From Serratia entomophila (lineage in GTDB: Bacteria; Pseudomonadota; Gammaproteobacteria; Enterobacterales; Enterobacteriaceae), in contig NZ_CP082787.1 in the NCBI RefSeq assembly GCF_021462285.1, positions 2,666,001-2,730,000 of the forward strand: a DNA stretch of 64,000 bases. Reading direction: 5' to 3'. Numbering within the stretch: the stretch's first letter is position 1; every line of letters starts with the position of its first letter. A program made the position numbers and the translations under genes. Of the stretch, positions 1 to 64,000 are shown one piece after another. The notes under the pieces were generated by a model. That model was given only the letters and a program-made list of their open reading frames with translations. It did not search any database and was not told where the DNA came from.

Positions 1-95
1 CGCCGCTGCATGAGCTGACCAAGCGACTGATCGCCAGCCACTTTGGCGAAGCGTTGACCGCCGACGCCTGGCGACGCGACGGCGGAAGGTTCTGA
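1..95 (+). CDS. 3' end of an unidentified protein (partial)
   Basis: The window opens inside a plus-strand reading frame (codons begin at base 3) that ends at TGA 93-95. About 30 residues are visible, basic and ending in a Gly-Gly-Arg-Phe tail. An intrinsic terminator follows within 35 bases, which supports this being the true 3' end of a gene. I do not recognise the protein from this tail and assign no function. Confidence 0.5.
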   Translation, partial: PLHELTKRLIASHFGEALTADAWRRDGGRF

Positions 96-125
96 GTTCC
101 GCGCTTCCTCGCTCTACGCATGAAA

Positions 126-145
126 CCCGCCACGGCGGGTTTTTT
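126..145 (+). terminator. intrinsic terminator of the preceding gene
   Basis: A CCCGCC / GGCGGG stem with a two-base loop is followed by a run of six T. It insulates the upstream gene from the yciW regulatory region. Confidence 0.85.
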
Positions 146-206
146 ATCGCGGCGCGTTAGCTAAAAAACGCAGATACAAATTACATTTTTGCTATATATC
201 ATTATA

Positions 207-230
207 TTTTATTCCTTTTGGTTATTGATT
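207..230 (+). promoter_or_regulatory. possible CysB/Cbl-type activator site upstream of yciW
   Basis: The AT-rich block contains ATTCCTTTTGGTTAT, which resembles the TTATTCC-N-TT..GGTTAT sites found upstream of sulfur-starvation genes in enterobacteria. It lies about 90 bases before a small cysteine-containing ORF and 280 bases before yciW, which is a known CysB-regulon gene in E. coli. The assignment is by eye and is inference. Confidence 0.45.
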
Positions 231-316
231 AGCACGTAACATTATTTTATCTCGCCAATACGATCGGTGAGGATATCCACTACGTTGAGCTTGTTAAACG
301 ACAGGATATCGCACTG

Positions 317-418
317 ATGAACAGCCCCCGCAATCGCCAATTCGCGCAATTTTTGCTCGCCTTAGCCGCCGGTTTCTCTGTTTATGGCCATGCCCTGTGC
401 TGCGATACGCACCCTTGA
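317..418 (+). CDS. small ORF with tandem cysteine codons, possible leader peptide of yciW
   Basis: This is a 33-codon ORF with ATG at 317, TGA at 416-418 and an AGGA-like ribosome site about 9 bases upstream. The middle is hydrophobic (FLLALAAGF), so the product could also resemble a tiny exported peptide. Near the end are two adjacent TGC cysteine codons followed by Asp-Thr-His-Pro. It sits between a CysB-like box and yciW, and a GC-rich potential stem (about 462-484, GCCGC...GCGGC) lies between its stop and yciW. A cysteine-rich short ORF ahead of a sulfur-regulated gene is the layout expected of an attenuating leader. There is no poly-T tract, so any control would be translational or Rho-dependent. 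Translation is unproven. Confidence 0.45.
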   Translation: MNSPRNRQFAQFLLALAAGFSVYGHALCCDTHP

Positions 419-509
419 CCCTGTCATCTTGCCGGCCCGTCCGCGCCTTTCTTCCGGTCGCCGCTGCTACTGCCGCGGCGGCTGTTGCCCATGATTAAGG
501 ATTGACCCT

Positions 510-1694
510 ATGGAACTACTTCGTCGACAACATAACGCCCAGTGGTATCACGAAACGCAAAGCAGCGTGCGCGGCGACGCGCCGCTGGAGCCACAGGCGG
601 CCACCATCCGCGACCGTTTTCTGTTGGGGCTGGGCGCCTTTGCCGACGAAGCGCTGAACACTGCGCTGACCGCCCGCGCCGGGGTTTTCAGCGCCTCGCT
701 CGCCGGTTATCACGCGCTGTTCCCGGATCAGGTCGCTTTGTCGCGGTTCGTTACGCTGTCACCTTATGATCGCCTCAGCACCGCACTGACCGTCGCGCAG
801 GTGACCGGCGTGCAGTCTCTTTGTAGCCACTATGCCGCCCGCCTCGCCCCGCTGCATAGCCCTGACGCCTCCAGAGAAAGCAATATCCGCCTCGCCCAAA
901 TCACCCAATACGCTCGCCAGCTTGCCAGCCAGCCCACGCTGATCTGCACGCGGGCGCTGCAACAGCTCAGCGACGTCGGCCTGAGCCCGGCGGACATCGT
1001 CACCTTCTCGCAGATTATCGGTTTTGTCAGCTATCAGGCGCGGGTGGTGGCCGGCGTAGCCGCTCTGGCTGGGCGGCCGACCGGCGTCGTGCCCGGCTTC
1101 CCGAATATCGAAGACGCTGAAGGCGTCGCTTTTACCGATCAAGAGCTGGCGTGGCTGTCACGGCTGCCGGAGATTAACCAGGATGACGCCAGCGCCGAAC
1201 AGCTTGACGTGCTGGATCAGAGCCACCCGCAGGCCCGGGTGGAACCCTACTACCTGCTGCTGGCGCATGATGCGGCTGCGCTGCGCGAGCGCAATGGCGT
1301 ATTCAACAGCATTAACGCCGACGGCTATGGGCTTTCCGCCCGGTTGAAAGCGCTGGCGACGCTGGCGGTTTCACGCATCAACGGCAGCCGTTACTGCGCC
1401 GCCACGGTAGCGCAGGACATTCAGAATGCGGGGTTGACGAACGCGCTGTTCACCAGCGTTGCGCAAGGGGTGGAAAAAGCGGATAACCCGGTCAGCCAGG
1501 CGGTGATCCGCGTGGCCGCCGACCTGACGCGCGCACCGGAGAAATTCACCCCGCAGAGCGTGCGGCCGCTGTTTAACAGCGGGCTGAATCAGGCGCAGGC
1601 GCTGGATGTGATCTTGACCGGCGCGCTTTATGCCTGGGAAAACCGGCTGCGGCAAACGCTGGGCGACGCCCCTTTGGCGGCCGAAGCCGGCTGA
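510..1694 (+). CDS. yciW: YciW, AhpD/carboxymuconolactone-decarboxylase-like protein
   Basis: The 394-residue protein has two halves of the CMD/AhpD helical fold. The first runs to about residue 190 and includes the YciW-type block SPYDRLSTALTVAQVTG. The second spans about residues 280-390, with the motif GSRYC and a terminal LDVILTGALYAWENRL helix. The usual AhpD CxxC-plus-His peroxidase motif is not intact: only one Cys (in RYCAATVAQ) sits where the pair would be, so peroxidase activity is doubtful. E. coli yciW lies next to rnb, is under CysB control and affects cysteine/methionine metabolism; here yciW and rnb are separated by about 7.5 kb of accessory genes. An AAGGA ribosome site precedes the ATG. 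The name rests on motif similarity and synteny, not on a search. Confidence 0.75.
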   Translation: MELLRRQHNAQWYHETQSSVRGDAPLEPQAATIRDRFLLGLGAFADEALNTALTARAGVFSASLAGYHALFPDQVALSRFVTLSPYDRLSTALTVAQVTGVQSLCSHYAARLAPLHSPDASRESNIRLAQITQYARQLASQPTLICTRALQQLSDVGLSPADIVTFSQIIGFVSYQARVVAGVAALAGRPTGVVPGFPNIEDAEGVAFTDQELAWLSRLPEINQDDASAEQLDVLDQSHPQARVEPYYLLLAHDAAALRERNGVFNSINADGYGLSARLKALATLAVSRINGSRYCAATVAQDIQNAGLTNALFTSVAQGVEKADNPVSQAVIRVAADLTRAPEKFTPQSVRPLFNSGLNQAQALDVILTGALYAWENRLRQTLGDAPLAAEAG

Positions 1695-2169
1695 GCGTCA
1701 TTCAAATCTGTCAATGAGTTAGCTTTCTGCCCGGCGGCTAACTCATTGCCCGCGCCGGCGATGGAATTACTCGCTACAAAGACGACTATCGCCAGTGGAA
1801 AGATTCTTTTTATCGGTAGTGGGCAGCGTTAACTTTCATTTTGACGCCCTTTCCTACCACTCCCCGGCAAAAAAAATTGTGCTCAACAAACAAGGCAATA
1901 GGTGCGGGGCCTTGCCGCGCATTTCTGTAACCGCTCTCATCGCACAAGCGCTAAAACAACGTTTTAACCAGGCTAATTAATCGCAGCATTCATTAGCGCG
2001 GCTTAATTTCCCCCTATTGGCTGTCAGACCTTTTAGTTCCTATGATTAAGCCGATGGGGATACTGCCAATTGATTATTCCAACCATCACAGTCGGCAATA
2101 ATTTATCCCCACCACCTTGGTTACTCGGTTTTAATTTTAATCACAGCAAAATATATGTGAGGTAGACTT
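1695..2169. other. yciW-aidA intergenic region
   Basis: It holds a 12-base inverted repeat at 1712-1748 just after yciW and then about 420 bases of mixed composition that become AT-rich toward the AidA-like gene, probably containing its promoter. Short open frames are present but none has a convincing start or recognisable product. Confidence 0.6.
1712..1748 (+). terminator. stem-loop downstream of yciW
   Basis: A perfect 12-bp stem (CAATGAGTTAGC / GCTAACTCATTG) with a 13-base loop starts 18 bases after the yciW stop. No T-run follows, so it may be a Rho-assisted terminator or an mRNA-stabilising hairpin. Confidence 0.5.
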
Positions 2170-2718
2170 ATGTCCGAACAAGAACTCAGGTCCAGCAACA
2201 GTATTGTTAACGTGATCGTGGTTATCGATACCGATGCTCTGGTGGAGGCCTATAACGGCAAAAACCCCAGTCAGGATCCCAATAGCCCTACCGGCATCAA
2301 TCACAGTTACGCCTATATGGTGGTAACCTCGCAGCAGGTCATCGGCGGCTCCGGCACCGCCGATCTGAACTTTAAGGCCAACGTCGGCGACGTTATCCGC
2401 TGGACCGGTACCTCCGAATCCAACAACTTCGACGCCAGCGTATTGATTTACGGCCTGCCCCAGTTCGGCGGCGGCACCCAGGTATTTTCCAATCCGACGT
2501 TCAAGATGTATACGCGCAGCTCAATGTTGCCGGCGCAAAATACCATTTTCCCGGTAACCTACAGCAACCAGACCTATTGGTTTATTCAGGCCGACATCTC
2601 CAACACCGGCACGGAGAATTATTGCATTCAGTTTGGCCTTTATTATCGGCCGACCGGAGGCGATCAACAGCTGCTGGGTTATTTTTATTGGGACCCGGCC
2701 ATTACTATCAGCAATTGA
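2170..2718 (+). CDS. AidA/PixA family inclusion-body protein
   Basis: The 182-residue protein has no signal peptide or membrane segment and is rich in Ser, Thr, Asn and aromatic residues. It starts with a polar Ser-rich stretch followed by IVNVIVVIDTDAL and carries NHSYAYMV and a late Tyr/Trp-rich region, the layout of the AidA/PixA family. Known members include PixA, which forms crystalline inclusions in Xenorhabdus, and AidA of Burkholderia and Ralstonia, which is induced in stationary phase or by quorum sensing; the molecular function is unclear. A TGAGGTAG ribosome site precedes the ATG and a strong terminator follows. The gene stands alone and is absent from the E. coli yciW-rnb interval. 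Confidence 0.8.
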   Translation: MSEQELRSSNSIVNVIVVIDTDALVEAYNGKNPSQDPNSPTGINHSYAYMVVTSQQVIGGSGTADLNFKANVGDVIRWTGTSESNNFDASVLIYGLPQFGGGTQVFSNPTFKMYTRSSMLPAQNTIFPVTYSNQTYWFIQADISNTGTENYCIQFGLYYRPTGGDQQLLGYFYWDPAITISN

Positions 2719-2758
2719 TTATTATTCCCGGCAGGGATTACACGACAGCAATAATGCC

Positions 2759-2782
2759 AATGGCCCCTCAGGGGGCCATTTT
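2759..2782. terminator. bidirectional terminator between the aidA-like gene and lysR
   Basis: A 9-bp stem AATGGCCCC / GGGGCCATT with a TCAG loop and a TTTT tail serves the plus-strand aidA-like gene. It is positioned to stop the converging LysR gene as well. Confidence 0.8.
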
Positions 2783-2793
2783 CAATAAACGCC

Positions 2794-3708
2794 TTAATCA
2801 TTAGCGTTATTTTGCTGGCGCAGCCATTCGCTGGCGGCGTCAAAAAACTTTTGCGCCAGGGGCGTGGCGCGTTCCGGCACGTCGACCACCACCGCCGCGT
2901 GACGCGACATGGCGGCGATAGCGATGGGCCGACGCTGCAGCGCCGGCGTCATTTCCGGCAACAGGTTGCCGCGCGGGAACAACCCGCAGCCGAGGCCGAC
3001 GAAAATCCCCTCAAGCAGTTGGAAAATCGAGGTGGTCTCCAGCCGCGGGTGCAGCGTCAGCCCGGCTTCGCGGAAGTATTGATCGAGGTAGCGGCGGAAA
3101 TAACGCGTAGGCTCCGCCAGGCATAGCGGCAGCGCGGCGACCGCCTCCAGCGGCAGCGGCGCGTCGCCGACCAGCTTGGGGAAGTGCTGCGGGTGGAACA
3201 CCAGCTCCACGCCGGTTTCCGTCAGCGGTTGCGACTGGAAATGCAGCTCTTTCAGCGTTGTCAGCTCGAAGAAACCGATGCCGATATCCACGGTGTGCGC
3301 CGTCAGCGCTTCCAGCAGCTGATCGGCGCTCAGCACCGCCACCCGATAGTCCAGATGCGGATAACGCTCGCTGACCGCCTTGAGCATTTCCGCCAGCGAA
3401 ATACTGCACTGCGGCACCACGCCGAGGCGCAGCGTGCCGTTAAGACCGTGCTTCAGCGACTCCACTTCCAGTTTCAGCCCCTGATAGACCGACACGATTT
3501 CGCGCGCCCAGGCCAGCACCCGTTCGCCCTCGGCGGTAAAACCGCCGAAATTGTTGCCGCGGTTAATCAGCGACACGCCCAATTCTTTCTCGAGGTTTTT
3601 CAATCGCATCGATAACGTCGGCTGGCTGACGAAGCTGGCCTCGGCCGCGCGGCCAAAATGGCGTTCACGCTCAAGATTACACAGGTAGATCAGTTGTTTA
3701 ATATCCAT
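2794..3708 (-). CDS. LysR-family transcriptional regulator
   Basis: The protein has about 304 residues. An N-terminal winged helix-turn-helix (residues 1-65, with the typical GRAAEASFVSQPTLSMRLKNL recognition region) is followed by a LysR substrate-binding domain (about 90-295). In-frame ATG codons also exist at 3723 and 3720; 3708 is chosen because LysR proteins usually begin M-D-I-K-Q-L at this point, and no candidate has a clear ribosome site. LysR regulators often act on a divergent neighbour, but the next gene upstream (dacD) is on the same strand and ends only 66 bases away, so the target cannot be read from context. I do not recognise a named orthologue. Confidence 0.85.
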   Translation of the reverse strand: MDIKQLIYLCNLERERHFGRAAEASFVSQPTLSMRLKNLEKELGVSLINRGNNFGGFTAEGERVLAWAREIVSVYQGLKLEVESLKHGLNGTLRLGVVPQCSISLAEMLKAVSERYPHLDYRVAVLSADQLLEALTAHTVDIGIGFFELTTLKELHFQSQPLTETGVELVFHPQHFPKLVGDAPLPLEAVAALPLCLAEPTRYFRRYLDQYFREAGLTLHPRLETTSIFQLLEGIFVGLGCGLFPRGNLLPEMTPALQRRPIAIAAMSRHAAVVVDVPERATPLAQKFFDAASEWLRQQNNAND

Positions 3709-3774
3709 AACGCGGCTCATCAATGGGCATACGCGCTAATTATACCACCGCGTAACGGCCTGTGCCCGGCCCCC

Positions 3775-4944
3775 TCAGACTTTCAGCTTCAGGTAGTCCA
3801 GCAGGCGCGAAAACATGCCGCCCTGATCCACCGGCTGCAGCACCACCAGCGGTAAAGTCTTCAGCAGCTGCCCGTTGTCGCTGACGCGGATCTCGCCCAC
3901 CGTCTGGCCCTGCTTCAGCGGCGCTTCCAGCCGTTCGACGTTCAGCAGGTACTGCGCCTTCAGCTTGCCCGCCTCGGTTTTCGGCAGGCTCAGGAACTGA
4001 TCCTGCGCGCTGCCCACCTGCACCTGATGACGTTCGCCATACCACACCGGCTCTTGTCCCAGGCTCTGCCCGGCGTTAAACAGGTGCACGGTGGCGAAAT
4101 CGCGCAGCCCCCAGCTCAGCAGCTTGCGCGCCTGTTCCTCGCGGCCTTTGGGGCTTTTTCCGCCCATCACCACCGCAATCAGGCGCCGCTCGCCCTCGGT
4201 GGCGGAGGCGATGATGTTAAACCCGGCCGAAGCGGTGTGCCCGGTCTTCAGGCCGTCGACGTGCAGGGTTTTATCCCACAGCAGGCCGTTGCGGTTCTGT
4301 TGGGTGATGCCGTTCCAGGTCAGCGATTTTTCGCTGTACATATGGTATTCCGCCGGCTCGCTCATGATGATGGCGCGGGATATCAGCGCCAGATCGCCGG
4401 CGGTGGTGAACTGCCCCGGCGCATCAAGGCCGTGTACGGTTTCAAAATGGGTATTTTTCAGGCCCAGCTGCGCGCTTTTTTCATTCATCAGTTTGACGAA
4501 GTTAGCCTGATTGCCCGCCACGTAATCCGCCATCGCCACGCAGGCGTCGTTGCCGGAGTCGATGATGATGCCGCGGCTGAGGTCGCGTACCGTGACCCTG
4601 TCACCAGGTTTCAGGAACATCAACGAAGACCCCTTGAACACCGGATTGCCCTGCGCCCAGGCGTCGTTCCCTACCGTCACTACGTCGTCCAGGCCAATTT
4701 TATGTTGATCGAGCGCATGGTCGATCACCAACCCGGTCATCAGCTTGGTCAGGCTGGCGGGGTTGCGCCTCTCATCCGGGTTGCCGGCGGCCAGCAGCTG
4801 CCCGGTGGCGTAATCCATCAATACATAGGAGGCGGCGTCTATCGCCGGGGGCGTACTCGAGGGAAAGTTGAACGGCGCATCCGCCGCCTGCGCCGCCAGC
4901 GGCAGCAACGCTGCGCCGATCGCGGCCAATACCGAACGTTTCAA
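3775..4944 (-). CDS. dacD: D-alanyl-D-alanine carboxypeptidase DacD (PBP6b)
   Basis: This 389-residue low-molecular-weight penicillin-binding protein trims the terminal D-Ala from peptidoglycan pentapeptides in the periplasm. An N-terminal signal peptide ends after AAQA (about residue 20). The three active-site motifs are SxxK (SLTKLM, about 64-69), SGN (DSGNDACVA, about 130) and KTG (GLKTGHT, about 233). A PBP5-type C-terminal beta domain (from about 280) and an amphipathic membrane anchor (SRLLDYLKLKV) follow. The start codon is TTG with a GAGGA site about 8 bases upstream. Length and the block TWNGITQQNRNGLLWDKT match E. coli DacD rather than DacA or DacC. Confidence 0.92.
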   Translation of the reverse strand: MKRSVLAAIGAALLPLAAQAADAPFNFPSSTPPAIDAASYVLMDYATGQLLAAGNPDERRNPASLTKLMTGLVIDHALDQHKIGLDDVVTVGNDAWAQGNPVFKGSSLMFLKPGDRVTVRDLSRGIIIDSGNDACVAMADYVAGNQANFVKLMNEKSAQLGLKNTHFETVHGLDAPGQFTTAGDLALISRAIIMSEPAEYHMYSEKSLTWNGITQQNRNGLLWDKTLHVDGLKTGHTASAGFNIIASATEGERRLIAVVMGGKSPKGREEQARKLLSWGLRDFATVHLFNAGQSLGQEPVWYGERHQVQVGSAQDQFLSLPKTEAGKLKAQYLLNVERLEAPLKQGQTVGEIRVSDNGQLLKTLPLVVLQPVDQGGMFSRLLDYLKLKV

Positions 4945-5230
4945 AGGGGTGTTCCTCAGGCCCTGCGGGCGAAATAAAATGCCAATATAATCCGTGGCAT
5001 AGCCTGCATGAATTCGGCAGTCAGCGGAATCATTACTCTTTTGCAGCGGATGTCATTATGCAACCATTTGTTTGCGGAACCCCGCCGCGCGATAGATACG
5101 CTCTATCCCGCCATAATCCCATTCTATTAGACGCCGCCCCCCGCAGGCTCCTAGACTTGCGACATAAACACCCATAACGCTTAAAAAATCGTTTACTTTT
5201 TAGCTACAACCACCGGCAACCAAAATCAAC

Positions 5231-7537
5231 ATGAAATTCAAACCCGCAATCAAGCCTTATACCGGCCCGGCGGGCGGCTGGGGCTCCCTCGAAGCTACCA
5301 CCCGCTTTGTGCTCGACAGCAGGCAAACGCTGAAAAACCTGCGCAATTTGATGCGCGTCAACAAGGCGCGAGGCTTCGACTGCCCAGGGTGCGCCTGGGG
5401 TGACGATAACCACAGCACTTTCAGCTTCTGTGAAAACGGCGCCAAAGCGGTCAGCTGGGAGGCCACGCGCAATGCGGTCGAACCCGAATTCTTCGCCGCA
5501 CACAGCGTCAGCACCCTGCAGCAGCAGAGCGATTATTTCCTGGAATATCAGGGCCGCCTCACTCATCCCATGCGTTACAATGCCGAAACCGACCATTACG
5601 AGCCGATCAACTGGCCGGACGCGCTGGCGCTGATCGCCAAACATATCAAGGCGATGGATACCCCGAACCAGATTGAGCTGTACACCTCCGGCCGCGCCAG
5701 CAACGAAGCTTCCTATCTTTATCAGCTGTTCGGCCGCATGCTCGGCACCAGCAACTTCCCCGACTGTTCCAATATGTGCCACGAGGCCAGCGGCGTCGGG
5801 CTGAAGCAAAGCATCGGCGTCGGCAAAGGCACCATTCGTATGGATGACTTCGAGAAAGCTGACGCCATCTTCGTCTTCGGCCAAAACCCCGGCACCAACC
5901 ACCCGCGGATGCTGCACAGCCTGAAAAACGCCGCCAAGCGCGGTGCGCGCATCGTCAGCTTCAACACCCTGCGCGAACGCGGGCTGGAACGCTTCGCCGA
6001 TCCGCAGGATCCGCTGCAGATGCTGACGCCGAAATCCTCACCGATCAGCTCGTCGTACTTCCAGCCAAATCTCGGCGGCGATATGGCGGCGGTGCGCGGC
6101 ATCGTTAAGGCGCTGCAGGAAACCCACCGCCAGCGCCTGGCGGCCGGTGAAGCGGGCCTGTTTGACCTGGCGTTTATCGAGCAACACAGCGTCGGGGTGG
6201 ATGCCTATCTGGCGCGCGTCGACGCCACTTCGTGGGCGCAGATCGCCGAACAGTCGGGCTTAACCGAGGAGCAGCTGCGACAGGCGGCGGCCATTTACCA
6301 GGGGGCGGAACGCGTGATCTGCACCTGGGCGATGGGCGTAACCCAGCATAAGCACTCGGTGGCGACGGTGCGTGAAATCACCAACCTGCAGCTGTTGTTC
6401 GGCCAATTGGGCAAACCGGGCGCCGGTCTGTGCCCGGTGCGCGGCCATAGCAACGTACAGGGCAACCGCACCATGGGCATCGACGAGAAATCCCCCGGGG
6501 CGCTGCTCGACAGCCTGGAGCGCCATTTTGGCTTCACCGCCAACCGTGCACACGGGCATAACACGGTGGAAGCGCTGGAGGCGATGCTGCGCGGCGAGGT
6601 CAGGGTGCTGATCGCGCTGGGCGGCAATTTAGCCGCCGCCGCGCCGGATACCGAACGCACCGCCCGCGCCCTGCGCTGCTGCGAGCTGACGGTGCACATC
6701 AGCACCAAGCTCAACCGCAGCCATCTGGTGACCGGCAAGGACGCGCTGATCCTGCCGACGCTGGGGCGCACCGAACAGGATCTGCAGGCCAGCGGCCCGC
6801 AGTACATCACGGTGGAAGATTCTTTCAGCATGGTGCACGCCTCGGAGGGCGTCGGCAAACCCTTGGCCGACACTCAGCGCTCTGAAACGGCGATCGTCTG
6901 CGGCATCGCCGATGCGGTGCTGGGCAATCAACCGCTCGACTGGCTGGCGCTGGCGGATGACTATTCGCTGATCCGCGACCATATCGCCGCCACCGTCGCC
7001 GGCTTTGCCGACTTTAACCGCCGCTGTGACCAGCCGGGCGGGTTCTACCTGGGCAACGCCGCCGCCGAACTGCGTTTCGCCACCCCAAGCGGCAAGGCGG
7101 AATTCAGCGCGGCGGAACTGCCGGCCACCCTGTTCCCGCAGTTGAACGGCCAAAAGGCGCCCTTCACGCTGCAAACCCTGCGCTCGCACGATCAGTACAA
7201 CACCACCATTTACGGACTGGACGACCGCTATCGCGGCGTATACGGCCAACGCGAGGTGCTGTTCATTCACCCGGAAGATCTGGCGGCATTGGGCATGCAG
7301 GACGGGGAACGGGTGGAAATTGAAACCCTGTGGAATGACGGCGTGGTGCGCAAGGTGAGCGGCTTTAAGCTGGTGAGCTACGATATCCCGCGCGGCAATC
7401 TGGCGGCCTACTATCCGGAAACCAATCCGCTGGTGCCGCTGGCCAGCTTTGGCGACGGCACCGGTACCCCGACCTCCAAATCGATCCCGGTGGTGGTTCG
7501 CCGCTGTGCGGAGCGCCCTTCGCTGCGCATCGCCTGA
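5231..7537 (+). CDS. FdhF/YdeP family molybdopterin oxidoreductase
   Basis: The 768-residue protein belongs to the formate-dehydrogenase-alpha-like branch typified by E. coli YdeP, a protein linked to acid resistance. It begins with the YdeP-type block GFDCPGCAWGD (Cys51, Cys54) and continues with the molybdopterin domain (YTSGRASNEA about 151, FPDCSNMCHEAS about 177, GQNPGTNHPRM, KPGAGLCPVRGHSNVQG). A C-terminal dinucleotide-binding domain from about 640 includes RSHDQYNTTIYG. There is no selenocysteine codon, and the four-Cys 4Fe-4S motif of FdhF is not present at the N-terminus. No signal peptide is seen, so it is probably cytoplasmic. Neither fdhD nor a partner subunit lies nearby; a LysR gene converges from the other side. 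The substrate is unknown. Confidence 0.88.
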   Translation: MKFKPAIKPYTGPAGGWGSLEATTRFVLDSRQTLKNLRNLMRVNKARGFDCPGCAWGDDNHSTFSFCENGAKAVSWEATRNAVEPEFFAAHSVSTLQQQSDYFLEYQGRLTHPMRYNAETDHYEPINWPDALALIAKHIKAMDTPNQIELYTSGRASNEASYLYQLFGRMLGTSNFPDCSNMCHEASGVGLKQSIGVGKGTIRMDDFEKADAIFVFGQNPGTNHPRMLHSLKNAAKRGARIVSFNTLRERGLERFADPQDPLQMLTPKSSPISSSYFQPNLGGDMAAVRGIVKALQETHRQRLAAGEAGLFDLAFIEQHSVGVDAYLARVDATSWAQIAEQSGLTEEQLRQAAAIYQGAERVICTWAMGVTQHKHSVATVREITNLQLLFGQLGKPGAGLCPVRGHSNVQGNRTMGIDEKSPGALLDSLERHFGFTANRAHGHNTVEALEAMLRGEVRVLIALGGNLAAAAPDTERTARALRCCELTVHISTKLNRSHLVTGKDALILPTLGRTEQDLQASGPQYITVEDSFSMVHASEGVGKPLADTQRSETAIVCGIADAVLGNQPLDWLALADDYSLIRDHIAATVAGFADFNRRCDQPGGFYLGNAAAELRFATPSGKAEFSAAELPATLFPQLNGQKAPFTLQTLRSHDQYNTTIYGLDDRYRGVYGQREVLFIHPEDLAALGMQDGERVEIETLWNDGVVRKVSGFKLVSYDIPRGNLAAYYPETNPLVPLASFGDGTGTPTSKSIPVVVRRCAERPSLRIA

Positions 7538-7552
7538 CGGGGTGCGCCCGGT

Positions 7553-8407
7553 TCAGGCCGGGCGCGCCAATATTTCCAGCGCGGTTTGCAATTCGGCCGA
7601 CAGCTGATGGCGCCGCCAGACGAAATACAAATCGCTTACCCCTTCCTCCCCCATTTCCACCACCTTGAGCGCAGGCGCCGGCAGGATCAGCGGCAGCAGC
7701 GAGCCGGGAATGCAGGCCACCCCGCAACCGGCCTGCACGCAGGCCGCCATCGCTGCATAAGACTCCATTTCGAGCGTCATGCGTGGCTTCAGGCGGCGCG
7801 CAGCCAGCCAGTGGTCAATCTTCAAGCGGAACGAGCATTCGCGGCTGAAGGTATAAAATTCCAGCCCTGCCAGCGCGGCGGCATCGAGCTGCGCGATATG
7901 CGCCGGCAGCAGCAACACCAGCCGTTCATCAAACGCCTTGCTGCTGGCCAGCAGCGGGTGTTCGATCGGCCCATCGCTGATCGCCAAATCCAGTTCGCTG
8001 TCGATCAGCATGCGTTCCAGCACCAGCGAGTCGCGGCTCAGCACGTTGATTTGCAACTGCGGCTGCAGACGGCGCAGCTGAGCGATGCGCGCCGGCAGGT
8101 GGCTGACCAGCGAAAAATCGAGCGCGCCCAGATTGAGCAGCCCCTGGTGTTGCTCGCCGGCGAACAGCTGGCGGCTGCGATCGGCCTGCTCGACGATGTC
8201 GCGCGCCTGCTGATAGAACAGCCGCCCTTTGGGGTTTACGTACAATCGGTTTTTGTCGCGGAAAAACAGCTCGCCGCCCAGCGACGCCTCAAGCTCGCGA
8301 ATGCGCAAAGTAACATTGGAAGGCACGCAGTGCAGCTCCCGCGCGGCGGCGGCAATGGTCTTATACTCGACTAAAGCGCAAAAAAACCTAAGCTGGCTTA
8401 GCTTCAT
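7553..8407 (-). CDS. LysR-family regulator divergent from gloA
   Basis: The 284-residue protein has a helix-turn-helix (about 3-60, LSQLRFFCALVEYKTIAAAARELHC region) and a LysR effector domain. An upstream in-frame start at 8446 exists, but ATG 8407 matches the usual M-K-L-S-Q-L LysR N-terminus; the ribosome site is weak. It is divergent from gloA with 100 AT-rich bases between them, the classical LysR-target layout, and it converges on the YdeP-like gene with only 15 bases between stops. Regulation of gloA or of the YdeP-like gene is an inference from position. Confidence 0.85.
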   Translation of the reverse strand: MKLSQLRFFCALVEYKTIAAAARELHCVPSNVTLRIRELEASLGGELFFRDKNRLYVNPKGRLFYQQARDIVEQADRSRQLFAGEQHQGLLNLGALDFSLVSHLPARIAQLRRLQPQLQINVLSRDSLVLERMLIDSELDLAISDGPIEHPLLASSKAFDERLVLLLPAHIAQLDAAALAGLEFYTFSRECSFRLKIDHWLAARRLKPRMTLEMESYAAMAACVQAGCGVACIPGSLLPLILPAPALKVVEMGEEGVSDLYFVWRRHQLSAELQTALEILARPA

Positions 8408-8507
8408 TAAATATTCACTTTTTGTTAGCGTTTTACTTAAAAACAATCACTTTAGATTAGCATTAATTTGGCCTACAGTCTTACCGGCAACCTGAGGAGG
8501 AACCCCG

Positions 8508-9035
8508 ATGCCATTGAATGACCTATTGACGCTGCCGGGCGTCACCGCCCAACCGGAGGCGGTAACCGACGGCTACGTATTCAACCACACCATGATCCGT
8601 GTGAAAGATCTGAGCAAAGCGCTGGATTTCTATACCCGCGTGCTGGGCTTCACCCCGGTCTACCTGGAAGAGTTCAAAGAAGCCGCCTTCACCATCTGCT
8701 ACCTGACCCGCAGCCCGCGCGAGCAAATCCCGCAGGATGACGATGAGCGCAAACGCTGGGCGTTGAGCCAGCCAGGCATTCTGGAATTGACCTATAACCA
8801 CGGCACCGAGCAACAGGCCGATTTCAGCTATCACAACGGCAACGGCGAGCCGCGCGGGTTCGGCCACCTGTGTGTAACGGTACCGGACGTGCGCGCCGCC
8901 TGCGAGCGCTTTGAACGTCTTGGCGTGAGCTTCCAAAAACACCTGCATGAAGGCCGCATGAACTACGTGGCGTTTATCCGCGACCCGGACGATTACTGGA
9001 TTGAGATCCTACAGCCGACCCCGCTGCAGGACTGA
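8508..9035 (+). CDS. gloA: lactoylglutathione lyase (glyoxalase I, long form)
   Basis: Glyoxalase I converts the hemithioacetal of methylglyoxal and glutathione into S-lactoylglutathione in the cytoplasm. At 175 residues it is longer than the 135-residue enterobacterial GloA and resembles the eukaryotic/Pseudomonas form, which usually uses zinc. It has an N-terminal extension, a first metal-ligand block NHTMIRVKDL (His27) and the pattern FYTRVLGF, then LELTYNHG (Glu), GHLCVTV (His) and DYWIEILQP (Glu). The Zn preference is inferred from length and insertions. A GAGGAGGA ribosome site precedes the ATG and a terminator follows. It is probably a second glyoxalase I in addition to the usual short one. 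Confidence 0.87.
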   Translation: MPLNDLLTLPGVTAQPEAVTDGYVFNHTMIRVKDLSKALDFYTRVLGFTPVYLEEFKEAAFTICYLTRSPREQIPQDDDERKRWALSQPGILELTYNHGTEQQADFSYHNGNGEPRGFGHLCVTVPDVRAACERFERLGVSFQKHLHEGRMNYVAFIRDPDDYWIEILQPTPLQD

Positions 9036-9049
9036 TTTACCCGCCTCTC

Positions 9050-9078
9050 ACCCCGGTCATCCGCACCGGGGTTTTATT
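9050..9078 (+). terminator. gloA terminator
   Basis: The stem ACCCCGGT / ACCGGGGT with a 7-base loop is followed by TTTATTT. Confidence 0.85.
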
Positions 9079-9220
9079 TATCGTCTTTCGATTGGCCAAA
9101 CATGCGCAAAATCGCGCGCCAGCGCAGGAAAACCGTGACGTTAGGCTTGCCCGCAGCGGGTGATTCGCGTAAAACTGTCTGCCGCAAATCTTGCCACTCA
9201 CAACCCATTCACTGGACGAT

Positions 9221-11155
9221 ATGTTTCAAGATAACCCGCTGCTGGCGCAGCTTAAACAGCAACTTCACTCTCAGACCCCTCGCGTTGAAGGCGTAGTAAA
9301 AGGGACTGAGAAAGGCTTTGGCTTTCTTGAGGTCGACGGTCAAAAGAGTTATTTCATCCCACCGCCGTACATGAAAAAAGTCATGCACGGGGACCGCGTG
9401 GTCGCCACTCTGCATACCGAGAAAGAACGCGAAATCGCCGAACCGGAAACCCTGGTCGAGCCATTCCTGTCGCGCTTTGTCGGCCGCGTGCAAAAGCGTG
9501 ATGACCGCCTGTCCATCGTGCCCGATCATCCGTTGCTGAAAGATGCGATTCAGTGCCGCCCGGTGCGTGAGCTGACCCACAACTTCCAGGCCGGCGACTG
9601 GGCAGTGGCCGAAATGCGCCGCCACCCGCTGAAAGGCGATCGCGGTTTCAATGCCGATCTGACCCACTTCATCACCGACGCCGAAGACAACTTCGCGCCA
9701 TGGTGGGTGACGCTGGCCCGCCATAATCTGGAAAAAGAAGCGCCAGAGATGGCCGCCCTGAGCGAAAACGAAGCTACGCTGGCGCGTGAAGACCTGACCG
9801 CGCTGGACTTTGTCACCATCGACAGCGCCAGCACCGAAGACATGGACGATGCGCTGTTCGTGGTGGACAACGGCGACGGCTCCCTGCAGTTGACCATCGC
9901 CATCGCCGATCCGACCGCCTACGTCGAGCAAGGCGGCCAACTGGACGACATCGCCCGCGTGCGCGCCTTCACCAACTATTTGCCGGGCTTCAACATCCCG
10001 ATGCTGCCGCGCGATCTGTCCGACAACCTGTGCTCGCTGCGCCCGAATGAGCGCCGCCAGGTGCTGGCCTGCCGCGTAACCATCGGCGCCGACGGCGCGC
10101 TGGGCGACGACATTCAGTTCTTCGCCGCCGAGATCGAATCAAAAGCCAAGCTGGTTTATGACGAAGTCTCCAACTGGCTGGAAGGCATCACCGGCTGGCA
10201 GCCGCCGAGCGAATCGATCGCTCGGCAGATTACCCTGCTGAAGCGCGTATGCGATGCGCGCAACGCCTGGCGTCATCAGCATGCGCTGGTGTTCAAGGAT
10301 CGCCCTGACTACCGCTTCGTGTTGGGTGAAAAAGGCGACGTGCTGGACATCATTACCGAGCAGCGCCGCAGCGCCAACCGCATCGTTGAAGAGTGCATGA
10401 TCGCCGCCAACGTCTGCGCCGCCATCGTGCTGCGCGATCGTCTGGGCTTCGGCGTGTACAACGTGCACACCGGTTTCGATCCGGCGCTGGTCGAGCAGGC
10501 GGTCACCGTGCTGCAGGCCAACGGCGTGGAAGCCGATGCCGAGAAGCTGTTGACCCTCGACGGCTTCTGCGAGCTGCGCCGCCATCTGGATTCGCAGCCG
10601 ACCCAGTTCCTCGACAGCCGCATCCGCCGCTTCCAGACCTTTGCGGAAATCAGCACCACGCCGGGGCCGCATTTCGGTCTGGGCCTGGAGGCGTACGCCA
10701 CCTGGACTTCGCCGATCCGCAAATACGGCGATATGGTCAACCACCGCCTGTTGAAGGCCATCATCGGCCAACAGCCGGCAGAAAAACCACAGGACGAAGT
10801 TACGGTGCAGCTGGCGGAACGCCGCCGCCTGAACCGCATGGCGGAACGCGACGTCGGCGATTGGCTGTATGCCCGTTATCTGCAGGACAAAGCCGGCACC
10901 GACCAGCGCTTTAACGCGGAAATCATCGACGTGACCCGCGGCGGCCTGCGCGTGCGCCTGCTGGACAACGGCGCCGTCGCCTTTATCCCGGCGCCGTTCA
11001 TCCACGCGGTGCGCGACGAAATGCAGTGCAGCCAGGAAACCGGCACGGTAATGATCAAAGGTGAAGTGGCCTATCGTCAAAGCGATTCTCTGCAGGTCAC
11101 CATCGCCGAAGTGCGCATGGAAACCCGCAGCGTGATTGCCCGCCCGGCGGTCTGA
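9221..11155 (+). CDS. rnb: exoribonuclease II
   Basis: RNase II is a processive 3'-5' hydrolytic exonuclease that degrades unstructured mRNA. The product is 644 residues, the E. coli length, starting at ATG 9221 with M-F-Q-D-N-P-L-L; an upstream TTG at 9191 is in frame but not conserved. Two cold-shock domains (about 1-170) precede the RNB catalytic domain, with the acidic motif [12 protein letters not shown] (about 201-212) holding the metal-binding aspartates. The strand-separating and catalytic region [19 protein letters not shown] follows, with a C-terminal S1 domain (about 560-644). It is a single gene with its own terminator. In E. coli it lies next to yciW; here six accessory genes intervene. 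Confidence 0.97.
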
Positions 11156-11186
11156 CGCCAGCGAGCTTCCCCGCAGTCACCTCCAA

Positions 11187-11217
11187 CACCGGCGATGAAA
11201 ATCGCCGGTGTTTTTTT
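11187..11217. terminator. rnb terminator
   Basis: A 10-bp stem CACCGGCGAT / ATCGCCGGTG with a GAAA tetraloop and seven T residues. It lies between rnb and the converging MFS gene and may serve both. Confidence 0.92.
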
Positions 11218-11228
11218 GCTCCCTCCCG

Positions 11229-12542
11229 TTAGCGCAGCTTACCGCCGCCGGTTTCCCGCAGCAGCGGCAACGCCAGCAATGAGACAACCGTAGCCAGCAT
11301 CAAATAACCGGCGGGCGCCAGCAGCGAGCCGCTCAGCGCGATCGACTGCGAGGCGATGTACTGGGCGAACCCGCCGAAGATCGCCACGCCCAGGCTATAC
11401 ACCAGCGCAAATCCCAACGCGCGGATGCGCTGAGGGAACAGCTCGGAAATCATCAGCAGGGTCGGTACCGAACCCAGCGTGGTCAGGCCGACCATCAGCA
11501 CGACCGCGCTCAGCAACACCGCCGGGTGCGGCACGGTGCTCAACAGCCAGAAAACCGGCAGCGCCAGCAGCAGAATGGCGATGCGTGCCCATAAGATCAG
11601 CGGCAACCGGCCGTAGCGATCGCACCAGTGGCCCACCAGCAGACTGCCGCCAAAGGTGACCACGCCCGCCAGCAGCATCGCGGCATAGCCGTACGACTGC
11701 GCCATGCCGAGATATTTCACCGCATAGGTACCGAGATAATACATCGAGATGTAGGTTGCGACGGTGGCGCCTATGGTCAACATCACGCCGAGCACGATGG
11801 CCCGTGCATGCCGGCGCAAATGCGGCGCTGGCTCTGGCCGTTGGTTCACCGCCGGCGGCCGATCGTTCTCCAGGCTGAGGCGCAGCCAGCAGCCTATCGG
11901 CGCCAGGGCCACGCCGATAAAGAACGGAATGCGCCAGCCCCAGTCGGCCATGGCTTCGGGATCGCCCGAGATGACGGGCAGCGCGGCGCTCAGCCCCAGC
12001 GCCGTCAGGCCGCCCACCACGCTGGCAATGCCCTGCGTCGCCAACGTCCAGCTGGAATAAAATCCGCGCCGGTTTGGCGGGGCCGACTCTACCAGCAATG
12101 ACATCGAGGCGCCCACTTCACCGCCCGCCGCCACGCCCTGAATCAGCCGCGCAGCGACCAGCGTTATCGTCCCCCAATAGCCGGCGCTGGCGTAGGTCGG
12201 CGCGAAACCGATCATCGCCGTGCCCAGACTCATTAGCGAAATGGTCAGCACCATCGCCGATTTTCGCCCGCAGCGATCGGCATAGGCGCCGATCAGGATG
12301 CCGCCCAGCGGCCGCATAATAAAACTGACGCCAAAGGTGGCGAACGCCAGCAGCAGCGCCAGGTTCGGATCGCTAGAAGGCGGGAAAAACAGCACGCTGA
12401 TATAAATAACGAAGAAGTTGTAAATGCCGAAATCAAAAAACTCCAGCGCATTGCCGAAGGACGCGGCGAAAATAACTCGCTTACCGCTAACCTTCCGCCC
12501 ATTTATTATTTCCCGCTCGTTGGAAAGCGTAGTTTCGCTCAT
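11229..12542 (-). CDS. MFS transporter, metabolite:H+ symporter family
   Basis: The 437-residue integral membrane protein has about 12 predicted transmembrane segments and begins with a polar 20-residue cytoplasmic tail. It shows the MHS-type signatures GNALEFFDFGIYNFF in helix 1 and GAYADRCGRKSAM in the loop between helices 2 and 3, with GHWCDRYGRLPL repeated in the second half. Such proteins import organic acids or betaines with protons. It follows the M20D amidohydrolase with a 28-base gap on the same strand, so it probably imports that enzyme's amidated or acylated substrate. The substrate itself cannot be read from sequence. Confidence 0.85.
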   Translation of the reverse strand: MSETTLSNEREIINGRKVSGKRVIFAASFGNALEFFDFGIYNFFVIYISVLFFPPSSDPNLALLLAFATFGVSFIMRPLGGILIGAYADRCGRKSAMVLTISLMSLGTAMIGFAPTYASAGYWGTITLVAARLIQGVAAGGEVGASMSLLVESAPPNRRGFYSSWTLATQGIASVVGGLTALGLSAALPVISGDPEAMADWGWRIPFFIGVALAPIGCWLRLSLENDRPPAVNQRPEPAPHLRRHARAIVLGVMLTIGATVATYISMYYLGTYAVKYLGMAQSYGYAAMLLAGVVTFGGSLLVGHWCDRYGRLPLILWARIAILLLALPVFWLLSTVPHPAVLLSAVVLMVGLTTLGSVPTLLMISELFPQRIRALGFALVYSLGVAIFGGFAQYIASQSIALSGSLLAPAGYLMLATVVSLLALPLLRETGGGKLR

Positions 12543-12570
12543 TATGTTTCCCTGAAATGATAATCTGGAG

Positions 12571-13734
12571 TTATTTTAAATAGGCTTCAGCTAAGGCTCC
12601 CCAATAATGACTGCCGGCCGCCAGGCACTGGTCGTTAAAATCGTACCCTGGGTTATGCACCATGCAGCTGCCCTCACCGTCTCCGTTGCCGATCAGCAGA
12701 TAGCAGCCCTGTGGGTTCTCCTCGAGCATAAAGGTGAAATCTTCGCTGCCCATCAGCGGCTTGGCGCCGTAGTGCGCGCGGGCGGCGCCAAACTGCTGTT
12801 CCGCCACCCGATGAGCGAAGCGCGTCATCGCTTCATCGTTTATCAGCGCCGGCGCGCCGTTAACGTGCTCCACCCGGGCGCTGGCGCCAAAGCTTGCCGC
12901 CAGCGTCTCGATCAGCGCCGGAATGCGCGCCAGCAGCGCGGTGCGCCCCTCAGGCTCCAGCGAACGCACGCTGAGCTTCATTTCCGCGCTGTCCGGTATC
13001 ACATTGGCCGCTTCGCCGGCCTTGATGCTGCCGACGGTGATCACCGCGGCCGCCAGCGGATCCGTATTGCGCGACACGATGCTCTGCAACGCCACGGTAA
13101 TGTGCGAGGCCACCAGCACCGGATCGACCGCCAGGTGCGGCATGGCGCCGTGGCCGCCGCGCCCCTGCACGGTGACGACGAGTTGATCCGACGACGCCAT
13201 GAAGGGGCCGTGCTGGAAGAAGAATTCGCCGGCCGGCAGCCCCGGCATGTTGTGCATGGCGAAGATGGCGTCACAGGGGAAATGCTCGAACAGCCCTTCC
13301 TGCACCATGCGCGCCCCGCCTTCCAGCGTCTCTTCCGCCGGTTGGAAAATCAGGTGCAACGTGCCGTTGAAATTACGCGTTTGCGCCAGGTAACGCGCGG
13401 CGCCGAGCAGCATGGTGGTATGGCCGTCATGGCCGCAGCCGTGCATGCGGTTAGCCACGCAGCTGCTCCAGGGTTTGCCGTTGTTCTCCGCCATGGGCAG
13501 TGCGTCCATGTCGGCGCGCAGACCAAGGCGCTTCGCGCCGTCGCCCACCCGCAGCGTGCCGACCACGCCGGTGCCCGCCAAACCGCGGTGCACCTCATAA
13601 CCCCAAGAGTTCAAATAATCCGCCACCAGATCGCTGGTGCGAAACTCTTCAAAGCCCAGCTCCGGGTGTTGATGAATATCGTGGCGGATCGCCGTCAGCT
13701 GCGATAAATATCCATCGATCACTTTATCTATCAT
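12571..13734 (-). CDS. M20D family amidohydrolase (hippurate hydrolase-like)
   Basis: The 387-residue metallopeptidase of the hippuricase/aminoacylase group cleaves N-acyl or indole-conjugated amino acids. Visible metal-site motifs are IRHDIHQHPELGFEE, the MHGCGHDGHT block with the Cys and His ligands, QPAEETLEGGA, the AMHNMPG His and GSEDFTF near the end. A dimerisation domain (about 180-290, GRGGHGAMPH) is inserted as usual. No signal peptide is seen, so it is cytoplasmic. It is the first gene of a two-gene unit with the MFS transporter downstream, a typical import-and-hydrolyse pair. A GGGAT sequence serves as ribosome site. Confidence 0.87.
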   Translation of the reverse strand: MIDKVIDGYLSQLTAIRHDIHQHPELGFEEFRTSDLVADYLNSWGYEVHRGLAGTGVVGTLRVGDGAKRLGLRADMDALPMAENNGKPWSSCVANRMHGCGHDGHTTMLLGAARYLAQTRNFNGTLHLIFQPAEETLEGGARMVQEGLFEHFPCDAIFAMHNMPGLPAGEFFFQHGPFMASSDQLVVTVQGRGGHGAMPHLAVDPVLVASHITVALQSIVSRNTDPLAAAVITVGSIKAGEAANVIPDSAEMKLSVRSLEPEGRTALLARIPALIETLAASFGASARVEHVNGAPALINDEAMTRFAHRVAEQQFGAARAHYGAKPLMGSEDFTFMLEENPQGCYLLIGNGDGEGSCMVHNPGYDFNDQCLAAGSHYWGALAEAYLK

Positions 13735-14127
13735 AATTAAATCCCTTTCATGGCGTTATTATTTATTTAATGAATGAATCGTTGAGTTCAAACATTAAAA
13801 TAGAGATATAGCACGCCAGACGCCGTTTTTTTCATGGCCGCCGGCCGGATGAGTTAATAATCCTCTGGCCGCAGCATCGAACGAAAAAACGAATATTATT
13901 CGCTGCGTATAAATTAAAATGGCAGGACGAAAATCTGCCTACGCCAACCACCGCGGCATCCTGCTCCGCCTTGGGTTCATCACATTGTTTTTACAATAAA
14001 ACCCCACCGGCTTCACATTTCTCATCCGACCTGCTTCTGTTCAGCCGCAAAACTCCTATTTTTAAGACGTTGTCCTTTTTATAAGAACGTCGATTTTTTA
14101 CTTCTGCACACCTAGGAGTTGTTGATT
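13735..14127. other. divergent promoter region (amidohydrolase / CstA-like carrier)
   Basis: About 390 bases, AT-rich near both ends, lie between divergent transcription units. The right end has a good ribosome site (TAGGAG, 14113-14118). I see no clear CRP palindrome or other operator that I would name. Confidence 0.5.
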
Positions 14128-16194
14128 ATGAAAAACGTCAGGTCCGGAATTATCTGGCTGGTGGTGGCGTTAGTCGGCGCATTCGCTTTCGCGATGCTGG
14201 CGCTCAGCCGCGGGGAACACGTCAACGCGGTTTGGCTGGTGGTGGCCGCCGTCGCCTGCTACAGCATTGCCTACCGTTTCTACAGCCTGTTTATCGCCAA
14301 GAAAGTGTTTGAGCTGGACGACCGTCGCCTGACGCCGGCCGAACGCCATAATGACGGGCTGGACTACGTGCCCACCAACAAATGGGTGCTGTTTGGCCAC
14401 CACTTCGCCGCCATCGCCGGCGCCGGGCCGCTGGTCGGGCCGATCCTGGCCGCGCAGATGGGCTTTCTGCCCGGCACCATCTGGATCCTGGTCGGCGTCA
14501 TGTTGGCCGGCGCGGTGCAAGATTTCCTGATCCTGTTCATTTCCACCCGCCGCGACGGCCGTTCGCTGGGCGAAATGGCCAAGCAAGAGCTGGGCGCCTT
14601 TGCCGGGGTCATCACCATGCTCGGCGCGCTGGGCGTGATGATCATCATCCTGTCGGCTCTGGCGCTGGTGGTGGTGAAAGCGCTGGCCGACAGCCCCTGG
14701 GGCCTGTTCACCATTGCCGCCACCATCCCCATCGCGCTGTTTATGGGCGTGTATATGCGCTTTATTCGGCCGGGCAAGATCGCCGAGATTTCGATCATCG
14801 GCTTCGTGCTGATGCTGCTGGCGATCGTTTATGGCGGCAACGTGGCGCAGGACCCGTACTGGGGGCCAATCTTTACGCTGCACGGCACTACCCTGACCTG
14901 GGTGCTGGTGATCTATGGCTTCGTGGCTTCGGTGCTGCCGGTGTGGTTGCTGCTGGCGCCGCGTGACTACCTGTCCACCTTTATGAAAATCGGCGTTATC
15001 ATCGGGCTGGCGATAGGTATCGTCTTCGCCATGCCGGAGATGAAAATGCCGGCGGTGTCGCGGTTTATCGACGGCAGCGGCCCGGTCTTCGCCGGTGCGC
15101 TGTTCCCGTTCCTGTTCATCACCATCGCCTGCGGCTCCATCTCGGGCTTCCACGCGCTGGTCTCCAGCGGCACCACGCCAAAGCTGGTGGAACGTGAAAG
15201 CCACATCCGTTTTATCGGCTATGGCGCCATGCTGATGGAGTCGTTCGTCGCCATCATGGCGTTGATCTGCGCCTCGGTGCTGGATCCAGGCGTTTACTTC
15301 GCCATGAACTCGCCGGCGGCGCTGATCGGCACCACGGTGGAAAACGCTTCGCAGGTGATTAACAGCTGGGGCTTTATCGTCACGCCGGAAACGCTGGCGC
15401 TGATCGCCAAAGAGGTGGGAGAGAACTCGATTCTGTCTCGCGCCGGCGGCGCGCCGACCTTCGCCGTCGGTATGGCGCATATCATCAGCGAGGTGTTCAA
15501 CAGCCGGGCGATGATGGCGTTCTGGTACCACTTCGCCATTCTGTTCGAAGCGCTGTTCATCCTGACCGCGGTCGACGCAGGCACCCGCGCCTGCCGCTTT
15601 ATGGTGCAGGATCTGGTTGGCGTGGCGGTACCGCGGCTGGCCAACAACCGTTCCTGGTTCGGTAACCTGGCGGGCACCACGGTAGCGGTGGCCGGCTGGG
15701 GCTTCTTCGTCTATCAGGGGGTAGTCGATCCTTTGGGCGGTATCAACACCCTGTGGCCGCTGTTCGGCATCGGCAACCAGATGCTGGCTTCGATGGCGCT
15801 GATCCTCGGCACCGTGGTGCTGTTCAAGATGAAAAAGCAGCGCTACGCCTGGGTAACGATAGTGCCGACCGTTTGGCTGTTCATCACCTCGATGACCGCT
15901 GGCTGGCAAAAAATCTTCCATGAAAAACCGAGTATCGGCTTCCTGGCGCAGGCGAAGAAATTCTCCGCCGGCATTGAGCAAGGCACGCTGATCGCCCCGG
16001 CCAAAACGCTGAAAGATATGGAAACCATCGTGTTCAGCAATCAGATCAACGCCGCGCTTTGCGGGTTCTTTATGCTGGTGGCGGTCACTATGTTGATTTC
16101 CGCCTTCTTCGTCATACGCCGTGCGCTGAATTCGAACCAGCCGACGGCGCATGAAACGGCTATCGTGCTGCGAGAGGAAGCGAGCCGCGGCTGA
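14128..16194 (+). CDS. CstA/BtsT family carbon-starvation/pyruvate transporter
   Basis: The 688-residue, very hydrophobic protein has about 16-18 membrane segments. It carries the CstA-family blocks AYRFYSLFIAKKV, HNDGLDYVPTNKWVLFGHHF, GAGPLVGPILAAQMG, LPVWLLLAPRDYLSTF and SISGFHALVSSGTTPK. E. coli CstA and BtsT (YjiY) are proton-coupled pyruvate transporters, and CstA also affects peptide use. ATG 14128 with TAGGAG is preferred over TTG 14119. The usual small partner gene (ybdD/yjiX, about 65 codons) is absent: a terminator follows the stop within 20 bases. Overall similarity seems closest to BtsT, but no BtsSR-type regulators are near, so I leave the symbol blank. Confidence 0.88.
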   Translation: MKNVRSGIIWLVVALVGAFAFAMLALSRGEHVNAVWLVVAAVACYSIAYRFYSLFIAKKVFELDDRRLTPAERHNDGLDYVPTNKWVLFGHHFAAIAGAGPLVGPILAAQMGFLPGTIWILVGVMLAGAVQDFLILFISTRRDGRSLGEMAKQELGAFAGVITMLGALGVMIIILSALALVVVKALADSPWGLFTIAATIPIALFMGVYMRFIRPGKIAEISIIGFVLMLLAIVYGGNVAQDPYWGPIFTLHGTTLTWVLVIYGFVASVLPVWLLLAPRDYLSTFMKIGVIIGLAIGIVFAMPEMKMPAVSRFIDGSGPVFAGALFPFLFITIACGSISGFHALVSSGTTPKLVERESHIRFIGYGAMLMESFVAIMALICASVLDPGVYFAMNSPAALIGTTVENASQVINSWGFIVTPETLALIAKEVGENSILSRAGGAPTFAVGMAHIISEVFNSRAMMAFWYHFAILFEALFILTAVDAGTRACRFMVQDLVGVAVPRLANNRSWFGNLAGTTVAVAGWGFFVYQGVVDPLGGINTLWPLFGIGNQMLASMALILGTVVLFKMKKQRYAWVTIVPTVWLFITSMTAGWQKIFHEKPSIGFLAQAKKFSAGIEQGTLIAPAKTLKDMETIVFSNQINAALCGFFMLVAVTMLISAFFVIRRALNSNQPTAHETAIVLREEASRG

Positions 16195-16213
16195 GGAGAA
16201 AGCCAGAAACATC

Positions 16214-16236
16214 AAGGGCGCCGCGGCGCCCTTTTT
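16214..16236. terminator. terminator shared by the CstA-like gene and kdgT
   Basis: A 9-bp stem AAGGGCGCC / GGCGCCCTT with a short loop and a T-run lies between two converging genes. Confidence 0.88.
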
Positions 16237-16243
16237 ATTGGCC

Positions 16244-17227
16244 CTATTTCACCACCGCCATCTGCTCACGCAGCGCCGCCTTGGCCTTGGCCCGTTTCGA
16301 CCACATTGCGGTGACGATCGGCACCAGAATCGAGGTGACGATCACCGAGGTGGCCACCAGCGCCGTCGCAGCCGGCGCCACCGGTTTGAACTGCGGCACC
16401 ATCTCGGCGATCAAGACTGGGGTAGCGACCGCGGCGCCGGCGGAACTGGAGGCCGCTACTCCGGCCGTGCCATCCCCGCCGCCGAGCAGTTTATCGGCGA
16501 TAATCAGCGGAATGCCGGTGATGACGATCACCGCCACGCCTAGCAGAACGCCCAGCAGCCCGGTCTGCGCGATCACCGTCAGATCGATGGTATTGCCCAG
16601 CGCAAAGGCGAAAAACGGGATCAGCGTCTGCACCGCTTTGCCGAAGAACTCCCGCAGTTCAGGATCGAGGTTGCCCAGCGCGAACCCCACCAGGAACGGC
16701 AGCACCGCGCCAACGAATACGTGCGGTTCGAATGAGGCGATGCCGGCGGTGCCAAGAATGACCATGGTCATCAGCGGGCCGGACTCCAGCGACATCAGCA
16801 CGAAAGCGCCCGCCTCCTCCTTGCTGCCGTATTGCTGCATGATTGAGGCATACAACCCGCCGTTGGTCATATCCATCGCCGCCACCAGCGCCAGCGTCGA
16901 CAGCCCGGCAAAGAAGCCGAACTCCACGCCGTTCTCCGGCATCAGGCGCGACGCCACCGCGGCCACCAGCCAGGCGACGGCGATTTTGGTCACCACCAGC
17001 GTACCGGATTTGCGCAGCACCGTGCCAGTAGCGCTAAGCTTGATAGACGCCCCCATGCAGAAAAACCACACAGCCAAGATCGGCACCGTGCCGCCAATCA
17101 AGCCGTTGGTAAAGGAGCCGAAATATTTTCCCGCCCCCGGCGCAAAGGTATGGCATACCGCGCCGATGAACAGCGGCACCAACATCATACCCCCCGGGAT
17201 CTTGTCTATCGCACGTTTAATCTGCAT
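16244..17227 (-). CDS. kdgT: 2-keto-3-deoxygluconate permease
   Basis: The 327-residue inner-membrane carrier imports 2-keto-3-deoxygluconate, a pectin and hexuronate breakdown product, with protons. The N-terminus [20 protein letters not shown], the block [17 protein letters not shown] and the block [16 protein letters not shown] are nearly identical to E. coli KdgT, which also has 327 residues. About 10 hydrophobic segments are visible. ATG 17227 with an upstream GGGTGGA site is chosen; a longer frame to 17284 adds unconserved residues. A strong KdgR box lies about 140 bases upstream, so repression by KdgR is expected. No kdgK or kdgA is adjacent. Confidence 0.96.
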
Positions 17228-17330
17228 CACGCATTCCACCCTGACCATGATTGAGTTAAGCAACGCATCGCCGACAGCCGCCATCCCGGGCGGGCGCGCA
17301 TCGTGAAGATTTGGTCACTTAAACTAACTG

Positions 17331-17343
17331 TTCACCATGTGAA
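17331..17343. promoter_or_regulatory. 13-base palindrome upstream of kdgT
   Basis: TTCAC-CAT-GTGAA is a perfect inverted repeat 104 bases upstream of the kdgT start, just inside the KdgR box. It could be a second operator; its protein is unknown. Confidence 0.35.
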
Positions 17344-17365
17344 TAAAAGTGATCGAACACGTAAA

Positions 17366-17384
17366 ATTAAAACAATGTTTCATT
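17366..17384. promoter_or_regulatory. KdgR operator of kdgT
   Basis: AATTAAAACAATGTTTCATT (17365-17384 region) matches the KdgR consensus AATRAAACRNYGTTTYATT at all but one position. KdgR is the IclR-type repressor of 2-keto-3-deoxygluconate and pectin genes. The site is upstream of kdgT on the minus strand and downstream of fsaA. Confidence 0.82.
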
Positions 17385-17463
17385 TTTAAAGATCCATTGT
17401 TTCTTAACTGAATTTGGCGCGCAAAAAAAGGCGGCACAAGGCCACCCGATGACCACCAGGAGA

Positions 17464-18129
17464 TCAGCTCAGCACGTTGGTGCCAAAGGCGCTCTGCCAG
17501 TCCTGTTCAAATTTTTCCACCGCGGCCTGTACCGCCGGCGCCGCCAGGAACTGTTCCGCCACGTCCACCGGCAGCGTGATGGCCTGGCAGCCCGCCAGCA
17601 GGCATTCCAGCGCCTGGCGCGGCGTTTTGAAACTGGCGGCCAACACCCGGGCATTGGGCGCATGCAGGTTCAGCAGCCGCTGCAGTTCGCGCACCATTTC
17701 GATGCCATCGCCCCCCTGCGCGTCCAAACGATTGACGTAGGGCGCAACATACTCCGCCCCGGCCAACGCCGCCAACAGCCCCTGGCCGGCGCCGTATACC
17801 GCGGTGCCCAACGTGGGGATCGACATCGTCTTGAGTTTCTTGATCGCCGCCAGCCCTTCGGCGGTCGCCGGGATCTTGACCACCAGCCCGGGCACTCGCT
17901 GGCTGAGCAGCGCAGCCTCCGCTACCATGCGTTCAGCATCGTTGGCCATCACCTGAGCAAACAGCTTGCCGGTGCCGCCCAACGCGTCACGCAGCGCGGG
18001 CAATACTTCCCAGATCGGCTTGCCTTCTTTCGCAACGATGCTCGGATTGGTGGTAACGCCGTGCAGCGGCAGAATGCGCGCCAGGCGTTTTACCGCCGTC
18101 ACATCAGCGGTATCGAGATAAAGTTCCAT
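17464..18129 (-). CDS. fsaA: fructose-6-phosphate aldolase
   Basis: The 221-residue transaldolase-like class I aldolase cleaves fructose 6-phosphate into dihydroxyacetone and glyceraldehyde 3-phosphate. It begins [10 protein letters not shown] and contains the [11 protein letters not shown] loop, the Schiff-base lysine in [11 protein letters not shown] (about residue 85), [20 protein letters not shown] and [20 protein letters not shown] 18129 has AGGAG 8 bases upstream; longer frames upstream are not conserved. In E. coli, fsaA is adjacent to the glycyl-radical enzyme genes ybiW-ybiY (pflFE). Here a decayed tail of such an enzyme lies on the opposite strand just upstream, so this piece appears to be a remnant of that neighbourhood. 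Confidence 0.94.
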
Positions 18130-18345
18130 CACGGGCTCCTGTGTCTTGTTCTGTGGGCGAATACAAACTCTGAATATCATAAGGCAAAAAACCGCCAGAA
18201 TTTTGACCACAATCAGTTCAACCTTCGCCCGAAACATCTTTAATAGCCAAAAGACCCGGCGATCCCGGGGTTGGGAATTTCAGTCTGCAACGCGAGCACG
18301 CCAGACATTATCATGGCTGGAGTGCTGCGAGATAAATCTTTCTGC

Positions 18346-18481
18346 CTGCGCAACGGCCAGGCAACATCCTGACCTGTATCGTGATTTAGTGGTTCGGGTC
18401 GCTGGATATTCCGCGTTCTTTACCGCATTATCCCCTGACGCACAGGATGATATTATTGCGCGGACAGAACATACTCTTTAA
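18346..18481 (+). pseudogene. C-terminal remnant of a glycyl-radical enzyme (PFL2/glycerol-dehydratase type)
   Basis: From 18362 the plus strand encodes [20 protein letters not shown] and then [19 protein letters not shown] before TAA at 18479-18481. This is the conserved C-terminus of glycyl-radical enzymes: RVAGYS contains the radical-bearing glycine and IIARTEH is typical of the PFL2/glycerol-dehydratase branch. Bases 18346-18360 encode LRNGQ in a different frame, as if a one-base insertion at 18361 broke the usual LRxxQQHP sequence. Upstream nothing else of the roughly 800-residue enzyme remains and no activase is present. It ends 48 bases before yciT. It is certainly not a working gene. 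Confidence 0.8.
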
Positions 18482-18529
18482 ACCATCACTTTTAGCAGCT
18501 GCCCCTTGGCGGCCGCACATCAGGCCGAT

Positions 18530-19276
18530 ATGAATTCAAGACAACAGACCATTTTGCAGTTGGTTAACGATCGCCGGCGGATCAGCGTCAACGAATTGGC
18601 GCGCGCGTCCGGCGTGTCAGAGGTGACCATTCGCCAGGATCTCAATCTGCTCGAAAAACGCAGCTATTTGAAACGGGTGCACGGCTCCGCCGTCGCACTG
18701 GAAAGCGACGACGTCGACGCGCGCATGATGTCCAACTTCACCCTCAAACAGCATCTGGCGCAATACGCCGCCGCGCAGGTCAACGACGGCGAAACCATTT
18801 TCATTGAAAGCGGCAGCGCCAACGCCCTGCTTGCGCGCTATATCGCCGAGCGCAAGCGCATTACGCTGATCACCGTCAGCCATTACATCGCCAACCTGCT
18901 GAAAGAAACCGACTGTGAGGTGATAGTGCTGGGCGGCATGTACCAGAAAAAAAGCGAGACCGTGGTCGGGCCGCTGACGCGCTTGTGCATCCAGCAGGTG
19001 CACTTCAACAAGGCGTTTATCGGCATCGACGGGTTTCACGCCGAGACCGGCTTCACCGGCCGCGACATGATGCGCGCCGACGTGGTCAGCGCAGTGTTGG
19101 CGAAAGGCGTGGAGAATATCGTGCTGACCGATTCCAGCAAGTTTGGCCAGATCCAGCCCAACCCGCTGGCGCAGCCGGGGCAGATCAGCCGGGTGATCAC
19201 CGACTCGCGCCTGGCGCTGGAATATCAGCACCAGCTCAAACGCCAGGGCGTTCAGTTGGATATGGTCAGCGAATAG
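18530..19276 (+). CDS. yciT: DeoR-family transcriptional regulator YciT
   Basis: The 248-residue protein starts [10 protein letters not shown] like E. coli YciT. A DeoR winged helix-turn-helix (about 3-58, [21 protein letters not shown]) is followed by the sugar-phosphate sensor domain (about 75-235), with [17 protein letters not shown] and [10 protein letters not shown]. YciT has been linked to osmotic stress gene control. An upstream in-frame start at 18506 is not conserved. It sits directly upstream of osmB, as in E. coli. The pdeR (gmr) gene that lies between rnb and yciT in E. coli is missing here, replaced by the 11-18 kb accessory block. Confidence 0.93.
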
Positions 19277-19289
19277 CGTTCAGCGCGGC

Positions 19290-19310
19290 AACCGGGAGCG
19301 CCGGGTTTTT
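19290..19310 (+). terminator. probable yciT terminator
   Basis: AACCGG / CCGGGTT forms an imperfect stem around GAGCG and is followed by TTTT, 13 bases after the stop codon. Confidence 0.55.
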
Positions 19311-19466
19311 AGGACTATTTACCTGTTTATCCTTACAGAGCGACTTATACTGAATTTCGACCGATTTCGCGGTCGTAGCTTTTGATTATTTGGCCTTTAA
19401 CAAAAAATGCCATTTTTTATATCGGCACTGTATGGGAACCAACAGCAGGTCTTTTTATGGTTAACG

Positions 19467-19480
19467 CCTATACTTATAGG
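19467..19480 (+). promoter_or_regulatory. sigma-S-like -10 region of osmB
   Basis: CCTATACTTATAGG contains CTATACTT, the RpoS-preferred -10 element, about 37-49 bases before the osmB start. It is also a perfect inverted repeat (CCTATA-CT-TATAGG). RpoS control of osmB is known in E. coli. Confidence 0.55.
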
Positions 19481-19516
19481 GCACTTCCATATAGCCAATG
19501 CTAAGGAGAAGTCATC

Positions 19517-19735
19517 ATGATGATTATCAATAAACGTTTCGCCACCGCCGCTCTGGCCCTGACTCTGGCGTTTTCACTCAGCGCATGTTCCAACATGTCC
19601 AAACGCGACCGCAACACCGCCATCGGCGCCGGTGCGGGGGCTGTGGGCGGGGCTGTGCTGACTGATGGCAGCGCTCTGGGTACGCTGGGCGGCGCCGCCG
19701 TCGGGGGCATCATTGGTCATCAGGTAGGTAAATAA
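19517..19735 (+). CDS. osmB: osmotically inducible lipoprotein OsmB
   Basis: The 72-residue outer-membrane lipoprotein has a signal peptide ending in the lipobox LSAC (Cys24). A Lys/Arg-rich SKRDRNTAIG stretch and a glycine-zipper segment (GAGAGAVGGAVLTDGSALG ... GGAAVGGIIGHQVGK) follow. Length and sequence match E. coli OsmB, a small lipoprotein induced by osmotic stress and stationary phase. An AAGGAG site precedes the first ATG. A sigma-S-like promoter element lies upstream. It is monocistronic. Confidence 0.95.
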   Translation: MMIINKRFATAALALTLAFSLSACSNMSKRDRNTAIGAGAGAVGGAVLTDGSALGTLGGAAVGGIIGHQVGK

Positions 19736-19893
19736 CCTAGCCGACTAATTGTCAGATACCTCTGCCGGCAGGCTAGCAAAAGCGCTCGCGCTTTGACGCA
19801 TTAAGCAAAATAAAGATTATTTCAGGTCTGTTTTTTTATTGAGTCTAATGGCTTTCGCCATTACGGGTTTCAGCCCGGCAGCACTTCCCTTAA

Positions 19894-19924
19894 GCCATGC
19901 CGTTGCATTGCGCCGCGGCATGGC
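19894..19924 (-). terminator. stem-loop after the pyrF-yciH unit
   Basis: A perfect 9-bp stem GCCATGCCG / CGGCATGGC with a 13-base loop starts 9 bases after the yciH stop on the minus strand. No T-run follows, so the terminator function is uncertain. A smaller hairpin (TAATGGC-TTTC-GCCATTA, 19846-19863) lies further on. Confidence 0.45.
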
Positions 19925-19932
19925 GATCCGCC

Positions 19933-20259
19933 TTAACCGCCCGCCAGTTTGACCTTCATGCCCTTGGCTTCCAGCAGCTGCTTGAGCAGGTCGCGCTTGT
20001 CGCCCTGGATCTCAATCACGCCATCCTTGACCGAACCGCCGCAACCGCATTTCTTTTTCAGCTCGGCGGCCAGTTTGTCGAGCCCCGCATCGTCCAACTC
20101 AACGCCGGCGATCAGGCAAACCCCCTTCCCCTTGCGCCCGCTGGTCTGGCGCTGGATACGCACAATGCCGTCGCCCTTGGGGCGCTGCGGTTTAGCCTCT
20201 TCCTGTTTGATACGCCCGCTGTCGGTGGAATACACCAGGCGGCTGTTGTCATCGTTCAT
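19933..20259 (-). CDS. yciH: stress response translation initiation factor YciH (eIF1/SUI1 family)
   Basis: The 108-residue protein has the eIF1/SUI1 fold. A disordered basic N-terminus (1-30) is followed by GDGIVRIQRQTSGRKGKGVC and the conserved KKKCGCGGSVKDGVIEIQGD block, ending KGMKVKLAGG as in E. coli. It can influence start-codon selection during translation initiation and is linked to stress responses. ATG 20259 is chosen because it matches the E. coli N-terminus (M-x-D-x-N-S-R-L-V-Y-S-T); the frame continues further upstream into pyrF. It begins 10 bases after the pyrF stop and is co-transcribed with it. Confidence 0.95.
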   Translation of the reverse strand: MNDDNSRLVYSTDSGRIKQEEAKPQRPKGDGIVRIQRQTSGRKGKGVCLIAGVELDDAGLDKLAAELKKKCGCGGSVKDGVIEIQGDKRDLLKQLLEAKGMKVKLAGG

Positions 20260-20269
20260 CAACTTGTCC

Positions 20270-20998
20270 TCAGGCCAGAGACGCGCGGATAGCGCGCAGG
20301 GCCGCGGCCGGATCGGCGGATTGGGTGATCGGACGCCCAATCACCATATAGTCTACGCCGGCGGACTGCGCCTGCACCGGCGTCATGATACGGCGCTGAT
20401 CGCCGGCGGCGCTGCCTTCCGGACGGATGCCCGGCGTGACCAGCTGGAAAGCCTGGCCGCAGGCCGCCTTCAGCCTCTGCGCCTCATGCGCGGAACACAC
20501 CACGCCGTCTAGCCCGCAGCCGTGCGCCAGCCGCGCCAGGCGCTCGGCATGCTCCGCCGGGCTGACGTCGATGCCGATACCGCGCAGGTCTTCCGCTTCC
20601 ATGCTGGTGAGCACGGTGACGGCGATCAGCAACGGTGCATCGGCGCCATAGGGTAACAGCGCTTCTTTGGCGGCGGTCATCATGCGCGCGCCGCCGCTGG
20701 CGTGCACGTTGACCATCCATACGCCAAGCTCGGCGGCCGCCGCTACCGCATGCGCGGTGGTATTGGGAATATCGTGGAATTTCAGATCGAGGAATACGTC
20801 AAAACCGCGCGAGTGCAGATCGCGCACCAGCTGCGGCCCAAACAGGGTGAACATTTCTTTGCCCACTTTTAACCGGCAGTCCTGCGGATCAATACGGTCG
20901 GCGAACGCCAGCGCGGCGTCCCGATCGGCGTAATCCAGCGCAACGACGATTGGAGATGATCTTAAGTCATTGTTATTAGCGTTATTTTCAGACTTCAT
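20270..20998 (-). CDS. pyrF: orotidine 5'-phosphate decarboxylase
   Basis: The 242-residue TIM-barrel enzyme converts OMP to UMP, the last step of de novo pyrimidine synthesis. The catalytic motif [10 protein letters not shown] (about 62-71) with its Lys-Asp pair is present, along with the substrate loop [10 protein letters not shown] and [15 protein letters not shown] 20998 has a GAAGG site about 9 bases upstream; an alternative ATG at 21025 lacks one. The segment before residue 15 is Asn/Ser-rich and not conserved. pyrF leads the pyrF-yciH pair. In E. coli lapAB lies immediately upstream; here a BhsA-like gene and an RHH gene intervene. Confidence 0.96.
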
Positions 20999-21327
20999 TT
21001 CTTCTACCTTCTGTAAAATGGACATAATCAGGAATTAACCCGCCAAACTGACCGCCGCATTCTACATGCCGGCCGGCAGAAATCCCAGCCGCAGCGCGCC
21101 CTGCGGTTAAGTAATGTTATGCCCGCCGTTCGTCATCGAACGTCAGGAAAGGCGCCATCGTAATAACCCAGCCAGCGTAAAGCACCGTAAAGAAGCGTAA
21201 ATAGTCAATCAGATATTTTGAATGATATTATCAGCATTATCAGATTTTAAAGCCTCACAGATGGTTTATTATTCATCACATCGGAAGCGAACGGCTTCCT
21301 TCCTAAATAAACTGACTGGAGTCACCC
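20999..21327. other. pyrF / bhsA-like divergent intergenic region
   Basis: About 330 bases hold the divergent promoters of pyrF and the DUF1471 gene. Three GTAAA-type elements recur at about 21177-21202 (CGTAAAG, CGTAAAG, CGTAAAT), and a GGAAGC-GAACG-GCTTCC stem-loop (about 21285-21301) lies in the 5' leader of the bhsA-like gene. No regulator can be assigned. Confidence 0.5.
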
Positions 21328-21588
21328 ATGAAAAGCATCAAATATTTTGCAGCAGCTGCCGCTATCACCCTGACGTCTTTCGCGACCTTTGCCGCTGAGC
21401 CTGTCAGCCCACAACAAGCCGGCGGCCTGACCGAGATCGGCGTCGTTTCTGCCGGCCACGCCACCACGCTGAGCGGCCTGGAAGCCAAGCTGGCCGCGAA
21501 GGCCGACGCTCAAGGCGCCAGCGGTTACCGCATTATTTCCGCCGGCGGCAAAAACCTGCTGAGCGGCAACGCGGTTATCTACAAATAA
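21328..21588 (+). CDS. YdgH/BhsA/McbA-like (DUF1471) periplasmic protein
   Basis: The 86-residue protein has a signal peptide (MKSIKYFAAAAAITLTSFATFA, cut near residue 22) and a mature DUF1471 domain of about 60 residues. The domain contains GVVSAGHATTLSGLEAKLAAKADAQGASGYRIISAG and ends in GNAVIYK, the pattern of the BhsA/McbA/YhcN family. Enterobacteria carry many paralogues, induced by peroxide, acid, metals or during biofilm growth. A TGGAG ribosome site precedes the ATG. It is monocistronic; a GC-rich hairpin follows. Which paralogue it is cannot be told from length alone. Confidence 0.9.
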   Translation: MKSIKYFAAAAAITLTSFATFAAEPVSPQQAGGLTEIGVVSAGHATTLSGLEAKLAAKADAQGASGYRIISAGGKNLLSGNAVIYK

Positions 21589-21601
21589 CCCCCCGGTATA
21601 T

Positions 21602-21623
21602 AGGGCTCGGCAAGCCGGGCCCT
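21602..21623 (+). terminator. stem-loop after the bhsA-like gene
   Basis: AGGGCTCGG / CCGGGCCCT pair with one G-U and a CAAG loop, 13 bases after the stop codon. No T-run is present. Confidence 0.5.
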
Positions 21624-21760
21624 ACCGCAATTCCCGCCTCGCATCGCTCAATTTTTCGCTCACTTTATTGTTACAAAAATATTAAATTTTTATTACACCC
21701 TAGACACCTTAACGCCGGTGGCTTAGCTTGAAGGCATCTTCCCGCAGAAAGGCTTTCAAA

Positions 21761-22057
21761 ATGAGCGAGATATCTACACTAACTATCAAAATCCCTCTGG
21801 AACTCAAAGAAAAAATCCGTGCCGTTGCCGCCGATAACCAACTCTCTCTGAGTGCGGAAGTTTGCCAACGTCTGGAAGAGAGCTTTGCAGCGCCGGCCAA
21901 GGCAGAGAAAGCCGCTAAAAAACCGGCAGAACTGCACCACGAAGAGATCGATAATCAGGGTATCGAAGAAGAGATTGAGCAGCCGCTGAGCCAGAAAGAA
22001 CTGAAGAAGCTGCGCCAGCTGCTGAAAACCGGCGCCAAAACCGGCAAGAAAAAGTAA
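21761..22057 (+). CDS. ribbon-helix-helix (Arc/MetJ-like) DNA-binding protein
   Basis: The 98-residue protein starts at ATG 21761 with AAAGG 8 bases upstream; an upstream TTG at 21728 is less likely. The N-terminal RHH fold spans about residues 4-45: the strand STLTIKIPLELK, then helices KEKIRAVAADNQLSLSAEVCQRLEES. A Lys/Ala-rich then acidic linker (about 48-75) and a basic C-terminal tail (KELKKLRQLLKTGAKTGKKK) follow. Such proteins are often antitoxins or plasmid regulators, but no toxin gene is adjacent. It lies between pyrF and lapB, where E. coli has no gene. The role is unknown. Confidence 0.8.
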   Translation: MSEISTLTIKIPLELKEKIRAVAADNQLSLSAEVCQRLEESFAAPAKAEKAAKKPAELHHEEIDNQGIEEEIEQPLSQKELKKLRQLLKTGAKTGKKK

Positions 22058-22070
22058 TAGGGAAACATAA

Positions 22071-22098
22071 AAAAACGGGGCGAAATCGCCCCGTTTTT
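22071..22098. terminator. bidirectional terminator between the RHH gene and lapB
   Basis: A 13-bp stem AAAAACGGGGCGA / TCGCCCCGTTTTT with a two-base apex is flanked by A- and T-runs and lies between converging genes. Confidence 0.93.
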
Positions 22099-22106
22099 AT
22101 TGACGG

Positions 22107-23279
22107 CTATTGCCCGTCCAGACCCCGTATCGGTTTAACCGACGCCCAGGCCCGGCACGACGGGCAGTGCCAATACAACGAGTGGGCGGTAAAACCGCAC
22201 TTGTGGCAGCGATAACGCGGCTTGGTGCGGATTTGCTCGCCCACCATGTCGCGCAATAGCAGCAAACTCTCCTTAGCCCGCCCGTCTTCGGCGTCCGCCA
22301 GGTGATAGTCCATCAACCGGTAAAATACGCGCATGGTCGGATGGCGCTGCAGCTGGCGATTGATATATACCTGCACCACATCGCGCCCTTCATGCTGCTC
22401 GATAATCTCCGCCAGCATCAGCTCGGCGGTCGCACCGGTATTTTCTTCCACGCAGCGCTTGAGGAAGTCGGCCCAATCCTGTTGCTGATCCGGTAAATGC
22501 TGGTAGCACTCGTGCAGCATCGGCAAGGTCTCGCTGACCAGTTCCTTGTCCTGGTTCAGCACCCGCTGCAGCGATTCAATCGCTTTGGCGTAGTCGCCCT
22601 GCGCCATATGTATGCGGCCAAACATGATGGAAACGCGGGCGCACTGCTTATCCGCGGAGGCGGCGCGCTTCAGCAGGCCCATCGCCTTGTCGAGATCGTC
22701 GCTGCCCATCGCCTGCAGCGCCAGCTCGCAGTAAAAGTGGGCAATTTCGATGCGCTGTTTGTCTTTGCCCAGCTTGACCAGTTTTTCCGCCACGTCGATG
22801 GCTTGCAGCCAATCGCTGGTGGCCTGGTGAATAACCAACAGTTGCTGCAAGGCCGAGATGCGGAAATCTTCTTCGTCGACCAACTGGCTGAACATATCCT
22901 CCGCGCGATCGTACATACCGGCGGCCATATAGTCGCGCCCCAGCTGTTGCACCGCCAGCAGGCGTTGTTCGAAGGTAAGAGAGGAGCTTTCCATCAGCGC
23001 CTGATGGATGCGAATGGCGCGGTCGACTTCGCCGCGCGAACGGAACAGGTTACCCAACGTCAGGTGAGCCTCGACGGTATTGCTGTCCTCTTTCAACATG
23101 TCGAGGAACAGATCGACCGCTTTGTCCTGTTGGTTGGAAAGCAGGAAGTTCACCCCGGCCACGTACTCGCGCGACAGACGGTTGGCTTCCTGCTGTTTAT
23201 CCTGCTGAGCACTTCTGCGCCCCATGTACCAACCGTACGCGGCAGCCACGGGCAGCAACAGAAACAGCAGTTCTAACAT
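22107..23279 (-). CDS. lapB: lipopolysaccharide assembly protein B
   Basis: The 390-residue inner-membrane protein coordinates LPS synthesis by promoting FtsH proteolysis of LpxC. One N-terminal transmembrane helix (LELLFLLLPVAAAYGWYMG) anchors a cytoplasmic array of TPR repeats (about 35-330). A C-terminal rubredoxin-like zinc domain follows with RCHKCGFTAHSLYWHCPSC, which holds the four metal-binding cysteines. Length and sequence match E. coli LapB (YciM). It is the second gene of lapAB, starting 6 bases after the lapA stop. The gene is normally essential or nearly so. Confidence 0.97.
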   Translation of the reverse strand: MLELLFLLLPVAAAYGWYMGRRSAQQDKQQEANRLSREYVAGVNFLLSNQQDKAVDLFLDMLKEDSNTVEAHLTLGNLFRSRGEVDRAIRIHQALMESSSLTFEQRLLAVQQLGRDYMAAGMYDRAEDMFSQLVDEEDFRISALQQLLVIHQATSDWLQAIDVAEKLVKLGKDKQRIEIAHFYCELALQAMGSDDLDKAMGLLKRAASADKQCARVSIMFGRIHMAQGDYAKAIESLQRVLNQDKELVSETLPMLHECYQHLPDQQQDWADFLKRCVEENTGATAELMLAEIIEQHEGRDVVQVYINRQLQRHPTMRVFYRLMDYHLADAEDGRAKESLLLLRDMVGEQIRTKPRYRCHKCGFTAHSLYWHCPSCRAWASVKPIRGLDGQ

Positions 23280-23285
23280 AGAGGA

Positions 23286-23588
23286 TTATTCCTTGCTGAC
23301 AACGGGCTGAGCCGCCGGCTCAGCAGGCTGTTCAAGCTGCAGCTCCAGCCTTTTGATCTTGCGCTCGGCGCGCCCCAGCGCAATGCGGGTACGCAGGTAA
23401 AACAGCCCGCAAATGACCCAGCCCAGCACAAAACCGACGCCAAACAGCGCGGCCAGCAGGGTCGAAACGCGATAGTCGCCCTGCGCAAGTAAGTAGTTAA
23501 AACTCACTACCTGATCGTTATGGGCGCCTAACGTGACAGAAATCACGAAGATCACCAGAACCAACAAAAAAATCAGCAAATATTTCAC
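23286..23588 (-). CDS. lapA: lipopolysaccharide assembly protein A
   Basis: The 100-residue inner-membrane protein works with LapB in LPS assembly. Two transmembrane helices (about 2-20 and 42-65) flank a conserved loop AHNDQVVSFNYLLAQGDYR. A C-terminal cytoplasmic coiled-coil-like stretch (RAERKIKRLELQLEQ) follows. It starts with GTG at 23588, preceded by a GGGA site, and is otherwise collinear with E. coli LapA (YciS). In E. coli the lapAB unit has a heat-shock promoter; I cannot pick one out with confidence here. Confidence 0.95.
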   Translation of the reverse strand: MKYLLIFLLVLVIFVISVTLGAHNDQVVSFNYLLAQGDYRVSTLLAALFGVGFVLGWVICGLFYLRTRIALGRAERKIKRLELQLEQPAEPAAQPVVSKE

Positions 23589-23892
23589 ATTCTTTCCCGC
23601 GATGCCGAGTTAATCGGATGAATTATGCCCATGCGTGGCGTCCCTAACCATTAAGTTAGCATTTCCCATTGCGGCAGGGAAACCCTGCCGCACGATAAAA
23701 CCACATATCTGCTGGCATATTCGGCAGTAAACGGCGCTGCCGGGCAAATTAATGAGAAAGCTTCTCAAAATAACGGATTTATAAAGATATGGGGGCGACG
23801 GCGGGAATTGCAATGCGGCTAAATGTAAGCGTTTAATGCGGCCCGTAGCCGGGCCGACGCATTAAGTGACACAGTCACTAAGTAACGGTTTT
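23589..23892. other. lapA-pgpB intergenic region with paired hairpins
   Basis: About 300 bases contain the lapA promoter region and, close to the pgpB stop, two inverted repeats. One is a long imperfect stem at about 23834-23864 (TAATGCG...CGCATTA enclosing GCCCG/CGGGC). The other is the perfect AGTGAC-ACA-GTCACT at 23864-23878. They probably act as the pgpB transcript end; no poly-T tract is seen. Confidence 0.5.
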
Positions 23893-24651
23893 TTACGGTT
23901 TGCGCTGCGCAATTTCCTGCTGTTCCTGCGGCGGTGGCGTCAGCGGCCCGAACCAACGCTGGGCCAGCCAGCAGGCCAGCGTCACCAGCAGCCAGCTGAT
24001 AAGCGTTGCCATCACCAAATCGCGCGGCCAATGCATGCCCAGCGCCAGACGGCTGCCCATCACGCCGGTTGCCCACAGCATCAGCACAGCCACGGTTTTG
24101 TAATGGCGGCGCGGCCACAACAGCCCCACGCCAAGCAGTGCCCAGGTGGCGGCAAACAGGGTATGCCCCGACGGGAAAGCGAAGCCGGTTTCAAATTGCC
24201 AATGCTGGCGCAGCCAGCCCGGCACCAGGCTTTGCCCCTGCAGCTGCTCGCCCACCAGGGCGCTGCGCGCTTTGCGCGGCAGCGAGTAGAAGTACTTTTC
24301 TTCAACGCCATGATTCTGCTCGAGCCAGACCACAAATGGCCGCGGCTCCTGCACCCGATCTTTGATCAAGGATTTGACGCCCTGGCCAATCAATACCGCG
24401 GCGGCCAGCAAAATCGCCAGGCCAATGGCCGCTTTGAGACGAAAGCGCAGGCACCACAGAAACCAGGCGCAAAGGATGACGCTGGTGAGAAGCCCCCACG
24501 GCGAGGTGACGGTTTCGGTGATCCAAAACAGGCCCTTCAGCAACGCTTCATCGCCGCCCGGCTGCCATTGCCAGCCGCAGATCCAAATCGCCAACGGCAT
24601 CAACAGCAGCAACAGCGCGCCGCCCGCCGTGCGTTTTGCTATTTCGTACAT
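23893..24651 (-). CDS. pgpB: phosphatidylglycerophosphatase B / undecaprenyl-diphosphate phosphatase
   Basis: The 252-residue PAP2-family membrane phosphatase dephosphorylates PGP, undecaprenyl-PP and other lipid phosphates on the periplasmic face. Six membrane segments are visible. The three PAP2 motifs are KDRVQEPRPF (about 95-104), PSGH (about 160-163) and SRLALGMHWPRD (about 199-210), with the catalytic His residues in the second and third. An AAGGAG site precedes the ATG. It is divergent from ribA, as in E. coli. Confidence 0.95.
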   Translation of the reverse strand: MYEIAKRTAGGALLLLLMPLAIWICGWQWQPGGDEALLKGLFWITETVTSPWGLLTSVILCAWFLWCLRFRLKAAIGLAILLAAAVLIGQGVKSLIKDRVQEPRPFVVWLEQNHGVEEKYFYSLPRKARSALVGEQLQGQSLVPGWLRQHWQFETGFAFPSGHTLFAATWALLGVGLLWPRRHYKTVAVLMLWATGVMGSRLALGMHWPRDLVMATLISWLLVTLACWLAQRWFGPLTPPPQEQQEIAQRKP

Positions 24652-24930
24652 TCCCTACTCCTTCTGAACGATCCAACGGGCAGTGTAACAATGTTGCAAT
24701 ATCGATAACACGCCAAAAATTAAACAGATAAGCAACCTATCGCAATAATAGGCGGCGTTGAAACGCCATCTGCTGATTTGCTGAGCACCGCCAGGCAAGA
24801 AGTTGTGGCAAAATAGCCGATAATTAACGAAATAGAGATCGGCGTAGCACGTTTTAGTACTGGTCAGTTGGTTGAACCGGACGTAGGATGCGCAACAATG
24901 ATTGAATCGGATGTGTTTGTGGAGAGTGAC

Positions 24931-25524
24931 ATGCAGCTTAAACGGGTGGCAGAAGCCAAACTGCCGACACCATGGGGCGACTTCCTGATGGTGGGATTCG
25001 AAGAACTGGCAACCGGGCATGATCACCTGGCGCTGGTTTTTGGTGATATTTCTGGCGAAACGCCGGTGCTCTCGCGCGTGCACTCTGAGTGTCTGACCGG
25101 CGATGCGTTATTCAGCCTGCGCTGCGACTGCGGTTTCCAGCTGGAAGCCGCGCTGGAGCACATTGCCGAAGAAGGCCGCGGCATCCTGCTTTATCATCGT
25201 CAGGAAGGCCGCAACATCGGCCTGTTGAACAAGATCCGCGCCTATGCCCTGCAGGACAAAGGCGCCGATACCGTGGAAGCCAACCACCAGCTCGGCTTCG
25301 CCGCCGACGAACGCGACTTCACCCTGTGCGCCGACATGTTCAAACTGCTGGGGGTGGATGCGGTGCGCTTGCTGACCAACAACCCGAAAAAGGTTGAGAT
25401 CCTGACCGAGGCCGGTATCAACATCACCGAGCGCGTGCCGTTGATTGTGGGGCGCAACCCGAAGAACGAACGCTATCTGGCCACCAAGGCCGCCAAGATG
25501 GGCCACCTGCTGGACCAGAAATAA
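24931..25524 (+). CDS. ribA: GTP cyclohydrolase II
   Basis: The 197-residue zinc enzyme opens GTP to 2,5-diamino-6-ribosylamino-4-pyrimidinone phosphate, the first step of riboflavin synthesis. Zinc ligands Cys54, Cys65 and Cys67 lie in [20 protein letters not shown]. The GTP-binding and catalytic blocks [22 protein letters not shown] and [13 protein letters not shown] are intact. ATG 24931 with GGAGAG upstream gives the E. coli N-terminus [20 protein letters not shown]; a frame upstream to 24868 is unconserved. In E. coli ribA is SoxS-inducible; a GCAC-N7-CAAG sequence at 24785-24799 weakly resembles a sox box, and I do not rely on it. Confidence 0.97.
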
Positions 25525-25546
25525 CGCCGCAGCGGCGGAAACAATC

Positions 25547-25570
25547 AGGGCGCCTTACGGCGCCCTTTTT
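25547..25570. terminator. bidirectional terminator between ribA and acnA
   Basis: The stem AGGGCGCC / GGCGCCCT with a TTAC loop and T-run lies 22 bases after the ribA stop and just before the end of converging acnA. Confidence 0.92.
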
Positions 25571-25575
25571 ATTGG

Positions 25576-28248
<2,673 letters not shown>

Positions 28249-28478
28249 AGCTCCTCCATTTCTTATTATGACTAAAACAGGGTAATCACTGAGGTCTTGT
28301 TTAAAGATACCACAAAGAGACATTAACGTTTTGATAACAACACGTTTTGATCAGAACGATAGGTGGAAACAATCAGGGACGGGAAGTTGCTGTCTGGCCA
28401 AGGGGTTAGGTTCAATGCGGGCCAGGCACAAAAAAAGCGGAAAGGATTGCCCCGTCCGCCGTTATCAAGCCGCTCGCT

Positions 28479-28721
28479 TTAGCTGCGCACCAGAGAACGC
28501 AGTATCCGCCTGATTAGGATCGTCAAAATAATGGCGATAGCTGCAGACACTCCCAGTTTAATGAGGATGACGGCGGTATCGTAGCTGTTCATTGCCATTT
28601 CACCGTCGCCGCTGATTTCTATGTTATTGGTTACGAAACTGTTGAAAACGCCATCAGGGAGGAAAAACAACAGGATAAGAGTTAACAATAAAAACAAGAC
28701 AATCCAGAGGCTCTTTTTCAT
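28479..28721 (-). CDS. small two-helix membrane protein, possible immunity partner of the adjacent toxin remnant
   Basis: The 80-residue protein has two hydrophobic segments (about 4-23 and 52-74). Between them is a polar loop with GVFNSFVTNNIEISGDGEM that would face the periplasm, and the C-terminus is basic (RRILRSLVRS). Its ATG overlaps the stop of the upstream L,D-transpeptidase-like gene (ATGA), so the two are translationally coupled. Small membrane or periplasmic proteins encoded right after Tlde1-type toxins are their immunity factors, and a periplasm-facing loop would suit that role. I find no sequence motif that proves it. AT content is higher than in the flanking acnA and cysB. Confidence 0.65.
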   Translation of the reverse strand: MKKSLWIVLFLLLTLILLFFLPDGVFNSFVTNNIEISGDGEMAMNSYDTAVILIKLGVSAAIAIILTILIRRILRSLVRS

Positions 28722-29032
28722 CGTGGTACCACACATTTACTATAGTCAGGCACACCTCGAACATCGATACGCCCATACGCCATAAGGCCACGCCCGCCAG
28801 GCACTCGCACTTTTTTGCGGTTTAGCAGAGAACGGCGGATGATTTGGAAGTCAGATGCTTTGTAAAGCGTGATGCAGCCCCAGGATACGCCGGAACCATC
28901 TGTATTGAGCGGATGAAGGCGAAAACTTCCGCGGTAAGCGGTATTAACGAACAGATGATCGCTCATGGTTTTATTGCTAAATAGATCACCAGAACAGCAG
29001 TATGCCCAAACATAAAGGGGTTGAAAACGCAA
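28718..29032 (-). pseudogene. truncated Tlde1-like L,D-transpeptidase toxin (DUF2778-type)
   Basis: The readable part is about 80-104 residues. It contains YRGSFRLHPLNTDGSGVSWG followed by CITL, the His and catalytic Cys motif of Tlde1-family type VI effectors that damage peptidoglycan as L,D-carboxypeptidases or exchangers. It ends with a VPGGRGLMAYGRIDV block typical of the same family. Full-length relatives have roughly 170 residues or more, so about half is missing. The only ATG is at 28966 (M-S-D-H-L-F) without a ribosome site; TTG 29032 is the upstream limit used here. The frame stays open upstream into the cysB terminator, which suggests a recombination scar. It has no VgrG, PAAR or Hcp gene nearby. 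It may be an inactive remnant or a short expressed fragment. Confidence 0.65.
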
Positions 29033-29092
29033 CAGCCACTTTTCAGGATGATCCTGAGTAACGTCAGAATTAAGCGCTTTGGGAGCAAAACG

Positions 29093-29118
29093 AAAAAAGG
29101 AGAGGTTTATCCTCTCCT
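29093..29118 (-). terminator. cysB terminator
   Basis: Read on the minus strand, the stem AGGAGAGG / CCTCTCCT is followed by a run of T (29093-29098 on the plus strand are A). It starts about 30 bases after the cysB stop. Confidence 0.85.
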
Positions 29119-29147
29119 GTTTCGCTCACGGATAACGATTTTTCGGC

Positions 29148-30480
<1,333 letters not shown>

Positions 30481-33078
30481 TTACTTTTTGCCTTCGACCC
30501 ACTTGCCGTCCACGTAGAAAGCGGACCAGCCGGTAGCCTTGCCGTCCTTCTCCGAAGAGACATATTGCTGCTTGGTCTTGCGGCTAAAGCGCACCAGCGT
30601 TTTATTGCCTTCGGCATCCGCCACCGGCGCATCCGCCAGATAACGCAGCTTCTCCGGCAAGCGATCCTTGAAGCGAGCCAGCTCTTCCACCAACGGCGCG
30701 CGGGTTTCGCGTGATTTAGGGAAGGTATTGGCCGCCAGGAATACCCCGGCCGCGCCGTCACGCAGCACGAAGTAAGCGTCGGACTTCTCGCACGGCAGCT
30801 CAGGCAACGGCACCGGATCTTCCTTCGGCGGTGCAACGTCACCGTTACGCAGGATCTTGCGGGTATTTTTACAACTTTCGTTGGTGCAGCCCATGTACTT
30901 GCCGAAACGCCCCATCTTCAGGTGCATTTCAGAACCGCACTTGTCGCACTCCACCACCGGGCCGTCATAACCCTTCAGGCGGAATTCACCCTCTTCGATC
31001 TCATAACCGTCACACGCCGGGTTGTTACCGCAGACGTGCAGCTTGCGCTGATTGTCGATCAGATAGCTGTCCATCGCCGTGCCGCATTTCTGGCAACGGC
31101 GGCGGGCGCGCAGCGCATTGGTTTCCGCATCATCCCCTTCGAGGATGTTCAGCACTTCCGCCTCCGGCACCAGGTTAATGGTGGTTTTGCAGCGTTCCTT
31201 CGGCGGCAGCGCATAGCCCGAGCAACCGAGGAATACGCCGGTGCTGGCGGTGCGGATGCCCATCTTGCGGCCGCAGGTCGGGCAATCGATGCTGGTCATC
31301 ACCATTTGGTTCGGGCGCATGCCGCCCTCTTCCGGATCTTTCTCGGCGGTTCCCAGCTGCTCGCTGAAATCGACGAAGAATTCGTCCAGCACCGCTTTCC
31401 ACTCAGCATGGTTATTGGCGACCTGATCCAGGCCGTCTTCCATGCGTGCGGTAAAGTCGTAGTTCATCAGCTCGCGGAAGTTCTCTTCCAGACGATCCGT
31501 GACGATCTCACCCATTTTCTCGGCATAGAAACGGCGGCTTTCCACCCGCACATAACCACGGTCCTGAATGGTTGAGATGATTGACGCATAGGTGGACGGG
31601 CGGCCGATGCCGCGTTTTTCCAGCTCTTTAACCAGCGAGGCTTCGCTGTAACGCGCCGGCGGCTTGGTGAAGTGCTGGCTTGGGATCAGCTTTTGCAGAT
31701 CCAGCTCGCTGCCCACTTCCACAAACGGCAGCGTGCGGTCTTCGTCGCCCTTGCGCAGCGCTGGCATCACCTTGGTCCAGCCGTCGAAACGCAGCGTGCG
31801 GCCTTTGGCTCGCAGCTGATAGTCGCCGGCCTTCACCGACAGCGTGGTGGAGTCATACTGCGCCGGCGTCATCTGGCAGGCAACAAACTGGCGCCAGATC
31901 AGCTGATACAGCCTCTGCGCGTCCGCTTCCATGTCTTTCAGCTGCTCGGCGAGCACGTTCACGTCCGAAGGACGGATGGCTTCGTGCGCTTCCTGCGAGT
32001 TTTCTTTGCTGCTGTACTGGTTCGGCGCTTTCGGCAGATATTTCTCGCCAAAGTTGTCGCCGATATAGCCACGCACCATGTTGAGCGCGTCCTGGCTCAG
32101 GTTGGTGGAGTCGGTACGCATGTAGGTAATGTGGCCGGCTTCATAGAGCCGCTGGGCCATCATCATGGTTTTCTTCACGCCGAAGCTCAGGCGGGTGCTC
32201 GCGGCCTGTTGCAGCGTGGAGGTAATGAACGGCGCGCCCGGCTTGCTGCTGGTCGGTTTGTCTTCGCGATCCAGTACGGTATAACGCGCCTTCTCCAGCA
32301 GCTTGACGGCGGCGTGGGTCTGCTCGCGGTTAACCGGCTTGAAGGGTTTGTCGTGGGCGTGGGTCACTTCCATCTGCAGCGCGGTGTCGCCCTTCGCCAG
32401 CAGATCGGCGTGCAGCTCCCAGTATTCTTCCGGCACGAACGCCTTGATGTCGCGCTCGCGCTCCACCACCAAGCGCACCGCTACCGACTGCACGCGCCCG
32501 GCGGACAGGCCGCGGGCGATTTTCTTCCACAGCAGCGGGGAAACCATGTAGCCCACCACGCGGTCCATAAAGCGGCGCGCCTGCTGTGCGTTGACGCGGT
32601 CGATGTTCAGCTCGCCCGGCGTTTTGAAGGCCTGTTGAATAGCGTTTTTGGTGATTTCGTTAAACACCACGCGGCTAAAGCGTTTGTCGTCACCGCCGAT
32701 CACTTCCCGCAGGTGCCAGGCAATGGCTTCCCCTTCGCGGTCAAGGTCCGTTGCGAGATAAATATGGTCGGCGTTTTCCGCTAACGATTTTAACTCGGCG
32801 ACAACTTTTTCTTTACCTGGCAGGATTTCGTAATGCGCTTTCCAGCCGTGGTAAGGATCGACGCCCATACGATTAACCAGCGCCGCCTTCTCGTCTTTCT
32901 TAACTTTCTTCTTGGCTTTGTCTTCGGTTGAGTCAGCGCTCTTTTTGCTGGCTGAGCCACTGGTCGGCAAATCACGGATATGACCGACGCTGGACTTCAC
33001 CACGTAGTCATTACCCAAGTATTTATTAATAGTTTTGGCTTTTGCCGGGGACTCAACTATTACGAGAGCTTTACCCAT
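30481..33078 (-). CDS. topA: DNA topoisomerase I
   Basis: The 865-residue type IA topoisomerase relaxes negative supercoils behind RNA polymerase. The TOPRIM domain begins at the N-terminus ([20 protein letters not shown]) and includes [17 protein letters not shown] (DxDxE metal site). The active-site tyrosine lies in the [13 protein letters not shown] block (about 316-328). Three C-terminal Cys4 zinc-finger modules follow ([28 protein letters not shown]) and then zinc-ribbon-like repeats without metal ligands. Length equals E. coli TopA. Order cysB-topA is conserved. Confidence 0.98.
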
Positions 33079-33502
33079 ATTTACCTTTACCTAATTTATT
33101 TCTTCTAAAAAGAAGTCTTTTATCTCGCCGTGCCGCGGCAATTCGTGTCTCTTTTTTATATTGCGGCAGTCTGGCAAGAGATCAACAGATTTTTTTCTTT
33201 TGGCCGCCCAACTGCTCAAGCTAAGCGCAACATGTTGATCCTGCTTGCTATTCACCCATGCCCAGAAGTATGCCTGCGTGAAAATCATTCATGGCGTAAA
33301 CAAAACCTTCCACCCGACGCCGCAAAATCCCACACTGTACCTGATAAAAAGCGTCACGCAACCTAATTAGCACGGAAAGACAGATTTCGCCAATCGGCCG
33401 TTCCCGCTGGCCATCCAGACGGCAAATAAACCTTAGTCGGTTTGCGGATAAATGCGAACCGGCGTTAGAATATGCACAGAATTTATGTTTGGAGTGTAAT
33501 AA
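33079..33502. other. topA / yciN divergent promoter region
   Basis: About 420 bases with AT-rich tracts near topA (33085-33200), expected to hold the several supercoiling- and heat-responsive topA promoters. A TAGAAT -10-like element (about 33466) lies upstream of yciN. No further gene is supported. Confidence 0.5.
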
Positions 33503-33754
33503 ATGCGCACTAATACCTTACCTATCGCCCGTGAAGCTTTACTCGCTGAAGCAAATAACATCATTCGCCAGCATGAAGATTATCTGCACGGCATGGTCGC
33601 CACCGACGTTGAACAAAAAGGCAGCGTTTTAGTTTTTCGCGGTGAATTCTTTTTAGATCCTGATGGATTGCCGACCACAAAAACAACCGCCGTATTTAAT
33701 ATGTTTAAGCATTTGGCCCATGTGCTTTCGGAAAAATATCACCTGGCCGATTAG
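33503..33754 (+). CDS. yciN: YciN family protein
   Basis: The 83-residue cytoplasmic protein of unknown function is conserved in enterobacteria beside topA. The sequence includes [54 protein letters not shown] and ends [13 protein letters not shown] lies about 10 bases before the ATG. It is divergent from topA and its terminator is shared with converging sohB. Nothing in the sequence indicates a catalytic or binding site. Confidence 0.95.
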
Positions 33755-33759
33755 AAAAT

Positions 33760-33786
33760 AAAAAACGGGGGCGCCAGGCCCCCGTT
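33760..33786. terminator. terminator between yciN and sohB
   Basis: The stem AACGGGGGC / GCCCCCGTT with a 5-base loop. The A-run on its left gives a T-run for sohB on the minus strand. Confidence 0.85.
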
Positions 33787-33805
33787 GTCGCTTTACGCGC
33801 CGCGC

Positions 33806-34852
33806 TTAAAGCAGCGGTTTTTCCCCACGCTGCCACCAGCGCAGCAGCAGACGATCCACGCTCTCCGCCGCGCTGCCGGTGAAGCGATCCATCAGGCGTT
33901 TGCGGCGCGTATAGCGCACCGCGATCACTTCGTGGTTGTCGATCTCGGCGATCAGCAGATCGTCGCTGGTGCCAATCGCATCGATCAGTCCCTTGTCTTT
34001 CGCCTGGGTGCCGAACCAATGCTCGCCGGTGGCGACGCTGTCGATATCCAGCGACGGCCGCTGCTGATGCACGAACTGCTTGAACAGCTCATGCGTTTCG
34101 TTCAAATCTTCGCGGAATTTCTCGCGGCCCTGCTCGGTATTCTCACCAAACAGCGTCAGCGTGCGCTTAAATTGCCCGGCGGTATGCAATTCAACGTCGA
34201 TATCGTTCTTTTTCAACAGGCGGTGGAAATTCGGGATCTGCGCCACCACCCCGATCGAGCCGATGATGGCGAACGGCGCCGCCACGATGCGATCGGCCAC
34301 GCAGGCCATCATGTAGCCGCCGCTGGCCGCGACTTTGTCGACCGCAACCGTCAGGCGGATGCCGCCCTTGCGCAAACGCTCCAGCTGCGAAGCCGCCAGA
34401 CCGTAACCATGCACCACGCCGCCCGGGCTTTCCAGCCGCAGCAGCACCTCATCCTGCGCGCTGGCCACCGCCAGCACCGCCGAGATCTCCTCACGCAGCG
34501 AAGTTACCTCGTGGGCGTCCATGCTGCCTTTAAAATCCAGCACATACAGGCACGGCTTGGTCACCTCGACCGCACCGGATTTGGCGCGCTGTTTTTTCAG
34601 CTTGTCATCGGCTTTGGTCTGCTTCTTGAACTGCTTGCTCCAAATCTTTTGCTCCGCCTCGCCCATGCGCGCCAGGCGCATATCACGCTGCATGTCGCGG
34701 TATTGCTCCCCCAGGTCGGTCAGCTGCAGCTCCCCCTTCTGGCGGTTCTTGCGCTGCCCCAAACTGACTGCCAGCACCGCCAGCGCGGCGATGGCGATCG
34801 CCACAGTGGCGACCTTGGCCAGAAACAGGCCGTAAACAGATATAAACTCCAC
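33806..34852 (-). CDS. sohB: inner-membrane serine protease SohB
   Basis: The 348-residue S49 (signal peptide peptidase A-like) protease has an N-terminal membrane anchor (about 5-30) and a charged linker with Lys/Gln-rich coil (about 40-90). The S49 domain follows, with VLDFKGSMDAHEV, RLESPGGVVHGYG, the catalytic serine in VAASGGYMMACVAD and the paired lysine in GQFKRTLTLFGEN. It ends GSAAESVDRLLLRWWQRG like E. coli SohB, which suppresses htrA defects at high dose. The start is GTG 34852. Confidence 0.96.
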   Translation of the reverse strand: MEFISVYGLFLAKVATVAIAIAALAVLAVSLGQRKNRQKGELQLTDLGEQYRDMQRDMRLARMGEAEQKIWSKQFKKQTKADDKLKKQRAKSGAVEVTKPCLYVLDFKGSMDAHEVTSLREEISAVLAVASAQDEVLLRLESPGGVVHGYGLAASQLERLRKGGIRLTVAVDKVAASGGYMMACVADRIVAAPFAIIGSIGVVAQIPNFHRLLKKNDIDVELHTAGQFKRTLTLFGENTEQGREKFREDLNETHELFKQFVHQQRPSLDIDSVATGEHWFGTQAKDKGLIDAIGTSDDLLIAEIDNHEVIAVRYTRRKRLMDRFTGSAAESVDRLLLRWWQRGEKPLL

Positions 34853-35216
34853 AGATTCCGCCTTTATTTACAGGTTGTTAGTATCATCGCATTCATTTTA
34901 GCCAAGCTCAGCGGCTGCTGTCGCGGCTAAATAAAAATTCCCTCTGCCTCAGAATGCACTATGGGGGTAATTTGGGGCTTAACCAAGCCGCCGGCGTTCC
35001 GCTTTTGTTACAAAAGAATGCCGATTCCGCCGGCTAATCATTGAAAATACGATCCATTTAAGGCATATAACACGCATTATTCATCAACATGATGAGACAG
35101 ATTCGCTGCGGGGCCCAGCGATGCGGTCGAGCCTTGGCTCCCGTCATGGCCGCGCAATTCACCCTTTCTCCCCGATGCAAGCGGGAGAAAAGCCACCCAG
35201 GCGCGAGGAATTTACT
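34853..35216. other. sohB / yciK divergent intergenic region
   Basis: About 360 bases include the 5' regions of both genes. An in-frame upstream extension of yciK (from about 35121) is open but rich in Arg and Pro and not conserved. No cobalamin riboswitch-like element is evident ahead of yciK-cobO. Confidence 0.5.
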
Positions 35217-35978
35217 GTGCACTACCAACCCAAACAAGACCTGCTCGAACAACGCATTATTCTGGTGACCGGCGCCGGCGACGGCATCGGCCGTGAAGCG
35301 GCGCTGACCTATGCGCGCTTCGGCGCCCAACTGGTGCTGCTGGGCCGTACCGAGAGCAAGCTGCAGGCGGTGCAGGCAGAGATTGCCGCACAGGGCGGCG
35401 CCCCGGCGCTGACCGTGACTCTGGACCTGCTGCACGCCACGCAGGAACAGTGCCAACAGATTGCCGGCCAGCTGGCTGCGCAGATCCCGCGTCTCGACGG
35501 CGTGCTGCATAACGCCGGGCTATTGGGGGATATCGCCCCGATGGCGGAGCTGTCGATGACCATGTGGCAGGAGGTGATGCAGGTCAACGTCAACGCCACC
35601 TTTATGCTGACCCAGGCGTTGTTGCCGCTGCTGCTGAAGGCCAACGCCGGCTCGCTGGTGTTCACCAGCTCCAGCGTAGGCCGAAACGGGCGCGCCAACT
35701 GGGGCGCCTATGCGGTGTCCAAGTTCGCCACCGAGGGCATGATGCAGGTGCTGGCCGATGAGTATAAGAGCCGTAATCTTCGGGTAAATTGCATCAATCC
35801 AGGAGGAACTCGCACCAAAATGCGCGCTTCCGCTTTCCCGCACGAAGACAAGAACAAGCTGAAAACACCGGCCGATATCATGCCGCTATACCTTTATTTG
35901 ATGGGTGACGACAGCCGCCGCAAAACCGGCATGACCTTCGACGCCCAACCGAACCGCAAACCCGGCCCCGCCGAATAA
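35217..35978 (+). CDS. yciK: SDR-family oxidoreductase YciK
   Basis: The 253-residue short-chain dehydrogenase has the Rossmann motif TGAGDGIG (about 18-25), NAG in GVLHNAGLLG, and the catalytic Ser and YxxxK (TSSSVGRNGRANWGAYAVSK). The start is GTG 35217, with GAGGAA upstream, giving V-H-Y-Q-P-K-Q-D-L-L as in E. coli YciK; the longer frame is rejected. The substrate is unknown. It lies 11 bases upstream of cobO on the same strand, so the two are probably co-transcribed. Confidence 0.95.
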   Translation: MHYQPKQDLLEQRIILVTGAGDGIGREAALTYARFGAQLVLLGRTESKLQAVQAEIAAQGGAPALTVTLDLLHATQEQCQQIAGQLAAQIPRLDGVLHNAGLLGDIAPMAELSMTMWQEVMQVNVNATFMLTQALLPLLLKANAGSLVFTSSSVGRNGRANWGAYAVSKFATEGMMQVLADEYKSRNLRVNCINPGGTRTKMRASAFPHEDKNKLKTPADIMPLYLYLMGDDSRRKTGMTFDAQPNRKPGPAE

Positions 35979-35989
35979 GGAGCCTTTTC

Positions 35990-36580
35990 ATGGCTGAAGA
36001 TCGCCACCAGCAACGCCAGCAGCGCCTGAAAGAACAGGTGGATGCGCGCATCGCCGCCGCGCAGGAAACGCGCGGCCTGTTGCTGGTGTTTACCGGCAAT
36101 GGCAAAGGCAAAACTACTGCCGCATTCGGCACCGTCACCCGCGCCGTTGGCCACGGCATGCGGGCCGGGGTGATTCAATTCATCAAGGGCGAATGGCCCA
36201 ATGGCGAGAAGAACCTGCTGCAACAGCACGGCGTCGAATTCCAGGTGATGGCCACCGGCTTCACCTGGGAGACGCAGAACAAGGCCGCCGACACCGCCGC
36301 CTGCCAGGCTGTGTGGCAGCACGGCAAACGCATGCTGGCCGACGGCAGCCTGGACGTGGTGCTGTTGGACGAACTGACCTATATGCTGACCTACGGCTAT
36401 CTTGAACTGGAAGAGCTGCTGGAGGCGCTGCGCGGCCGCCCTGAGCACCAGACGGTGATCGTGACCGGGCGCGGTTGCCATCGCGATGTATTGGAACTGG
36501 CGGATACGGTGACGGAAATGCGCCCGGTGAAGCACGCGTTTGACGCAGGCATCAAGGCGCAGCAGGGTATCGACTGGTAA
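35990..36580 (+). CDS. cobO: corrinoid adenosyltransferase
   Basis: The 196-residue enzyme (BtuR in E. coli) transfers the adenosyl group of ATP to cob(I)alamin, making coenzyme B12. The ATP-binding P-loop GNGKGKTTAAFG lies at about 36-47. The C-terminal blocks VLLDELTYMLTYGYL and VIVTGRGCHRDVLELADTVTEM are diagnostic. An AAGGAG site precedes the ATG. It follows yciK with an 11-base gap, as in E. coli. Confidence 0.96.
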   Translation: MAEDRHQQRQQRLKEQVDARIAAAQETRGLLLVFTGNGKGKTTAAFGTVTRAVGHGMRAGVIQFIKGEWPNGEKNLLQQHGVEFQVMATGFTWETQNKAADTAACQAVWQHGKRMLADGSLDVVLLDELTYMLTYGYLELEELLEALRGRPEHQTVIVTGRGCHRDVLELADTVTEMRPVKHAFDAGIKAQQGIDW

Positions 36581-36590
36581 CGGGATAAGA

Positions 36591-36614
36591 CTCTGGCCCC
36601 GGATGGGGCCAGAG
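36591..36614. terminator. stem-loop between cobO and rluB
   Basis: A perfect 10-bp stem CTCTGGCCCC / GGGGCCAGAG with a GGAT loop lies between converging genes. It has no T-run on either side. Confidence 0.65.
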
Positions 36615-36622
36615 GATAACGC

Positions 36623-37519
36623 TTAGCTGCGTTTGCTCGGCTTGCCGGGTTTGCTGCCCGCGGCGCTGCGGCGGCCGCTGCCGGCTACCTGCGTGTGGCG
36701 CTTGACCGCACGACGGATCTGGTTGGCCTTCACGCGGCGGCGCTCACGCTCCACCGGCATCTTGCTGACCGTTTCCGGCTTCAGCTCAACCAGCTCGCGC
36801 AGGTAGTTGATCGCCGGCAGATCCAGCTCGGTCCAGCCGCCGCGCGGCAGGCCCTTCGGCAGATCGATGTCGCCGTAGCGTACGCGGATCAGACGGCTGA
36901 CCTGCACGCCCACCGCTTCCCACAGGCGGCGCACTTCACGGTTGCGGCCTTCGGTCAGGGTGACGTTATACCACTGGTTCAGGCCTTCACCGCCCTGGAA
37001 GCTGATGGTGCGGAAAGCGGCCGGGCCGTCTTCCAGCTGCACGCCTTTGCTCAGCTGCTTCACCTTGGCGTCGTCGATCTGGCCAAATACGCGCACCGCG
37101 TATTCGCGCTCCACTTCACGGCTTGGGTGCATCAGGCGGTTGGCCAGTTCACCGTCGGTGGTGAACAGCAGCAGGCCGGAGGTGTTGACGTCCAGGCGCC
37201 CTACCGCTACCCAGCGAGAACCGCGCAGCTTGGGCAGGCGATCGAACACCGTTGGGCGGCCTTCGGGATCGCTGCGGGTGCAGAGCTCGCCTTCCGGCTT
37301 GTAATAGGCCAGTACGCGGCAAACCGCCTCTTCGGATTCCTTGATCGACACCACGTGGCCATCCATACGAATTTTCATCGCAGGATTCACCTCAACGCGA
37401 TCGCCCAGCTTGGCGATCTTGCCGTCGACGCTGACGCGGCCGGCTTCAATCATGGTTTCGATTTCACGACGCGAGCCATGGCCGGCGCGCGCTAAAACTT
37501 TCTGTAACTTCTCGCTCAT
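36623..37519 (-). CDS. rluB: 23S rRNA pseudouridine(2605) synthase
   Basis: The 298-residue enzyme isomerises U2605 in 23S rRNA. An N-terminal S4 RNA-binding domain (about 3-60, [22 protein letters not shown]) is followed by the RsuA-type catalytic domain with the active aspartate in [24 protein letters not shown] basic C-terminal tail ([20 protein letters not shown] region) follows. ATG 37519 gives the conserved N-terminus; the frame extends upstream without conservation. It is the orthologue of E. coli yciL/rluB and sits at the same place. Confidence 0.95.
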
Positions 37520-37660
37520 TGAGCAGCCTCTAGTGTCGCCTTCACAGGCGTCGGGGATAACCCTTGCGGCGCAATACCGCAACGGTAAAAATACGTTTAC
37601 TTGGATCGAACCGCGCATTATACAGGCTTTCAATGGGGTTGAAACCCACTTTTATCGTGC

Positions 37661-38458
37661 TCAATAAGTGAAGAAATCATCCAGCGCCCACAGCACCGAT
37701 CCGGGGCGTTCGAGGATGCCGAGATGCGTGCGGGCATTGCCCAGGCGCACCACCGAAAAAAACGGGTGTTCGGCGGCGAACCCCTGCTGCCGCCGCAGGT
37801 AGTCTTCGCTGCGATCCAGCGAGTAAATATGCCGGCAAGGCGGCGGCGAACCCAGGCCCGCCAGGCGCTGCAGCGGTGAATGATACTGTCGGTAGGCTTG
37901 TTCTATCGCCACGCCGGCGGCCTGCCACAGGCGGTAATCTTCCTGAGCCATTTCTACCGTCAGATGATGCTTGACCTGCGGATGTTCGATGCCGCCCTGC
38001 CAGAGCCTAAACAGCGCATCGCGCGCCGCCCGCCACTCCTGCGGCTGCTGCATCCGGCTTATCGCCTGAAAGAAAGCCGGTTCCGGCGGAGTCATGATCC
38101 AATCGAGGAACAGCATGCCCTGCACCTGCTGCGGCATGGATTCCGCCAGCGCCACCGCAATCCAACTGGCGTGCGCGACCGACAGCGTAACAAAACGCTC
38201 CACCTGCAGCGCAGCCAACAGTTGCCTGACGTCCTGCAGCAGATCGTCCGCCGCCAGCGACATGCCGGCATATTTCGAAGACAGCCCGTGCCCGCGCCAG
38301 TCCAGGCTGATCACCCGGTAACGCGCCGCCGCCTGTTCGATAAAAGGTTCAAAAACGGTTTTCGGTTCACACCAACCGGGAAGCAGCACCAAAGTTAAAG
38401 GTCCCGCACCGATCTCCTGATAGTCGAGCAAGACGTTGGCACAGTGGAACGCTGGCAT
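37661..38458 (-). CDS. alpha/beta-hydrolase-fold protein resembling cofactor-free quinoline dioxygenases (HOD/AqdC type)
   Basis: The 265-residue protein starts at ATG 38458, which has GGAGGT just upstream inside a longer TTG frame. It lacks a signal peptide. LPGWCEPKTVFEPF (26-39), DWRGHGLSS (53-61), LFLDWIM (116-122), a block near 158-185 and RTHLG (243-247) follow the layout I remember for 1H-3-hydroxy-4-oxoquinaldine 2,4-dioxygenase (HOD). HOD has its active Asp in a similar MDWLM block and its catalytic His in a similar THF block; both seem conserved here (Asp119, His245). At the nucleophile elbow, where HOD has Ser-His-Gly-Gly-Trp, this protein has Ala95-His96-Ala-Ser-Trp. The family is inferred from memory; function could be quinolone degradation or something unrelated. 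It is not in E. coli at this locus. Confidence 0.7.
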   Translation of the reverse strand: MPAFHCANVLLDYQEIGAGPLTLVLLPGWCEPKTVFEPFIEQAAARYRVISLDWRGHGLSSKYAGMSLAADDLLQDVRQLLAALQVERFVTLSVAHASWIAVALAESMPQQVQGMLFLDWIMTPPEPAFFQAISRMQQPQEWRAARDALFRLWQGGIEHPQVKHHLTVEMAQEDYRLWQAAGVAIEQAYRQYHSPLQRLAGLGSPPPCRHIYSLDRSEDYLRRQQGFAAEHPFFSVVRLGNARTHLGILERPGSVLWALDDFFTY

Positions 38459-38607
38459 ATTGACCTCCAATAGGCGCGCGGCTCCGACCCGTTCGGAGAC
38501 TCTGCGCCGGGGTAAATTGCCAGCGTTGTTTATTTTTATCTATTGAAGTTCGTGCTAATCAATAAAGAGCGCACCTTAAGAAAAAATGCGCACTAAATGG
38601 ACAGAAC

Positions 38608-38967
38608 TTAATGGCGCACGCAGGGATAGGTGGCGCTTAACGCCAGCATAATGACCGAGGGAGCGGAATAATGAAGCTGTTCGGGATGTTCGTTCAGGTA
38701 TTGCATCACCGCGTCGGCGGCCATGCCGACGCTCATGCCGGCGTCCGGGCAGATATTGCGGTTGCCCTGCATCGAATACGTATCGAACACCCCGGCCACG
38801 TAGCCCATGAACATGCCGCCATCGAGCGCTTCGGCAACGGTCGCTTCACCCTTCTTATTTTTTACATAGCCGCCGGTCTCAGACAGCAAGGCGCTGCCGG
38901 AATAAAAACCCGCGCTGGCCGCAGAGGAAAATAATAAGGCCGCTAAAATAGAAACCCGTTTAATCAT
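38608..38967 (-). CDS. Rap1a/Tai family immunity-like periplasmic protein (orphan)
   Basis: The 119-residue protein has a clear signal peptide (residues 1-19, cut after ASA). The mature part shows GYVAGVFD (55-62), an early Cys (ICPDAG, Cys73), a helix QYLNEHPEQLH (89-99) and a final Cys (YPCVRH, Cys116). This is the pattern of Rap1a/Tai4-type immunity proteins, which bind and block Tae4 amidase effectors in the periplasm of Serratia and relatives; the two cysteines match the family disulfide. No amidase or type VI gene is adjacent, so it is an orphan here. ATG 38967 has AGGA upstream. An alternative is an unrelated small periplasmic protein of the same fold. Confidence 0.75.
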   Translation of the reverse strand: MIKRVSILAALLFSSAASAGFYSGSALLSETGGYVKNKKGEATVAEALDGGMFMGYVAGVFDTYSMQGNRNICPDAGMSVGMAADAVMQYLNEHPEQLHYSAPSVIMLALSATYPCVRH

Positions 38968-39081
38968 TGCCACGCATCCTGCTCATTATCAATTCTGGAA
39001 ACTGTAGGATAGCGGCTTTCGCGGCAAATAACTTCGCGTCAGCCACTTTTCAGATAATGGGCAAGGCGGCAATAATTTACA

Positions 39082-39702
39082 TCAACGGAAAGGCGCGGCG
39101 TCGCCGGCCCCTTCGCGCACCACTTCGGGGGCCGATTCGGTCAGGTCGATCACCGTGGTCGGCTGCTGGCCAAGGAAGCCGCCGTGGATCACCAGATCCA
39201 CCTGCTTGCCCAGGTGTTCGGCGATCTCTTCCGGATCGGATTCTGCAAAGTCATTGCCCGGCAGCATCAGCGTGGTGGACATCATGGGTTCGTTCAACAC
39301 GTCCAACAGCGCCAGCGCGATCGGGTTCGACGGCACGCGCAGACCGATGGTTTTACGCTTGTCGTTCATCAGGCGGCGCGGCACTTCCTTGGTGGCTTTC
39401 AGAATAAAGGTGTAGTTGCCCGGAGTATTGTTTTTAATCAACCGAAACGCGGTGTTGTCGACATAGGCATAGGTCGACAGCTCGGAAAGATCGCGGCACA
39501 TCAGCGTGAAGTTATGGTTGCCGTCCAACTGGCGAATGCGGCAGATGCGCTCCATCGCCGTCTTCTCTTCCAGCTTGCAACCCAGCGCATAGCCGGAATC
39601 GGTCGGATAAACGATCACGCCGCCCTTGCGCAACACGTCTACCGCCTGGTTGATCAATCGCGGTTGCGGGTTGTCCGGGTGAATATAAAAAAGCTGACTC
39701 AT
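39082..39702 (-). CDS. yciO: YciO family Sua5/YrdC-like protein
   Basis: The 206-residue protein has the TsaC/YrdC fold used for threonylcarbamoyl-AMP formation. Visible blocks are GGVIVYPTDSGYALGCKLEEK (N-terminal nucleotide-binding region), NFTLMCRDLSELSTYA and TIGLRVPSNPIALALL. YciO is a paralogue of TsaC that shows weak activity and no confirmed role in tRNA modification. AGGAG lies 7 bases before the ATG. It follows rnm in the same direction with a 47-base gap, so they are likely one transcript divergent from trp. Confidence 0.95.
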   Translation of the reverse strand: MSQLFYIHPDNPQPRLINQAVDVLRKGGVIVYPTDSGYALGCKLEEKTAMERICRIRQLDGNHNFTLMCRDLSELSTYAYVDNTAFRLIKNNTPGNYTFILKATKEVPRRLMNDKRKTIGLRVPSNPIALALLDVLNEPMMSTTLMLPGNDFAESDPEEIAEHLGKQVDLVIHGGFLGQQPTTVIDLTESAPEVVREGAGDAAPFR

Positions 39703-39749
39703 GACTTGCTCCTAAAATGATGCGCGCGGGCGGCATCGCCCACGTTAAA

Positions 39750-40628
39750 TCAAACTGTTTCGGGCTGCGGCCAGTCGCGCCATACCGGTTCGACGCCGCC
39801 TGGCAGCCACAGTTTGCGGCCCAGTTCGATCCACGAACAGGGCTGGTGAAAATCGGAACCCTGCGACGCCAATAATTGATAGTCTTGCGCATATTTCGCC
39901 AGCTGTGAACGCTCATGCGGCGCCTGCTGGCATTGCGCGACCTCCATGGCGTCACCGCCCTGTTCGGCGAAGTGGGCCAACAGACGCTTCAACCATTTAG
40001 CCGTCAGATCATAACGGCCTGGGTGCGCCATCACCGCCTGCCCGCCGGATTGATGAATCACATCAATGGCTTGTTCTATTGTACACCACTGCGGCGGAAC
40101 ATAGCCGGTTTTGCCCTTGGCGAGGTATTTCTTGAACACCTGCGCCACGTTGCCGGCCACACCGAGCTGCACCAGATAACGGGCAAAGTGCCCGCGGGTA
40201 ACCGCCCCGCCGTCGGCCAGTCGCTGCGCGCCGGCATAGGCGTCCGGAATGCGCGCTTTCGCCAGCCGCAGGCCGATCTCTTGCGCCCGCCGGGTACGGC
40301 GCTCGCTCTGTTCAGCCAGCAACTGCACCATCGCCGGTTGCGCGATATCGATGCCCAATCCGACAATGTGGATCTCGTGGTTTTCCCACAGCGTCGAGAT
40401 TTCCACCCCGTTCACCAAGCGCAGCGGCAACGCCAGTTCGGCGATGGCAGCGGCAGCGGCGGCCAGACCCTCGGTGGTGTCGTGGTCGGTGATCGCCAAT
40501 ACGCCGACGCGCATCTCTACCGCGCGCTGCACCAGCTGCGCCGGCGTAAGATAGCCGTCGGATGCAGTGGTGTGGCTGTGGAGATCGTACAGGGTAAAGG
40601 CGGAAGGCTGTGGGCTGCTGTCTGTCAA
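39750..40628 (-). CDS. rnm: 5'-3' exoribonuclease Rnm (RNase AM), PHP domain
   Basis: The PHP-family phosphoesterase of about 292 residues (YciV/TrpH) matures the 5' ends of rRNA and hydrolyses 3',5'-bisphosphonucleotides. Metal-binding motifs are [48 protein letters not shown] and GSDFHQP. The start is uncertain: TTG 40628 gives a length close to E. coli Rnm (293), while the frame runs up to 40715 without conservation and no internal ATG precedes the first motif. It is divergent from the trp operon. Confidence 0.9.
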
Positions 40629-40763
40629 AAGAAATATCCGGTAATGGCTTGGCTTTCTATCATACCCGCTATCGACGGCCGGACGGAAATCTATTCTGCC
40701 GCCGTGCGCGGGCATGATGAACAGAATTCACCTCTGCCGCTAAAACATTGTGCAAAAAGAGGG

Positions 40764-40800
40764 TTGACATTATTTCCGCGAACCAGTTAACTAGTACACA
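40764..40800 (+). promoter_or_regulatory. trp promoter and TrpR operator
   Basis: The -35 TTGACA (40764-40769) and -10 TTAACT (40787-40792) are separated by exactly 17 bases. The -10 is embedded in CGAACCAGTTAACTAGTACA (40779-40798), a near match to the TrpR operator CGAACTAGTTAACTAGTACG. Repressor and polymerase therefore compete directly, as in E. coli. Confidence 0.95.
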
Positions 40801-40849
40801 AGTTCACGGCAGTTACCCTGTCGGATGATAATCACGAGAGAGCGCAAAA

Positions 40850-40912
40850 ATGAACCAGCAAACAACTTCTCTTCTTCATTGGTGGCGTACCTCCCTTTCG
40901 CGGGCGGTGTAA
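40850..40912 (+). CDS. trpL: trp operon leader peptide
   Basis: The 20-codon leader encodes MNQQTTSLLHWWRTSLSRAV with two adjacent Trp codons at positions 11-12. Ribosome stalling at these codons when charged tRNA-Trp is scarce favours the antiterminator and lets RNA polymerase enter trpE. It starts at ATG 40850 with GAGAG upstream. It is six residues longer than the 14-residue E. coli leader. The attenuator hairpin begins 38 bases after the stop. Confidence 0.95.
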   Translation: MNQQTTSLLHWWRTSLSRAV

Positions 40913-40950
40913 TCGCGCATACCTGTCATCCGACAATGCAGATTTCCTGA

Positions 40951-40974
40951 GCCCGCCCTGATGCGGGCTTTTTT
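40951..40974 (+). terminator. trp attenuator
   Basis: GCCCGC / GCGGGC with a 6-base loop and six T lies between trpL and trpE. It is the 3:4 terminator of the attenuation switch. Confidence 0.95.
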
Positions 40975-41004
40975 ATGGACAAAATTTAACTGGAACCACC
41001 GATG

Positions 41005-42564
41005 ATGAACCAGAAACCACAACTCAAACTGCTGAAGGCGCAAGCCAGCTACCGGGGCGATCCCACCACCATTTTCCACCAGCTGTGCGGCGCACGCCCG
41101 GCCACGCTGTTGTTGGAGTCGGCCGAAATCAACAGCAAGCAAAACCTGCAGAGCCTGCTGGTGATCGACAGCGCGCTGCGCATCACCGCGCTGGGCCGCA
41201 GCGTAACCGTGCAGGCGCTGACCGCCAACGGCGCAGCGCTGTTGCCGCTGCTGGACGAAGCGCTGCCGGCCGAAGTGCTGATTCAGGTTCGCCCCAATGG
41301 CCGCGAGCTGACCTTCCCGCCGATCGATGCAGTGCAGGACGAAGATGCCCGCCTGCGTTCGCTGTCGGTATTCGATGCCTTGCGCACCCTGCTGACGCTG
41401 GTCGACTCACCGGCGGACGAACGTGAAGCCGTGATGCTCGGCGGGCTGTTCGCCTACGATCTGGTGGCCGGGTTCGAAGACTTGCCGCCGCTGCGTCAGG
41501 ATCAACGCTGCCCGGATTTCTGCTTTTATCTGGCGGAAACGCTGCTGGTGCTGGACCACCAACGCGGCTCGGCCCGCCTGCAGGCCAGCGTTTTCACCGC
41601 CGCCCCAGCCGAAGCCCAGCGTTTGCAGCAGCGCCTCGAGCAGTTGCAGGCTCAACTGAAGCAAACTCCGCAGCCGATCCCGCACCAGAAACTGGAAGAC
41701 ATGCAGCTGAGCTGCAACCAGAGCGATGAAGAATACGGCGCGGTAGTCAGCGAGCTGCAAGAGGCGATCCGCCACGGCGAAATCTTCCAGGTGGTGCCGT
41801 CGCGCCGCTTCTCGCTGCCGTGCCCGGCGCCGCTGGCGGCTTATCAAACGCTGAAGGACAACAACCCGAGCCCGTACATGTTCTTCATGCAGGATGACGA
41901 ATTCACCCTGTTCGGCGCTTCACCGGAAAGCGCGCTGAAGTACGACGCCGGCAACCGCCAGATTGAAATCTACCCGATCGCCGGTACCCGCCCGCGCGGG
42001 CGCAACAAGGATGGCTCGCTGGATCTGGATCTGGACAGCCGCATCGAGTTGGAAATGCGCACCGATCATAAAGAGCTGGCCGAACATCTGATGCTGGTCG
42101 ATCTGGCGCGCAACGATCTGGCGCGCATCTGCCAGGCCGGCAGCCGCTACGTGGCCGATCTGACCAAAGTGGATCGCTACTCGTTCGTTATGCATCTGGT
42201 GTCGCGCGTGGTCGGCACCCTGCGCGCAGACCTCGATGTGCTGCACGCCTACCAGGCCTGCATGAACATGGGCACCCTGAGCGGCGCGCCGAAAGTGCGC
42301 GCGATGCAACTGATCGCCGCCTCCGAAGGCTCACGCCGCGGCAGCTACGGCGGCGCGGTGGGATATTTCACCGCCACCGGCGATCTCGATACCTGTATTG
42401 TCATCCGCTCCGCGTATGTTGAAGACGGCATCGCCACCGTGCAGGCCGGCGCCGGCGTGGTGCTGGACTCTGTTCCTCAGGCGGAAGCCGATGAAACCCG
42501 TAATAAAGCACGTGCCGTGCTGCGCGCTATCGCCACCGCGCATCAGGCCAGGGAGGTGTTCTGA
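41005..42564 (+). CDS. trpE: anthranilate synthase component I
   Basis: The 519-residue subunit converts chorismate and ammonia to anthranilate, in complex with TrpG. The feedback tryptophan site includes the LLLESAEI block near the N-terminus. Catalytic blocks are [61 protein letters not shown] and [11 protein letters not shown]. The second of two adjacent ATGs (41005) gives the M-N-x-K-P-Q-L start known for S. marcescens TrpE; 41002 is possible. Its stop overlaps the trpG start by one base, so the subunits are translationally coupled. Confidence 0.98.
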
Positions 42565-43145
42565 TGGCCGATATCTTACTGCTCGACAACGTCGATTCCT
42601 TTACCTACAACCTGGTCGATCAGCTGCGCGCCAGCGGCCATCAGGTGGTGATTTACCGCAACCAGATCGCCGCCGATCTGATTATTGAACGCCTGCAACA
42701 GATGGAACAGCCGGTGCTGATGCTGTCGCCGGGCCCGGGAACCCCTGCCGAGGCCGGCTGCATGCCGGAACTGCTGCAGCGCCTGCGGGGCCAGCTGCCG
42801 ATTATCGGCATTTGCCTCGGCCACCAGGCGATTGTCGAAGCCTACGGCGGCCACGTCGGCCAGGCCGGCGAGATCCTGCACGGCAAGGCCTCGGCGATTA
42901 CCCACGACGGCGAAGGCATGTTTGCCGGCATGGCCAACCCGCTGCCGGTGGCGCGTTACCATTCGCTGGTCGGCAGCAATATTCCGGCCGAACTCACCGT
43001 CAACGCCCGCTTTGGCGAGATGGTGATGGCGGTGCGCGACGATCGGCATCGCGTATGCGGCTTCCAGTTCCACCCGGAATCCATCCTGACCACCCAGGGC
43101 GCTCGCCTGCTTGAGCAGACGCTGGCCTGGGCGCTGGCGCAGTAA
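42564..43145 (+). CDS. trpG: anthranilate synthase component II (glutamine amidotransferase)
   Basis: The 193-residue class I glutamine amidotransferase supplies ammonia to TrpE. The catalytic Cys is in GICLGHQAI (about 82-90) and the His-Glu pair in FQFHPES near residue 170; the oxyanion region is SPGPGTP. It stands alone: the protein stops at 43145 and trpD starts separately at 43160. In E. coli and Salmonella these two are fused as trpGD. The separate arrangement is classical for Serratia. Confidence 0.98.
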
Positions 43146-43159
43146 TAAGGAAAACGACG

Positions 43160-44158
43160 ATGCAACCTATTCTTGAAAAGCTGTACCGCGCCGAGTCGAT
43201 GAGCCAGCAGGAAAGCCAGCAGTTATTCAGCGCCATCGTGCGCGGTGAGCTGGAGCCGAGCCAACTGGCGGCGGCGTTGATCAGCATGAAAGTCCGCGGC
43301 GAGCGCCCGGAAGAGATCGCCGGCGCCGCCATGGCGTTGCTGGACGACGCTCAGCCATTCCCGCGCCCTGACTACCCGTTCGCCGATATCGTCGGCACCG
43401 GCGGCGACGGCACCAACAGCATCAATATTTCTACCGCCAGCGCTTTTGTCGCGGCGGCCTGCGGCGCGAAAATCGCCAAGCACGGCAACCGCAGCGTCTC
43501 CAGCCGTTCGGGATCTTCCGATCTGCTGGCGGCGTTCGGCATCCGGCTGGATCTGCCGGCGGAAGAGGCGCGTAAAGCGCTGGACGATCTCGGTGTTTGC
43601 TTCCTGTTTGCCCCGCAGTATCACACCGGTTTTCGCCACGCGATGCCGGTGCGCCAACAGCTGAAGACCCGCACGCTGTTCAACGTGCTGGGGCCGTTGA
43701 TCAACCCGGCGCGCCCGCCGCTGGCGCTGATCGGCGTTTACAGCCCGGAGCTGGTGCTGCCGATCGCCGAAACCCTGCGGGTGTTGGGCTACCGGCGCGC
43801 CGCGGTGGTGCACGGCGGCGGTATGGATGAGGTGGCGATCCACGCCCCGACTCACGTGGCCGAACTGAACAACGGCGAAATCACCAGCTACCAGCTGACG
43901 CCACAATCCTTCGGGTTGGAAACCTACCCGCTGGAGGCGCTGCTGGGCGGCACGCCGGAAGAAAACCGTGACATTCTGGCACGGTTGTTACAAGGTAAAG
44001 GCGAACCGGCGCACGCCGCAGCGGTAGCCGCTAACGTGGCGTTGCTGCTGAAGTTATTCGGACATGAAGACCTGCGCCAAAATGCGCGGCAGGCACTGGA
44101 TGTGATTCACAGCGGGCAGGCTTACGAGCGAGTCACCGCACTGGCGGCAAGAGGATAA
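43160..44158 (+). CDS. trpD: anthranilate phosphoribosyltransferase
   Basis: The 332-residue enzyme joins anthranilate and PRPP to phosphoribosylanthranilate. The PRPP-binding [14 protein letters not shown] loop (about 80-93), [15 protein letters not shown] and the [11 protein letters not shown] block are intact. AAGGA precedes the ATG, 14 bases after the trpG stop. The stop directly abuts the trpCF start region. Confidence 0.98.
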
Positions 44159-44161
44159 ATG

Positions 44162-45523
44162 ATGCAGGAAACCGTGCTCAACAAGATTGTTCGTGACAAA
44201 GCGCAATGGGTCGCAGCACGACAACAACAACAGCCACTGGCCGGCTTTCAGAACGAAATCGTCCCGAGCGAACGCGGCTTTTACCACGCGCTGCAGGGCA
44301 CCAGAACGGCGTTTATTCTTGAATGCAAAAAGGCCTCGCCCTCCAAAGGGTTGATCCGCGAAAACTTTGACCCGGTGGAAATCGCCGCGGTGTATAAAGA
44401 CTTCGCTTCGGCCATCTCGGTATTGACCGATGAAAAATACTTCCAGGGCAGCTTCGATTTCCTGCCGCTGGTCAGCAAAACTGTGACTCAGCCGGTGCTG
44501 TGCAAAGACTTTATTATCGATCCGTATCAGATTTACCTGGCGCGCTTCTACCAGGCCGACGCCATTCTGTTGATGCTGTCGGTGCTGAACGACGATCAAT
44601 ATCGCCAGCTGGCGGCGGTGGCGCACAGCCTCAATATGGGCGTGCTGACCGAAGTGATAAGCGAAGAAGAGCTGCAGCGGGCGATCGCCCTGGAAGCGCG
44701 CGTGGTCGGCATCAATAACCGTGACCTGCGCGACCTGAGCATCGATCTGGACCGTACCCGCCAGTTGGCGCCGCGCGTGCCGCACGGCGTCACGGTGATT
44801 AGCGAATCGGGCATCAACAACTACGGCCAGATCCGCGAACTGAGCCACTACGCCAACGGCTTCCTGATCGGCAGCGCGCTGATGTCGGAAACCGACCTGC
44901 GCGCCGCGGTGCGCCGGGTGATCCTGGGCGACAACAAGGTCTGCGGGCTGACCCGGCCGCAGGACGCCGCGGCCGCTTATCAGGCCGGCGCCCTCTACGG
45001 CGGGCTGATCTTCGTTGGCCGCTCACCGCGCTATGTAGACATCAACCGCGCTCGCGAGGTGATCTCCGGTGCGCCATTGAAATACGTCGGGGTGTTCTGC
45101 GACGCGCAGGTCGACACGGTGGTGAAAACCGTCGAGCGCCTCGGTCTGCAGGCGGTGCAGCTGCACGGCGCCGAAGATCAGGCCTATATCACCGCCCTGC
45201 GCGCCCGTCTGCCGGCGGGCTGCCAAATCTGGAAAGCGCTGAGCGTGAAAGATAAGCTGCCGGAGCGCGATCTGCAGCACGTCGATCGTTTCCTGCTGGA
45301 CAACGGCGCCGGCGGCACTGGCCAACGTTTCGACTGGTCATTATTGCAGGGCGAAGATCTGGGCAACGTGATGCTGGCCGGCGGCCTGGGCGCTGACAAC
45401 TGCGTCGAAGCGGCCAAGCTCGGCTGTGCCGGCCTGGACTTTAACTCCGGCGTGGAAAGCCAGCCCGGCATCAAAGATGCCGCCCGTCTGGCCGCGGTGT
45501 TCCAAACCCTGCGCGCTTACTGA
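44162..45523 (+). CDS. trpCF: bifunctional indole-3-glycerol-phosphate synthase / phosphoribosylanthranilate isomerase
   Basis: The 453-residue fusion has the TrpC barrel at 1-255 (ILECKKASPSKG, CKDFIIDPYQI, GINNRDLRDL, ESGINN). The TrpF barrel follows at 256-453 (KVCGLTRPQDA, GLIFVGRSPR, VQLHGAED, LLDNGAGGTGQRFDW, LAGGLGADNC). It performs steps 3 and 4 of tryptophan synthesis. ATG 44162 matches the E. coli start M-Q-x-x-V-L; another ATG is immediately upstream at 44159. Confidence 0.98.
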   Translation: MQETVLNKIVRDKAQWVAARQQQQPLAGFQNEIVPSERGFYHALQGTRTAFILECKKASPSKGLIRENFDPVEIAAVYKDFASAISVLTDEKYFQGSFDFLPLVSKTVTQPVLCKDFIIDPYQIYLARFYQADAILLMLSVLNDDQYRQLAAVAHSLNMGVLTEVISEEELQRAIALEARVVGINNRDLRDLSIDLDRTRQLAPRVPHGVTVISESGINNYGQIRELSHYANGFLIGSALMSETDLRAAVRRVILGDNKVCGLTRPQDAAAAYQAGALYGGLIFVGRSPRYVDINRAREVISGAPLKYVGVFCDAQVDTVVKTVERLGLQAVQLHGAEDQAYITALRARLPAGCQIWKALSVKDKLPERDLQHVDRFLLDNGAGGTGQRFDWSLLQGEDLGNVMLAGGLGADNCVEAAKLGCAGLDFNSGVESQPGIKDAARLAAVFQTLRAY

Positions 45524-45581
45524 ATGCGACTCTATACCCTAAATAATCGGTATACATTAATGGATAATAACGGGAACTATA

Positions 45582-46772
45582 ATGACGCTGCTTAACCCCT
45601 ACTTCGGCGAATTTGGTGGTCAATACGTACCGCAAATTCTGATGCCGGCCCTGAAACAGCTGGAAGAAGCCTTCGTCAGCGCCCAGCGCGACCCTGAATT
45701 TCAGGCTGAATTTATCGACCTGCTGAAAAACTACGCGGGCCGCCCGACGGCGCTGACGCTGTGCAAAAACCTCACCGCCGGCACCAAGACCAAGCTTTAT
45801 CTGAAGCGCGAAGATTTGCTGCACGGCGGCGCGCACAAAACCAACCAGGTGCTGGGCCAGGCGCTGCTCGCCAAGCGCATGGGCAAAACCGAGATCATCG
45901 CGGAAACCGGCGCCGGCCAACACGGCGTGGCCTCCGCTTTGGCCTGTGCGCTGCTGGGCTTGAAATGCCGCATCTATATGGGCGCCAAGGACATCGAACG
46001 CCAGTCGCCGAACGTGTTCCGCATGCGCCTGATGGGTGCGGAAGTGATCCCGGTGCACAGCGGCTCCTCCACCCTGAAAGACGCCTGCAACGAGGCGCTG
46101 CGCGACTGGTCCGGCAGCTATGAAAAAGCCCACTACATGCTCGGCACCGCGGCTGGCCCACACCCGTACCCGACCATAGTGCGCGAATTCCAACGCATGA
46201 TCGGCGAAGAAACCAAGGCGCAGATGCTGGAGCGCGAAGGCCGTTTACCTGACGCGGTGCTGGCTTGCGTCGGCGGCGGCTCCAATGCCATCGGCATGTT
46301 CGCCGACTTTATCGATGACGCCGGCGTCGGCCTGATCGGCGTAGAGCCTGCCGGGCTGGGCATTGAGACCGGCCAGCACGGCGCGCCGCTCAAACACGGG
46401 CACGTCGGCATTTACTTCGGCATGAAGGCGCCGATGATGCAGACCGCCGAAGGCCAGATCGAAGAATCCTATTCGATCTCCGCCGGTCTGGACTTCCCGT
46501 CCGTCGGGCCGCAGCATGCCTATCTGAACAGCATCGGCCGCGCGGAATACGTGTCTATTACCGATGACGAAGCGCTGGACGCCTTCAAGGCGCTGTCGCG
46601 CAGCGAAGGCATCATCCCGGCGCTGGAATCTTCCCACGCCCTGGCCCACGCGTTGAAAATGATCCGTGAAACGCCGCAGAAAGAGCAGATCCTGGTAGTT
46701 AACCTGTCTGGCCGCGGCGACAAAGACATATTTACCGTTCACGACATTCTGAAAGCACGGGGAGAAATCTGA
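45582..46772 (+). CDS. trpB: tryptophan synthase beta chain
   Basis: The 396-residue PLP enzyme condenses indole and serine to tryptophan. The PLP lysine is in [18 protein letters not shown] (about residue 86), the phosphate loop is GGGSNAIG (about 232-239), and AETGAGQHG and SGRGDKD are present. A CGGGA site precedes the ATG after a 58-base gap from trpCF. Its stop overlaps the trpA start (TGATG). Confidence 0.98.
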
Positions 46773-47578
46773 TGGAACGTTATCAGCAACTGTTCAAACG
46801 CCTGGAAAGCAACAAGGAAGGCGCGTTCGTCCCGTTCGTGACGTTGGGCGATCCTAACCCGGCGCTGTCGCTGCAGATTATCGATACCCTGGTGGAAGCC
46901 GGCGCCGATGCGCTGGAATTGGGCATCCCCTTTTCCGATCCGCTGGCCGACGGCCCGACCATTCAGAGCGCGGCGCTGCGTGCGTTCGCCTCCGGCGTGA
47001 CGCCGACCCAGTGCTTCGAGATGCTGGCGGCAATCCGCCAGAAGCACCCGACCATTCCAATCGGGCTGCTGATGTACGCCAACCTGGTGTTCCATAAAGG
47101 CATAGACGCGTTTTACCAGCGCTGCGCCGACGTGGGCGTGGACTCGGTGCTGATCGCCGACGTGCCGTTTGAGGAGTCCGCGCCGTTCCGCGCCGCGGCA
47201 ACGCGGCACGGCATCGCGCCAATCTTCATCTGCCCGCCCAACGCCGATGACGAGCTGCTGCGCGAGATCTCCTCGCACGGCCGTGGCTATACCTATCTGC
47301 TGTCGCGCGCCGGCGTGACCGGCACCGAAAGCCGCGCCCAGCTGCCGCTGCACCACCTGGTGAACAAACTGCGCGAATATCACGCCGCGCCACCGCTGCA
47401 GGGCTTCGGCATTTCCGATCCCGGCCAGGTGAAGGACGCGCTGCAGGCCGGCGCCGCCGGGGCGATTTCCGGTTCGGCGATCGTCAAGATTATCGAGCAG
47501 AATCAAGCGAATCCGAGCGAGATGCTGGCCAAGCTGGCCAGCTTTGTCAGCAGCATGAAGGCCGCTACCCGCGGCTGA
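46772..47578 (+). CDS. trpA: tryptophan synthase alpha chain
   Basis: The 268-residue TIM barrel cleaves indole-3-glycerol phosphate to indole and glyceraldehyde 3-phosphate, channelling indole to TrpB. The catalytic glutamate lies in [12 protein letters not shown]...[16 protein letters not shown] and the catalytic aspartate in [12 protein letters not shown]. The phosphate loop [14 protein letters not shown] and [14 protein letters not shown] are intact. It is the last gene of the trp operon. Confidence 0.98.
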
Positions 47579-47585
47579 TGCTACA

Positions 47586-47609
47586 GCGGGCGCCGCCGAT
47601 GGCGCCCGC
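47586..47609 (+). terminator. trp operon end hairpin
   Basis: A perfect 9-bp stem GCGGGCGCC / GGCGCCCGC with a 6-base loop lies 7 bases after trpA. It lacks an adjacent T-run, as in other trp t sites that need a downstream Rho-dependent terminator. Confidence 0.7.
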
Positions 47610-47793
47610 CGATAACATCTTGTTTCCTCTCAGGGTTGTGCCATTTTTTTACATCTAAAATTTGAACAAACCCGCTTCTTGTCTCACAATTAGCTTTGTT
47701 CGCTATGCATTTCTTTCTTTTGGGGAATGCGCTACGTTTTCAGATGAAAACCCGAATGTAGTTTCGACAATAACATTGCATGGAGAGTAATTT

Positions 47794-48108
47794 ATGAAGC
47801 TATTTAAAACCCTTTCGGCCTTGTGCATGGCAGCCGTGGTGGCATTTGCGGTGAGCGCCTGCGCGCCGACGGCGAAATCCGAGGGGACTGGCGGTTATAT
47901 TGACGATACGGTGATTACCACCAAGGTGAAATCAGCGCTGCTGGCGGATAAAAACATCAAATCGAGAGAGATCAGCGTAGAAACCTTTAAAGGGCGCGTG
48001 CAGCTGAGCGGCTTCGTCACTTCCAGCGAAGATGCTAATCGCGCGGTGCAAACCACCCGTGGCGTCGCGGGCGTGAAATCTGTTGAGAACGTCATGCAGT
48101 TGAAATAA
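47794..48108 (+). CDS. BON-domain lipoprotein
   Basis: The 104-residue protein has a signal peptide and lipobox VSAC (lipidated Cys23). One BON domain (about 36-104) contains DDTVITTKVKSALLADKNIKS and VETFKGRVQLSGFVTS, ending GVAGVKSVENVMQLK. BON proteins (OsmY, DolP) act in the periplasm or at the outer membrane in envelope stress; this one is a short single-BON form. GGAGAG precedes the ATG. E. coli carries yciGFE near this place instead. Confidence 0.88.
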   Translation: MKLFKTLSALCMAAVVAFAVSACAPTAKSEGTGGYIDDTVITTKVKSALLADKNIKSREISVETFKGRVQLSGFVTSSEDANRAVQTTRGVAGVKSVENVMQLK

Positions 48109-48114
48109 CGATCA

Positions 48115-48137
48115 CAGGGAGGCGCAATGCCTCCCTG
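48115..48137. terminator. stem-loop between the BON gene and ompW
   Basis: A perfect 9-bp stem CAGGGAGGC / GCCTCCCTG with a GCAAT loop, between converging genes. No T-run. Confidence 0.65.
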
Positions 48138-48149
48138 CTCCAGGCAGCA

Positions 48150-48782
48150 TCAGAAACGATAACCCGCCCCGAACATAAATACCCAAGGATCCAAACGCGT
48201 ATCGAAGCTGTGATGGCCGCCGTTGGCGTCGTCGAAACGGGTTTTGGTTTCGATGTTCATCCACCACACCGACATGTTCAGCATCCAGTGTTCATCCAGG
48301 TTGTAATCCAAACCGGCCTGCGCCGCTACGCCCCAGGAATCTTTCAAATCCAGATTGCTCAAACCGGCGCTCTTGCCGTAGTCGTTGAATTTTTCGTCGA
48401 AGAACGTGGTGTAGTTAACGCCCACGCCCAGATAAGGGCGCAGCTTGTCCTGTTTGTCGCCAAAGTAATACTGCGCCATCAGCGTCGGCGGCAGCTGGTG
48501 CACGGTCGCCAGATCGGTGCCGCCCAGCGTCACCTTGTGGCGGAATGGCGTAGCCGCCAGCAGCTCAACGCCAATGTTGTCGGTCACCATATAGCCGAAG
48601 GTCAGACCGAGCTGGGTGTTGTTTTTGGCATCCAGCGATCCCAGGCCCAGCACGTTATCTGAACCCGCATTCGGGCGCACCGTCGCAGTCCCGGCGCGGA
48701 ACAGGAAATCACCTGCCTGATGTGCACTTGCCAACATAGGGGCCATCATCGCCGCCAATACCACCAGAGTTGTCTTTTTCAT
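48150..48782 (-). CDS. ompW: outer membrane protein OmpW
   Basis: The 210-residue protein has a signal peptide (MKKTTLVVLAAMMAPMLASA) and an 8-stranded beta-barrel with the OmpW-type blocks GDFLFRAGTATVRPN, LGLTFGYMVTDNIGVELLAATPF, RPYLGVGVNYTTFF and a terminal ...GAGYRF with C-terminal Phe for Bam assembly. OmpW forms a narrow hydrophobic channel and is a colicin S4 receptor in E. coli. ATG 48782 has GGAATGG upstream. A perfect FNR site lies 145 bases upstream, in keeping with anaerobic induction. Confidence 0.95.
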   Translation of the reverse strand: MKKTTLVVLAAMMAPMLASAHQAGDFLFRAGTATVRPNAGSDNVLGLGSLDAKNNTQLGLTFGYMVTDNIGVELLAATPFRHKVTLGGTDLATVHQLPPTLMAQYYFGDKQDKLRPYLGVGVNYTTFFDEKFNDYGKSAGLSNLDLKDSWGVAAQAGLDYNLDEHWMLNMSVWWMNIETKTRFDDANGGHHSFDTRLDPWVFMFGAGYRF

Positions 48783-48926
48783 TATCCATTCCATTTGTGT
48801 GGTTTAAACTCTTGGGGAATATACCTACTTACGGGTATTTATGATCCCATCGCGATCACATCTTATGTGTAAAAATTTAAAATCCCACCAAAAACAAGGT
48901 TACTTAACCGCTTAATAAATCAAGGA

Positions 48927-48940
48927 TTGATCTGAATCAA
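48927..48940. promoter_or_regulatory. FNR box between ompW and the YkgJ-type gene
   Basis: TTGAT-CTGA-ATCAA is a perfect match to the FNR consensus TTGAT-N4-ATCAA. It lies upstream of both ompW (145 bases) and the divergent cysteine-cluster gene (126 bases). FNR activation of ompW is known in E. coli. Confidence 0.85.
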
Positions 48941-49065
48941 AAAATCACTTTTGTTGCAAATTATCTATATGTTCAAATTTCAGTTGCTAAAAAAATGGCC
49001 GCTGAGTAATTTCATCTTCCGTGTTGGTTTTGGTTGGTGCCGTAAGGAGTCGGCGGGCAATCAAG

Positions 49066-49509
49066 ATGAGCGAAATTCTTAATCCCTGTGTCAGCTGCGG
49101 CGCATGCTGCGGTTATTTTCGAGTGTCATTCTATTGGGCCGAAGCGGAAGATGGCGGCGGCGTGGTGCCTTTATCCCTTACCGAACCCCTGACCCCGTTC
49201 CTGCGCTGCATGCAGGGGACCAACAGCAAGTCCCCGCGCTGTACCGCACTGGAAGGCGAAATCGGCAAGGCCGTTTCCTGTTCCATCTACCTCAACCGCC
49301 CCAGCCCCTGCCGCGAGTTCGATCAGTCAGGTGAAAACGGGCTGCGCAACGAAGCCTGCGATCGCGCCCGCGAGCGCTACGGGCTGCCGCCATTACCGGT
49401 GCCGCTGCCGTTATCGCTGCCGGACAGCGCAATCGTCGTCGAAGAAATAGACGTAGTGCAACGCGCGGGGTGCCACAGCGGCGCAGAACAGGGTACAATC
49501 GCCCACTGA
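49066..49509 (+). CDS. YkgJ-type cysteine-cluster protein (putative Zn/Fe-S binding)
   Basis: The 147-residue protein begins with [13 protein letters not shown] and has further Cys in [30 protein letters not shown] and [17 protein letters not shown]. This is the CxxCxxCC-plus-four-Cys pattern of the YkgJ/UPF0153 family, expected to bind zinc or an iron-sulfur cluster. No signal peptide is seen. ATG 49066 is the first plausible start, though the best ribosome site (AAGGAG at 49044-49049) is 16 bases away; an upstream GTG frame from 49021 is unlikely. Placed between an FNR box and yciC. Confidence 0.85.
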
Positions 49510-49543
49510 TTTAACTCTGTTTTCTCGACGCCAAGGAGTCTGC

Positions 49544-50296
49544 ATGCCTATCACGGCCAACACGTTGTACCGTGACAGTTTTAATTTTTTCCGTAACCAA
49601 CTGGCCAGCATCCTGATGTTGGCGCTGTTGACCGCGTTCATTTCGGTGCTGCTCAACCAGGCTTTCAGCCCTGACGCCGAGCAATTGAAGATCCTGACCG
49701 CAACGGAAGGTGACTTTGCTGCATCCGCCGGTATGGGGATTCAGGAAATCATTCAGCAAATGACGCCGGAACAACAGATGGTGTTGCTAAAGGTATCGGC
49801 TGCCGCGACGCTCTCTGCGTTGGTGGGCAATGTGCTGTTGGTTGGCGGGATGTTGACGCTGATTAGCCTGGTGTCTCAGGGGCAGCGCACCAGCGCGCTG
49901 CGCGCTATCGGCCTCTCTGCGCCGGAGCTGCCGCGCCTGCTGCTGCTGCTGTTTATCTGCACCTTGCTGATCCAACTGGGCCTGACGCTGTTCGTGGTGC
50001 CCGGCGTGATTATGGCCATTGCCTTCTCTCTGGCGCCGGTGATCACCAGCGCCGACAAAAAAGGCGTGTTTGCTTCGATCAAACTGAGCTGCAAACTGGC
50101 CTTCGCCAACGCGCGCGTGATCGTGCCAGCGATGATGCTGTGGCTGGCCGCCAAGCTGCTGGTGCTGTTTATGGTAAGCCACCTGTCGGTGCTGACGCCA
50201 AACGTCGCCAGCGTGGTGCTGACCGCGTTGAGCAACCTGGTTTCCGCTCTGCTGCTGATTTACCTGTTCCGCCTGTACATGCTGCTGCGCAGCTGA
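49544..50296 (+). CDS. yciC: YciC family inner-membrane protein
   Basis: The 250-residue protein has about six transmembrane helices (about 20-40, 85-110, 135-165, 195-215, 220-245). It shows the UPF0259 features [20 protein letters not shown] at the N-terminus and [20 protein letters not shown] in the centre. The function is unknown; it is a neighbour of ompW and yciB in E. coli, as here apart from the inserted SulP gene. AAGGAG lies 8 bases before the ATG. It is followed by a bidirectional terminator. Confidence 0.93.
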
Positions 50297-50314
50297 TCCC
50301 TCGCGGATAACCAC

Positions 50315-50341
50315 AAAGGGCACGCTCAGGCGTGCCCTTTT
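50315..50341. terminator. bidirectional terminator between yciC and the SulP gene
   Basis: AAAGGGCACGC / GCGTGCCCTTT stem with a 4-base loop, T-run on the right and A-run on the left. Confidence 0.93.
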
Positions 50342-50343
50342 GC

Positions 50344-52047
50344 TTATGGCGCTGCGGGCGCTTCCGCGTGCTCCTTGCTTTGGATCAGCTTCAGCGCCAG
50401 ATACAGATCCGGTACCAGAATCAAATCCTTGTCGCGCCCCAACCGATTGATGCGAAACCAGCGCGTCAGCTCGGTACGCCGCCCCGCCAACACCAGCTTG
50501 ACGTTACGCTGTAACAGGTCGCGTTTCAATTCATCGATTGCCGCCAGCACGCTGATATCCGCATGGGTAAAGCTGGCGACAGCATCCACCACCACCCAGC
50601 GCGGCTGGAACGGCGTGCTGTCCACCAGATTGAGGATACGCCGTTTGAAATAGGCCACGTTGAAGTAGGTCAACGGCGAGTTAAAGCGGTACATCATCAC
50701 CCCGGGCACCGGCGTGATGCCGTTATTGTTGCCCATTGAATGGATCATTCCCTCTTCGTTCACCCCCAGCAGCTGTTCCGTCGGGCGGAACACCGTGCGC
50801 AGAAACTGCATCAACCCCAGCAATACCGCCAGCCCGATGCCGCTGATAACCCCCACCAGCAGCACGCTCAGGAAGGTGAACATCGCCAGGCGAAAAGCCT
50901 GGACGTTGCGGCGGCGCAGGATCCAAATGCCGCGAAAGTCCAGCAGTGACCAGGCCGCATACATCAACACCACGCCCAACCCCGCCACCGGAATAAACTG
51001 CAGTGGCGCCATCAGGAACAACAATACAAAAGCGATCGCCGCCGCCGCAATAATCGACACCAACTGGCTCTTGCCGCCGTTGGCGTCATTGACCGCGGTG
51101 CGCGAATCCGCCCCGCTGATCGCGAACCCCTGCGACAGCGCCGAGACGATATTCACCAACCCCAACGCGCGGAACTCGGCGTCGGCGTTCACCTCATAGC
51201 CGTTCCTGGCGGCGAAGCTGCGGGCGGTCAGCATCATGCTGACAAAGCTCACCACCGCCAGGTTAAGCGCCGGGATCACCATGTCGCGCAGCAGGCCCGG
51301 CTGGAAGTCCGGCCATTGAACGATGGGCAACATGCCGCCGAAGCCGCCTACCGTCACTACCCCATGCTGTTGCAACCCGCCCGCCCAGGTGGCGAAGGCC
51401 GCCAGCACGATGGCGAACAGCGGCGCCGGCCAGTTGGGGCGCCATTTTTTAAACCCGATCAGCGTGATTAAGGTCAGCAAAGACACCGCCATAGTCAGCC
51501 AGTCGCTGTGCAGCAGGTTGCCGGGCAGCGCGTAGATGCGTTCGATCAGCTGCGCCGGCCGCGCCGTAAACCCCAGAACCTTGCCAATCTGATCGACGAT
51601 AATAGTGATCGCGACACCGTTCAGCAGCCCGCTGAGGATCGGCCGTGAAAGCAGATCCGCCAGGGCGCCCAGCTTGAAGCGGCTGGCCAACAGGCACCAG
51701 CCGCCCATCATCGCCGTCATCATGATGGTCAATTGCCAATGCCGTTCCATATTGCCCGCCGCCAGCGGCGTCACCACCGCGGCGATCACCGCGCAGGTCG
51801 CGGCATCCGGCCCGACAATCAGCTGGCGCGAAGATCCGAAAAACGCATAGGCCACCATCGGTAAAATACAAGAATAAAGTCCCACCACCGGGCTAACCCC
51901 GGCCAGCTCCGCGTAGGCGATAGCCACCGGCAAAGCGACCGCCGCCACCGACAGCCCGGCGCGAATATCCGGCTTAAGCCAGCTGCGCTGATACCCTAAC
52001 AAATGCGTCAAACCAGGCGTCAGGGCCTGGAGAGATTTCCACTGCAT
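50344..52047 (-). CDS. SulP/SLC26 family anion transporter with STAS domain
   Basis: The 567-residue protein has about 12-14 membrane segments carrying the SulP signature region PVAIAYAELAGVSPVVGLY (about 40-60). NGVAITIIVDQIGK and AISGADSRTAVND follow. A C-terminal STAS domain (about 440-550) includes ITPVPGVMMYRFNSPLTYFN and VVVDAVASFTHADISVL. Family members carry sulfate, bicarbonate or dicarboxylates (for example DauA); the substrate cannot be told. It lies on the opposite strand between yciC and yciB, which adjoin in E. coli. Confidence 0.9.
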   Translation of the reverse strand: MQWKSLQALTPGLTHLLGYQRSWLKPDIRAGLSVAAVALPVAIAYAELAGVSPVVGLYSCILPMVAYAFFGSSRQLIVGPDAATCAVIAAVVTPLAAGNMERHWQLTIMMTAMMGGWCLLASRFKLGALADLLSRPILSGLLNGVAITIIVDQIGKVLGFTARPAQLIERIYALPGNLLHSDWLTMAVSLLTLITLIGFKKWRPNWPAPLFAIVLAAFATWAGGLQQHGVVTVGGFGGMLPIVQWPDFQPGLLRDMVIPALNLAVVSFVSMMLTARSFAARNGYEVNADAEFRALGLVNIVSALSQGFAISGADSRTAVNDANGGKSQLVSIIAAAAIAFVLLFLMAPLQFIPVAGLGVVLMYAAWSLLDFRGIWILRRRNVQAFRLAMFTFLSVLLVGVISGIGLAVLLGLMQFLRTVFRPTEQLLGVNEEGMIHSMGNNNGITPVPGVMMYRFNSPLTYFNVAYFKRRILNLVDSTPFQPRWVVVDAVASFTHADISVLAAIDELKRDLLQRNVKLVLAGRRTELTRWFRINRLGRDKDLILVPDLYLALKLIQSKEHAEAPAAP

Positions 52048-52279
52048 GCTATTTTCCGTGGTAAATTATGCGGCTATTATTACGCTTACTATGCGGTGTC
52101 GCGATCGCACTGGCAATCCGCCCGCAGCGAACTCGCGATCTCAATCGTAAGTTTATGCAAATTCCTGCTTTCGCGGCAGAAATCCGCCGGCCAAACGCCG
52201 ATAATCAGCGGCTCCCGGCGGTACACAGAGCTCGCCGAATCCGGTATAGTCGGCCGATGAACAGATGATGGATTGATTT

Positions 52280-52819
52280 ATGAAGCAGTTTCTTGATTTC
52301 CTCCCGCTAATTGTCTTTTTTGCTTTTTATAAGCTGTACGATATCTACGTGGCTTCCGGCGCGCTGATCGTCGCCACCGCGTTGGCGCTGGTGTTTACCT
52401 GGGTGAAATACCGCAAGGTAGAGAAGATGACGCTGATCACCTTCCTGATGGTGCTGGTGTTCGGCACCCTGACGCTGGTGTTCCATAACGATTTATTTAT
52501 CAAATGGAAAGTGACGGTAATCTACGCGCTGTTCGCGCTGGCATTGCTGATCAGCCAACTGGTGCTCAAAAAACCGCTGGTGCAGCGCATGCTGGGCAAA
52601 GAGCTGACGCTGCCGGACAAAGTGTGGAGCAACCTCAACCTCGCCTGGGCGATGTTCTTCCTGGCCTGCGGCCTGGCGAACATCTACGTCGCCTTCTGGC
52701 TGCCGCAAAGCGTGTGGGTTAACTTCAAAGTATTCGGCCTGACGGTGCTGACGCTGGTGTTCACCCTGATTAGCGGCATCTATATTTATCGGCACATGCC
52801 GGAAGAACAGAAAAAATAG
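52280..52819 (+). CDS. yciB: intracellular septation protein A / inner membrane-spanning protein YciB
   Basis: The 179-residue integral membrane protein has five hydrophobic segments. It starts [20 protein letters not shown] and contains [21 protein letters not shown] and a terminal [13 protein letters not shown], as in E. coli YciB. It affects envelope integrity and septation, and interacts with elongation and division proteins. The ribosome site is weak (GATGG). A strong hairpin separates it from yciA. Confidence 0.96.
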
Positions 52820-52835
52820 TTACATAATTGTTAAT

Positions 52836-52857
52836 GCCTGCGGCGCTTGCCGCAGGC
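52836..52857 (+). terminator. hairpin between yciB and yciA
   Basis: GCCTGCGGC / GCCGCAGGC with a 4-base loop, 17 bases after yciB, without a T-run. It may attenuate read-through into yciA. Confidence 0.6.
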
Positions 52858-52893
52858 AGTATGATGTTATCCCTTCTCAATAAGCAGACAGCT

Positions 52894-53322
52894 ATGACAC
52901 AACAACGACCTTTACCCAGCGGCGAACTGGTGCTGCGCACGCTGGCGATGCCGGCAGATACCAACGCCAACGGTGATATTTTTGGCGGCTGGCTCATGTC
53001 GCAAATGGATATCGGCGGCGCTATTCAGGCCAAGGAGATCGCCGAAGGGCGCGTGGTGACAGTACGCGTCGACGGCATGACCTTTCTGAAACCGGTGGCG
53101 GTGGGTGACGTTGTCTGCTGCTATGCGAACTGCATTCGCACCGGACGCAGCTCGATCACCATCAACATCGAGGTGTGGGTCAAGAAAGTCTCTTCCGCGC
53201 CGATTGGCCAGCGCTACCGCGCCACCGAAGCGGTGTTTACCTATGTGGCGGTGGATGACGAAGGCAACTCGCGCGCCCTGCCCGACGGCAAGATGAATTT
53301 CCGCGTCGGCTTCGAAGAATAA
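52894..53322 (+). CDS. yciA: acyl-CoA thioester hydrolase YciA
   Basis: The 142-residue hotdog-fold thioesterase cleaves a broad range of acyl-CoAs. The catalytic block NANGDIFGGWLMSQMDIGG (about 21-39) is fully conserved, with RVDGMTFLKPVAVGDVV and INIEVWVKKV following. ATG 52894 matches E. coli; in-frame ATGs at 52861/52864 lie inside the hairpin region and are less likely, though the chosen start has a poor ribosome site. It converges on tonB through a shared terminator. Confidence 0.94.
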   Translation: MTQQRPLPSGELVLRTLAMPADTNANGDIFGGWLMSQMDIGGAIQAKEIAEGRVVTVRVDGMTFLKPVAVGDVVCCYANCIRTGRSSITINIEVWVKKVSSAPIGQRYRATEAVFTYVAVDDEGNSRALPDGKMNFRVGFEE

Positions 53323-53341
53323 GCCGGGTTGCAAACAGCAA

Positions 53342-53368
53342 AAAGGGTCGCCGCGGCGACCCTTTTTT
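53342..53368. terminator. bidirectional terminator between yciA and tonB
   Basis: An 11-bp stem AAAGGGTCGCC / GGCGACCCTTT with T-run and opposite A-run. Confidence 0.93.
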
Positions 53369-53385
53369 ATTGGCGCAGCCACCGG

Positions 53386-54129
53386 TCAGTTGACTTCGGA
53401 GGTGCCATCCAGCTTGAAGCGGATAGTGACGGTGCGATCTTTCGCCTCTTTGGCTTCATACCGCCATTTGCGCATCGCCTGCTTCACTTCGCGTTCGAAC
53501 ATATTGCGCGGTTCGGCGGACAGAATGCGCACGTTGCTCACGCGGCCGTCGCTGTCGATGTCAAACTGCACCCGCACATTGCCTTCAATCTGCAATGCCA
53601 GCGCGCGCGGCGGATACATCGGCTTGGATTGCACCAACGCCTTAGGCGCCGCATCGCGTGAATTGCCCTGCACTGGCGCAGACGGCGCCTGTTTCACCGG
53701 CGCGTTGTCGACAGGCTTGGCCGGTGCGTTGTTTTCAAACGGCGAAGGCTCGCGCGGCTCCACTTTCTTCGGCTGCGGTTTAACCTGTTTTTCCACCTTC
53801 GGCTTGGGTTTCGGCTTAGGCTTGGGTTTTACCGGCTCCGGCTTTAAGATCGCCTTCGGCGGCGGCTCCGGTATAGGTTCCGGCTCCGGCTCGGGTTCAG
53901 GCTCTACCTGCGGCGGCTCGGGTTCGGCCGGTGCGGGCGGTGGCGGCTCCGCCATAGTGGCGGTATTGACCATCATGACGCTGATCGGCGCGTCCTCCGG
54001 CTTGGGCAACTCCATCACTTCCTTGACGGAAGCATAAAGCAAGCCCACCACCAGGGCGCTATGTAAGCCAACGGACAGGACAATCGGCACTGACAAACGG
54101 CGATTAAGGAACATCTTTTTTAGCGGCAT
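53386..54129 (-). CDS. tonB: energy transducer TonB
   Basis: The 247-residue inner-membrane protein transmits proton-motive force from ExbBD to outer-membrane siderophore and B12 receptors. An N-terminal anchor (about 13-32, with the conserved [14 protein letters not shown]) is followed by a periplasmic proline-rich spacer (about 60-130) with consecutive Glu-Pro and Lys-Pro repeats. The C-terminal receptor-binding domain has [20 protein letters not shown] and [19 protein letters not shown] Fur-like site lies about 37 bases upstream of the start. The position next to yciA and near yciI is conserved. Confidence 0.97.
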
Positions 54130-54165
54130 AATGATTCTGTTTCCTCTGGTTCGCCAAGTTTAAAT

Positions 54166-54184
54166 GCAAATAGCAATCATATTC
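54166..54184. promoter_or_regulatory. Fur box of tonB
   Basis: GCAAATAGCAATCATATTC matches the 19-base Fur consensus GATAATGATAATCATTATC at 12 positions, in the tonB upstream region. Iron-Fur repression of tonB is known. Confidence 0.6.
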
Positions 54185-54325
54185 AATAACGAATGGCAAA
54201 CTATCGCTTTAATCGTCGGTATTCGCGGTTAAAACCAGCAAACTCATAAGGATATTAACCTTTGCGTTGCCTTTTCACTGCGCGATTTATACGCTTTGTT
54301 AACCTGTTTTACCGACGTTAAAAAC

Positions 54326-54347
54326 AAAAAAACCCGCCGTAGCGGGT
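54326..54347 (-). terminator. queH terminator
   Basis: On the minus strand ACCCGC / GCGGGT with a CGTA loop is followed by a T-run, about 20 bases after queH. Confidence 0.8.
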
Positions 54348-54365
54348 AGTTATCGTCATTGCGGG

Positions 54366-55019
54366 TTATTCTTCGTCGCCATAGTACAGCACGCCCAGCT
54401 TGATCAGCTGGCGCCCCTGCGCCTTGCGGTGCAAGTTGGTATCGCGCAGCGAATAAACGCAGCCGCAATACTCTTGCTGATAAAAGCGTTCCCGCTTGCT
54501 GATCTCTATCATGCGCGACGCGCCGCCCTTCTTGCGCCAGTTGTAATCCCAATACACCAGCTCGGGGTACTTTTCCGCCGCGCGGACACCGCAGTCGGTG
54601 ATCTGCTGCATGTTCTTCCAGCGTGAAATGCCCAGTGAGCTGGAAATGGCGTCGTAGCCGTGCTCGTGCGCATACAGCGCGGTGCGTTCAAAGCGCATGT
54701 CAAAACACATGGTGCAGCGAATGCCGCGCTCCGGCTCGTTTTCCATGCCCTTGGCGCGGGCGAACCAGTTGTCGGTATCGTAATCGGCGTCAATGATCGG
54801 CACCCCATGCTGCTCGGCAAAGCGGATATTCTCCTCCTTACGCAGCAAGTATTCCTTTTGCGGGTGGATATTCGGGTTATAGAAGAAAATGGCGTACTCG
54901 ATGCCGGACGCCTGAATGGCTTCCATCACCTCACCGGAACAGGGGGCGCAGCAAGAATGCAGCAGCAGCTTGCTTTTCCCTTCGGGCAGTTCGAGTTTTT
55001 CCCTAATCAGTTCCGCCAT
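54366..55019 (-). CDS. queH: epoxyqueuosine reductase QueH
   Basis: The 217-residue iron-sulfur enzyme performs the last step of queuosine synthesis in tRNA, as the non-cobalamin alternative to QueG. The cysteine signatures are [10 protein letters not shown] (Cys23, Cys24, Cys27), [14 protein letters not shown] and [12 protein letters not shown]. Conserved blocks [12 protein letters not shown] and [11 protein letters not shown] are present. GAGGTG precedes the ATG. E. coli relies on QueG and has no queH here; this gene is inserted between tonB and yciI. Confidence 0.93.
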
Positions 55020-55197
55020 TCTCTCACCTCTCGCACATGACTTAGTTAACCGCGCGGCGCACTATACGAATAAAAACTAGCGGCTTCAAGGCATAAGCGC
55101 CAGCACCAACGGAATTTCACCCTTGGGCGTTCCCTTGCCGCGCCTTTTGCGCTACTTTGATTTCACCGTTTTATGGCAATGATTTTAAAGGTGAAAC

Positions 55198-55494
55198 ATG
55201 CTTTATCTGATCTACGCGCAAGACGTTCCCAACTCGTTGGACAATCGCCTGTCGGTACGCCCGGCCCATTTGGCGCGCCTGCAGGCGCTGCGTGACGCCG
55301 GCCGTTTACTGGTGGCGGGCCCTAACCCGGCTATCGACAGCAACGATCCGGGCGCCGCCGGTTTCACCGGCTCGACGGTGATTGCGGAGTTCGCGTCGCT
55401 GGAGGAAGCCAAGGCCTGGGCCGAACAGGATCCTTACGTCGCCGCCGGCGTTTATGCCGACGTGACGGTGAAGCCGTTCAAGCAAGTGTTCTGA
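55198..55494 (+). CDS. yciI: YciI family protein
   Basis: The 98-residue protein has the ferredoxin-like YCII fold. It contains the conserved His ([22 protein letters not shown]) and [18 protein letters not shown] hydrolase or dehalogenation-like role has been suggested for the family, but the reaction in enterobacteria is unknown. AAAGGTG lies before the ATG. The neighbour of tonB in E. coli. Confidence 0.94.
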
Positions 55495-55652
55495 GCCGCC
55501 TGGCCGCATTAACCAAGCGCGTTCCCTGACCGGCCGGTTCGGAACGTGCTGTCCCCCGCCAATTCGGTTCAAAAAATGCCCAGCCGCAGGGCATAAAATC
55601 CGCCGCGCCTCTATTGTCAAAGAGTCATTTTTCGACAACCGGGAGAATACCC

Positions 55653-56603
55653 ATGCGGCTGGACATACATGCTCATCTGTGGAGCACCGAGTATCTGGAT
55701 CTTTTGCAATCGTTCGGCGTACGGGAAGTCGCCGAGTACCGGCAACTGGGCGCCGGCCGCACCGAGAGCGAGCTTAGCGCGCGTTTCGCGCTGCTGGACG
55801 CCGCACATATCGACATGCAGGTTTTATCGGCAACGCCGCTGTCGCCGCATTTCGAGGATGAAAAAACGGCGGTTGACGCGGCTCGCAGGGTCAATGACGA
55901 ATACGCGGAACTGGTGCAGCTATACCCCGATCGCTTCCGCGCGATCGCCTCACTGCCGCTGCCGCATATCGACGCCTCTTTGCGCGAGCTGGACAGAACC
56001 CTCTCGCAGCTCGGCATGCTGGGCGCCTGCATCACCACTTCGGTGCTCGGGCTGTCCATCGCCAACCCGCTTTTCGAACCGCTGTACCAGGAACTCGATC
56101 GCCGCCACAGCGTGTTGGCCATTCATCCCGCCGGGCGCGGCGCGCTTTCCCCGCTGATTACAGATTATCAGTTGACCTGGTCGATCGGCGCCCCTGTCGA
56201 GGATAGCGTCGCGGCAATGCATTTTATTCTTAACGGCATTCCTCAGCGTTTCCCCGGCATGAAGGTCATCGTGCCGCACCTCGGGGGGCTGCTGCCGATG
56301 GCGCTGGAAAGAATCGATCAAACCGTGGCGTGGGAGGCGCCGGGCACGCCGGAGAAACCGAGCCGCGCCGCACGGCGCATGTGGTACGACACCGTGGGGC
56401 ATGACCATGTTCCCGCCTTGCAGGCGGCGGTGGCGACCTTTGGCGCTGAGCGTTTGCTGTTCGGCACCGACTTCCCTTTCCAGCCGGGAGCGCTATTCCA
56501 CACCACGGTGGACTATATCCGCCGCTCCGGCCTGCCGGAGCAACAGATTGCCGCGATCCTGGACCGCAACGCGGCCGAACTGTTTGGCCTGGCGGACAGA
56601 TAA
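55653..56603 (+). CDS. amidohydrolase of the ACMSD/decarboxylase-like family
   Basis: The 316-residue TIM-barrel metal enzyme begins MRLDIHAHLW with the HxH metal motif at residues 5-7. It continues with LSATPLSPHF, GMLGACITTSVLG, LAIHPAGRG (metal His), VIVPHLGGLLPMALERIDQ and a late LFGTDFPFQPG with the metal-binding Asp. This is the amidohydrolase-2 (ACMSD, gamma-resorcylate decarboxylase-like) pattern, so it probably decarboxylates or hydrates an aromatic or dicarboxylic acid. ATG 55653 has GGGAG upstream. No pathway partner is adjacent; the terminator shared with a TetR gene follows. Confidence 0.85.
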   Translation: MRLDIHAHLWSTEYLDLLQSFGVREVAEYRQLGAGRTESELSARFALLDAAHIDMQVLSATPLSPHFEDEKTAVDAARRVNDEYAELVQLYPDRFRAIASLPLPHIDASLRELDRTLSQLGMLGACITTSVLGLSIANPLFEPLYQELDRRHSVLAIHPAGRGALSPLITDYQLTWSIGAPVEDSVAAMHFILNGIPQRFPGMKVIVPHLGGLLPMALERIDQTVAWEAPGTPEKPSRAARRMWYDTVGHDHVPALQAAVATFGAERLLFGTDFPFQPGALFHTTVDYIRRSGLPEQQIAAILDRNAAELFGLADR

Positions 56604-56631
56604 AAAAAAGGCCAGCGCGGAGTCGCTGGCC
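56602..56631 (-). terminator. terminator of the tetR gene
   Basis: On the minus strand GGCCAGCG / CGCTGGCC is followed by a T-run (plus-strand A-run 56602-56609). It may also affect the converging amidohydrolase. Confidence 0.8.
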
Positions 56632-56732
56632 AAAGGGTTCTTCGAGGGAATATCTTGTCGCATAAACATATTCCTTCTGCTTTCGGCCCGCCATCTATAA
56701 ATACGATAGGCAATGTCTCACCGCCGCGCTTT

Positions 56733-57290
56733 TTACTGCTCGCGGTCCTCGCCGCCCAGTATCAACGCCTGCATATCGGCAAACATCGACTCCCACTCTT
56801 GTTGGTCAATCTCCATCAGGCCGAAGAAGCGCAGCATAAACGCCCCTTCGGTCGCCAGGAAGGCCAGACGCGCCCGCTTACCCCGATCGCTAGCCAAATC
56901 CAGGCCGGCAATGCGGCTGCGATACCATTCGCGGGTACTGTCCAGGTGTTCCGGGGTCTGAATCAGCGTGGCCATCAGCCCCGCGGCTTTGGCGCTCGAG
57001 GTTTGGTCCGAGCTGCAGGTCGCCTGCATATGCGCCTTTACGCCGGTCACGGGCGACGGATTTTCCCCGGCGATAGCGTCGAAGACCCGGTCGTAAGCCT
57101 TGCCCCAGCGGTCGAACATCGCGTCGATCAGCGCGTCTTTGCTGCCGAAGCAATATTGCACTCCCCCTTTGGAGATGCCCATCGCCTTGGCGACCGAGTC
57201 AATGGTCAAGCCGGCCGCCCCCTGGGTGGCGACTATCTCTTCAGCCACGTCCAGAACCTTGTCGCGATCGATGCTGCGTTGACGCCCCAT
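56733..57290 (-). CDS. TetR-family repressor of the adjacent efflux gene
   Basis: The 185-residue protein has a TetR helix-turn-helix (about 8-50, EEIVATQGAAGLTIDSVAKAMGISKGGVQYCF) and a helical ligand domain with a Trp/Tyr-rich region. GAGGGG precedes the ATG. It is divergent from an MFS drug-efflux gene, with a 12-base palindrome between them, the layout of SmvR/SmvA in Klebsiella and QacR/QacA. The ligand cannot be read. Confidence 0.88.
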   Translation of the reverse strand: MGRQRSIDRDKVLDVAEEIVATQGAAGLTIDSVAKAMGISKGGVQYCFGSKDALIDAMFDRWGKAYDRVFDAIAGENPSPVTGVKAHMQATCSSDQTSSAKAAGLMATLIQTPEHLDSTREWYRSRIAGLDLASDRGKRARLAFLATEGAFMLRFFGLMEIDQQEWESMFADMQALILGGEDREQ

Positions 57291-57309
57291 TGAGAAACCC
57301 CTCTTTTCA

Positions 57310-57321
57310 ATACGTACGTAT
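57310..57321. promoter_or_regulatory. probable TetR-family operator
   Basis: ATACGTACGTAT is a perfect 12-base palindrome 19 bases upstream of the tetR start and 92 bases upstream of the MFS start. It is the only palindrome in this 123-base divergent interval that I can see. Confidence 0.7.
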
Positions 57322-57413
57322 GGATATATATTATGTTCAGTATAACACCCGTTGATATACGGGGGTTACCGATGGCGACGCCACCGCGTCGTCCACTTTT
57401 GTGGAATATAATT

Positions 57414-58886
57414 ATGCACGCCCATAACCGCTGGCTGATCCTGGCAATGATTTCCAGCGCGCTGTTTCTGATTGTCATTGATATGACGGTGTTATACACC
57501 GCTCTGCCTCGTTTGACGCAGGCGCTGGACGCCGGCGCCTCGCAAAAACTTTGGATCGTCAACGCCTATCCGCTGGTGGTCGCCGGCCTGTTGCCCGGCG
57601 CCGGCATGCTGAGTGACCGCATCGGCCACAAGCGGCTGTTTATCGCCGGGCTGCCGGTGTTTGCCGCCGCTTCGCTGTGTGCGGCCTTCTCGCCCAGCGC
57701 CGAATGGCTGATCGCCGCACGGGTGTTCCTTGCCGTAGGTGCGGCGATGATGATGCCGGCCACCCTGTCGATCGTCCGCCACGTATTTGCCGACGAACGC
57801 GAACGTGCGCTGGCGATCGGCATCTGGGCGGCGGTCGCCTCCGGCGGCGCGGCCATCGGCCCGGTGGTCGGCGGCGTGCTGCTGGAGTATTTCTGGTGGG
57901 GATCGGTATTCCTGATCAACGTCCCGGTGGTAATGCTGGTGTTGCCGCTGGCCTGGCGACTCATTCCGCACTGCGGCGGCAATAACCCGCGTCCCGCAGA
58001 CATCATCGGCTCCGTGCAAATCATGATCGGCCTGGTGGGCAGCATCTATGCCCTGAAAGAGCTGAGCAAGCCGGCCCCCTCGTTGGCCGCATTGGCGATC
58101 GCGGCCACGGCCGGCGTGCTGTTTCTCAGCCTGTTTGTGCGCCGCCAGCAGCGCTGCGACAGCCCGATGATTGATTTCTCACTGTTTCGCAACCCGCTGT
58201 TTGCCGGCGGCGTCGGGGTCGCCCTGTTGTCGATGGTGGCGCTGATTGGCGTCGAGCTGGTGTTGAGCCAGCGCCTGCAGCTGGTATTGAACCTTAGCCC
58301 TCTGCAAGCGGCGCTGTTTATTTTGCCGATCCCGTTGGCCTCCGCGCTGGCCTCGCCTCTGGCCGGGTTGCTGCTGCCGCGTTACGGCGAGCGCTGCCTC
58401 ATTCTCGGCGGCTTTACGCTAACCGCGCTCGGCATCGCCGGGCTGGCCGCCCTGTATCAAAGCGATATGGCGCTGCAGCTGGCCTGCCTGTTTATCATCG
58501 GCTTTGGCCTGGGCGGCGCGATCACTGCCGCCTCCACCGCCATCATGCTGAGCGCGCCGGAAGAAAAATCCGGTATGGCGGCGTCGATTGAGGATGTGTC
58601 CTATGAGCTCGGCGGCGTATTGGGCATCACGCTGCTCGGCGGTCTGATGACGGCGGTTTATAGCCATAGCCTGACGCTGCCCGCCGATCTGGCCGCGGGC
58701 GAGCTGGCCTACGACAGTATCGACGAAGCGCTGCGGCTGGCCGTCGGTCTGGCGGCCGAACAGGCGCAGCAATTAACGCAGCTGGCGCGCCAGGCTTTCG
58801 ATCGGGCGTTTATTTCGGTGCTGACTGCCGCGGCGTTATTAATGGCGCTGGGCGCCGGCGCGGTAAAACTGGCCTTGCGAAAATAA
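57414..58886 (+). CDS. MFS drug efflux transporter (DHA2, SmvA/QacA-like)
   Basis: The 490-residue protein has 14 predicted membrane segments, the DHA2 drug:H+ antiporter layout. Motifs are VLYTALPRLTQAL in helix 1, GMLSDRIGHKRLF (motif A) and IWAAVASGGAAIGPVVGG (motif C). Similarity to SmvA, the methyl viologen and cationic biocide exporter, is apparent in GGVLLEYFWWGSVFLINVP. The start is unclear: ATG 57414 gives a short tail before helix 1, while ATG 57372 has a GGGGGT site and adds 14 residues. It is divergent from a TetR gene. Confidence 0.87.
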   Translation: MHAHNRWLILAMISSALFLIVIDMTVLYTALPRLTQALDAGASQKLWIVNAYPLVVAGLLPGAGMLSDRIGHKRLFIAGLPVFAAASLCAAFSPSAEWLIAARVFLAVGAAMMMPATLSIVRHVFADERERALAIGIWAAVASGGAAIGPVVGGVLLEYFWWGSVFLINVPVVMLVLPLAWRLIPHCGGNNPRPADIIGSVQIMIGLVGSIYALKELSKPAPSLAALAIAATAGVLFLSLFVRRQQRCDSPMIDFSLFRNPLFAGGVGVALLSMVALIGVELVLSQRLQLVLNLSPLQAALFILPIPLASALASPLAGLLLPRYGERCLILGGFTLTALGIAGLAALYQSDMALQLACLFIIGFGLGGAITAASTAIMLSAPEEKSGMAASIEDVSYELGGVLGITLLGGLMTAVYSHSLTLPADLAAGELAYDSIDEALRLAVGLAAEQAQQLTQLARQAFDRAFISVLTAAALLMALGAGAVKLALRK

Positions 58887-59084
58887 GCGTAAGCGCGGCT
58901 TTTTCCGCTAACCGATTCTGCGTAAACTGATTCGGCAATTTGCTTTACGGATTTATCGCCATTGGTTTCAGCGATGGCAACGATGCTTTGAATCGCATTT
59001 AACCCTGCGATAAATCTGGTTACTGTGTTTGTTATGGAAACGAGTCTGTCTACAATCGGAACAAATAATCAGGAGAAGATTATT

Positions 59085-59576
59085 ATGGCAACGGCGAAGA
59101 AAGCGACAAAAACCCATATCGGCCTCGACAGTAAGCAATCGGCAAAGCTGGCCGAAGCGCTGAACGCGCTATTGGCGAATTATCAGGTGCTGTATATGAA
59201 CGTGCGCGGCTACCACTGGAATATTACCGGCCCGCAATTCTTTGAGCTGCACGCTAAATTCGAAGAAACCTATAACGACCTGCTGACCAAGGTGGACGAA
59301 CTGGCGGAGCGTATTCTGACGCTCGGTTCGCAGCCGCGGCATGCCTACAGCGACTATTTGAAGACCGCCGATATCAAAGAGGACACCAACGTGACCGACG
59401 ATAAAGGCACGTTGCGCGGTTTATTGAGCGGTTATTCCGTGCTGCTGCAGCAACAGCGCGAACTGCTGGCGCTGGCAGCCGAGGCCGGCGACGAAGGCAC
59501 CTCTTCACTGATGAGCGACTACATCAAGGAACAGGAAAAACAGGTCTGGATGCTGAACGCCTATCTGGGTAAATAA
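59085..59576 (+). CDS. Dps family DNA-binding ferritin-like protein
   Basis: The 163-residue mini-ferritin forms a 12-mer that oxidises ferrous iron with peroxide and can protect DNA. The ferroxidase residues lie in MNVRGYHWNITGPQFFELH AKFEETYNDLLTKVDELAER. A short basic N-terminal tail (ATAKKATKTH) could bind DNA. AGGAGA precedes ATG 59085; the longer frame from 59025 is not typical. This is a second Dps-like gene candidate, not at the usual dps locus beside glnHPQ. It may be induced by peroxide or starvation; no OxyR site is clear. Confidence 0.92.
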   Translation: MATAKKATKTHIGLDSKQSAKLAEALNALLANYQVLYMNVRGYHWNITGPQFFELHAKFEETYNDLLTKVDELAERILTLGSQPRHAYSDYLKTADIKEDTNVTDDKGTLRGLLSGYSVLLQQQRELLALAAEAGDEGTSSLMSDYIKEQEKQVWMLNAYLGK

Positions 59577-59590
59577 GCCCCGCCATTATG

Positions 59591-59619
59591 AAAAAACAGT
59601 CCCGCAAGGGACTGTTTTT
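59591..59619. terminator. bidirectional terminator between the dps-like gene and yciY
   Basis: ACAGTCCC / GGGACTGT stem with a GCAA loop and A/T-runs on both sides. Confidence 0.92.
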
Positions 59620-59622
59620 CTC

Positions 59623-59799
59623 TCACCATTCGCAGGAAACCACGAACAGCAACGAACGCCGATGCTGATCGTCCAGGCGGCGGCGCACCCGGATGATATG
59701 CCGGTTGCTGCACGACTGGCGCTCCAGCCAACGGTGCCTGCGGCGCTGGCTCTGCCGCAACATCCGCCAACGGCCCACTTCGTTTCTACTGCGTCTCAT
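59623..59799 (-). CDS. yciY: small basic protein YciY
   Basis: The 58-codon ORF starts at ATG 59799 and ends at TGA 59623-59625. It begins M-R-R-S-R-N-E-V-G-R-W-R-M, matching E. coli YciY (M-K-R-S-R-T-E-V-G-R-W-R-M). It has further RSWL-type basic stretches and a late SLLF motif shared with YciY. About one residue in three is Arg, His or Lys, so it may bind nucleic acid. It lies just upstream of clsA on the opposite strand, the same place as in E. coli. Function is unknown. Confidence 0.88.
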   Translation of the reverse strand: MRRSRNEVGRWRMLRQSQRRRHRWLERQSCSNRHIIRVRRRLDDQHRRSLLFVVSCEW

Positions 59800-60041
59800 A
59801 ATTGCGTCACTCGTCCGTCAAATGCCAACCGCGGGCATTATAGCCCTTTCGGCCAAGGATCCAAGCCGCAGTTCACCGCGGCGGCAGCGGGGAAACGGCG
59901 GTAAAAAGTGGCCTTTTACTTTCAGCAAGTGCCTTAAGTTCATCATATTTCTGCAACATAAGCGCCGAGAAAAGGTTTCCCCTTTAACGAACTGTGCGTA
60001 CACTCATCATTGGTGGTTTGCGAACGGGATTTTTCGCCTTT

Positions 60042-61502
60042 ATGACAACATTTTATACTGTAATCAGTTGGCTCATGGTGTTCGGTTACTGGCTGCTTAT
60101 CGCCGGTGTGACGCTGCGTATTCTGATGAAACGCCGCACGGTGCCTTCGGCCATGGCCTGGTTGCTGGTTATCTATATTCTGCCGCTGTTCGGCATCGTC
60201 GCCTATTTATCTTTCGGCGAATTGCACCTGGGTAAACGCCGCGCCGAACGCGCCAAGGCGATGTGGCCTTCTACCGCCCGCTGGCTGAACGAGCTGAAAG
60301 AGAGCCGCCGGATCTTCGCCACCGAATACAGCGAGGTCGCCAGGCCGCTGTTCCAGCTGTGCGATCGCCGCCAGGGCATCGACGGCGTCAAAGGCAATCA
60401 GCTGCAGCTGCTCACCACCACCGACGAGACGCTGAAGGCGCTGATCCGCGATATCGAACTGGCGCGCCATAACATCGAAATGGTGTTCTACATCTGGCAA
60501 CCCGGCGGTTTGGTCGATCAGGTGGCCGAATCACTGATGGCCGCCGCCCGCCGCGGCGTGCATTGCCGCCTGATGCTGGACTCCGCCGGCAGCCTGCAGT
60601 TTTTCCGCAGCCCCTATCCGGGCATGATGCGCAACGCCGGCATCGAAGTGGTCGAGGCGCTGAAGGTCAACCTGTTCCGCGTGTTCCTGCGCCGCATGGA
60701 TCTGCGCCAGCACCGTAAAGTGGTGCTGATCGATAACTATATCGCCTACACCGGCAGCATGAATATGGTCGACCCGCGTTACTTCAAACAAGACGCCGGC
60801 GTCGGCCAGTGGATTGATCTGATGGCGCGCATGGAGGGGCCGGTCGCCACCACCATGGGCATCGTTTACGCCTGCGACTGGGAGATTGAAACCGGCAAAC
60901 GCATTCTGCCGCCGCCACCGGACGTCAATATCATGCCGTTCGAGCAGGAAAGCGGTCACACCATTCAGGTGATCGCGTCCGGCCCCGGCTTCCCGGAAGA
61001 GATGATCCACCAGGCGCTGCTGACCGCCGTCTATTCGGCGCGTGAGCAGTTGATCATGACCACGCCGTATTTCGTGCCGAGCGACGATTTGCTGCACGCC
61101 ATCTGCACCGCCGCCCTGCGCGGCGTCGAGGTCAGCATCATCGTACCGCGCGACAACGATTCGACGATGGTTCGCTGGGCCAGCCGGGCGTTCTTCTCCG
61201 AGTTGCTGGAGGCCGGGGTTAACATTTATCAGTTTGAAGGCGGCCTGCTGCATACCAAGAGCGTGCTGGTCGACGGCCAGCTCAGCCTGGTCGGCACCGT
61301 TAACCTCGACATGCGCAGCCTGTGGCTGAACTTCGAAATTACGCTGGTGATCGACGACGACGGTTTCGGCAGCGATCTGGCCTGCGTGCAGGAAGACTAC
61401 ATCGCCCGTTCAACGCTGCTGAACGCCAAAGAGTGGCTGAAGCGGCCATTCTGGCACCGCCTGCTCGAGCGCCTGTTCTACTTTTTCAGCCCGCTGCTGT
61501 AA
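60042..61502 (+). CDS. clsA: cardiolipin synthase A
   Basis: The 486-residue phospholipase-D-type enzyme condenses two phosphatidylglycerols to cardiolipin and glycerol in the inner membrane. Two N-terminal membrane helices (about 3-25 and 38-58) precede two HKD motifs: [18 protein letters not shown] (about 224) and [18 protein letters not shown] (about 404). ATG 60042 gives [10 protein letters not shown], matching E. coli ClsA (also 486); the upstream frame to 59994 is not conserved. Confidence 0.97.
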
Positions 61503-61528
61503 AAGCCGTGACGAGCGTGCTTTAATAG

Positions 61529-61882
<354 letters not shown>

Positions 61883-61900
61883 GTTTCTGCGCCGCCGGAT

Positions 61901-61933
61901 AAAAAAAGCCCCGCTGGATCAGCGGGGCTTTTT
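61901..61933. terminator. bidirectional terminator between yciU and oppF
   Basis: An 11-bp stem AAAGCCCCGCT / AGCGGGGCTTT with a GGATC loop and A/T-runs on both sides. Confidence 0.93.
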
Positions 61934-61951
61934 GTTGGCATCAACCCTAAA

Positions 61952-62949
61952 CTATAAAGGATCGACCTTCAGGCACGACACCGCATGGCGGAAACTGCCT
62001 TCCAGCAGCGGACGCGTTTTGGCGCACTCCGGCCCGGCGATCGGGCAGCGGGTACGGAACACGCAGCCAGACGGCGGGTTGATCGGCGAAGGCAGCTCCC
62101 CTTCCAGCAGCTGGATCTGCTTGTCCTTCTCCTTGTCCGGATCCGGGATCGGCACCGCCGACATCAGCGCTTTGGTGTAGGGGTGCTGCGGGTTGTGGTA
62201 CACCTCGTCATAGGTGCCCAGCTCCACCGCATGGCCCAGATACATCACCAGCACGCGATCGGAAATGTGCTTCACCACCGCCAGATCGTGGGCGATAAAG
62301 ATCAGCGACAGCCCCATTTCGCGCTGCAGCTGCTGCAGCAGGTTGACCACCTGCGCCTGAATCGAGACGTCCAGCGCCGAGACCGGCTCGTCGCAGATCA
62401 CCAGCTTTGGTTCGAGGATCAGCGCGCGGGCAATACCGATGCGCTGGCACTGCCCGCCGGAAAACTCGTGCGGGTAGCGGTTGATCAGGTTCGGCAGCAG
62501 GCCGACCTTCAGCATCATCGCCTTCACCTTGTCTTTCACTTCCTGACGCGGCATTTTCGGGTAGTAGGTGCGCAGCGGCTCGGCGATGATTTCGCCGATG
62601 GTCATGCGCGGGTTCAGCGAGGCCAGCGGATCCTGGAAGATCATCTGAATGTCGCTGCGGGTTTTGCGCCAGTCGGCGTCGTTCATGCCGAGCAGATCCT
62701 TGCCCAGCCAGGCCACGCGGCCGCTGGTGGCCTTCACCAGGCCGATAATGGCGCGGGCGAAGGTCGACTTGCCGCAGCCGGATTCGCCAACCACTCCCAG
62801 CGTTTCGCCCTCAAACAGCCGCAGCGTGACGCCGTCGACCGCCTTCAGGGTTTTCGGCGGCTGCCAGAACCACTGTTTGTCATCATGAATGTCGAAGTGC
62901 ACTTTCAGATCGGCCACTTCGAGCAGCACTTTCTTGTCGGTTACCGCTG

Positions 62950-62953
<4 letters not shown>
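61952..62953 (-). CDS. oppF: oligopeptide ABC transporter ATP-binding protein OppF
   Basis: The 333-residue ATPase of the OppABCDF importer contains Walker [12 protein letters not shown] (about 57-67), the signature [14 protein letters not shown] and Walker [17 protein letters not shown]-terminal Cys-containing oligopeptide/dipeptide extension ([15 protein letters not shown], 4Fe-4S-like motif) follows. Its ATG overlaps the oppD stop (ATGA), so translation is coupled. It is the last gene of the opp operon. Confidence 0.97.
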
Positions 62954-63966
<1,013 letters not shown>

Positions 63967-63977
63967 GATGGCACTCC

Positions 63978-64000
63978 TTAACGATCTTTCGGGTCGAGGG
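63978..64000 (-). CDS. oppC: oligopeptide ABC transporter permease OppC (3' end only)
   Basis: The last visible codons on the minus strand read L-D-P-K-D-R followed by TAA at 63978-63980, identical to the end of E. coli OppC. The rest of the gene is beyond the window. It ends 11 bases before oppD. Confidence 0.85.

What the first reader, a model, noticed from the sequence alone, without database searches (positions are those of the whole stretch)
207..510. Cysteine-codon leader ORF behind a CysB-like box, ahead of yciW
A 33-codon ORF (317-418) with adjacent TGC TGC codons near its end lies between a CysB-type ATTCCTTTTGGTTAT site and yciW, a CysB-regulated gene in E. coli. Tandem cysteine codons before a sulfur-regulated gene are what a cysteine-sensing attenuator needs, as polycysteine leader ORFs do in mycobacteria. 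I know of no described leader peptide for yciW. The ORF's hydrophobic middle could also make it an exported micropeptide.
Basis: partly seen in the sequence, partly recalled or inferred. Interest (0 to 1): 0.72.

Follow-up and report, generated by a model that had tools for sequence, protein, structure and literature searches.

The report
Conserved cysteine-containing leader ORF before yciW
A short peptide-coding stretch in the leader RNA of a sulfur-controlled gene is real and conserved in Serratia and some related bacteria; it probably tunes that gene to cysteine supply, but how it does so is not settled.

Summary
Of 28 Serratia loci, 26 keep a 33-codon frame; the other two are reduced genomes. 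On the 26, pN/pS is 0.25 (about 0.1 in codons 10-30), against 1.1-1.2 in the other frames. A conserved 5' hairpin (263-318) buries its Shine-Dalgarno and AUG. The same hairpin, with compensatory changes, heads yciW in an unnamed genus g40 (probably Yersinia), where 18 of 20 leaders differ in sequence but end [C/R]-C-C-[P/L]-stop, 11-13 nt before yciW.

The cysteine-attenuator reading is only partly supported. The CC pair alone is near chance in the window (9% of shuffles). It is CC in 22 of the 26, and one Cys in the other four and in four g78 genomes. The Cys sites vary more than the peptide around them. No conserved terminator/antiterminator or Shine-Dalgarno switch was found.

Best reading: a cis-acting regulatory uORF whose Cys-containing end couples yciW to cysteine, perhaps like TnaC, MdtU or CruR. 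Cys-codon leaders are known elsewhere (Actinobacteria, Rhodobacterales cysS); my searches of open papers found none described for yciW. No expression data were available.

The parts
3..95 (+). 3' end of sapF, the upstream gene
   Evidence: NCBIfam NF011692 (PRK15112.1), E 2.8e-11 on the fragment, below the whole-protein cut-off
193..252 (+). Conserved promoter region with the CysB-like site (ATTCCTTTTGGTTAT at 211-225)
   Evidence: Strongly conserved block in 29 aligned loci; CysB role by analogy with E. coli yciW (review passage); promoter-like match at 180-208. Not an experimental site.
263..318 (+). 5' hairpin (arms 263-269+272-278 with 304-310+312-318) that buries the leader's Shine-Dalgarno and AUG
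   Evidence: 92.1% of cells paired in 43 distinct sequences, slid controls at most 43%; compensatory changes between Serratia and g40; window fold -20.8 kcal/mol, z -2.0; z -2.5 to -4.4 in four relatives
303..306 (+). Shine-Dalgarno AGGA of the leader ORF
   Evidence: Sequence and spacing; alignment A1
317..418 (+). Leader ORF, 33 codons
   Evidence: pN/pS 0.25; 33-codon frame in 26 of 28 Serratia loci
398..403 (+). Tandem Cys codons TGC TGC (codons 28, 29)
419..509 (+). 91-nt spacer between leader stop and yciW start (35 C, 24 G)
   Evidence: spacer length in 30 sequences is 77-102 and not in multiples of three
456..483 (+). GC-rich hairpin B upstream of the yciW Shine-Dalgarno
   Evidence: 88.1% of cells paired in 30 sequences, but slid controls reach 63 and 77% and one has a higher covariation score, so support is weak
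497..501 (+). yciW Shine-Dalgarno AAGGA
   Evidence: Sequence; invariant in A2
510..1694 (+). yciW (CMD / peroxidase-related protein)
   Evidence: PF02627, TIGR01926

Best explanation
It is a regulatory upstream ORF that acts in cis on yciW. Shown by comparison: the ORF is kept as coding sequence, its start lies in a conserved hairpin, and in Serratia, g78 and 18 of 20 g40 loci one or more Cys codons sit at or near its end. Inferred: the transcript starts near 258. Ribosomes that open the hairpin translate the leader. The Cys codons and the conserved nascent peptide set how long the ribosome stays at the leader's end, and that decides whether RNA polymerase or ribosomes go on into yciW. With no intrinsic terminator seen and more C than G in the spacer, the likeliest device is control of Rho or of ribosome hand-over by a ribosome held at the leader's end, as in TnaC (recalled), MdtU or CruR. 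Because YciW appears to lower cell cysteine in E. coli, I lean to yciW being made when cysteine is ample; the direction is a guess.
For: Purifying selection on the peptide and frame upkeep. Start site: in g17 and g32 (L046, L047, L049) there is no leader and yciW can read from the leader's own hairpin and AUG. Hairpin with compensatory change, found strongly in 16 of 392 family genomes, all at yciW. Cys at or near the end in Serratia and g78 and in 18 of 20 g40 leaders; a Cys-rich ORF in g87. YciW deletion raises cysteine output and cysteine sensitivity in E. coli (review passage PMC10821248). MdtU is a 34-codon uORF ending 106 nt upstream of mdtJ with a conserved C-terminus (PMC7815308 passages), close to the layout here.
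Against: No expression, ribosome-profiling or Rho data. The Cys pair is not the most conserved part of the Serratia peptide, and the number of Cys per leader is not above shuffles in most leaders tested. The last Cys codon ends 106 nt before yciW in the window and 17 nt before it in most g40 loci, so one device may not fit both. Burial of the g40 yciW Shine-Dalgarno is no stronger than in shuffled leaders (mean access 0.18 against 0.14). L131 and L132 in g40 lack the Cys run. The hairpin was found strongly in six genera only, though the scan used strict filters, and E. coli yciW shows no such leader.
Confidence: 0.45

Rival explanations
1. Classical cysteine attenuation: shortage of Cys-tRNA stalls the ribosome at the TGC codons, an alternative RNA fold forms, and yciW is turned up.
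For: Cys codons at or near the leader end in Serratia, g78 and 18 of 20 g40 loci; same direction as CysB control. g40 keeps the last Cys codons (TGC 18 of 18; TGT or TGC 18 of 18) while the rest drifts. In L132 the yciW Shine-Dalgarno is predicted paired with the leader around its Cys codons.
Against: No conserved terminator/antiterminator; almost no predicted change of Shine-Dalgarno access in the window; CC not invariant; strong selection on the rest of the Serratia peptide.
Confidence: 0.2
2. Leader as a plain translation helper: terminating ribosomes reinitiate at yciW, with no sensing.
For: In g40 the leader stops 11 nt before yciW in 17 of 20 and 13 nt in one; leader genes are over-represented at 10-11 bp in Actinobacteria, with a peak also in Proteobacteria, which its authors tie to reinitiation (PMC4833913 abstract). 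In 10 of 30 Serratia-group sequences a ribosome at the stop codon is predicted to free the yciW Shine-Dalgarno more (by 0.1 or more) than one at the Cys codons.
Against: The Serratia-group spacer is 77-102 nt, long for simple hand-over; does not explain Cys upkeep or peptide conservation.
Confidence: 0.2
3. A functional micropeptide (membrane or signal-like) co-expressed with yciW.
For: Peptide-level selection in Serratia; basic N-terminus and hydrophobic middle (sequence).
Against: In g40 the same uORF encodes different, weakly constrained peptides (pN/pS 0.70); no family hit; absent in g17 and g32.
Confidence: 0.1

Closest known systems
Cys-codon leader peptides of actinobacterial cys operons (Seliverstov 2005, PMC1262725; polycysteine uORFs, Canestrari 2020)
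   Same: Short ORF with Cys codons near its stop ahead of a sulfur gene; no conserved terminator hairpin in Mycobacterium (PMC1262725 passages).
   Different: Here the start has a Shine-Dalgarno inside a hairpin (not leaderless), the Serratia peptide is conserved, and the gene is yciW in Enterobacterales. Canestrari 2020 itself was not held; known here through citing papers and recall.
uORFC-8-2 motif upstream of cysS, Rhodobacterales (PMC8632094)
   Same: uORF with two tandem Cys codons, UGC or UGU (passages).
   Different: That motif ends in a likely intrinsic terminator and precedes a tRNA synthetase gene; no conserved terminator here.
MdtU / mdtJI leader, E. coli (PMC7815308)
   Same: 34-codon uORF, stop 106 nt upstream of the gene, C-terminus conserved across genera (passages).
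   Different: Spermidine response, Rho and uORF translation were tested there; nothing of the kind is tested here.
CruR / DUF2946 copper uORF (PMC9426467)
   Same: Regulatory uORF with conserved cysteines acting through translation arrest and Rho (abstract and passages).
   Different: CruR is 145 residues with CXXC and RAPP motifs; neither motif is in the window's peptide.

Membership tests
Ribosome-mediated amino-acid attenuator (trp/his type) | Short ORF with its own Shine-Dalgarno, kept as coding | tested here: met
   Selection and frame upkeep; translation itself not measured
Ribosome-mediated amino-acid attenuator (trp/his type) | Conserved run of regulatory codons | tested here: inconclusive
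   CC in 22 of 26 full-length Serratia leaders; single Cys in four of four g78 genomes with yciW; two or three Cys at the end in 18 of 20 g40
Ribosome-mediated amino-acid attenuator (trp/his type) | Conserved mutually exclusive terminator and antiterminator | tested here: not met
   No terminator-like site before yciW in the window; in relatives 11 of 30 and 3 of 20 sequences hold candidates at differing places, mostly 5-6 bp stems, one (L050) of 11 bp
Mycobacterial polycysteine uORF | Leaderless start | tested here: not met
   Start lies behind a Shine-Dalgarno within a conserved upstream hairpin; transcript start not mapped
Mycobacterial polycysteine uORF | Stall frees a masked downstream Shine-Dalgarno | tested here: not met
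   Predicted access in the window 0.49 free, 0.49 at stop, 0.41 at Cys; prediction only
Nascent-peptide / Rho leader (TnaC, MdtU, CruR type) | Conserved C-terminal peptide sequence | tested here: inconclusive
   Serratia codons 10-30 pS 0.41, pN 0.043, but the last three codons vary freely; in g40 only the end is constrained
Nascent-peptide / Rho leader (TnaC, MdtU, CruR type) | Ligand-dependent ribosome arrest and Rho-dependent termination | not testable with these tools
   C-rich, G-poor g40 leader (C/G 1.92) is only suggestive

The most novel reading that the evidence does not exclude
A cysteine-sufficiency gate that opposes CysB. CysB switches yciW transcription on when cysteine is short, but the leader lets yciW, a cysteine-lowering protein, be made only when cysteine is ample, sensed either as free reading of the Cys codons or as cysteine acting on the nascent peptide (a TnaC for cysteine), with a second input at the 5' hairpin, which is kept even where the leader is missing.
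Probability: 0.2. Interest if true: 0.75.

Novelty: new variant of a known kind. Interest (0 to 1): 0.5.

Why it matters
It would be a cysteine-linked leader in Enterobacterales, where sulfur control is usually described at the level of CysB (recalled). It bears on the unknown role of YciW, and it is easy to test with a reporter in E. coli K-12. The same locus shows a leader that is a conserved peptide in one genus (Serratia) and little more than a Cys run in another (g40), and genera without the leader that still keep its start hairpin.

Tried and rejected
Chance: rejected for the ORF, not for the CC pair alone. Intrinsic attenuator: no conserved terminator. Shine-Dalgarno switch: almost absent in the window and absent in the S. 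marcescens-type loci, seen in 10 of 30 Serratia-group sequences, reversed in L013; in g40 the burial is no more than composition gives. Hairpin B: slid controls come too close to call it proven. Rfam: no match to 180-560 up to E 1. Hairpin elsewhere in the genomes: no second strong copy in 392 genomes under strict filters; next matches at E 0.001 or worse. Micro-ORF 267-317 in the hairpin: no Shine-Dalgarno seen, not followed.

Literature: ten paper searches gave no leader peptide for yciW. One search listed 30 of 39 papers with the word yciW, and of these I looked into one (passages); the library lacks most subscription journals. Passages of PMC10117436 and PMC2965389 held nothing on this leader.

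Not done: no structure prediction. Leader ORFs in L074-L113 were judged by eye on the printed sequence, and the output was cut, so part of L057-L058 was not seen.

Full report
What is there. The ORF at 317-418 reads MNSPRNRQFAQFLLALAAGFSVYGHALCCDTHP, with TGC TGC at 398-403, between the end of sapF and yciW. YciW falls in the CMD / peroxidase-related families.

Is the ORF real? YciW was found in 28 of 30 genus genomes, one of them broken (L043). I aligned 29 upstream regions (L016-L043 and L013). Of the 28 genus loci, 26 (L016-L041) hold a 33-codon leader; L042, from a 3.6-Mb genome, holds a 29-codon relict without the late Cys codons, and L043, from a 2.5-Mb genome, is degenerate. L013 holds the 31-codon g78 form. 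On the 26 (23 distinct), pS is 0.36 and pN 0.089, ratio 0.25; for codons 10-30 pS is 0.41 and pN 0.043; codons 31-33 vary freely; the other two frames give 1.06 and 1.17. The spacer to yciW in the 30 sequences examined ranges from 77 to 102 nt and is not in multiples of three.

The cysteines. Codons 28-29 read CC in 22 of the 26, YC in 3 and CG in 1. In g78, 4 of 7 genomes have yciW; their leaders end LCGHD, LCSHD, LCSHD and LCGND, one Cys each (L073 has the same printed sequence as L013, and only its first part was translated directly). In the 26, V22, Y23, H25, A26, L27 and D30 never change while 28 and 29 do. A Cys run of two or more occurs in 9% of shuffles of the window's ORF and 14% for L030. 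So in Serratia the pair is part of a conserved peptide and not a specially protected codon run.

Other genera. Genus g40 (25 genomes, 22 with yciW, 20 loci examined) is unnamed. I take it to be Yersinia from its number and size of genomes; this was not tested. In 18 of 20 loci a 42-46-codon ORF starts at the hairpin's AUG and ends [C/R]CC[P/L]-stop, 11 nt (17 loci) or 13 nt (one) before yciW. Its lengths differ by whole codons; frame 0 is open in 18 of 18, and frames +1 and +2 in 0 and 3 of 18. Its pN/pS is 0.70 overall and 0.33 in the last eight codons; the third-last codon is TGC in 18 of 18 and the next TGT in 8 and TGC in 10. In five g40 leaders tested, a Cys run as long as the observed one has a shuffle frequency of 0.0005 to 0.17, while the number of Cys is not unusual (0.12 to 0.32). 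The other two loci, L131 and L132, have a Cys-containing ORF that overlaps yciW by 61 nt; L132, the one tested, is not unusual in Cys (0.55) or run (0.99). Genus g87 (one genome) has a 56-codon ORF with six Cys (shuffle frequency 0.05) ending next to the yciW Shine-Dalgarno. Genera g17 and g32 have the hairpin but no leader: yciW can read from the leader's AUG, though L046 also has an in-frame ATG six codons on. I read this as loss of the leader; the direction of change was not tested on a tree. E. coli has no such leader; in the other sampled genera I saw none by eye.

The 5' hairpin. On 43 distinct sequences out of 57 loci, 92.1% of cells in a 15-pair helix are paired, against 19-43% in slid controls. 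Pairs 16-61 and 17-60 switch between U-A and C-G and between G-C and A-U from Serratia to g40. Of 500 shuffles, 2 reach the percentage paired, 9 the covariation score, 15 the cells with double changes, 45 the pairs with double changes, and all 500 the number of pair types. RNAalifold finds the same helix on its own. Single folds of five sequences have z -2.0 to -4.4. A covariance model finds 16 of 392 family genomes strongly (E 7e-13 or better), all at yciW in g1, g17, g32, g40, g78 and g87; the next matches are at E 0.001 or worse; strict filters may lose weak ones. The leader's Shine-Dalgarno and AUG lie in this stem.

Downstream RNA. Hairpin B (456-483) is paired in 88.1% of cells, but slid controls reach 63% and 77% and one has a higher covariation score, because of GCC/GGC triplets, so support is weak. 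No terminator-like site lies between leader and yciW in the window; relatives show scattered candidates in 11 of 30 and 3 of 20 sequences, mostly 5-6 bp stems, one of 11 bp in L050. Predicted access to the yciW Shine-Dalgarno in the window is 0.49 free, 0.49 with a ribosome at the stop and 0.41 at the first Cys codon; a rise of 0.1 or more from Cys to stop is seen in 10 of 30 sequences, none of the S. marcescens type, and a fall of 0.11 in L013. In g40 the Shine-Dalgarno is buried (0.00-0.34 in 18), but no more than with shuffled leaders (mean 0.18 against 0.14).

Mechanism. A review reports a CysB-binding motif upstream of yciW and that its loss raises cysteine output and cysteine sensitivity (PMC10821248 passages; Kawano 2015 not read). 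MdtU (34 codons, stop 106 nt upstream, conserved C-terminus; PMC7815308 passages) and CruR (PMC9426467 abstract and passages) show how translation at a uORF's end can govern Rho. The Serratia layout resembles MdtU. The g40 layout resembles a reinitiation leader (10-11 bp peak; PMC4833913 abstract). I commit to a cis-acting regulatory uORF linked to cysteine at 0.45; the direction and the device (Rho, reinitiation or attenuation) are inferred.

Known or new. Cys-codon leaders are described for actinobacterial cys operons (PMC1262725 passages), for mycobacteria (Canestrari 2020, cited in PMC13236596 and PMC9094748, passages) and for Rhodobacterales cysS (PMC8632094 passages). My ten searches found no leader described for yciW. 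Hence a new variant of a known kind.

Noticed in passing
window 40874-40976 (+): Rfam tryptophan operon leader RF00513, 73.3 bits.
   Followed up: no
window 2170-2718 (+): PixA-type inclusion body protein, PF12306, E 1.5e-53.
   Followed up: no
window 267-317 (+): A 16-codon GTG micro-ORF inside the 5' hairpin whose TGA overlaps the leader ATG (TGATG); similar in g32, g78 and g87 loci, no Shine-Dalgarno seen.
   Followed up: partly
L053-L066, within about 60 nt before yciW: In several loci of g25, g35 and g115 (Rahnella-like is my guess) an inverted repeat (GGGTC...GACCC, GAGTC...GACTC in some) encloses the yciW Shine-Dalgarno, with matching changes on both sides; read by eye.
   Followed up: no
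L074-L113, after the yciW promoter: A common CCAGGATA and, in many, a GATCCGG...CCGGGTC-like inverted repeat in the yciW leader of loci without the leader ORF; read by eye.
   Followed up: no
L131, L132, between leader Cys codons and yciW: A terminator-like stem followed by a T run (GCCGTTTTT), unlike the other g40 loci (L131 only).
   Followed up: partly
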